Positions 1-30,283 of a stretch of DNA of 30,283 nucleotides are shown here, one piece after another. The notes under the pieces are model-generated. The model saw nothing but the letters and a program-made list of their open reading frames with translations. It was not told the origin of the DNA and searched no databases. The stretch comes from a virus. The stretch is taken from positions 1-30,283 of the IMG/VR virus record IMGVR_UViG_3300025626_000088; one strand, given 5' to 3'. The position numbers and the translations under genes are program-made. Position 1 is the stretch's first letter. Every line of letters starts with the position of its first letter.

Positions 1-1188
1 GCAACTGCCACCGCAGTTCCATCTATTAACGTTGAAGGTCAACTAACTGGATTCACTACCACCAACCGTGGTAGAGGTTATACTTCAGCACCGACAGTAA
101 CTATTGCTTCACCCGCAGGTAACAATGCTAAGTTTGGCACATCTTCTCTTGATATTATTAGGGGACGTGGTGTTGAAACAACATATAATAAAACAGGGGC
201 AAGTGGTGTAGTCGAAGCATGGGTCTATGTATCAGATCTAATAGACAATAGCATTATGTTCATAACTGGCGGTAATGGTAATGATGACCAAACATATCTC
301 TGGGGTATTGACAGTGTAGGTAGATTGGTGTATAGTAGAGGTAATAACAATGGGGGTGGACTAAACACTCTCACTGGTAACGACATACTATTCACAGAAG
401 GCAACTGGCATCATATATTGATTGCTACTGTGGACACCAACAACATTTTAATCTATTTCGATTTTGATCTCAAACTGGATACTACTCTTGCGGGTGTAAC
501 ATTTGATACAGTAACCACTAATGGTTATGCTGTTGGTTCAACTGCCGCTCGTGAACTTGATGGTGTTCAGTGGAGAACATTAGAAGGATTCATCGATGAG
601 TTCCGTGTACAGGTAGGAACTAAAGCAGAACTTATTGTACCAAGATATGCTACAGTAGGAGATGACCAAACACTAACTACTGTTACTACGGCATATGCTC
701 CTAATAGCACATACGATGCTACACTACAACACTTCGAACCAGTAACTGCCACTGCGAATGCTCTTATTGATGCTAGTGGTGAATTGAGTGGTATTGAACT
801 TACTAACATAGGTCTCTACTATAATACTCCTCCTTCTGTTACAATATCCGCACCGTATACGGGTGGTAACTATAAACGTAATGAAAAAGTTACACAGGTC
901 AACAGTGAGTATACCATAACAGGAGAAGTTGTCAAGTGGTCTGATTCAGATAATGGATTATATCTTGCACACGTTGGAGCAACAGACGGCAAGTTCCATA
1001 CATTCTCTACGACTGGACAGGTAGTTGGTGCAGAGTCAAATGCAGTATACAGTCCAAGTCTTGTAGGAGAATTACAAGAAATACAACAGACTATAATTGC
1101 TGAAACACCACAAGCAAACTTCTTTGATAACTTTGAAGGTGACTTCTTAGACTTCTCAGAAAACAACCCATTTGGAGATGTGTCGTAA
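1..1188 (+). CDS. Virion structural protein, C-terminal part, with LamG-like lectin domain (gp14 neck position)
   Basis: The reading frame is open from base 1, so the true start lies upstream and only the last 395 residues are seen. Residues about 45-150 look like a concanavalin A/LamG jelly-roll: a VEAWVYVSD strand, then GNWHHILIATVD and YFDFDLKLD, typical of lectin-like domains on virion proteins. Two copies of a roughly 37-residue repeat ending in YxxxPxVTIxxP flank this domain (bases 1-114 and 748-855). The C-terminus is acidic and aromatic and ends with an NPFGD-type tail. The stop overlaps the gp15 start (TAATG), and in T4 the gene just before gp15 is the neck protein gp14, whose C-terminus is also acidic and Phe-rich. 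I infer a gp14-like neck protein carrying a glycan-binding domain. A neck-associated fibre or another decoration protein remains possible, because the N-terminus is missing. Confidence 0.6.
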   Translation, partial: ATATAVPSINVEGQLTGFTTTNRGRGYTSAPTVTIASPAGNNAKFGTSSLDIIRGRGVETTYNKTGASGVVEAWVYVSDLIDNSIMFITGGNGNDDQTYLWGIDSVGRLVYSRGNNNGGGLNTLTGNDILFTEGNWHHILIATVDTNNILIYFDFDLKLDTTLAGVTFDTVTTNGYAVGSTAARELDGVQWRTLEGFIDEFRVQVGTKAELIVPRYATVGDDQTLTTVTTAYAPNSTYDATLQHFEPVTATANALIDASGELSGIELTNIGLYYNTPPSVTISAPYTGGNYKRNEKVTQVNSEYTITGEVVKWSDSDNGLYLAHVGATDGKFHTFSTTGQVVGAESNAVYSPSLVGELQEIQQTIIAETPQANFFDNFEGDFLDFSENNPFGDVS

Positions 1189-1961
1189 TGCTCGGTTCAT
1201 GGTTCTATCATAAGAGAGTTCGTACTGCCGTATCGGTATTCGGATCTTTATTCAACAACATTTACGTTTTGCGACAAAACAATGCGGGTGAAACTATCTC
1301 CCAAGTTAAGGTGCCTCTATCATATGCACCTAAGAGATCCTTTATTGAAAGATTAAGTGAGATGCGTAACGGAGAAGAATCCGAACGTAGAGTTGCAATT
1401 AAATTACCACGTATGTCATTTGAGATTACATCTATGACCTATGATCCTGCAAGGCAGTTACCTAAAACAAATAACTTCTCTACAGCAGTTACAGGTAATA
1501 ATAACAAACGCAATCTATTCTATACATCGGTGCCATATGATATTTCATTTGATGTGAACATATATGCCAAGTCTCAAGACGATGCATTACAAATGGTAGA
1601 ACAGATACTACCGTATTTCAATCCACAGTATACGGTGGCAGTTAAACCTTTCGGTTTGACTCACCCAGAGATAAAAGAAGATGTTCCTATATCCTTACAG
1701 GGAGTTTCATTCTCGGATGACTTCGAAGGATCCGTAGGAGACCGTAGAACAATCATTTACACGTTATCGTTTGTAATGAAGATTGCGTTCTATGGGCCAG
1801 ACAGAACACAGGGTGTTATCCGAACAGTTAACAATAACATATATACAATTGGTGCTAGTGATACTTTCCAACTTGCAATGCAGACAACACTGACACCATC
1901 TGGGGTGAGTGCGGATAGTGATTATGGATTTAACCTTGCGTACTTAGATAGTGCCCAGTAA
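1188..1961 (+). CDS. 15: Tail completion and sheath stabilizer protein (gp15-like)
   Basis: The 257-residue product resembles T4 gp15 (272 residues). The N-terminus (FYHKR...GSLFNNIYVLRQ) matches the pattern FYNSSFRR...GDLFSNIQIKRQ that I recall for gp15. A later segment, MVEQILPYFNPQY (about residues 135-147), parallels IVEQILPYFQPHF in gp15. In T4, gp15 forms a hexameric ring at the head-proximal end of the tail, where it stabilises the contracted or extended sheath and joins tail to neck. The gene starts on the last base of the upstream stop and precedes the terminase genes, the order seen in T4 (14-15-16-17). Recognition is from sequence pattern and synteny. Confidence 0.88.
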   Translation: MLGSWFYHKRVRTAVSVFGSLFNNIYVLRQNNAGETISQVKVPLSYAPKRSFIERLSEMRNGEESERRVAIKLPRMSFEITSMTYDPARQLPKTNNFSTAVTGNNNKRNLFYTSVPYDISFDVNIYAKSQDDALQMVEQILPYFNPQYTVAVKPFGLTHPEIKEDVPISLQGVSFSDDFEGSVGDRRTIIYTLSFVMKIAFYGPDRTQGVIRTVNNNIYTIGASDTFQLAMQTTLTPSGVSADSDYGFNLAYLDSAQ

Positions 1962-2037
1962 TTACTCGTTCTATATAAAACGCAAGTACGGTTACTCTCT
2001 ATATAAGAAAGGCAGAATAGTAGATATATTAGTATGA
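1951..2037 (+). CDS. Possible 28-residue basic peptide between gp15 and gp16
   Basis: A short frame opens with GTG at 1951, inside the end of gp15, and stops with TGA at 2035-2037. That stop overlaps the ATG of the next gene in an ATGA junction. The predicted peptide is rich in Tyr, Lys and Arg (for example YIKRKYGYSLYKKGR). The overlaps on both sides are what coupled phage genes show, but the start is GTG, there is no clear ribosome-binding site, and I recognise no family. It may only be a leader that couples gp15 to gp16 translation, or a chance frame. Confidence 0.3.
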   Translation: MPSNYSFYIKRKYGYSLYKKGRIVDILV

Positions 2038-2375
2038 CAGAAAAAAACATTGATAAAGATTATGAAACTTCGAGGGATACCTATAACGATTTGATCGAGA
2101 AGGGTAGAGAATCTCTTGAGTTGATGATAGAGGTGGCACGTGAAAGTGAACACCCCCGTGCATTCGAAGTTCTTTCGGGCATGATCAAAAACATTTCAGA
2201 TGTCAATGACAAACTTATGGATCTTAATAAGAAGTATAAGGATGTCACCAAGGAAGACGATCCCAAGAAACTCGAAGGAACTACCAATAACAATCTATTC
2301 ATTGGATCTACTACCGACTTACAAAGATTATTACAGGATGATGCCAAAGTGATTGACCATGACGATTCAGACTAA
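2034..2375 (+). CDS. 16: Terminase small subunit (gp16-like)
   Basis: The 113-residue product is shorter than T4 gp16 (164 residues). It keeps the central helical part: residues about 20-70 (ESLELMIEVARESEHPRAFE, then SGMIKNISDVNDKLMDLNKKYKD) parallel the T4 helices around the segment with AENADSPRHMEVF. A C-terminal NNLFIGSTTDLQRLL resembles the T4 NATVFMGSPTELMDEI segment. The small terminase forms a ring that recognises DNA ends or concatemers and regulates the large subunit. It sits immediately before the large terminase and overlaps it by 17 bases if the ATG at 2359 is used, consistent with coupled translation. Confidence 0.88.
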   Translation: MTEKNIDKDYETSRDTYNDLIEKGRESLELMIEVARESEHPRAFEVLSGMIKNISDVNDKLMDLNKKYKDVTKEDDPKKLEGTTNNNLFIGSTTDLQRLLQDDAKVIDHDDSD

Positions 2376-3966
2376 AGAGTCCTACTTAGGCAATCCAAAC
2401 GTAAAAAGAGACGGGATAGCAGAAGAGTGGACAAAACAAGATATATTAGAATACCAGAAATGCATGAAAGATCCTGCATACTTTTGTCGTACCTATGTAA
2501 AGGTGGTGCATCTTGACAAAGGACTGGTATCATTTGACCTTTATGACTATCAAGAAAAAATGTTCGAACACTTTGATAAGAATAGGTTTGCTATCGTACT
2601 TGCTTGTAGACAGAGTGGTAAGTCGATATCAAGTGTCGGATACTTACTCTGGTACGCACTATTCCACCCCGAAAAAACAATTGCTATCCTTGCAAACAAA
2701 GGTGCCACTGCACGTGAGATGTTATCAAGGGTTACTCTCATGCTTGAGAATCTCCCCTTCTTCCTACAGCCTGGTACAAAAGCACTTAACAAGGGTAGTA
2801 TTGAGTTTAGTAATAATTCTCGAATTATTGCCAGTGCTACTTCTGGTTCCTCTATTCGTGGTATGTCTGTTAATTTACTTTTTCTCGATGAGTTTGCTTT
2901 TGTTGAAAACGCAACTGAGTTCTATACTTCAACCTATCCAGTTGTATCTTCGGGTAAGGATACGAAAGTTATCATCACATCCACTGCCAACGGAATCGGA
3001 AACCAGTTCGAAAAGATCTGGACAGGGGCAATACAGGGAGTCAACGAATACAAATCATTTAGAGTAGATTGGTGGGATGTTCCTGGCCGTGATGAGAAAT
3101 GGAAAGCAGAAACAATATCTAATACATCTCAGTTACAGTTTGACCAAGAGTTTGGTAATACCTTCTTTGGGACTGGGGACACACTAATAAACGCAGAGAC
3201 TTTAATGGGTCTACGTGGTCGTAATCCTCACAGAATACTTGAATCTGGGGATGCTTTATGTTACAGTGAACCCGTTAAGGATCACGAATACATCATGACA
3301 GTTGACGTATCGAAGGGAAGAGGACAGGATTATTCCACGTTTAACGTGATCGATATTACGGAACGACCATTCAAGCAGGTGTTGACGTATCGCAACAATA
3401 CTATTTCTCCCTTGCTCTTTCCTAATATTATATATAAGTATGCGAATCTCTACAACGAGGCATGGGTTGTTGTTGAGGCAAATGATCAAGGAACTGTAGT
3501 TTGTAATGGACTGTATTATGATTTGGAGTATGAAAACCTTCACACATCTTCCGCAGTAAAAGCAAACGCACTTGGTATCGAGATAAACCGCAAGACTAAA
3601 AGACTTGGGTGTTCGTCTATTAAAGATATACTTGAGAGTAATAAATTAGAAATATATGATGAGAATACTATACTTGAGATCTCTACCTTTGTTGGTAAGG
3701 GACAATCATATCAAGCATCTGACGGCAACCATGATGACCTAATGATGAACTTGGTTATGTTTGGATACTTTGTATCTACTCAATTCTTTGCTGATATGAC
3801 AGACATCAATCTAAAGCAGATGATGTTTGAAGAAAAGATGCAAGCGATTAAGGACGATGTACTACCCTTCGGTGTTATTGACGATGGGATAGATGATGGA
3901 TTAATAACAGAAGGTGAGTTCAAAGGGTGGCATTCGATAGACACTGTCGGTGACCGTGAATTCTAA
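2359..3966 (+). CDS. 17: Terminase large subunit, packaging ATPase and nuclease (gp17-like)
   Basis: The ATP-driven motor protein that packages DNA into the prohead and cuts the concatemer. From ATG 2359 the product has 535 residues (T4 gp17: 610). An in-frame TTG at 2353 would add two residues, but I prefer ATG. Visible motifs are a Walker A-like ACRQSGKS near residue 83, a Walker B LLFLDEF near 175, and a coupling motif TSTANG near 208. The RNase H-like nuclease part carries TVDVSKGRGQDYS, EANDQGT and GNHDDLMMN, which supply the acidic metal ligands. It overlaps gp16 and is followed by a gap with a late promoter. Identification is very secure. Confidence 0.97.
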   Translation: MTIQTKESYLGNPNVKRDGIAEEWTKQDILEYQKCMKDPAYFCRTYVKVVHLDKGLVSFDLYDYQEKMFEHFDKNRFAIVLACRQSGKSISSVGYLLWYALFHPEKTIAILANKGATAREMLSRVTLMLENLPFFLQPGTKALNKGSIEFSNNSRIIASATSGSSIRGMSVNLLFLDEFAFVENATEFYTSTYPVVSSGKDTKVIITSTANGIGNQFEKIWTGAIQGVNEYKSFRVDWWDVPGRDEKWKAETISNTSQLQFDQEFGNTFFGTGDTLINAETLMGLRGRNPHRILESGDALCYSEPVKDHEYIMTVDVSKGRGQDYSTFNVIDITERPFKQVLTYRNNTISPLLFPNIIYKYANLYNEAWVVVEANDQGTVVCNGLYYDLEYENLHTSSAVKANALGIEINRKTKRLGCSSIKDILESNKLEIYDENTILEISTFVGKGQSYQASDGNHDDLMMNLVMFGYFVSTQFFADMTDINLKQMMFEEKMQAIKDDVLPFGVIDDGIDDGLITEGEFKGWHSIDTVGDREF

Positions 3967-3979
3967 AGATAACGATTGT

Positions 3980-3987
3980 TATAAATA
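3980..3987 (+). promoter_or_regulatory. T4-type late promoter box upstream of gp18
   Basis: TATAAATA, the consensus recognised by gp55-containing RNA polymerase in T4-like phages, sits in the 91-base gap between gp17 and gp18, about 70 bases before the gp18 start. It is expected to drive the tail sheath, tube and following structural genes late. An 8-mer this AT-rich also occurs by chance; the intergenic position before a highly expressed structural gene is what supports it. Confidence 0.75.
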
Positions 3988-4057
3988 TAAGTATTGAGAT
4001 TATCCGTATTATGCTTAACTTATAATTCGACAACGAATAAAATAAAAGGAAAATGTT

Positions 4058-5875
4058 ATGGCTGTTAAACCTGCTTCTCCTCGGATCAATATCAGTGAGA
4101 TTGACAAGACGGCAATAGTGCCGGCTGTTGGTTCTTCTGGTGGTGGTTTCGTAGGAAATTTCCGTTGGGGCCCCGTGCACGAAAGAACTTTGATCGCCGA
4201 TGAGACTGGTCTGGTTACTACGTTCGCAAGTCCAAACGACACGAACTCAGTGGATTTTCATTCCGCTGCGTATTTTTTAAAATACTCACAAACACTACAA
4301 GTAGCACGTGAAGTAGGCGCAGGGGCACAAAATGCTCACAGTGCAACTACTACACTTAATGACTCCGCAGGGGGAACTCGATTACTTGTAAATAACCTCG
4401 CACATTGGGAAGATACTGTTTCTTCTGCTGTAGGTGAAGGTGCTTCTAAACTCTCATCTGGTACTTGGATTGCAAAATATCCAGGCGTACTTGGAGATGC
4501 TTTAACTGTATCTTTCTGTCCTGCTTCTGATTCTGCCGCTGCAGAACACTTCACTGGTTGGGCATATGCCTCAAACTTTGATGGGAAGCCTGGAACATCA
4601 TCTTATGCAAGTAAAAACGGTGCATCAAACGATGAAGTACACGTAGTGGTCTTAGACCGTACTGGTGATATTTCTGGAACTCCAGGCTCTGTCCTTGAGA
4701 AGTTTGAATATCTTTCTGTTGCTAAAGGCGCACTTACTCCAGATAACTCACCTAACTATATCGCAGACGTATTGAATTCAAATTCACAATACATCTGGTC
4801 TGGTTACTTCGGTGACGATAGTGCATTCGGTGGTTCTGCATTGAACCTCGACAGTGCCGCTGGTTGGGGAACCGTTCCATCTTTGGACGCTGCCCGAAAC
4901 TACGGTTTAGGTGTTGCTCTTACTGACGCAGTAATGACTACTAACTTAGGTGGTGGACATGACGGTGCAACTCTTGGTAATTCTGATTTCTTAGCAGGTT
5001 ACGACCTCTTCGAAGACAAACTTACTACAGAGATTGACTTCCTAATCGCTCCTTCTTATGGTACTGCCTCTAACGGTGCAACAATTGTAAATGACTTAAC
5101 GTCCATTGCAACTGACCGTAAGGATTGTATCGTAGTAGCATCTGTGGACAAGAATGGTGTTGTGGGTAAAACTAACAGTCAACAATCAGCAAACGCAGTA
5201 ACTTTCGTTGACGGATTAACAAAGTCTTCTTACTTGGTTGTAGATAACAACTACTTAAAAGTCTTTGATAAGTATAACGACAAATACATCAATATACCTG
5301 CATGTTCAAGTACAGCAGGATTGATGGCGGCAAGTGATATTATCGCAGACCCATGGTATTCACCTGCGGGTCAGAGACGTGGTAACTATCGTGGTGTTAC
5401 TGACATCATTGCCAACCCAAACCAAACCCAACGTGATCTACTGTATAAAGCAGGTGTTAACCCAATTGCCAATATTCCTGGCTCTGGATTGATTCTGTTT
5501 GGTGATAAAACGTTGGAAAGCAGACCTTCTGCATTTGACCGTATTAACGTACGTAGATTGTTCATTGCAATCGAGAAGTCAATTGGTGAAGCTGCTAAAA
5601 ATGTAATGTTTGAATTCAATGACGAGTTTACTCGTGCAGAGTTTACAAACATTGTAGAACCTTTCCTCAGACGAGTAAAAGGTCGAAGAGGTATTACTGA
5701 CTTTAGAGTTGTATGTGATGACACAAACAACAATCAAGAAGTAATTGACAATAACCAATTCGTGGCAAACATCTTTGTGAAACCTGCACGTTCTATCAAC
5801 TTCGTTCAATTGAACTTTGTTGCTGTTAGAACTGGTGTAGACTTCGAAGAGATTGTTGGCACGGTAGGCGCATAA
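4058..5875 (+). CDS. 18: Tail sheath protein (gp18-like)
   Basis: The 605-residue product (T4 gp18: 659) is the contractile sheath subunit. The N-terminus MAVKPASPRINISEID and the following VGNFRWGPVHERTLI segment are typical of T4-type sheaths. The C-terminal third carries the conserved sheath core: NPIANIPGSGLILFGDKT, RINVRRLFIAIEKSI and FEFNDEFTRAEF. A strong ribosome-binding site (AAAGGA) precedes the ATG. It is followed by the tail tube gene after 11 bases, the invariant sheath-tube pair of contractile phages. The middle, more variable part should form the surface-exposed domains. Confidence 0.96.
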   Translation: MAVKPASPRINISEIDKTAIVPAVGSSGGGFVGNFRWGPVHERTLIADETGLVTTFASPNDTNSVDFHSAAYFLKYSQTLQVAREVGAGAQNAHSATTTLNDSAGGTRLLVNNLAHWEDTVSSAVGEGASKLSSGTWIAKYPGVLGDALTVSFCPASDSAAAEHFTGWAYASNFDGKPGTSSYASKNGASNDEVHVVVLDRTGDISGTPGSVLEKFEYLSVAKGALTPDNSPNYIADVLNSNSQYIWSGYFGDDSAFGGSALNLDSAAGWGTVPSLDAARNYGLGVALTDAVMTTNLGGGHDGATLGNSDFLAGYDLFEDKLTTEIDFLIAPSYGTASNGATIVNDLTSIATDRKDCIVVASVDKNGVVGKTNSQQSANAVTFVDGLTKSSYLVVDNNYLKVFDKYNDKYINIPACSSTAGLMAASDIIADPWYSPAGQRRGNYRGVTDIIANPNQTQRDLLYKAGVNPIANIPGSGLILFGDKTLESRPSAFDRINVRRLFIAIEKSIGEAAKNVMFEFNDEFTRAEFTNIVEPFLRRVKGRRGITDFRVVCDDTNNNQEVIDNNQFVANIFVKPARSINFVQLNFVAVRTGVDFEEIVGTVGA

Positions 5876-5886
5876 GGAGATTAGAC

Positions 5887-6414
5887 ATGGCAATTTTAGG
5901 TGTAGATGATTTTAAATCTAAACTCAAAGGTGGTGGCGCACGTCCTAACCTCTTCAACTGTAAGGTAAACTTCCCTGCATATGCTTTGGGTGATGCTGAA
6001 TTAACATCATTCATGGTAAAGGGTGCTCAACTTCCTGCTTCAACTGTAGCTCCAGTTATAGTACCATTCCGTGGTAGGCAATTGAAGATCGCTGGTGACA
6101 GAACATTCGAAGAGTGGACTGTAACAGTGATTAACGATACAGGTTTTGAGGTACGTGATGCAATGGAACGGTGGATGAACGGAATCAATTCTCATAACGA
6201 GAATACTGGTTTCAATGATCCTGCTGAATATCAGACCGACCTATCCGTTGATCAGTTAGACAAAGACGGACTCGTAATTAAAACTTACGCATTCCGTTCG
6301 TGCTTCCCAACCAACATTACTGCAATTGATCTTAACTACGACACTGTCGATACTATCGAAGAGTTCCAAGTTACGTTCCAAGTACAGTACTGGGAGTCAA
6401 GTACAACCAGTTAA
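5887..6414 (+). CDS. 19: Tail tube protein (gp19-like)
   Basis: The 175-residue product is the size of T4 gp19 (163 residues) and follows the sheath gene, as in all T4-like phages. The N-terminal half contains RPNLFNCKVNFP and a beta-rich MVKGAQLPASTVAPVIVPFRGRQLKIAGDRTFEEWTV segment (shown here only as a run of motifs: GAQLPAS, PFRGRQLK, TFEEWTV), typical of the tube fold. It ends with FQVTFQVQYWE. Hexameric rings stack into the tube that conducts DNA. AGGAG lies just upstream of the start. A terminator-like hairpin follows. Confidence 0.95.
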   Translation: MAILGVDDFKSKLKGGGARPNLFNCKVNFPAYALGDAELTSFMVKGAQLPASTVAPVIVPFRGRQLKIAGDRTFEEWTVTVINDTGFEVRDAMERWMNGINSHNENTGFNDPAEYQTDLSVDQLDKDGLVIKTYAFRSCFPTNITAIDLNYDTVDTIEEFQVTFQVQYWESSTTS

Positions 6415-6420
6415 TGGTTG

Positions 6421-6428
6421 ACTAAATA
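6421..6428 (+). promoter_or_regulatory. Weak candidate late promoter before gp20
   Basis: ACTAAATA matches 6 of 8 positions of TATAAATA and contains CTAAATA, a form reported for late promoters of T4-like cyanophages. With the T4 geometry (box at -13 to -6) transcription would begin at about 6434, at the foot of the hairpin described next. Support is limited to position and partial match. Confidence 0.35.
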
Positions 6429-6432
6429 TATG

Positions 6433-6456
6433 CGTAGGGGGGATTTTCCCCCTACG
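6433..6456 (+). terminator. GC-rich hairpin between gp19 and gp20
   Basis: A perfect 9-bp stem (CGTAGGGGG with CCCCCTACG) around the loop GATTTT, followed by TATTATTTTAATTT. It looks like a rho-independent terminator after the tube gene, although the U tract is interrupted. It could also be the 5' hairpin of a late gp20 transcript. Confidence 0.6.
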
Positions 6457-6482
6457 TATTATTTTAATTTGAAGGTAAGGAT

Positions 6483-8000
6483 ATGGCAGACGATAACAAT
6501 AGCATAATGAAACTCTTTGGTTTCGAACTTGTTCGTTCTAAGAACAAGGACGCAGGTAAAGATAATGAAAAACTCCCATCAATCGTCCCAAAGACGGATG
6601 ACGATGGTGCGGGTTATGTTACTGCGTCTGGTAGTCACTATGGTCAATACATTGACATAAATGGTGACAATGCTAAAGACAATGCTGAGATGATCATGAA
6701 GTATCGTGGTGTCGCAACTCATCCAGAAGTTGACGCCGCAATCGAAGACATTGTAAACGAATCCATTAGTGGATCTGAGAACGAAGCACCTGTTCTCATA
6801 AATCTTGACGGTGTAGAAACTTCTGATAAGATCAAGAAGTTAATGACAGAAGAGTTCGACAACATTTGTGGTATGTTGAACTTCAACGAATTAGGTCACG
6901 ACATATATAGATCGTGGTATGTGGATGGACGTTTGGTTCACCACCTTGTAGTAAACGAAGGTAATATGAAAGCAGGGATCCAAGAGATCCGACCTATTGA
7001 TGCTACTAAGATACGTAAAGTAAAAGAAGTAAAGTATAAGAAGGATAACAGGACTGGTGCGAAGGTTGTAGACAAGACAGAAGAGTTCTACGTATTCCAA
7101 GAAAAGAATCAGACACAGTCGGCAGTTAAGTTAACACCAGATTCAGTATCATATGTTACATCTGGTTTGACAGATCCTTCACGTAAGAGTGTAGTCTCTT
7201 ACCTGCATAAAGCAATTAAACCCATCAACCAGTTGCGTATGATGGAAGACAGTCTGGTGATTTATCGTCTCGCACGTGCACCAGAACGTAGAATCTTTTA
7301 TATAGATGTTGGTAACTTACCTGCAAACAAAGCAGAACAACATATGAAAGAGATCCAGACTCGTTATCGTAACAAGTTAGTATACGATGCAAGTACTGGT
7401 AATTTAAAAGATGACCGTAAGCATATGAGTATGCTTGAAGATTTCTGGTTACCACGTAGAGAAGGTGGAAGAGGTACTGAGATTAGTACACTACCTGGCG
7501 GTGATAACCTTGGACAGATAGACGATATTGTCTACTTCCAGAAGAGACTGTATCGTTCATTGAACGTACCTATTGCTCGTTTGGAGCAAGAGACGCAGTT
7601 TAGTCTTGGTAGAAGTACTGAGATTAGCAGGGACGAAGTGAAGTTCCAGAAGTTTATCGACAGATTACGTAAACGTTTCTCAACAATGTTTACTAATATT
7701 CTGAAGAAACAACTTATACTGAAGGGTATTATCACCCCCGAAGACTGGCAGACATGGAAGAATGATATTCAGATTGATTTCATCCGTGACAATCACTTCA
7801 CCGAATTAAAGGATTCTGAGTTACTTAGAGAAAGACTAAGTACTCTTGATCAGTTAAGTCAATACGTTGGTGAATACTTCTCACGTGAGTGGGTTATGAA
7901 GAACGTAATGATGATGTCCGAAGAGGATATCGAAACAATGAAGGATCAAGTCGAGGCAGAGAATGCCAAGGGTGGATCCGATGAAGAAGAAGAATACTAA
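6483..8000 (+). CDS. 20: Portal vertex protein (gp20-like)
   Basis: The 505-residue product (T4 gp20: 524) forms the dodecameric portal through which DNA enters and to which the neck attaches. Recognisable parts are YRGVATHPEVDAAIEDIVNE, KQLILKGIITPEDW and the highly conserved LPGGDNLGQIDDIVYFQKRLY region, followed by SLNVPIARLEQE and FSLGRSTEISRDEVKF. The C-terminus is acidic. It opens the 20-67-68-21-22-23 prohead module in the same order as T4. A GAAGGTAAGG stretch upstream of the ATG supplies the ribosome-binding site. Confidence 0.97.
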   Translation: MADDNNSIMKLFGFELVRSKNKDAGKDNEKLPSIVPKTDDDGAGYVTASGSHYGQYIDINGDNAKDNAEMIMKYRGVATHPEVDAAIEDIVNESISGSENEAPVLINLDGVETSDKIKKLMTEEFDNICGMLNFNELGHDIYRSWYVDGRLVHHLVVNEGNMKAGIQEIRPIDATKIRKVKEVKYKKDNRTGAKVVDKTEEFYVFQEKNQTQSAVKLTPDSVSYVTSGLTDPSRKSVVSYLHKAIKPINQLRMMEDSLVIYRLARAPERRIFYIDVGNLPANKAEQHMKEIQTRYRNKLVYDASTGNLKDDRKHMSMLEDFWLPRREGGRGTEISTLPGGDNLGQIDDIVYFQKRLYRSLNVPIARLEQETQFSLGRSTEISRDEVKFQKFIDRLRKRFSTMFTNILKKQLILKGIITPEDWQTWKNDIQIDFIRDNHFTELKDSELLRERLSTLDQLSQYVGEYFSREWVMKNVMMMSEEDIETMKDQVEAENAKGGSDEEEEY

Positions 8001-8101
8001 TGAGTTACAGAGATTACGTAGCACAGCATAGTGATTTAAACTGGGACGGTCAAGAAGACCGTTTCGATGACTTTGAGAAAGTAGGAGAAAACGATGAGTG
8101 A
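8000..8101 (+). CDS. Hypothetical 33-residue acidic peptide between gp20 and gp67
   Basis: ATG at 8000 overlaps the gp20 stop (TAATG), and the frame ends with TGA at 8099-8101, eight bases into the next gene. The peptide begins MSYRDYVAQHSDLNWDGQ and is acidic and aromatic. Tight overlaps on both sides suggest a translated, coupled small gene in the prohead module. I recognise no family; a role in the prohead core is only a guess from position. Confidence 0.5.
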   Translation: MSYRDYVAQHSDLNWDGQEDRFDDFEKVGENDE

Positions 8102-8420
8102 AGTAGAAAATAACGAAGAAGTAGCAGTAGACGCAGAAGCACTTAATGTAGGTAACATTGATAGTTTTATCGATGCTATTGCACAGCAAAACTTCAACCG
8201 TGCTAAAGAGCACTTTGATAATGTCTTAGGTGACAAGATGAATGATGCTTTAGAAGCAGAAAGGTTGTCTGTTGCTGACACTATCTTTAATGATGCACCA
8301 GAAGAACCAGAAATGGATCTTGATGATGCAGATGACGCATTTGACGATGACGAGACTGTAGAAGTCGAAGTAGTAGACGAAGAAGATGACGTTGTTGTAG
8401 ACGAAGTTGACGAGGATTAA
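8094..8420 (+). CDS. 67: Prohead core protein (gp67-like, PIP precursor)
   Basis: A 108-residue product with a helical N-terminal half (SFIDAIAQQNFNRAKEHFD, then NDALEAERLSVADTIF) and an extremely Asp/Glu-rich C-terminal tail. T4 gp67 has the same layout: a short helical part (IEAIKSNDLVAARKLF...EEKIALARNFL) followed by an acidic tail. Gp67 is an internal scaffold component that gp21 later cuts to peptides. Its position directly after gp20 agrees with T4. The start ATG overlaps the preceding small frame. Confidence 0.8.
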   Translation: MSEVENNEEVAVDAEALNVGNIDSFIDAIAQQNFNRAKEHFDNVLGDKMNDALEAERLSVADTIFNDAPEEPEMDLDDADDAFDDDETVEVEVVDEEDDVVVDEVDED

Positions 8421-8448
8421 ATTAATTCTCTGTTAAGATATTTATTTG

Positions 8449-8456
8449 TATAAATA
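8449..8456 (+). promoter_or_regulatory. T4-type late promoter box before the gp68-like gene
   Basis: TATAAATA lies in the 72-base gap after gp67, 37 bases before the next start. It probably drives the 68-21-22-23 group late. The intergenic position supports it. Confidence 0.7.
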
Positions 8457-8492
8457 ACTGTATAACTTTTAATTAAAACAAGTAATTAATAT

Positions 8493-8720
8493 ATGCCAAG
8501 TTTCAAAGAACTAAGAGAGAAGTATACACCAAAAGGTAAAGTTGTCTTCTCTGGTAAAGCAGGTGGCAAGATTGCCAAGGTTGCTGTATCTATTGTTAAG
8601 GAGATAAAGGGATTCACTGTTATTATTGACGGTGATAAACTTGACACTTACAAGACTGAAGCAGAGGCAAAGAAGAATTTAAAAATTACTGTAAACGAAC
8701 TTGGCGGTAAAATGAAATGA
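8493..8720 (+). CDS. 68: Small basic prohead protein in the gp68 position
   Basis: A 75-residue, lysine-rich product starting MPSFKELREKYTPKGKV. It lies between gp67 and the protease gene gp21, the place of prohead core protein gp68 in T4 (141 residues). I assign it mainly by synteny, since I cannot align it confidently and it is about half the T4 length. Its last codons overlap the gp21 start (ATGA junction at 8717-8720), implying coupled translation. No strong ribosome-binding site is visible upstream. Confidence 0.55.
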   Translation: MPSFKELREKYTPKGKVVFSGKAGGKIAKVAVSIVKEIKGFTVIIDGDKLDTYKTEAEAKKNLKITVNELGGKMK

Positions 8721-9376
8721 AACTAATCAGTGAATTTACAGAAACAAATTTAGAATGTCTGATTGAGAAGAAAGAGAACGGTGATAAGAAATATGTCATC
8801 GAAGGTATCTTTGCTCAAGCAGATCAAAAGAACAGGAACGGACGTGTTTACCCTAAACCAATTATGGAAAGGGCAGTAAACCAGTACGTTCAAACGCAAG
8901 TTAGCAAGAAACGTGCGGTTGGGGAACTAAATCATCCCGAAGGCCCTACGGTTAACTTGGACAAGGTTTCGCATCTCATCACAGACCTCAAGTTAGAGGG
9001 AAATGATGTGATCGGAAAGGCACAAATATTGGATACTCCAATGGGTAAGATCGTAAAAGGTTTGCTTGAAGGTGGTGTACAATTGGGTGTGTCAACTCGT
9101 GGTATGGGAAGCTTGGAGAACCGAAACGGTGTTGCGTACGTTAAAGATGATTTCATCTTGAGTACTGTGGACATTGTTCAAGACCCATCTGCACCAGATG
9201 CTTTTGTTAATGGTATTATGGAAGGTGTAGATTGGGTTTGGAATAACGGTATTTTGGAACCTCAAGTAATTGAAGATATGGAGACAGAAATCAAGAAGGC
9301 ACCGAAGGCATACAGTTCTGCTGTACAAATTCGAGAGTTCAAAAATTTCCTCTCGTTAATCAAATCTAATATGTAA
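8717..9376 (+). CDS. 21: Prohead core protease (gp21-like)
   Basis: A 219-residue serine protease (T4 gp21: 212) that matures the prohead by cutting core and capsid proteins after (Leu/Ile)-X-Glu. The catalytic His is seen in GELNHPEG (His73) and the Ser in GVSTRGMGS (Ser126). An Asp in STVDIVQDPSAPDAFV completes the usual arrangement of the herpesvirus-assemblin-like protease fold. The N-terminal FAQADQKNRNGRVYP is a family hallmark. It overlaps the upstream gene by four bases and is followed closely by its substrates gp22 and gp23. Confidence 0.96.
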   Translation: MKLISEFTETNLECLIEKKENGDKKYVIEGIFAQADQKNRNGRVYPKPIMERAVNQYVQTQVSKKRAVGELNHPEGPTVNLDKVSHLITDLKLEGNDVIGKAQILDTPMGKIVKGLLEGGVQLGVSTRGMGSLENRNGVAYVKDDFILSTVDIVQDPSAPDAFVNGIMEGVDWVWNNGILEPQVIEDMETEIKKAPKAYSSAVQIREFKNFLSLIKSNM

Positions 9377-9386
9377 GGAGTCAATT

Positions 9387-10427
9387 ATGACTGAAGAAAA
9401 AAAAGTCGAAGTTGCGCTTCACGATGAAGAAATTAACGACATTGTGGAGGAAAACCTCGAAGAAAAATCTGAACCAAAAGGATCCAGTGGTGCGGTTGAT
9501 GCTCAACCTACCTCTGAAGTAGATTCTATTGCTTCAGTAGATAAGGCAGCGGATGCAGTTAAGAAAGCACCTGTTCCTAAAACTAAGGCAGGTATGATTT
9601 CTGCTATGTACGGTAAACTTAATTCTATGAAGAAAGTAGACCTACAAGCATCATACGGTAAAGTCATGGGTGAAGATGTAGATTTTGAAGACGAAGCACT
9701 TGCTGAATCTCCAATTGATACAACTGCTGAACTCGAAGGAATCATGGAATCAGAGGCAACTCTATCCGATGAATTCAAGAGCAAAACAGCAATCATCTTT
9801 GAAGCATCGTTGAAATCAAAGTTGTCTGAAGAAGTGTCTCGTATCGAAACACAATATAAAGAAGAACTTGCTGAAGAAGTAACGACTATTAAGTCCGAAC
9901 TTGTTGAGAAAGTAGATTCTTATTTAAACTACGTAGTTGAATCTTGGATGGAAGATAATAAGGTTGCAGTACAGAACGGTCTTAGGACTGAGATTGCTGA
10001 GAACTTTATGACTAAGATGAAGGATCTATTCGTAGAATCCCACATCGAAGTGCCAGAGTCCAAGGTAGATTTAGTTGACGAATTAGCAGAGCAAGTTGAG
10101 GAACTCGAAGAGTCTCTTAACAAGCAAACTGGTGAGTCTATTAAATTGTCAGAAGAACTCGAATTGTTGAAACGTGATGCTATCATCACAGAAGCAAGTC
10201 GTGGTTTGGCAGACACCCAAATCGAGAAATTGAAAGGTCTATGTGAGAGCATTGATTTTTCTGATGACTTTGCCTCTAAGGTAGAGACTATCAAAGAACA
10301 ATATTTCTCACAAACCGTAGTGGAAGATGTGCAAATTGTAGATGAGGAACCAGAGCAAATTCTGGAAACTTCAAGTGCAATGGACTCATATCTCACTGCA
10401 ATTAGAAAAACATCTAAAACACTATAA
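9387..10427 (+). CDS. 22: Prohead scaffolding core protein (gp22-like)
   Basis: A 346-residue, very acidic and helical protein lying between the protease and the major capsid protein, as T4 gp22 (269 residues) does. Long heptad-rich stretches (about residues 135-200 and 225-260, with EEVSRIETQYKEEL and VDELAEQVEELEESLNK) predict coiled coils, expected for a scaffold core. It is consumed by gp21 during maturation. AAGGAG precedes the ATG. Sequence similarity among gp22 proteins is low, so the call rests on composition, structure and order. Confidence 0.9.
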   Translation: MTEEKKVEVALHDEEINDIVEENLEEKSEPKGSSGAVDAQPTSEVDSIASVDKAADAVKKAPVPKTKAGMISAMYGKLNSMKKVDLQASYGKVMGEDVDFEDEALAESPIDTTAELEGIMESEATLSDEFKSKTAIIFEASLKSKLSEEVSRIETQYKEELAEEVTTIKSELVEKVDSYLNYVVESWMEDNKVAVQNGLRTEIAENFMTKMKDLFVESHIEVPESKVDLVDELAEQVEELEESLNKQTGESIKLSEELELLKRDAIITEASRGLADTQIEKLKGLCESIDFSDDFASKVETIKEQYFSQTVVEDVQIVDEEPEQILETSSAMDSYLTAIRKTSKTL

Positions 10428-10441
10428 TTAAGGAAACAATT

Positions 10442-11764
10442 ATGAACTCTTACGATAAATTAATCGAAAAGTGGTCACCAGTACTGAACGAAAGTTCTGC
10501 TGGCGAGATTAAAGACCACCAGCGTAGAGCTGTCACTGCCGCTATCTTGGAAAACCAAGAGATCGCAATGATGGAAGAACGCTCACAACACAACGGTTTC
10601 GGTGGGTTGAACGAAGCAGCGCCAGCAGGTGCTAATACTGGTTCAATCGGAACTTGGGATCCTGTGTTAATTTCACTTGTACGCCGTGCAATGCCTAACC
10701 TAATGGCATATGACGTATGTGGTGTACAACCTATGTCTGGCCCAACTGGTCTCATCTTTGCGATGAAGGCACGTTATGGTGCAGGTGCTACATCTTCACG
10801 TGAAGCATTATTCAACGAAGCAGAGACTAACTTCTCTGGTGTTGGTACTCACGATTCAGATAACGTATCTGGATTCAACGGGATTGCTCCCGCTGGTGAC
10901 AGTGCTGATGCACTACGTGCAGGTGGAACAGGAACTGGTGATACTACTGCTAATATGGAAGCATATGGTTCAAGTGGTGGCGCTGCTTTTGAAGAAATGG
11001 GTTTCACCATTGAAAAAGCAACTGTTACTGCTAAGAGTCGTGCTCTTAAAGCAGAGTACAGTTTAGAACTTGCTCAAGACCTTAAAGCAATTCATGGTCT
11101 GGATGCAGAAACTGAACTTGCTAACATTCTTAGTACTGAGATCCTTGCGGAAATTAACCGTGAAGTTATCCGTACTATCAATAGTCAAGCAAAAACTGGT
11201 GCTCTTCAAGCAAACGTAACTAAGAACGGTATCTTTGATCTTTCTTCAGATGCTGACGGACGTTGGTCTGCTGAGAAATTCAAAGGTCTTGTAGTACAAA
11301 TTGACCGTGAATGTAACGTGATCGCTAAAGAAACAAGACGTGGTAAAGGTAACGTAGTAATCTGTTCTTCAGATGTTGCTACTGCTCTTTCTGCTTCTGG
11401 TATGCTTGATTACACTCCTGCTATGTCTACTAACCTACAGGTTGATGACACAGGTAACACTTTTGCAGGTACTCTAAACGGACGTATCAAAGTGTATATC
11501 GATCCATATGCTCAAGCAGATTACATCACTGTTGGTTACAAAGGTACTAACGCATATGACGCAGGTTTATTCTACTGCCCATACGTTCCTTTGCAAATGG
11601 TTAAAGCAGTTGGGGAAGATACTTTCCAACCAAAAATCGGATTTAAGACTCGTTACGGAATGGCATCAAACCCATTTGTCGGTGCGACTCCTGCATCTGG
11701 TCTTGCTACTGCTAAGACTAACCAGTACTACCGTATCTTCCGTGTGGACAACATCCTCACATAA
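10442..11764 (+). CDS. 23: Major capsid protein (gp23-like)
   Basis: The 440-residue HK97-fold capsid subunit (T4 gp23: 521). Diagnostic stretches are LISLVRRAMPNLMAYDVCGVQPM, SGPTGLIFAMKARYG and VICSSDVATAL, plus the C-terminal FKTRYGMASNPF. A gp21-type cleavage site, Leu-Asn-Glu followed by Ala, is visible at residues 56-59, close to the position of the T4 site at Glu65. This suggests removal of a propeptide of about 58 residues. AAGGAAACAATT precedes the start. A strong terminator follows the gene, as expected for the most abundant late product. Confidence 0.98.
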   Translation: MNSYDKLIEKWSPVLNESSAGEIKDHQRRAVTAAILENQEIAMMEERSQHNGFGGLNEAAPAGANTGSIGTWDPVLISLVRRAMPNLMAYDVCGVQPMSGPTGLIFAMKARYGAGATSSREALFNEAETNFSGVGTHDSDNVSGFNGIAPAGDSADALRAGGTGTGDTTANMEAYGSSGGAAFEEMGFTIEKATVTAKSRALKAEYSLELAQDLKAIHGLDAETELANILSTEILAEINREVIRTINSQAKTGALQANVTKNGIFDLSSDADGRWSAEKFKGLVVQIDRECNVIAKETRRGKGNVVICSSDVATALSASGMLDYTPAMSTNLQVDDTGNTFAGTLNGRIKVYIDPYAQADYITVGYKGTNAYDAGLFYCPYVPLQMVKAVGEDTFQPKIGFKTRYGMASNPFVGATPASGLATAKTNQYYRIFRVDNILT

Positions 11765-11785
11765 GAATACTTTAGTATTTGTTTT

Positions 11786-11814
11786 AAAGGGAGACTTCGG
11801 TCTCCCTTTTTTTT
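11786..11814 (+). terminator. Rho-independent terminator after gp23
   Basis: A perfect 10-bp stem (AAAGGGAGAC with GTCTCCCTTT) closes a TTCG tetraloop. The T run at 11807-11814 gives the U tract. This is a textbook intrinsic terminator that should end the capsid transcript. Confidence 0.95.
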
Positions 11815-11827
11815 GCTTTATAACTTG

Positions 11828-11835
11828 TATAAATA
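11828..11835 (+). promoter_or_regulatory. T4-type late promoter box after the gp23 terminator
   Basis: TATAAATA lies between the gp23 terminator and the next gene, 22 bases before its ATG. It restarts late transcription into the tube-like gene and possibly on through the oxygenase-like gene, uvsY and uvsW. Confidence 0.8.
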
Positions 11836-11857
11836 GAGGTATAATTAAGAGGTTACT

Positions 11858-12349
11858 ATGGCACTTACTACAAACAAAAATTACTTACAACCTACAGGAT
11901 TCAAGTTTATTGTATCTGGGGAAGAATATCAGAACCTACAGTTCTTTGCTCAGTCGGTTACACATCCAGGCGCAAATGCCAACCCAGTAGAACTACCTGT
12001 AGCACGTGTTACATCTGTACCATTGGCAGGTGATAAGATCACATACTCTGAACTATCACTTGAAGTTATTCTTGATGAAGACATGAAGTCATATAAAGAG
12101 ATGCAGAGTTGGTTGGAACGTATCGTCAATGAAGGACAGAGTAATACAATAGGTGGTGCCAAGACACAAACGTATTCTGATATCACTCTTATTATTCTCA
12201 CATCACATAATAACAACAACGTAGAAATTAAATACTTTGATTGTTTACCTACCAATATCGGTCAGATAACTATGACATCAAACACAGGTGATGTAGTATA
12301 CCCAACATTCACAGTAGGATTTAGATTTAGTTCATTCGAGATAAAATAA
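11858..12349 (+). CDS. Tail tube-like structural protein
   Basis: A 163-residue product with a beta-rich, tube-type pattern: an N-terminal YLQPTGFKFIVSG segment, then NLQFFAQSVTHPGA, a middle LSLEVILDEDMKSYKEMQSWLERI, and a C-terminal FTVGFRFSSFEI strand. The length and layout match gp19-type tube proteins, and similar proteins after gp23 in marine T4-like phages are annotated as virion or tail tube proteins. It is distinct from the gp19 at 5887. It has its own late promoter and overlaps the next start by one base. It may be a minor tube or baseplate-hub component; that role is inferred. Confidence 0.65.
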   Translation: MALTTNKNYLQPTGFKFIVSGEEYQNLQFFAQSVTHPGANANPVELPVARVTSVPLAGDKITYSELSLEVILDEDMKSYKEMQSWLERIVNEGQSNTIGGAKTQTYSDITLIILTSHNNNNVEIKYFDCLPTNIGQITMTSNTGDVVYPTFTVGFRFSSFEIK

Positions 12350-12984
12350 TGCAGAACGTTAATATTATGAATCCCCAAGTACAATCGATACTTGAAGAGT
12401 TCCAATACTTCTTTTTAAATCAACCGATTGCGTTGACTAATAATCAATTAAATGGAGACAACCCAGACTACTGGACTGGAGATGAGTTTCTTGAGTCTAT
12501 CATGGAAGATCATGACGGTAGTCCCAAGAACGCATGTTCTTATTGTTTAAAACCAGATCACTATAACGGACTTGACTCTCAATACAAAATAGTGTATAAT
12601 GATATTAACGACAGACTCTCTCTTGAACTTGGAGTAAGTCACAGTGCATTGTCTCAGATGTATCCACCCGATGGTTTTATCGCATGGCATACGAATGAGA
12701 ATGCAGTTGGTCATAATCTGATCTTTACTTGGTCAGAGACTGGTGACGGTTACTTTGAGTACCTCGACAAAGAAGGTAAGAAAGTACGTATGCAAGACAA
12801 GGTGGGTTGGTCGTGTAAAGCAGGGTACTTTGGTGCACGTGAAGAAAATGAACATGTATACCATTGTGCAAGAACGAATTGTAAAAGAATTACTCTAAGT
12901 TATGTCATGGCAGATACTTCTGACAGAATGCGACCTCTTACTGATTGGTGGGAGGATTGCGTAGAGCATATCCAACGAGGATAA
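12349..12984 (+). CDS. 2OG-Fe(II) oxygenase-like protein
   Basis: A 211-residue product whose second half looks like the double-stranded beta-helix of 2-oxoglutarate/Fe(II) oxygenases. A first metal motif lies in GFIAWHTNEN (His114, Asn116), a distal His172 in HVYHCART, and a basic residue near 180 could bind 2-oxoglutarate. The usual motif is HxD/E, so Asn116 is a departure that may reduce or alter iron binding. Such oxygenases are common in marine T4-like phages, with no settled substrate. The start overlaps the upstream stop (TAATG), so it is probably expressed late with the tube-like gene. Confidence 0.65.
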   Translation: MQNVNIMNPQVQSILEEFQYFFLNQPIALTNNQLNGDNPDYWTGDEFLESIMEDHDGSPKNACSYCLKPDHYNGLDSQYKIVYNDINDRLSLELGVSHSALSQMYPPDGFIAWHTNENAVGHNLIFTWSETGDGYFEYLDKEGKKVRMQDKVGWSCKAGYFGAREENEHVYHCARTNCKRITLSYVMADTSDRMRPLTDWWEDCVEHIQRG

Positions 12985-12990
12985 TTTCGT

Positions 12991-13050
12991 AATATATAAT
13001 ATAGAATAATATATAATATAGTCTATATGATATAGAATAATATATAATAC
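12991..13050 (+). repeat. AT-only direct repeats upstream of uvsY
   Basis: Two identical 20-base copies at 12999-13018 and 13030-13049, each containing AGAATAATATATAATA, are 31 bases apart. A further partial copy is at 12990-13004. The block contains several TATAAT hexamers in the 83-base gap before uvsY. No TTGACA-type -35 box is spaced correctly. It may be a cluster of -10 elements, a binding region for a phage middle regulator, or a low-complexity spacer. Confidence 0.7.
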
Positions 13051-13067
13051 AGAATGAGGAAAATATA

Positions 13068-13514
13068 ATGTTAGATCTTGAAAGCATATTGAAAGAGTGG
13101 AAAGAAGACTGTGTGATTGGACAGCACAAATTAGATGATGTGTCTATGAACACCCCCAACCTACATGCCAAATACTTGCAGTACCTATCACTAACTAAGT
13201 TGCAACATAAACGTGCAGAGAATGCACAGTTGACTTTATTGAAACAGAAGTGGTTGTACTACAATGGTAAGATGTCTCAAGAAGAGATCCTTGCCAGTGG
13301 TTGGGAACCAGATCCATTTAATGGACTAAAGATACTTAAAGGTGAGATGGAGTACTACTATAATGCAGATCCAGAGATACAAAGATCTGTAGAGAAGATT
13401 GAGTACTATAAAACCATTATAAGTACATTGACAGATATAGTTGATAATCTCAAATGGAGACATCAAACTATTGGTAATATGATAAGGTGGAGACAGTTTG
13501 AAGCAGGTGGGTAA
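13068..13514 (+). CDS. uvsY: Recombination mediator UvsY
   Basis: A 148-residue product (T4 UvsY: 137) that loads the UvsX recombinase onto gp32-coated single-stranded DNA. The N-terminus LESILKEWKEDCVIGQHKL parallels LEDLQEELKKDVFIDSTKL of T4. The middle LYYNGKMSQEE matches the LDYYSGRG region, and the C-terminus (IRWRQFEAGG) matches the MRAFEAGK ending. A purine-rich ATGAGGAAA stretch upstream supplies the ribosome-binding site. It overlaps uvsW by one base, the same pairing as in T4-like phages. uvsX itself is not in this window. Confidence 0.93.
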   Translation: MLDLESILKEWKEDCVIGQHKLDDVSMNTPNLHAKYLQYLSLTKLQHKRAENAQLTLLKQKWLYYNGKMSQEEILASGWEPDPFNGLKILKGEMEYYYNADPEIQRSVEKIEYYKTIISTLTDIVDNLKWRHQTIGNMIRWRQFEAGG

Positions 13515-15040
13515 TGGGTATTGATAATACCATAAGAGTGAGATTATTAAACCACTCGTACATGGCAATAGAATCTAACGCAGGTCAAGAACAAGAGTTG
13601 AGGGAACATTTCTCATTCTTCGTTCCAGGCCATCGTTATATGCCAGCGTTCAAACGTAAGGTTTGGGATGGTCGTGTTAAGTTATATAACATGGTCACCA
13701 AACAAATGAACGTGGGTCTGTATCATCACTTGAAAAAGTTTTGTGCTGATCGATTCTATCCACTACAAATTGTAGACAATACCAAATATGGTATACCCTC
13801 ACAGACTAATAACGTAGATCACCAGTCACTCATAAAGATTATGAAAGATTGGAAGATGCCGTTTGATCTAAGAGAGTATCAGTACAAAGCAGTAACACAT
13901 GGTATCGAACAGAAACGATGTTTACTACTATCTCCAACTGGCAGTGGCAAGAGTTTTATTATATACAATTTAATGCGATATGTCAAGGAAAAAAAGAACG
14001 TTAAGAAAACTTTAATCATCGTACCTACTACATCATTGGTGGAGCAGATGTATAAAGACTTCGAAGACTATGGATATGATGTAGAGACTAACTGTCACAG
14101 GATATATTCTGGTAAAGATAAGACAACGGATTGTCCTATCATTATCTCTACATGGCAATCTATCTACAAGTTTGGCACGGACTTCTTTGAACAGTTCGAA
14201 GCAATATTCGGAGATGAGGTACACCTGTTCAAAGCAAAGTCACTATCTACTATGATGGATAAGTGTGTCAATGCCAGATATAGATATGGCACGACAGGAA
14301 CACTGGACGGCACAGAGACCAACAAACTTGTGCTCGAAGGTTTATTCGGTAAGGTAAACACGGTGACTACCACCGCACAATTGCAGAAAGATAAACAACT
14401 TGCAGAACTGGACATATCTGTTTTGTTATTGCGTTATCATAATGATGTATGTCACATGATGAACGGTAGAACTTACCAAGAAGAAATTGATTACATTGTA
14501 ACAAACGAAGCACGTAACCGATTCATTACTAAGTTGACAGTTGACCTTAAAGGCAACACACTTGTGATGTTTCAGTTCGTGGAAAAGCACGGCAAGGTAT
14601 TAGTCGAACTGATCAGAGAGGCAGTAGAAGAAGGAAGAAAGGTATTCTATGTTTCTGGTGAGGTCGATGCATCTGACCGTGAAAAAATCAGAGGAATAGT
14701 GGAGAAAGAAAATGATGCAATTATTGTCGCTTCTTTGGGGACTTTTAGCACTGGGATTAATATTCGCAACCTTCATAATATTGTGTTTGGGACTCCATCA
14801 AAATCTCAAGTCAAAGTACTTCAGTCAATCGGACGAGGACTCAGACAATCAGACAACGGGCAAGTAACTAAGTTATATGATATCGCAGACGATTTTCATA
14901 CTAAAGGATACAAGAACTTTACTCTTAAACATAGTGCCGAAAGGATTAAGATATATACTAAGGAAGGGTTTAGATATAAGGTCTATCCTATAGATTTAAA
15001 AGGGACACAACTCCCCAAGGAAAATGATGATGCATTATAA
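13514..15040 (+). CDS. uvsW: RNA-DNA and DNA helicase UvsW
   Basis: The 508-residue product (T4 UvsW: 503) is a superfamily 2 helicase that unwinds R-loops and branched DNA, helping switch from origin- to recombination-dependent replication. It shows an N-terminal DNA-binding domain, Walker A SPTGSGKS (140-147), motif II GDEVH (residues 233-237) and motif VI QSIGRGLRQS near residue 440. The start overlaps the uvsY stop. In T4 it is a late product. Here the nearest + strand promoter signals are the late box at 11828 and the AT-rich repeats before uvsY. A perfect minus-strand sigma70 promoter lies within the gene. Confidence 0.96.
   Translation: MGIDNTIRVRLLNHSYMAIESNAGQEQELREHFSFFVPGHRYMPAFKRKVWDGRVKLYNMVTKQMNVGLYHHLKKFCADRFYPLQIVDNTKYGIPSQTNNVDHQSLIKIMKDWKMPFDLREYQYKAVTHGIEQKRCLLLSPTGSGKSFIIYNLMRYVKEKKNVKKTLIIVPTTSLVEQMYKDFEDYGYDVETNCHRIYSGKDKTTDCPIIISTWQSIYKFGTDFFEQFEAIFGDEVHLFKAKSLSTMMDKCVNARYRYGTTGTLDGTETNKLVLEGLFGKVNTVTTTAQLQKDKQLAELDISVLLLRYHNDVCHMMNGRTYQEEIDYIVTNEARNRFITKLTVDLKGNTLVMFQFVEKHGKVLVELIREAVEEGRKVFYVSGEVDASDREKIRGIVEKENDAIIVASLGTFSTGINIRNLHNIVFGTPSKSQVKVLQSIGRGLRQSDNGQVTKLYDIADDFHTKGYKNFTLKHSAERIKIYTKEGFRYKVYPIDLKGTQLPKENDDAL
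13958..13986 (-). promoter_or_regulatory. Perfect sigma70-type promoter on the minus strand inside uvsW
   Basis: Read on the minus strand, TTGACA (13986-13981) is followed by exactly 17 bases and TATAAT (13963-13958), 12 of 12 consensus matches. The predicted start is near 13951, giving RNA antisense to the 5' part of uvsW and to uvsY. It lies in coding sequence near the uvsW Walker A motif and no leftward gene follows, so it is either an antisense promoter or chance. Confidence 0.5.
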
Positions 15041-15455
15041 CGTTAAGAAAATTAAACAATTAAAGTTAGTCTCTGGTGAAGAGATTATCTGTGAGATTGT
15101 TGAAGAGACAGATGAAGATCTTATTGTTAGAGCACCTCTTCAGATTCAATTTCATACGAATGATGATACATCACGTATATGGACATTTCGTTTGTTTATG
15201 TGTTACCAAGATGATCCAGATAGATTCGTATTGATTAAGGTTGATAAGATCATGGGTATCGCAAATCCTATCAATCAGTTGGTAAAACAATATCTTGATG
15301 GTATAGAGCAGATGTATGTGTTTGATGACGAAGAAGACTTAACCGAAGCAGGTAATTCAGAACCATATAATCCATGGGAAGAATGGGAAGAAAAAGTCAG
15401 TGGTGATTCTGATGGTGGAAAGAGCAACGTTTTGAAGTTTCCAACGATTCATTAA
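15030..15455 (+). CDS. Sm-like-fold protein of unknown role downstream of uvsW
   Basis: About 141 residues. The first 60 (IKQLKLVSGEEIICEIVEE, then DLIVRAPLQIQF) have the strand pattern of an Sm/LSm-like barrel, often seen in small phage and archaeal RNA-associated proteins. The C-terminus is acidic and Trp-rich (NPWEEWEEKV). Three consecutive ATG codons start at 15024, 15027 and 15030. AAGGA at 15017-15021 is best spaced for the third, which I chose. It overlaps the end of uvsW. Neighbouring helicase and regulators suggest nucleic-acid business, but no function is shown. Confidence 0.6.
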   Translation: MHYNVKKIKQLKLVSGEEIICEIVEETDEDLIVRAPLQIQFHTNDDTSRIWTFRLFMCYQDDPDRFVLIKVDKIMGIANPINQLVKQYLDGIEQMYVFDDEEDLTEAGNSEPYNPWEEWEEKVSGDSDGGKSNVLKFPTIH

Positions 15456-15488
15456 TTATGTATTCACTGGGGGGCAAACGTTAAGTTT

Positions 15489-15517
15489 ATTATAGCACAG
15501 ATTTTTCAATCTGTCAA
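15489..15517 (-). promoter_or_regulatory. Perfect sigma70-type promoter on the minus strand with a dyad in its spacer
   Basis: On the minus strand, TTGACA (15517-15512), 17 bases and TATAAT (15494-15489), 12 of 12 matches, in an intergenic gap. The predicted start is near 15482, reading antisense into the Sm-like gene and uvsW. The spacer and -35 edge carry a perfect 7-bp dyad, ACAGATT-TTTC-AATCTGT (15497-15514 on the + strand), that could be an operator or a weak + strand terminator stem. There is no leftward gene. Confidence 0.65.
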
Positions 15518-15537
15518 GCGATATTTTAATTATTTTT

Positions 15538-15708
15538 ATGAAGAAAGAAAAGATACTACAAGTAGTCAATTTAGCACCAAGTGAGTCTTGGATAGAGAAG
15601 TTGACTGAAATCCACCCTATGCGTCAAATCGCATATGCTACTATAGTACAAGCAGTCGTATTCTTTGGTATGTTGGGAGCATTTAAATTGATAGGTTCTG
15701 TTGTATGA
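15538..15708 (+). CDS. Small single-pass membrane protein (56 residues)
   Basis: ATG at 15538, stop at 15706-15708. The N-terminal half is charged (MKKEKILQVVNLAPSESW). Residues about 31-54 form a hydrophobic segment (IAYATIVQAVVFFGMLGAF) that should span the membrane once. The stop overlaps the next start in an ATGA junction, supporting translation. AAGGA-type signals are absent upstream. I recognise no family. Inner-membrane location is predicted; the role is unknown. Confidence 0.6.
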   Translation: MKKEKILQVVNLAPSESWIEKLTEIHPMRQIAYATIVQAVVFFGMLGAFKLIGSVV

Positions 15709-16127
15709 AAGTAGGATTCACATGTTCGGCATTTGATCTGTTACACGCAGGTCATATATCAATGCTTAGAGAAGCAAAGGATCAGTGTGACTACCTTATA
15801 TGTGGTCTACAGGTAGATCCAAGTATAGACCGACCTAACAAAAACAAACCCATTCAAACAATCTTCGAACGATACTCTCAGTTGAATGCTGTGAAGTATG
15901 TTGACGAAATCATTCCCTACGTTACAGAGCAAGATCTGGAAGACATCTTATCCGCACTACAACTTGATGTGCGTATCATAGGTGCCGAATATAAGTCGGG
16001 TACATTCACAGGACGTGCCATATGTGCAAGTCGAGGTATAGAGATATACTTTAATAAGAGGGATCATAGATTTTCTACGTCTGATTTGAGAGAAAGAGTC
16101 TGTAATCACTTGACAAGTGCAGACTGA
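15705..16127 (+). CDS. Cytidylyltransferase-like nucleotidyltransferase (TagD/RfaE type)
   Basis: A 140-residue protein, the size of glycerol-3-phosphate cytidylyltransferases. It has the HxGH nucleotide-binding signature (HAGH at 14-17, in FDLLHAGHISML), an ICGLQVDPS strand, and the late STSDLRER motif (124-131), equivalent to the ISTTxI/SSSxLR motif of the family. Such enzymes join CTP or ATP to a phosphate-bearing small molecule, making an activated head group or sugar. The substrate cannot be read from sequence. It may support modification of surface polymers together with the glycosyltransferase and sulfotransferase in this window. It overlaps the membrane protein by four bases. Confidence 0.8.
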   Translation: MKVGFTCSAFDLLHAGHISMLREAKDQCDYLICGLQVDPSIDRPNKNKPIQTIFERYSQLNAVKYVDEIIPYVTEQDLEDILSALQLDVRIIGAEYKSGTFTGRAICASRGIEIYFNKRDHRFSTSDLRERVCNHLTSAD

Positions 16128-16138
16128 TTTGGTATAAT
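16110..16138 (+). promoter_or_regulatory. Sigma70-type early promoter for gp55
   Basis: TTGACA (16110-16115), 17-bp spacer, TATAAT (16133-16138): full consensus. The start near 16145 leaves a 16-base leader containing AAGGAA before the gp55 ATG at 16161. The -35 box lies inside the end of the upstream gene. Confidence 0.9.
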
Positions 16139-16160
16139 ATATTAAAACAAGGAAACTACA

Positions 16161-16760
16161 ATGAAACCAAAAGATAAACCCCATTACGTAAACAACAAGG
16201 AGTTCTCACTTGCAGTGGTCGATTACTGCACTAAGGTCAAGGAGTCTAAGGACAAGGGTGAAAAGCATCCTATTGTTCCAGACTACATCGCATCATGTTT
16301 CCTTAAAATCTGTGAGGGACTCTCACACAAATCTAACTTTGTAAGATACACTTATAGAGAAGAGATGGTCATGGATGCCGTAGAGAATTGTCTGAAGGCA
16401 ATTGAGAACTACAACATTGAGACTGCCACTCGATCTGGTAACCCAAATGCATTCGCATACTTTACTCAGATCTCATGGTACGCATTCCTGCGTAGGATCC
16501 AGAAGGAGAAGAAGCAACAGGATATCAAGATGAAGTTTATATCCGAAGCAGGTATTGAACACTTCATTGATAATACTATACCTAACTCTCCAGATCAAGG
16601 ACAGGAAGTGAACCAACACTATGTCGAACTATTACGTAGTCGTATTGATACCGTAAAAGAAGCAGACAAACAGTTCAAGGAATACGCACAAGAAGAGAAG
16701 AAGCAACGCAAGAGACGTGCAGTCAACGTTGATTCTGATCTTAGTGACCATATGGTATAG
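16161..16760 (+). CDS. 55: Late-transcription sigma factor (gp55-like)
   Basis: A 199-residue, highly diverged sigma70-family protein (T4 gp55: 185) that directs host RNA polymerase to TATAAATA late promoters. The N-terminus YVNNKEFSLAVVDYCTKVKESKD matches T4 YVNNKELLQAI. ICEGLSHKSNFVRYTYREEM matches [22 protein letters not shown]. A region-2-like segment, NPNAFAYFTQISWYAFLRRIQKEKK, follows. The C-terminus is basic, then ends near an acidic patch that in T4 contacts the sliding clamp. It has its own consensus early promoter. The tRNA-Arg starts 12 bases after its stop and is probably on the same transcript. Confidence 0.95.
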   Translation: MKPKDKPHYVNNKEFSLAVVDYCTKVKESKDKGEKHPIVPDYIASCFLKICEGLSHKSNFVRYTYREEMVMDAVENCLKAIENYNIETATRSGNPNAFAYFTQISWYAFLRRIQKEKKQQDIKMKFISEAGIEHFIDNTIPNSPDQGQEVNQHYVELLRSRIDTVKEADKQFKEYAQEEKKQRKRRAVNVDSDLSDHMV

Positions 16761-16771
16761 GCGGTTGAATA

Positions 16772-16847
16772 CGGTCTATGGTGAAACTGGATATCATCCG
16801 AGTCTTCTAAACTTGTGTTCAAGGTTCGAGTCCTTGTAGATCGACCA
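16772..16847 (+). tRNA. tRNA-Arg (UCU anticodon)
   Basis: A complete 76-base cloverleaf with encoded CCA. The acceptor CGGTCTA pairs with TAGATCG (one G-U), discriminator A. The D stem is GTG/CAT, with GG in the loop. The anticodon stem CGAGT/ACTTG encloses CTTCTAA with anticodon TCT at 16806-16808. The variable loop is TGTT. The T stem is CAAGG/CCTTG with loop TTCGAGT. It reads AGA, a codon used often in this phage, and probably offsets a host shortage of that tRNA. It lies between gp55 and gp47. Confidence 0.95.
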
Positions 16848-16852
16848 ATCGC

Positions 16853-16881
16853 TTGACAAACCCGTTATACTGTGGTACAAT
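16853..16881 (+). promoter_or_regulatory. Sigma70-type early promoter for gp47
   Basis: TTGACA (16853-16858), 17-bp spacer, TACAAT (16876-16881). It begins six bases after the tRNA CCA end. The predicted start near 16888 leaves a 33-base leader before gp47. Confidence 0.88.
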
Positions 16882-16920
16882 GGGTATACTTAAATGAAAA
16901 TAGGTAATTTATTATAATCC

Positions 16921-17979
16921 ATGAAAATAGCAATATTAAATGACACCCACTGTGGTGCTCGAAATTCATCTGACATCTTTATGGGTTACCAAGAACGTTT
17001 CTATTCAGAAGTGTTTTTCCCGTATCTGTTAGAAAATGATATCAAGCAGATCATCCATCTGGGTGACTACTATGATAACCGCAAGACTGTAAACTTCAAA
17101 GCATTGTCACACAACCGTAAGATCTTCCTTGAGAAGTTACGTGAGTATGGTATTACTATGGATATCATTCTGGGTAACCATGATGTTTACTATAAGAACA
17201 CCAACGAACTAAATGCTCTGAAAGAATTGCAGGGGCATTATATGAACGAAGTGAATCTCATTATGGAACCCACTGACATGGACTATGATGGATTCAAGAT
17301 GGCACTCGTGCCGTGGATCAATCCAGAGAACGAGAAACAGACTCTTGACTTCCTTGAGAATACTTCCTCGCAATGGGTAGGTGCTCATTTGGAACTCGCA
17401 GGGTTTGAGATGGCACGTGGTCAAATCTGTAAGGATGGTATGGACGCCTCTGTGTTTAATAGGTTTGAGTCCGTATTGTCTGGACACTTTCATGCCAAGT
17501 CATCACAGGGAAACATTCATTATCTGGGTGCTCAGTATGAGTTCTTCTGGAGTGATTGTGATGATCCTAAACACTTCCATGTACTTGATACCAAAACAAG
17601 AGAGTTAGAAGCAATACACAATCCTATTACTATTTACGAAAAGATCTATTATGATTCACGTAGACCACCTAAGAAGTTTAAAGATCTCCGTTACCTTGAC
17701 GAAAAGTTTGTAAAGATCATCGTGGTAAACAAGGGTGATGTACTGGACTTCGAGAAGTTTGTAGGTCGTGTACAGGATCAGAAGATCCACGAACTAAAGA
17801 TTGCCGAAGACTTCAAAGACTTCCTTGGTGAGAATGTGAGTGACAACCTACAGGTTGACGATACTGCTACACTTGTAAATGAATATGTTGACGCAGTAAG
17901 CACAGACCTTGATAAAGATCGAATCAAGTTAGAAATATCTACACTCATGACCGAAGCACAGAATATGGAAATCATGTGA
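16921..17979 (+). CDS. 47: Recombination endonuclease subunit gp47 (Mre11/SbcD family)
   Basis: The 352-residue product (T4 gp47: 339) is the nuclease half of the gp46-gp47 complex, which resects DNA ends and degrades host DNA. The calcineurin-like phosphoesterase motifs are all visible: NDTHCG (Asp8, His10), GDYYDNR (Asp49), GNHD (85-88), a His in VGAHLEL, and GHFH. These supply the two-metal site. It has a consensus early promoter. Its last four bases overlap the next gene (ATGA at 17976-17979). Confidence 0.96.
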   Translation: MKIAILNDTHCGARNSSDIFMGYQERFYSEVFFPYLLENDIKQIIHLGDYYDNRKTVNFKALSHNRKIFLEKLREYGITMDIILGNHDVYYKNTNELNALKELQGHYMNEVNLIMEPTDMDYDGFKMALVPWINPENEKQTLDFLENTSSQWVGAHLELAGFEMARGQICKDGMDASVFNRFESVLSGHFHAKSSQGNIHYLGAQYEFFWSDCDDPKHFHVLDTKTRELEAIHNPITIYEKIYYDSRRPPKKFKDLRYLDEKFVKIIVVNKGDVLDFEKFVGRVQDQKIHELKIAEDFKDFLGENVSDNLQVDDTATLVNEYVDAVSTDLDKDRIKLEISTLMTEAQNMEIM

Positions 17980-18506
17980 AGTCTAACTTTGATGTACGTC
18001 CAATTAGTAAGGGGATGGCAAAGTCTATTATAGAAGAACACCATTACCTTGGAAAAATATATGATGAGCATGATGCTGTTATACGTGATTACAAATACTA
18101 TGGGTTGTTTAATGGTGATGATCTGATTGGTGCTGTACAATATACATCTTATTGTCAAAAAAGGTGTGGTGAAGAATGGTGTAGGTTTTACTATGGATGC
18201 AAAGATTCCGACTATTCTAATTACTATGAGTTATCAAGACTTGCCGTAGACAGTGAAGAGTATAACATCACTTCGTGGTTTGTGTCCCGTACCATGAAGA
18301 TGACTGGAGCAGACTACATCTGTACATCTGTTGATAGTAGAATGCATGACGGGACTATTTACGTAGCATGTAATATGAACTTTCATGGATCGATGACCCA
18401 AAGAGCAAACGGATATATGGACATACCATTTAATGTGTTCTCTAAGATATATCGAAAAGACATAAAACAGGACTGGGAAATAAAGGACTTGACAAATACT
18501 AATTAG
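17976..18506 (+). CDS. Mom-like GNAT-fold protein between gp47 and gp46
   Basis: A 176-residue protein with the pattern of the Mom-like branch of GNAT-fold proteins: EEHHYLGK near residue 20, YGLFNGDDLIGAVQY (42-56), YELSRLAVD (84-92), NITSWFVSRTMK (97-108) and HDGTIYVACNM (124-134). Phage Mu Mom modifies adenine in DNA to a carbamoylmethyl form and protects it from restriction. The ELSRL...N-SWF-SR and H-GT-Y-A-N signatures are the shared features. Whether this protein has that activity, or another acyl- or aminoacyl-transfer role, cannot be decided here. It is coupled to gp47, and the gp46 promoter lies over its 3' end. Confidence 0.65.
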   Translation: MKSNFDVRPISKGMAKSIIEEHHYLGKIYDEHDAVIRDYKYYGLFNGDDLIGAVQYTSYCQKRCGEEWCRFYYGCKDSDYSNYYELSRLAVDSEEYNITSWFVSRTMKMTGADYICTSVDSRMHDGTIYVACNMNFHGSMTQRANGYMDIPFNVFSKIYRKDIKQDWEIKDLTNTN

Positions 18507-18517
18507 TATAGTATAAT
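18489..18517 (+). promoter_or_regulatory. Sigma70-type early promoter for gp46, predicting a leaderless start
   Basis: TTGACA (18489-18494), 17-bp spacer, TATAAT (18512-18517): full consensus. Six bases separate the -10 box from the gp46 ATG at 18524, so the standard initiation position falls on the A of ATG itself. No Shine-Dalgarno sequence is present. Confidence 0.9.
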
Positions 18518-18523
18518 ACGCAT

Positions 18524-20245
18524 ATGATAAAATTTCAGAAACTTAGATACAAAAACTTTCTATCGTCTGGTAATGCATTTACCAACATAGATTTTGACGC
18601 ATCTCCAACCACTCTGGTTGTAGGTCAAAACGGTGCAGGTAAGTCCACTATGTTGGACGCACTGTCGTTTGCTCTATTTGGCAAACCACACCGTAAGATC
18701 TCTAAACCACAGTTGGTCAATACAATCAATGCCAAAGGCACAGAAGTAGAAGTAGAGTTTGCTATTGGTAAGCAAGAGTATAAGATTGTACGTGGGATTA
18801 AACCTAACAAGTTTGAGATATGGGTTGGTGGCAACATGATGAACCAAGCATCCCATGCCAAAGAGTATCAGCAGATGCTTGAGAAGAACATACTCAAGTT
18901 GACTCACAAATCGTTTCACCAGATTGTTGTTTTGGGATCAAGTTCATTCGTTCCTTTCATGCAGTTATCTGGGGGTGCAAGACGTGAGGTGATTGAGGAT
19001 CTACTCGACATCAATATATTCTCTAAGATGAACGGCATCCTAAAGGAGAAGATGTCAATACTCAAGGGTGAAATGCAATCCAACAGTCACCAGATAGAAC
19101 TGGTCAAGACTAAGATTAACTCACAGAAGAAGTATCTTCGTGATTTATCTGCCGTCAATGCAACATACCGTAAGGACAAAGAGACAGAGATAGAAGTACT
19201 ACAGGCAGAGGTGGAGACTCTACAAGCACGTAATACAAAACTATCTGATGATATTACATCCAAAGAACCACCATTGACTAAACAGATTACAGATCTAAGT
19301 AAGAAGTCAAAGGATCTAAACGAATACCTATCTACCTTTAAAGCACAGGCAAAGGTTGTAGTTAAGGAGGCAAAGTTCTTCGAAGAGAACGAGACGTGTC
19401 CGTCATGTGACCAAGATATAGATGAGACTATTCGTAAAGATAAAGTGGCAAAAGCAAAAGCACGTGCCAAAGATCTTAACGATGCTATGTCCAAAGCAAA
19501 GGTCAAGAATGATGAGTATGAATCAATACAAGAATCACTGACTGCAATGGCAGAAGCAATACGTAACTGGCAGAACGAGGTTAACAATAACAACAGCACT
19601 ATCACCCGCACATACAAGCAGGTAGATAGAATACGTAAAGAGATTGACGGTCTATCAGATAACACTGGTGATCTTAAACAAGCAAACGATAGTCTCGAAA
19701 CGTTGTCCAATGAACTGCACACGACACAAGATGCCAAGTACAAACTTAATGAGCAGTACTCATACAATCAAGTGGCAAGTGAGTTGCTACGTGATACTGG
19801 TATCAAGACCAAAATTATTAAACAGTACATACCTGTCATCAATCAGTTGACTAACCAGTACTTACAGATATTAGATTTCTTCGTCCACTTTGATCTGGAT
19901 GAGAGTTTCCAAGAGACCATACGTTCACGTTTCCGTGACAACTTCTCTTATGATTCTTTCTCTGAAGGTGAGAAACAACGTATCGATTTGTCCCTACTAT
20001 TTACGTGGAGACAGATTGCTAAGATGAAGAATAGTGTGGCAACCAACTTACTCATACTTGATGAAACTTTTGATTCATCTCTGGATGATGATGGGGTTGA
20101 CAATCTAATGAAGATCCTGTATAGTTTGGGAGAAGAGACCAACGTGTTTGTTATCTCACACAAAGCAGAATTGGAAGACGCACAGTTCCAACGCAAGTTA
20201 GAATTTGTGAAGGAGAAAAACTTCTCCAAATTAAAAGTAGCATAG
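18524..20245 (+). CDS. 46: Recombination endonuclease subunit gp46 (Rad50/SbcC family)
   Basis: The 573-residue ATPase partner of gp47 (T4 gp46: 560). It has Walker A GQNGAGKST (34-42), the Q-loop region IVVLGSSSFVPFMQLSGG, a long coiled-coil middle, and a zinc-hook CPSCDQD (Cys292, Cys295). It continues with the ABC signature SFSEGEKQRIDLS near residue 480, Walker B LLILDETFD near 510, and a switch His in VFVISHK. The complex processes double-strand ends for recombination-dependent replication. It is probably made from its own promoter as a leaderless message. In T4 gp47 and gp46 are near neighbours; here a Mom-like gene lies between them. Confidence 0.97.
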   Translation: MIKFQKLRYKNFLSSGNAFTNIDFDASPTTLVVGQNGAGKSTMLDALSFALFGKPHRKISKPQLVNTINAKGTEVEVEFAIGKQEYKIVRGIKPNKFEIWVGGNMMNQASHAKEYQQMLEKNILKLTHKSFHQIVVLGSSSFVPFMQLSGGARREVIEDLLDINIFSKMNGILKEKMSILKGEMQSNSHQIELVKTKINSQKKYLRDLSAVNATYRKDKETEIEVLQAEVETLQARNTKLSDDITSKEPPLTKQITDLSKKSKDLNEYLSTFKAQAKVVVKEAKFFEENETCPSCDQDIDETIRKDKVAKAKARAKDLNDAMSKAKVKNDEYESIQESLTAMAEAIRNWQNEVNNNNSTITRTYKQVDRIRKEIDGLSDNTGDLKQANDSLETLSNELHTTQDAKYKLNEQYSYNQVASELLRDTGIKTKIIKQYIPVINQLTNQYLQILDFFVHFDLDESFQETIRSRFRDNFSYDSFSEGEKQRIDLSLLFTWRQIAKMKNSVATNLLILDETFDSSLDDDGVDNLMKILYSLGEETNVFVISHKAELEDAQFQRKLEFVKEKNFSKLKVA

Positions 20246-20248
20246 GGG

Positions 20249-20277
20249 TTGACATGTCGATTCCTTTGTGTTACAAT
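20249..20277 (+). promoter_or_regulatory. Sigma70-type early promoter for the gp45-panD transcript
   Basis: TTGACA (20249-20254), 17-bp spacer, TACAAT (20272-20277), four bases after gp46. The start near 20284 leaves a 28-base leader before gp45. It should also transcribe the 74-residue gene and panD. Confidence 0.88.
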
Positions 20278-20311
20278 GACCGTATATTAACTAAAACTAG
20301 AGAGATTTATT

Positions 20312-20995
20312 ATGGAATTATCTGATCGTACTCTTGGAGTACTAAAAAACTTTGCAAACATTAATAGTAATATTGTGTTCCGTGAAGGCAACGAACTGAA
20401 GACCATCTCAATGGCAAAGAACATCCTTGCGAAAGCATCACTGGATGAGTCTATACCCAATGAGTTTGGTATTTATGACTTACATGAATTTTTGAACATC
20501 ATGGGATTGGTAGACAACCCATCTCTGAAGTTCGAAGACAAGCACGTGGTGATCTCTGATTCCACGGGTTTACGTGGTAATAAGTACTTCTTCTCTGACA
20601 TCGATATGTTATCGTCCCCTACAAAGGATGTTATCATGCCAGAACCAGAAGTGCAGTTTACCTTAGATACTGATACACTAAGTAGATTGAAACGTGCAAG
20701 TGCAGTCCTTGGTCATGATCTTATTTCGATTACCCCAAACGGTAAGAGTGGTGGATCTGTCAAGTTAACTGTAATTGACAAAGACGATGCAACGTCTAAT
20801 AGTTTCTTCACTTTTGTAGAAGGAGTTTATGATGAAGGAGTTGATTTCAACTTTGTAATAAACGTTAACAACCTAAAGATAGTCAATGAAGACTTCATGG
20901 TGGGGGTATCTTCTAAGAGGATCTCACACTTTGCAAGTAAGCAATCGTCTATTGAATATTTTATCGCACTTGAAGCATCAACTTATGGAGAATAA
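20312..20995 (+). CDS. 45: Sliding clamp, DNA polymerase processivity factor (gp45-like)
   Basis: A 227-residue product, essentially the length of T4 gp45 (228). The N-terminus TLGVLKNFANINSNIVFREGN matches the T4 pattern (LLKNFATINSGILLNEGQ). The middle contains DLHEFLNIMGLVDNPSL, typical of the family. Three copies form the ring around DNA that tethers gp43 and also activates late transcription with gp55. It is encoded just after gp46 and behind its own early promoter. Confidence 0.96.
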   Translation: MELSDRTLGVLKNFANINSNIVFREGNELKTISMAKNILAKASLDESIPNEFGIYDLHEFLNIMGLVDNPSLKFEDKHVVISDSTGLRGNKYFFSDIDMLSSPTKDVIMPEPEVQFTLDTDTLSRLKRASAVLGHDLISITPNGKSGGSVKLTVIDKDDATSNSFFTFVEGVYDEGVDFNFVINVNNLKIVNEDFMVGVSSKRISHFASKQSSIEYFIALEASTYGE

Positions 20996-20996
20996 C

Positions 20997-21221
20997 ATGG
21001 CAAAACAAGAAGCAAAAACAGAAGCACCACAGGTAGACGAACGTCTGGCAGTGTTGCAGGATCTCGCAAACCGTGTAGCACGTTCTACTGTAGCAGTAAT
21101 TGATACAGTTGTACAACGTGGTGGTTTTAAAGGAGAAGAACTTTCTACTATTGGGCAGTTGCGTGACCAATCTATCGAGTGTATTCAACTCGTGGAGCAG
21201 TTACAAAACGATCAGCAATAG
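20997..21221 (+). CDS. Hypothetical 74-residue helical protein between gp45 and panD
   Basis: ATG at 20997 follows the gp45 stop by one base and has GGAG at 20988-20991. The same frame is open further upstream, but that part lies inside gp45 and lacks a good start. The product begins MAKQEAKTEAPQVDERLAVL and is predicted to be almost all helix, with Gln- and Glu-rich ends. It has no transmembrane segment or recognisable motif. In T4 gp45 is followed directly by gp44, so this gene and panD are insertions at the clamp-clamp loader junction. Confidence 0.7.
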   Translation: MAKQEAKTEAPQVDERLAVLQDLANRVARSTVAVIDTVVQRGGFKGEELSTIGQLRDQSIECIQLVEQLQNDQQ

Positions 21222-21223
21222 TT

Positions 21224-21598
21224 GTGAGTAAGCAATTTCTGACAGGAAAATTGCACGGGGTTTCCGTAACCCGAACTGAGTTAGATTATGATGGTAGCAT
21301 TGCTATTGATATTGGTCTACTAAAAGCGGCAGGTATAAAAGAGTATGAACATATTTTTGTATACAATGTCACTAACGGTGAACGGTGGGAAACCTATGCC
21401 ATTCTCGCAGAAGAAGATTCTGGCATCATCTCCGTCAATGGAGCAGGTGCAAGAAAGGCAGAGGTAGGTGATAACCTCATCATCTGTGTATATGAAAATA
21501 TACCAGACGATTGGGTAGTAATGCCTAAACTGGTGTATGTAACAGCAGATAATACTATCTGTCGTATTGGTAACACAATACCTACACAAACACATTGA
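21224..21598 (+). CDS. panD: Aspartate 1-decarboxylase PanD
   Basis: A pyruvoyl enzyme that turns L-aspartate into beta-alanine, a precursor of pantothenate and coenzyme A. Starting at GTG 21224 the product has 124 residues and needs no gap against my recollection of E. coli PanD (126 residues) over the first 70. Lys9 (in GKLH), Tyr22, the self-cleavage pair Gly24-Ser25, Arg54, Thr57, Tyr58 and Asn72 (in ISVNGA) are all in register. An upstream GTG at 21179 would add 15 residues inside the previous gene and is less likely. There is no clear ribosome-binding site. It lies on the gp45 transcript, and its TGA stop is inside the -35 box of the gp44 promoter. All visible catalytic residues are intact. 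Confidence 0.93.
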   Translation: MSKQFLTGKLHGVSVTRTELDYDGSIAIDIGLLKAAGIKEYEHIFVYNVTNGERWETYAILAEEDSGIISVNGAGARKAEVGDNLIICVYENIPDDWVVMPKLVYVTADNTICRIGNTIPTQTH

Positions 21599-21623
21599 CA
21601 AAACGTTTCTTATGCTGTACAAT
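21595..21623 (+). promoter_or_regulatory. Sigma70-type early promoter for gp44
   Basis: TTGACA (21595-21600) contains the panD stop codon. A 17-bp spacer and TACAAT (21618-21623) follow. The start near 21630 leaves a leader of about 32 bases with GGAG before the gp44 ATG. Confidence 0.88.
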
Positions 21624-21661
21624 GTATAGTATAAGAAACACTTTTTAATTATGGAGTATCT

Positions 21662-22600
21662 ATGCGAGATGAATTTCTCTGGGTCGAAAAGTATCGTCCC
21701 CAAAAAATATCCGAGACTATCCTACCCGATAATCTCAAGAACACATTTCAAGCAGTAGTTGACGGTAAAGAGTTACCGAACATGCTACTCTCTGGTACCG
21801 CAGGTACTGGTAAAACTACAATCGCACGTGCCATGTGCGAACAACTGGGTCTTGACTATATAGTCATCAACGGTTCTGAAGAGGGTAACATTGATACTCT
21901 CCGTGGCAAGATCAAACAGTTTGCTTCGTCCGTCTCCCTCTCTGGCGGTTATAAGGTCGTAATCCTTGACGAAGCAGACTACCTTAATCCCCAATCAACT
22001 CAACCCGCACTGCGTGGTTTCATCGAAGAGTTCAGTAAGAACTGTCGGTTTATTCTGACATGTAACTTCAAGAACAAAGTGATCGAACCCCTACACTCTC
22101 GTTGTTCTAATTACGAGTTTAACTTCTCTAAGAAAGTTATGGCAGGATTGTGTGGACAGTTCATGACCCGTGCGGATGAGATACTGAAGGGTGAGGGTGT
22201 CGAGTATAATAAAGATACTCTTGCACAGTTGATTATGAAACATGCTCCCGACTGGAGACGTGTACTTAATGAGTTGCAACGTCATTCTATTGGTGGTACA
22301 TTGAATCTTAGATGTATCATAAGTGATATAAATGATAACTATAGTGCCCTTTTCCGATCATTAAAGATCAAAGATTTTAAGAAGATGCGTGGATGGGTAG
22401 TAGAGAATATGGACATGGAACCCGCATCAATATTTCGTGGCATCTATGATGGCATGTATGAATACGTGGCACCCGCCAGTATTCCCCAACTTGTGTTGAT
22501 TCTCGCAGACTATCAATACAAAAATGCGTTCGTGGCAGATCACGAACTTAACTTAGTTGCCTGTATGACTGAGATCATGGCAAACGTGGAGATTAAATAA
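21662..22600 (+). CDS. 44: Clamp loader large subunit (gp44-like AAA+ ATPase)
   Basis: A 312-residue AAA+ protein (T4 gp44: 319) that opens and loads the gp45 clamp with gp62. The N-terminus FLWVEKYRPQKISETILP is typical. Walker A is SGTAGTGKTT (44-53), Walker B VVILDEADYL (99-108), sensor 1 FILTCNFKNK, and the arginine-finger SRC motif follows in PLHSRCSNYEF. It has its own early promoter and shares one base with mazG. The partner gp62 is not adjacent but lies 1.4 kb downstream, after three accessory genes. Confidence 0.97.
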   Translation: MRDEFLWVEKYRPQKISETILPDNLKNTFQAVVDGKELPNMLLSGTAGTGKTTIARAMCEQLGLDYIVINGSEEGNIDTLRGKIKQFASSVSLSGGYKVVILDEADYLNPQSTQPALRGFIEEFSKNCRFILTCNFKNKVIEPLHSRCSNYEFNFSKKVMAGLCGQFMTRADEILKGEGVEYNKDTLAQLIMKHAPDWRRVLNELQRHSIGGTLNLRCIISDINDNYSALFRSLKIKDFKKMRGWVVENMDMEPASIFRGIYDGMYEYVAPASIPQLVLILADYQYKNAFVADHELNLVACMTEIMANVEIK

Positions 22601-22923
22601 TGAGACAGACAGATATGTTTCCATCATCTGCTTTAGAAGAACTGATTAGTAAGGTTGAGCAATGGCACCAAGATCGTAACTTGATAGAGGGTGCTACTGA
22701 TAAAGATCAAGTATGTAAGTTGATCCAAGAAGTCGGTGAGTTATCTGATAACGTATGTAAAGAACGTGACGTGGCAGATGATATAGGTGACATCATGGTG
22801 GTGTTAATTAACATTGCTAAACGTAATGGGTTACCTCTGGCACATTGCCTCGCAGTTGCCTATGCTGATATTAAAGATCGTAAAGGAAAAATGGTAGATG
22901 GTATTTTCATTAAAGAGGAATAA
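22600..22923 (+). CDS. mazG: MazG-like nucleotide pyrophosphohydrolase
   Basis: A 107-residue all-helical protein of the MazG family, which hydrolyses nucleoside triphosphates to monophosphates. The metal-binding helix QEVGELSD (Glu44, Glu47) and the second cluster VADDIGDIMVVLINIAKRNG (Asp61, Asp64) give the four acidic ligands. The canonical second motif is ExxD, here DxxD. Phage MazG proteins have been proposed to adjust (p)ppGpp or recycle nucleotides of degraded host DNA. The substrate is not determined by sequence. It overlaps gp44 and the next gene, pointing to one operon. Confidence 0.85.
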   Translation: MRQTDMFPSSALEELISKVEQWHQDRNLIEGATDKDQVCKLIQEVGELSDNVCKERDVADDIGDIMVVLINIAKRNGLPLAHCLAVAYADIKDRKGKMVDGIFIKEE

Positions 22924-23344
22924 ACCTACCAAATGGGATTTCGCACACATGAGAACGGCAATGAACTATGCCTATCTTTCTCATGCCCAAAGACTCAAGG
23001 TTGGTTGTGTCATTGTAAAAGACCATAGGATTATATCTATTGGTTACAATGGACAACCCGCAGGTTGGGACAACAAGTGCGAACATTTTGATGAGAAGAA
23101 AAATGATCTGGTAACATATGATACAGTAATTCATGCTGAATCTAATGCAATCACAAAGGTTGCAATGTCCTCGGAATCATGCTATAATGCTACCATATAT
23201 ACTACTACAGCACCCTGTTTAGATTGTGCTAAACTAATCTATCAGAGTGGTATAAGTAAAGTATATTATAAAACTAAACATTTGAGATGCGATGATGGTA
23301 TCGTATTTCTACAAAAATCTGGTATAAATGTGATACAATTATGA
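22898..23344 (+). CDS. dCMP deaminase-like cytidine/deoxycytidylate deaminase
   Basis: A 148-residue zinc deaminase of the dCMP deaminase (ComEB) type. The zinc and proton-shuttle motif HAESNAI (His79, Glu81) and the PCLDC motif (Cys107, Cys110) are intact. An N-terminal WDFAHMRTAMNYAYLSHAQRLKVGCVIV is characteristic. It would make dUMP from dCMP for thymidylate synthesis. The ATG at 22898 overlaps mazG by 26 bases and follows AAGGA. No other in-frame start precedes the conserved WDF segment. It is shorter than T4 Cd (193 residues), nearer bacterial lengths. The last codons overlap the following sulfotransferase gene. Confidence 0.88.
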   Translation: MVFSLKRNKPTKWDFAHMRTAMNYAYLSHAQRLKVGCVIVKDHRIISIGYNGQPAGWDNKCEHFDEKKNDLVTYDTVIHAESNAITKVAMSSESCYNATIYTTTAPCLDCAKLIYQSGISKVYYKTKHLRCDDGIVFLQKSGINVIQL

Positions 23345-24003
23345 CTACTAAGAATATGAACGGCAGTATTGAGATTGGGCGAGAGGATAATATCCTATAC
23401 TTTCCTAATAATATTGATGTGCGTATGTGTCCCAAGAATGGAATGTCTACTCTAAAGGAAGCATACCGAAGGGTCTGTGGTCATCGTTTGGCTGAACCCC
23501 TTACCGAAAGGATCATAAACGTATCAAAGAAATGTGATATGTTCGACATACCTTTCCGCAAGGGTTCTTATCGTATTGCAGTAAGGCGTGATCCGATTGA
23601 TAGGTTCAAGTCTGCGTGTGAGTTTATCATGGACTCACGAGCATACTATATCAAGATGGGTAAGTTTCTTCCCGATATTGCTTTAGAGTTAGATCAAGTG
23701 ATTGATGATCTAGAACAAGGTAAGTATAGAGACAACCACTTCTATACTCAAACCTACTATATGGGACTACCTCAAGATTATGATATGGTCTATCATATTG
23801 ACGAGTTACCCAATTTACTTGCATTCCTACAAGATGCAACTGAGACTGACAGAGACGACTTAATAAGTCTACATGAGAACAAGACCAAATTGAAGTTATA
23901 CAACGGTGCGATTGACCCCGAACATATGACTAAACTTCGTAATTTTTATTTAAAGGACTACATCAATGGTTGGTGCAAACAAGACGACTTTATCCCCTTT
24001 TGA
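23341..24003 (+). CDS. Sulfotransferase family protein
   Basis: A 220-residue protein with the two PAPS-binding signatures of cytosolic/Golgi-type sulfotransferases. The 5'-phosphosulfate loop is in MCPKNGMSTLKEAY (PKNGMST at 31-37). The 3'-phosphate motif is in IAVRRDPIDRFKSACEF (RDPIDRF at 83-89). A later NHFYTQTYYMG and YHIDELPNLLAFL resemble the rest of the Sulfotransfer_2-like fold. The acceptor is unknown; a surface glycan, a modified base or a small host metabolite are all possible. It sits between dCMP deaminase and gp62 with overlaps on both sides, so it is translated with early genes. Confidence 0.75.
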   Translation: MTTKNMNGSIEIGREDNILYFPNNIDVRMCPKNGMSTLKEAYRRVCGHRLAEPLTERIINVSKKCDMFDIPFRKGSYRIAVRRDPIDRFKSACEFIMDSRAYYIKMGKFLPDIALELDQVIDDLEQGKYRDNHFYTQTYYMGLPQDYDMVYHIDELPNLLAFLQDATETDRDDLISLHENKTKLKLYNGAIDPEHMTKLRNFYLKDYINGWCKQDDFIPF

Positions 24004-24367
24004 TTTCCTCAAGAGTATCAATGATACTAAGAAGAATATCATGGAGTTACCCGAACACGAAAAGATGTATGTACCATTTGTTACAAACAGAAGTCTTTCT
24101 TACTTCCCCGATACTGTTGCAATCGCAAATGAGATGAATCGGTATCACCACCTTGATGCTAAGTTACAATATCATTTTCTTATAAATATAGTTAGGAAAC
24201 GAAAACGTTTCTCTAAATGGATTAAATCTGATTTGGAAAATAATATTGAGAAAGTGAAAGAGTATTATGGTTACAGCATGGATAAAGCACGCCAAGTTAT
24301 GCCACTACTCTCCACTGATCAACTTAACATAATAATTAATAAGGTGGATAAAGGTGGAAGAAAATAA
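23966..24367 (+). CDS. 62: Clamp loader small subunit (gp62-like)
   Basis: The 133-residue product is shorter than T4 gp62 (187 residues) but typical of marine T4-like gp62 proteins. The hallmarks are SPFDFLKSINDTKKNIM near residue 10, a central RSLSYFPDTVAIANEMNRY with a HHLDAKLQYHFLINIVRKRKRFSKW segment (described here as separate motifs), and a C-terminal EYYGYSMDKARQVMPLLS. One copy joins four gp44 subunits to load the clamp. It overlaps the sulfotransferase by 38 bases and regA by 14. Confidence 0.92.
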   Translation: MVGANKTTLSPFDFLKSINDTKKNIMELPEHEKMYVPFVTNRSLSYFPDTVAIANEMNRYHHLDAKLQYHFLINIVRKRKRFSKWIKSDLENNIEKVKEYYGYSMDKARQVMPLLSTDQLNIIINKVDKGGRK

Positions 24368-24764
24368 TATCGTGGAATGGAATTCGGGGTTGATGCTTGA
24401 GGTTACTCTCGCAGAACCAGATGACTTCCTCAAAGTAAAAGAAACATTAACTCGTATTGGTATTGCCAGTAGACGTGACAACAAACTATTTCAGTCTTGT
24501 CATATTCTACACAAGCAAGGTCGATACTTCATTGTACACTTCAAAGAACTCTTCATGTTAGACGGTAAGAAGTCTAATCTCGAAGACGGTGATGTACAAC
24601 GTAGGAACACAATCGCAACACTACTACAAGACTGGGGACTCGTGGAGATCCAGAATAAAGAAGTTGCAAAAGAGTGTGCACCTATGAGGACTATCAAGAT
24701 CATTGGTTTCAAAGATAAAGATCAATGGGAACTATGTCCTAAATATAATATAGGTAATAAATGA
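24354..24764 (+). CDS. regA: Translational repressor RegA
   Basis: A 136-residue product (T4 RegA: 122), one of the best conserved T4 proteins. EVTLAEPDDFLKVKETLTRIGIA and FQSCHILHKQGRYFIVHFKELF (given as overlapping motifs) match T4 RegA closely, and the C-terminus WELCPKYNIGN matches WKLVPKYTIGN. RegA binds ribosome-binding regions of many early messages, including clamp and clamp-loader genes, and shuts off translation. In T4 it follows gp62, as here. Its stop overlaps the next start (ATGA). Confidence 0.96.
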   Translation: MEENNIVEWNSGLMLEVTLAEPDDFLKVKETLTRIGIASRRDNKLFQSCHILHKQGRYFIVHFKELFMLDGKKSNLEDGDVQRRNTIATLLQDWGLVEIQNKEVAKECAPMRTIKIIGFKDKDQWELCPKYNIGNK

Positions 24765-24925
24765 GTCAGTGGATATTTGAAAAGTTAGCACCTTATGCTA
24801 TTAAGTTTAGAGAATGGTCTAAGAATAAACTCTGGGTAAAGGTTCCGTTATGGATCCTTATTGCATGGATGTTAGGTGTCTTTAATCCTTATTGGTGTGT
24901 CTATCCTGTTTGTTGGGTTCAGTAA
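24761..24925 (+). CDS. Small membrane protein (54 residues) after regA
   Basis: ATG at 24761 lies in the ATGA junction with the regA stop, and the frame ends with TAA at 24923-24925. The first 27 residues are amphipathic and basic. Residues about 28-44 (VPLWILIAWMLGVFNPY) form a Trp-rich transmembrane segment. The last ten carry two Cys residues. The overlap supports real, coupled translation. No family is recognised. Confidence 0.6.
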   Translation: MSQWIFEKLAPYAIKFREWSKNKLWVKVPLWILIAWMLGVFNPYWCVYPVCWVQ

Positions 24926-24927
24926 AT

Positions 24928-25458
24928 ATGTTTGGTATATTTGATAATAAAGATGAAGAGATATCAGAGAAGAAACCTTTCTTTGGTAAACTCCCCCTTG
25001 AGGTAAAAGATGTATATGACTGGAATAAGCATATAGATTTACTCAACACTCATCCCGATGAGTTGGTTGATTCCAACAGTAAAAAATTTAGGATAGGTCT
25101 TAACTGTTTTCATAATAGACCGTCTGCTCCACAGTTTGCTCGTGATATCGAGCAAGAGATGCAGGATGTATTTTCCCTGCACGGAAACAAAATTACAAAC
25201 ATTGCCTTTACTGGCATTGGAAAGAATTCTGACTCTTACCCTTGGCATTGTGATACCATGGACGTGTTTTTAGTACAAGTTCTGGCATCCGTTGAAATGC
25301 GAGTGGAAGGTCATAATAACGATGAACCATTCTGGTTCAATCCAGGCGACTATGTATGGTTGCCTCGTGGGACTCACCATCAAGTGATACCCCACGACAG
25401 TCGGGTCAGTTTTTCCTTCGGGGTCGAAGGGGATCCAGATCCAAGTATTTATTTTTAA
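24928..25458 (+). CDS. Cupin-fold putative Fe(II) oxygenase
   Basis: A 176-residue product from ATG 24928, three bases after the previous stop. The frame is open upstream, but only inside the preceding gene. The C-terminal half has a cupin/JmjC-type metal site: PWHCDTMDVFLVQVLAS (His107, Asp109) and FNPGDYVWLPRGTHHQVIPH (His150 or His151), an HxD...H facial triad with the GDxxxxPxGxxH cupin motif. The pattern resembles the bacterial ribosomal-oxygenase group. The N-terminal part lacks recognisable features. The substrate is unknown. It probably is co-expressed with regA and the membrane protein. Confidence 0.65.
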   Translation: MFGIFDNKDEEISEKKPFFGKLPLEVKDVYDWNKHIDLLNTHPDELVDSNSKKFRIGLNCFHNRPSAPQFARDIEQEMQDVFSLHGNKITNIAFTGIGKNSDSYPWHCDTMDVFLVQVLASVEMRVEGHNNDEPFWFNPGDYVWLPRGTHHQVIPHDSRVSFSFGVEGDPDPSIYF

Positions 25459-25486
25459 ATTAGTTTGTTTTTAAGATTCTAATTTG

Positions 25487-25494
25487 TATAAATA
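25487..25494 (+). promoter_or_regulatory. T4-type late promoter box before hsp20
   Basis: TATAAATA in the 97-base gap before hsp20. With T4 geometry the transcript would start at about 25500, exactly at the foot of the stem-loop at 25500-25525. It marks the hsp20 group as late-expressed inside an otherwise early region. Confidence 0.75.
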
Positions 25495-25499
25495 CAGTC

Positions 25500-25525
25500 G
25501 GATATGCCGAATAGGTCGGGTATCC
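25500..25525 (+). promoter_or_regulatory. Stem-loop at the predicted 5' end of the hsp20 late transcript
   Basis: GGATAT pairs with GTATCC (one G-U). After a one-base bulge CCG pairs with CGG, closing the 7-base loop AATAGGT. It starts where the late transcript should begin. It could protect the message or respond to temperature. The hsp20 ribosome-binding site (AGGAG, 25543-25547) lies outside it. Confidence 0.4.
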
Positions 25526-25555
25526 ATTTAACTTGCTATTTAATAGGAGAAAACT

Positions 25556-25957
25556 ATGACTAAAACTTTATTTCCACCACAAACTTTTGTAGGTTTTGAA
25601 CATCTACTAAACGAACTGGACTTCATCGGTAGGAGTTCTCACGACAACTACCCACCCCATAATATAGTAAAGGTCGCAGAGGGAGAATTCCTCATCGAAC
25701 TTGCTGTGTCTGGGTTTACGAAGGACGAAATAGAAATTGAACAGAAAGAAAGAACCTTGTCGGTTTCTGGAAAACATGAGAAACGTGATAGGGAATATGT
25801 CCATCAAGGAATCTCACAAAAACAGTTCAAACGACAATTCCGACTATCCGAGTACGTAGAAGTAAACGGTGCTTCACATGTCGATGGCATCCTGTCAGTC
25901 AGTCTGAAGGTTGTCGTGCCAGATGAGAAGCGACCACGAAAAATAAGTATTTCATAA
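25556..25957 (+). CDS. hsp20: Small heat-shock protein, Hsp20 family
   Basis: A 133-residue alpha-crystallin domain chaperone (IbpA-like). The N-terminus resembles bacterial IbpA (TLFPPQTFVGFEHLLNELD). The domain runs PPHNIVKVAEGEFLIELAVSGFTKDEIEI, then LSVSGKHEK, and ends with the conserved GILSVSLKVVVPDEKRPRKI. The Ile-rich tail is IS IS-like (KISIS). Hsp20 genes are frequent in T4-like marine cyanophages, where they are thought to help folding of scaffold or capsid proteins. The late promoter and AGGAG site suggest production alongside the structural proteins. Confidence 0.93.
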   Translation: MTKTLFPPQTFVGFEHLLNELDFIGRSSHDNYPPHNIVKVAEGEFLIELAVSGFTKDEIEIEQKERTLSVSGKHEKRDREYVHQGISQKQFKRQFRLSEYVEVNGASHVDGILSVSLKVVVPDEKRPRKISIS

Positions 25958-25967
25958 ATTTTCGTGG
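25934..25967 (+). promoter_or_regulatory. Hairpin overlapping the hsp20 end and the next ribosome-binding site
   Basis: CCACGAAAA (25934-25942) is perfectly complementary to TTTTCGTGG (25959-25967). The right arm ends within the GTGGAGG that serves the small gene at 25977. Ribosomes finishing hsp20 would melt the left arm and free the site, a plausible coupling device. Confidence 0.45.
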
Positions 25968-25976
25968 AGGAAAATC

Positions 25977-26090
25977 ATGAACCCAAGCAAAACTGTAAAA
26001 CGCTTCAGTCGAAGTGAGTCAGTTGGGAGTGTGATGTTACTAGTTGTTACTATGTTTACCATGGCAATTGCTATAGCACCACTGGTCTAA
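25977..26090 (+). CDS. Tiny membrane peptide (37 residues) after hsp20
   Basis: ATG at 25977 follows a strong ribosome-binding site (GGAGG, 25966-25970) with correct spacing. The stop is TAA at 26088-26090. The N-terminal half is basic (MNPSKTVKRFSRSES). Residues 19-37 are hydrophobic (VMLLVVTMFTMAIAIAPLV), a single membrane segment with positive-inside topology. It lies downstream of the late-promoted hsp20, so it may be a late membrane-active peptide. No family is recognised. Confidence 0.6.
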   Translation: MNPSKTVKRFSRSESVGSVMLLVVTMFTMAIAIAPLV

Positions 26091-26100
26091 TTGACAAGTT

Positions 26101-26122
26101 TAGAGGGATGCAAGTCCCTCTA
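26101..26122 (+). terminator. Hairpin after the 37-residue peptide gene
   Basis: A perfect 8-bp stem TAGAGGGA/TCCCTCTA with loop TGCAAG. It lacks a strong U tract (ATCTAT follows). It may be a weak terminator or a processing or stabilising site before the glycosyltransferase gene. Confidence 0.4.
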
Positions 26123-26138
26123 ATCTATAGGATATATA

Positions 26139-26948
26139 ATGAGTATGATTGCTTATCAAATTATAATAAAAGACGATCCAGTCTCTGAAGAATACGCACA
26201 GTTATCTCGTGAATCCTTCAAACCTTTAACAGACGCAGGTATCCTTGAGATACGTACGTTCGATGCTATAACACCAGACTCCCCCGAATTCGAAGAACAT
26301 AAGAACAGATACGTCTGGGAAAAGTCTTTGATGAAAGGAGATTCAAAAATCTTTGGTGGTAAAGACATCCCCATGCATTCTCTAACAGAGATGGCAGGTA
26401 TGTGTTCTCACTGGGAACTTATGCGTATGCAATCCGAGACGGATGAGATGTTCCTTGTACTCGAACACGACACTTGGTATAATGGTGGTGACATCGAATA
26501 CTTCAAGAAACTTATTGAGATGGATGTCCTGTATTTAAACATTGGATTGTTTATGGGGTGTTATGGATTTGAAAAACAGACCGCCCAATATCAATATGAG
26601 TTGTTATCAGAACGAGACTTCCCAATCAACTGTGGGCCCTACTGTGTTCTCAATAGATTGTTTCAGACATATACTACAAGATATCTACAACTCGAAGAAA
26701 TAAAGTATAGGGGAAGGGAAGTAACTGCGGTACATCCGTGGCACCATTGTGACACTCTACATCTTGGTTGGGATGTACGAAAACCATTCAATGAATATGA
26801 TCCATATAGAGAAAAGAATGAATGGTATACACCAACAACCCAAGTAATGTCAAAACAATTGAAGGTGACTCAAAACCATCATTCATATAGTGATGAGCAA
26901 CAAAATGAACCTTGGACGAGACATAAATTATTTCATATTGTCCCTTGA
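26139..26948 (+). CDS. Glycosyltransferase family 25-like protein
   Basis: A 269-residue product with the core pattern of LPS-type GT25 enzymes: EMAGMCSHWELMRM (residues 84-97), then FLVLEHDTWY (105-114), equivalent to the G-x-x-x-SH-x-x-x-W and lvlEDDa motifs. The catalytic-region EDD is read here as EHD. A later NCGPYCVLNRLFQ resembles the GAYxIS segment that closes the donor site. It would transfer a sugar to an unknown acceptor: host envelope, phage virion or DNA. AGGA precedes the ATG at 26139. The TGA stop lies inside the -35 box of the next promoter. Confidence 0.6.
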   Translation: MSMIAYQIIIKDDPVSEEYAQLSRESFKPLTDAGILEIRTFDAITPDSPEFEEHKNRYVWEKSLMKGDSKIFGGKDIPMHSLTEMAGMCSHWELMRMQSETDEMFLVLEHDTWYNGGDIEYFKKLIEMDVLYLNIGLFMGCYGFEKQTAQYQYELLSERDFPINCGPYCVLNRLFQTYTTRYLQLEEIKYRGREVTAVHPWHHCDTLHLGWDVRKPFNEYDPYREKNEWYTPTTQVMSKQLKVTQNHHSYSDEQQNEPWTRHKLFHIVP

Positions 26949-26973
26949 CATTTACTGTCTAACCTGTTATAAT
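26945..26973 (+). promoter_or_regulatory. Sigma70-type early promoter for the methyltransferase, predicting a leaderless start
   Basis: TTGACA (26945-26950, containing the upstream stop), 17-bp spacer, TATAAT (26968-26973): full consensus. Standard initiation falls at 26980-26981, at the ATG of the methyltransferase. An in-frame ATG at 26972 overlaps the -10 box and would not be on this transcript. Confidence 0.9.
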
Positions 26974-26980
26974 GGTCACC

Positions 26981-28231
26981 ATGAAAGATAATATTATAGA
27001 TTACTGTAACAATCCATACAAAGTTCCTATGTTCACTCATAAGGAATGGCAGGACATACGTGCACGTAATACACATCCAGATGATCAGCATACTGGATCA
27101 GTTTGGTTTATGGAGCAGGTGAAGGATTATGTCAATAATCACAAACCCCCATTACCTATCAAGAGACCGACTATAAATGAGATGTCGGACTCATTCAATA
27201 AACTATTAAACAGTAACAGCAAGTCCAATCTCAAGAAGAATCTGGATCCTACTACTGTACGTAATAAGTTTGATGAGAAGGTAGAAGTTAAGTATGCTAT
27301 GTCATGCGGTCATAACTTCAATGATGTGAGTAATCATTTCCACTGTGATAATCGTTACACTTGTGGTCATGCTACCGCCGCATCATCTCAATATGCATGG
27401 GACAATCCATACTCTTCAAGATTTCATTCTATGATGTTGTATCTGTTCCGTGAGTTCAAAGGAGAAACCTCTCCGATTGATGAGCAAAAGTATCGTGCTA
27501 TGTTCAGACTCTCTGGATATGTTGCTACACAGTTCAAACCATCTGTTGCTAAAACTATATACGAGACCGAAGGTGCGAGGAAAGTAATCGACATCTCTTG
27601 TGGATGGGGTGACAGACTTGCGGGTTTCTATACATCTAATAATACCTCAGAGTATCTTGGATGTGATCCCAACACCGAATCATATGAGTTATACAAGAAG
27701 CAGTGTGTTGCATACGAAGAGTTATTGCAGTCACCATTGTTTCCTGTAGAAACTACCTTCACCGATCATGGTGATTGGTTCGAGGTGACTGGATCTAAGA
27801 GGGTACGCATATATAACAAACCTGCCGAAGATATGGACTGGGATAATATATGTGACGGTCAATATGATCTAATGTTTACTTCACCCCCTTATTTTGGAAT
27901 CGAGAAGTATGCAGAAGGATCTGCATCCGAAGACGATCAGTCTTGGAAAAGATACAACCAGTACGACCAGTGGAGAGACACATTCTTCTATCCTGTTATG
28001 GATGCTATGAAGAAGCACTGCAAGAAAGTTATGATTAATATTGTTGACCCTGTGGTTAATGGTAAACGTAATTATATTGAGAAAGATATCATAGACCGAT
28101 ATGGCATAGACTATGTTGTAGGTATGATGATATCCAAGAGACCAAATTCAAGTGACATGTCAGATCACTACAGAGTAGAGGACGATAAGAAGTTAAACTT
28201 TATCGAACCAATATACGTAATAAAACCTTGA
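26981..28231 (+). CDS. DNA amino-methyltransferase-like protein (TSPPY motif)
   Basis: A 416-residue class I methyltransferase. Motif I KVIDISCGWGDRLAGFY binds SAM (near residue 205). YLGCDPN is the acidic loop, and motif IV DLMFTSPPYFGIEKYAEG (TSPPY at 300-304) is the catalytic loop of enzymes that methylate exocyclic amino groups of adenine (N6) or cytosine (N4). The N-terminal 200 residues contain a Cys/His cluster (SCGHNFNDVSNHFHCDNRY, then TCGH) that could bind zinc. I chose ATG 26981 because the upstream ATG at 26972 is inside the promoter. A role in protection from restriction, or in modifying host or phage DNA, is likely; the target is unknown. Confidence 0.78.
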   Translation: MKDNIIDYCNNPYKVPMFTHKEWQDIRARNTHPDDQHTGSVWFMEQVKDYVNNHKPPLPIKRPTINEMSDSFNKLLNSNSKSNLKKNLDPTTVRNKFDEKVEVKYAMSCGHNFNDVSNHFHCDNRYTCGHATAASSQYAWDNPYSSRFHSMMLYLFREFKGETSPIDEQKYRAMFRLSGYVATQFKPSVAKTIYETEGARKVIDISCGWGDRLAGFYTSNNTSEYLGCDPNTESYELYKKQCVAYEELLQSPLFPVETTFTDHGDWFEVTGSKRVRIYNKPAEDMDWDNICDGQYDLMFTSPPYFGIEKYAEGSASEDDQSWKRYNQYDQWRDTFFYPVMDAMKKHCKKVMINIVDPVVNGKRNYIEKDIIDRYGIDYVVGMMISKRPNSSDMSDHYRVEDDKKLNFIEPIYVIKP

Positions 28232-28256
28232 CATTGCCCCACCTATTTGTTATAAT
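28228..28256 (+). promoter_or_regulatory. Sigma70-type early promoter for gp43
   Basis: TTGACA (28228-28233, containing the methyltransferase TGA), 17-bp spacer, TATAAT (28251-28256): full consensus. The start near 28263 leaves a 17-base leader with GAAGGA before the gp43 ATG. Confidence 0.92.
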
Positions 28257-28279
28257 GAAACATTATTGAAGGATTACTT

Positions 28280-30283
28280 ATGGATTTTTACACCAACGTT
28301 TCTCGTTATGGAAACAACCTACTGGTACGTGGATACCAGAACGGGCAACCTGCCCAACGCAAAGTTCCGTTTGAACCTACCCTATTCATCCCATCTAAAG
28401 TTGGTGGATCCTCTATGTCATGGTCTACTCTGGATGGCAACAAGGTAGAAGCAATCCCCTTCGAGAACATGAAGGAGGCAACCGACTTCTACAAAAGATA
28501 CGAACATGTGAGCAACATGTCTATCTACGGTAACACCAACTACATTGCACAGTACATCCAAGAGCAATACCCCAATGACATCAAGTTCGACAGATCTCTG
28601 ATCCGTGTAAACAATCTTGATATTGAGGTTGAGTCAGAGGACGGATTCCCCGAACCAGACAAAGCAGAGTATCCTGTCATTAGTATTTGTCTACGACAGA
28701 ACGATGGCATCTACCGTGTCTGGGGTCTGGAGCACTACGAGAATTCTCGTGACGATGTATTGTTTGTGCAGTGTGATTCTGAGCATGACCTACTATCTAA
28801 ATTCCTTGAGCACTGGAGACATCACTCTCCAGATGTAATCACTGGTTGGAACGTACGGTTCTTCGATATGCCATACCTAATCAACAGGACTCTCAAGATC
28901 CTTGGTGACCAACGTGTCAAGCAATGGTCTCCGTGGGGCAACGTCAAAGAACGCACCCTACTTATGAATGGTAAGCAGAACCAGTTCTATAACATCGAAG
29001 GCATCGAGGTACTTGACTACCTTGAAGTCTACAAGAAGTTTACCTACAACCTACAAGCATCCTACAGACTGGATCACATTGCCCACGTAGAACTTGGTGA
29101 GAACAAACTCTCGTATGAAGAGCATGGCAACCTGTTCACTCTGTACAAGGAAGACTACCAGAAGTTTATTGACTACAACATCAAGGACGTGGAGTTGGTT
29201 CACAAGATCGATGAGAAGTTAGATCTAATTACTCTGGTGCTTACCATGGCATACCGTGGTGGTGTGAACTATACCGACACTCTGGGTACGACTGCTATCT
29301 GGGATGCTATCATCTACCGTTTGCTATGTAAGCAGAAGGTTGCGGTACCACCCAAGGTAGAGAAACCCAAGACTCCATATCCAGGCGGTTACGTTAAAGA
29401 ACCACAGGTTGGATCTCATGACTGGGTTACCTCGTTCGACTTGAACTCCCTGTATCCTAACATCATTGTACAATACAACATGTCACCCGAAACTGTCATG
29501 GACGGGTTCGTTAACAACGTGAGTGTTGATAAGTTTCTTGATGGATCTGCCACTATCAGTGAAGACGGTTACTCTGTCGCACCTACTGGTGTAAGATTCA
29601 CACACGCACGTGAGGGTGTTATTCCCACGATCATTAAGAAGTATTACTCAGAACGTAGACTTGTGAAGAATGAGATGCTACGTCTGGAGCAAGAGAACCA
29701 AAACAATCCTACTAAAGAACTTGAGTACAAGATCACCTCGTTGAACAATCAGCAGATGGCAATCAAGATTCTTATGAACTCCCTCTATGGTGCACTAGGT
29801 AACAAGTACTTCCGTTACTTTGATCAACGTGTGGCAGAGAGTATCACCCTTGCGGGTCAGTTGGCAATCAAGTGGGCAGAACGTGCCGTCAATGATGAGA
29901 TGCAGACAATTCTCAAGACTGACGAAGACTACGTTGTTGCGATTGACACTGACTCCGTTTACATTCGAATGGGTGCACTGGTTGACCAGTTCAACCCCAA
30001 AGATCCAGTTAAGTTTCTTGACAAGATCTGTGCAGACCACTTCGAGAAACTTCTGGTAAAGTCATACGATACTATGGCAAAAGTCACTGGTGCATATGAT
30101 AACCGTATGGAGATGGGACGTGAGGTGATTGCCTCTCGTGGGATCTGGACTGCCAAGAAGAGATACATTCTCAACGTCCACAACAACGAGGGTGTCCAGT
30201 ACAAGACCCCCAAGTTAAAGATGATGGGTATCGAAGCAATCAAATCTAGTACACCGCAGGTTGTCCGTAATGCATTCAAGGAA
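28280..30283 (+). CDS. 43: DNA polymerase, family B (gp43-like), N-terminal 668 residues
   Basis: The frame runs from ATG 28280 to the window end without a stop (T4 gp43: 898 residues), so the thumb and C-terminal clamp-binding tail are cut off. The start MDFYTNVSRYGNNLLVRGY matches T4-type polymerases. The exonuclease motif NNLDIEVESE holds the first metal-binding Asp-Glu, and VITGWNVRFFDMPYL is Exo II. The polymerase motifs are SFDLNSLYPNI (A, about 29435), KILMNSLYGALGN (B, about 29765) and IDTDSVY (C, about 29944). Asn, Tyr, Phe and Ile codons seem by eye to end in C more often than in the methyltransferase upstream. It replicates the phage genome with the gp45 clamp. Confidence 0.98.
   Translation, partial: MDFYTNVSRYGNNLLVRGYQNGQPAQRKVPFEPTLFIPSKVGGSSMSWSTLDGNKVEAIPFENMKEATDFYKRYEHVSNMSIYGNTNYIAQYIQEQYPNDIKFDRSLIRVNNLDIEVESEDGFPEPDKAEYPVISICLRQNDGIYRVWGLEHYENSRDDVLFVQCDSEHDLLSKFLEHWRHHSPDVITGWNVRFFDMPYLINRTLKILGDQRVKQWSPWGNVKERTLLMNGKQNQFYNIEGIEVLDYLEVYKKFTYNLQASYRLDHIAHVELGENKLSYEEHGNLFTLYKEDYQKFIDYNIKDVELVHKIDEKLDLITLVLTMAYRGGVNYTDTLGTTAIWDAIIYRLLCKQKVAVPPKVEKPKTPYPGGYVKEPQVGSHDWVTSFDLNSLYPNIIVQYNMSPETVMDGFVNNVSVDKFLDGSATISEDGYSVAPTGVRFTHAREGVIPTIIKKYYSERRLVKNEMLRLEQENQNNPTKELEYKITSLNNQQMAIKILMNSLYGALGNKYFRYFDQRVAESITLAGQLAIKWAERAVNDEMQTILKTDEDYVVAIDTDSVYIRMGALVDQFNPKDPVKFLDKICADHFEKLLVKSYDTMAKVTGAYDNRMEMGREVIASRGIWTAKKRYILNVHNNEGVQYKTPKLKMMGIEAIKSSTPQVVRNAFKE

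Follow-up and report, generated by a model that had tools for sequence, protein, structure and literature searches.

The gene panD lies at positions 21224-21598, on the forward strand, of the 30,283-base stretch of DNA analysed here and referred to as the window. It starts with GTG and encodes, in an uninterrupted reading frame, an aspartate 1-decarboxylase proenzyme of 124 residues. The window is the IMG/VR virus record IMGVR_UViG_3300025626_000088 and covers part of the genome of an uncultured, T4-like marine phage. Its T4-like core genes, including the large terminase, genes of the portal and capsid region, an SbcC-like gp46, gp45, gp44, a dCMP deaminase and the gp43 DNA polymerase, all run in one direction. 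The closest sequenced phage is C48C1 (OQ984149, Kyanoviridae), with protein identities of 76% for gp44, 71% for the DNA polymerase and 69% for the major capsid protein. C48C1 also has the same order of gp45, an ORF, a slot of additional genes and gp44, but it lacks PanD, and a tRNA-Thr and hypothetical ORFs occupy the slot. Host prediction through the tRNA-Arg(tct) of the window gave weak partial matches only (229 Gammaproteobacteria, 240 Alphaproteobacteria). Elsewhere in the window, at 15705-16127, is encoded a cytidylyltransferase-like protein of 140 residues, whose top PHROG is heptose-1-phosphate adenylyltransferase and which scores well under the curated equivalog cut-offs.

All features of the locus are on the forward strand. 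A promoter-like site TTGACA-17-TACAAT (20249-20277), recognised by consensus match only, precedes the gene for a gp45-like sliding clamp (20312-20995; Pfam gp45-slide_C, 1.2e-14; phrog_223, 1.7e-63), and is the likely start of a transcript comprising gp45, orf74 and panD, with gp45 as its first gene. The second gene, orf74 (20997-21221), encodes 74 residues with only a weak PHROG match, to a family of unknown function, and is conserved after gp45 in relatives with and without PanD. The start of panD falls 2 nt past the orf74 stop, and translational coupling of the two genes is likely. A second TTGACA-17-TACAAT site (21595-21623), again a consensus match, overlaps the panD stop and is the likely gp44 promoter. 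It is overlapped in turn by an imperfect inverted repeat, GTTTCTTAT...ATAAGAAAC, with a T-rich tail (21605-21639), which surrounds the -10 element of this promoter and is possibly terminator-like or operator-like. Further downstream are the gp44-like clamp loader large subunit (21662-22600; phrog_168, 1.9e-112), forming the right flank of the slot, a MazG-like nucleotide pyrophosphohydrolase (22600-22923; phrog_1992, 1.1e-38) and a dCMP deaminase-like protein (22898-23344; Pfam, 1e-24; phrog_174, 3.1e-52). A previous sequence-only reading had placed panD between gp45 and gp44 on an early transcript. The position is correct, with the amendment that orf74 separates panD from gp45, and a consensus promoter does precede gp45, the word "early" deriving entirely from that match.

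In the region as a whole, 28 promoter-like sites were observed against 29.6 in shuffles. Since this count is at shuffle level, the case for the promoters rests on near-perfect sites right before genes and on their conservation. No promoter-like site was found directly before panD. In relatives with an empty slot, the same promoter and inverted repeat sit directly after orf74, and therefore panD was put between orf74 and the gp44 promoter. Most simply, the gp45 unit would end with panD, which is probably co-transcribed with gp45, and we infer the time of panD expression from this arrangement of the sequence.

The profile search proposed in the sequence-only reading gave a significant match to Pfam Asp_decarbox (123.8 bits against a cut-off of 25, E 4e-36). 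Together with a score of 119.9 bits for the NCBIfam panD equivalog TIGR00223, whose cut-off is 106, and with the intact frame, this establishes the complete PanD that had been recognised there. E. coli PanD (1ppy) matches with an E-value of 3.9e-28, and PHROGs v4 holds no family matching the phage protein. The alignment with the E. coli enzyme, described as gap-free through residue 70, extends without gaps up to about residue 94. Moreover, the residues listed as retained (Lys9, Tyr22, Gly24-Ser25, Arg54, Thr57, Tyr58 and Asn72) are all present, as are His11 and Gly73. Of these, Arg54 touches the beta-carboxylate of the substrate (PMC3975893), and Gly24 (21293-21295) and Ser25 (21296-21298) form the predicted self-cleavage site. 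Overall, the two proteins are 48% identical. The AlphaFold model of the phage protein (pLDDT 95.9, pTM 0.89) has the double-psi beta-barrel fold of PanD and superposes on the E. coli structures 4cs0 and 4crz with 1.0-1.2 Å rmsd and a TM score of 0.95. The catalytic residues are complete in every phage PanD of the slot group and of the nrdB group described below, and dN/dS values across related phages (0.09-0.26, mean 0.18) denote purifying selection. Because of the kept residues, the predicted fold and the dN/dS values, the phage PanD is very likely an active enzyme, which agrees with the earlier description of an "apparently active" PanD encoded with the sliding clamp; both self-cleavage and decarboxylation are predicted on these grounds. 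Identical or near-identical copies of panD occur in independent IMG/VR contigs, and the gene is thus not an assembly artefact.

Comparison with relatives adds what the first reading could not see: the site is a slot with changing cargo, and some relatives carry PanD elsewhere. Among 63 relatives with gp45 and gp44 both visible, the slot is empty in 25 and holds PanD in 7, two of which also carry peroxiredoxin there. As most close relatives have no PanD in the slot, panD is non-essential. Other fillings are peroxiredoxin with tRNA-Arg and tRNA-Gly, alternative oxidase with tRNA-Thr, MetK with tRNA-Thr, 2OG-Fe oxygenase with peroxiredoxin, and tRNAs alone; in the loci L123-L202 such contents substitute for one another, or nothing is present. 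In L155 (1945-2193) and in similar slot ORFs, a predicted protein of 78-85 residues is found with tRNA-Thr, often accompanying alternative oxidase, and has only a sub-threshold DUF3021 match.

At the same place, panD is found in 11 related contigs, and the alleles at this position are divergent. Phage core genes enclose it in several contigs of independent origin, as expected for an auxiliary metabolic gene. In particular, in two relatives, L125 and L126, the whole of orf74, most of gp45 and a large part of gp44 match the DNA of the window with 97-100% identity, and across window positions 20300-22600 the flanks mostly have 91-100% identity, whereas their panD is only 39-65% identical, with the borders at the gene ends. 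The sharp drop over panD implies that a distant allele, present in four contigs, has taken its place. For one relative, identity to the window falls to 53% over PanD, between flanks of 97-100%. The sharp borders at the gene ends suggest that these phages exchange the PanD function as a unit.

In a sister group of phages, PanD lies instead between nrdB and a SegE-like endonuclease, and the gp45-gp44 slot contains peroxiredoxin. The T4-like contig G024 (149 kb) has nothing in the slot and encodes a more distant PanD before PhoH. A PanD tree of 126 columns, with weak deeper branches, unites the slot groups with the nrdB group in a single phage clade (support 97/86) nested among PanDs of gammaproteobacterial type. 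It places the G024 protein outside this clade, and the AU test does not reject a union of this protein with the other phage PanDs (p-AU 0.16). Among the bacterial proteins found, those of Gammaproteobacteria (369 genomes sampled) reach 60-61% identity to the phage PanD, and those of Alphaproteobacteria (385 genomes) 51-53%. The phage clade is old. The phylogeny suggested in the sequence-only reading as a means to find the donor and a possible host has yielded a type, gammaproteobacterial, but neither a donor species nor a host, as the nearest PanDs do not name the latter. A peptide-pattern scan of contigs was skewed towards Bacteroidota and was left out of donor inference. Some records attributed to phages were also discarded. 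The PanD of Acinetobacter "phage" MD-2021a (CAKLQH020000007.1, CAKLQF020000011.1; L015) lies on a bacterial chromosome, with the host genes lolB, rplY, pth and ribB around panD, and several unannotated PanD sequences filed under phages of Listeria, Staphylococcus, Enterococcus and Escherichia look like host DNA and were excluded.

Cultured phages with an annotated panD or aspartate decarboxylase are Achromobacter phage 2-1 (OQ974181), in which panD directly precedes the DNA polymerase gene and position 54 is His, and Rhodococcus/Gordonia phage Jace (NC_047974). Their PanDs are only 29-37% identical to that of the window, and they are unrelated phages with PanDs of other clades. A separate phage PanD-like family (L013, L035-L042, L275-L288), on contigs of up to 281 kb, likewise has His in place of Arg54, is characterized by the motifs HWETYVI and LNGPPARLF, and may act on a different substrate. 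No description of PanD from a T4-like phage came up in a search of an open-access literature library. Pantothenate and CoA genes have been reported as a pathway class in Sargassum-associated and biofilm viruses, with PanD unnamed in the sections that treat this class (PMC11295528). Like the auxiliary metabolic genes known from marine T4-like phages, panD encodes a host-type enzyme and occupies a slot of variable content, which also takes up tRNAs, beside the core genes of replication; it differs from them in belonging to the beta-alanine/pantothenate branch. In other words, the protein of the window is a normal PanD that is new as cargo of a T4-like phage group, and the slot, the allele exchange and the second site are more interesting than the enzyme. 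The committed beta-alanine step of vitamin B5 and CoA synthesis is thereby added to the cargo functions of marine T4-like phages, and a cargo slot is located between gp45 and gp44, whose content alternates between PanD, peroxiredoxin, alternative oxidase, MetK and tRNAs.

Beta-alanine, which PanD produces from aspartate, is incorporated into vitamin B5 and coenzyme A. The class I enzyme of E. coli depends on PanZ/PanM for maturation; PanZ together with acetyl-CoA also inhibits it, and the C-terminal tail KAIPVQVA of the enzyme is needed for PanZ binding (PMC4410942). Variation at the C-terminus has been proposed as a predictor of PanM dependence (PMC4537548). The window PanD differs in ending with NTIPTQTH, without the class I motif, and in having Asp in place of Glu23. 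Its tail resembles the RIGNxIPVQAA of the closest PanDs found in Gammaproteobacteria, and in the nrdB group of phages PanD has no C-terminal tail. Because the tail lacks the PanZ-binding motif, the phage enzyme is predicted to cleave itself without PanZ and is probably free of CoA feedback. In fold, catalytic residues, Gly-Ser site and length it resembles bacterial class II (PanM-independent) PanDs, a class to which it is provisionally assigned from the tail only; unlike these, it is encoded by a phage, in the replication region, and forms a phage clade of its own with divergent alleles.

With moderate confidence, we favor the view that panD is a functional decarboxylase gene of the auxiliary metabolic type, carried in the cargo slot and sustaining host pantothenate and CoA synthesis during replication. 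Specifically, panD would be transcribed with gp45 and its product would cut itself at Gly24-Ser25, generating the pyruvoyl cofactor. The mature enzyme would then decarboxylate host aspartate to beta-alanine, which host PanC would join with pantoate to give pantothenate, and CoA and phosphopantetheine would be raised or sustained during phage replication. Devoid of a PanZ-binding tail, the phage enzyme would mature without PanZ/PanM and would not be subject to the acetyl-CoA feedback that acts on E. coli PanD. A search of phage records, many of them fragments, detected neither PanB nor an acyl carrier protein (PP-binding), nor any PanC scoring above cut-off, and a complete phage pantothenate pathway of PanB, PanC and PanD is thus missing. 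Therefore, the beta-alanine must enter a host pathway, and any effect on CoA depends on host PanB and PanC, as the phages carry neither. Most likely, the phage-made beta-alanine feeds host pantothenate and CoA synthesis, and a boost of CoA by this route is plausible. CoA synthesis is in all organisms also controlled at pantothenate kinase (PMC4410942), and this control remains and could blunt any CoA gain. As far as can be read from sequence, for the activity as well as for the link to CoA, the phage PanD probably helps to keep the infected cell supplied. If confirmed, this would mean that the supply of CoA or beta-alanine limits infection.

The phages tested yielded no further gene of the CoA pathway or of CoA use (PanB, PanC, PP-binding), which speaks against the CoA explanation, and other roles have to be weighed. 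The host could lack panD and obtain beta-alanine from uracil, in which case the phage enzyme, by using aspartate, would spare pyrimidines for phage DNA. A panD gene was detected in just 60 of the 385 Alphaproteobacteria sampled (16%), in agreement with a published survey that found ADC in 17% of Alphaproteobacteria and with Rhizobium etli deriving beta-alanine from uracil degradation (PMC7142369). Furthermore, PanD is linked to genes of nucleotide metabolism, namely dCMP deaminase and MazG in the window and nrdB in the sister group. The nearest PanDs, however, are gammaproteobacterial, and 240 of 369 Gammaproteobacteria genomes contain panD; the linkage, for its part, may only mark where T4-like phages tolerate insertions. 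We thus regard pyrimidine sparing as unlikely, and somewhat more so its specific form, in which a PanD free of PanZ/acetyl-CoA control uncouples beta-alanine from pyrimidine breakdown in a panD-less host, CoA synthesis continuing from aspartate. If true, it would explain why panD lies beside gp44/gp45, dCMP deaminase and MazG, and beside nrdB in the sister group.

Use of beta-alanine outside CoA, as an osmolyte or ligated to a glycan, a nucleotide or a small molecule, seems decidedly doubtful for the window. In unrelated viral contigs PanD adjoins an ATP-grasp ligase (L033, 3762-5390) or a PP-loop ATP pyrophosphatase-like protein (L037, 4126-5363), and in those phages beta-alanine may be ligated to something; but they represent other phage lineages and other PanD clades, and neither an ATP-grasp nor a PP-loop gene adjoins panD in the window and its slot relatives. 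The variability of the slot, empty in so many relatives, could also mean that panD is a recently captured host gene useless to the phage. The dN/dS values already disfavor such chance cargo, as do the full catalytic conservation across divergent alleles and the long presence of panD at two sites in one phage clade, and we consider it very improbable. An equally slim chance is given to the decarboxylation of another substrate, or to a drain of aspartate, in place of beta-alanine supply. Nothing direct favors it apart from the His found for Arg54 in the separate phage family, whereas the window PanD retains Arg54 and all other active-site residues and passes the equivalog cut-off.
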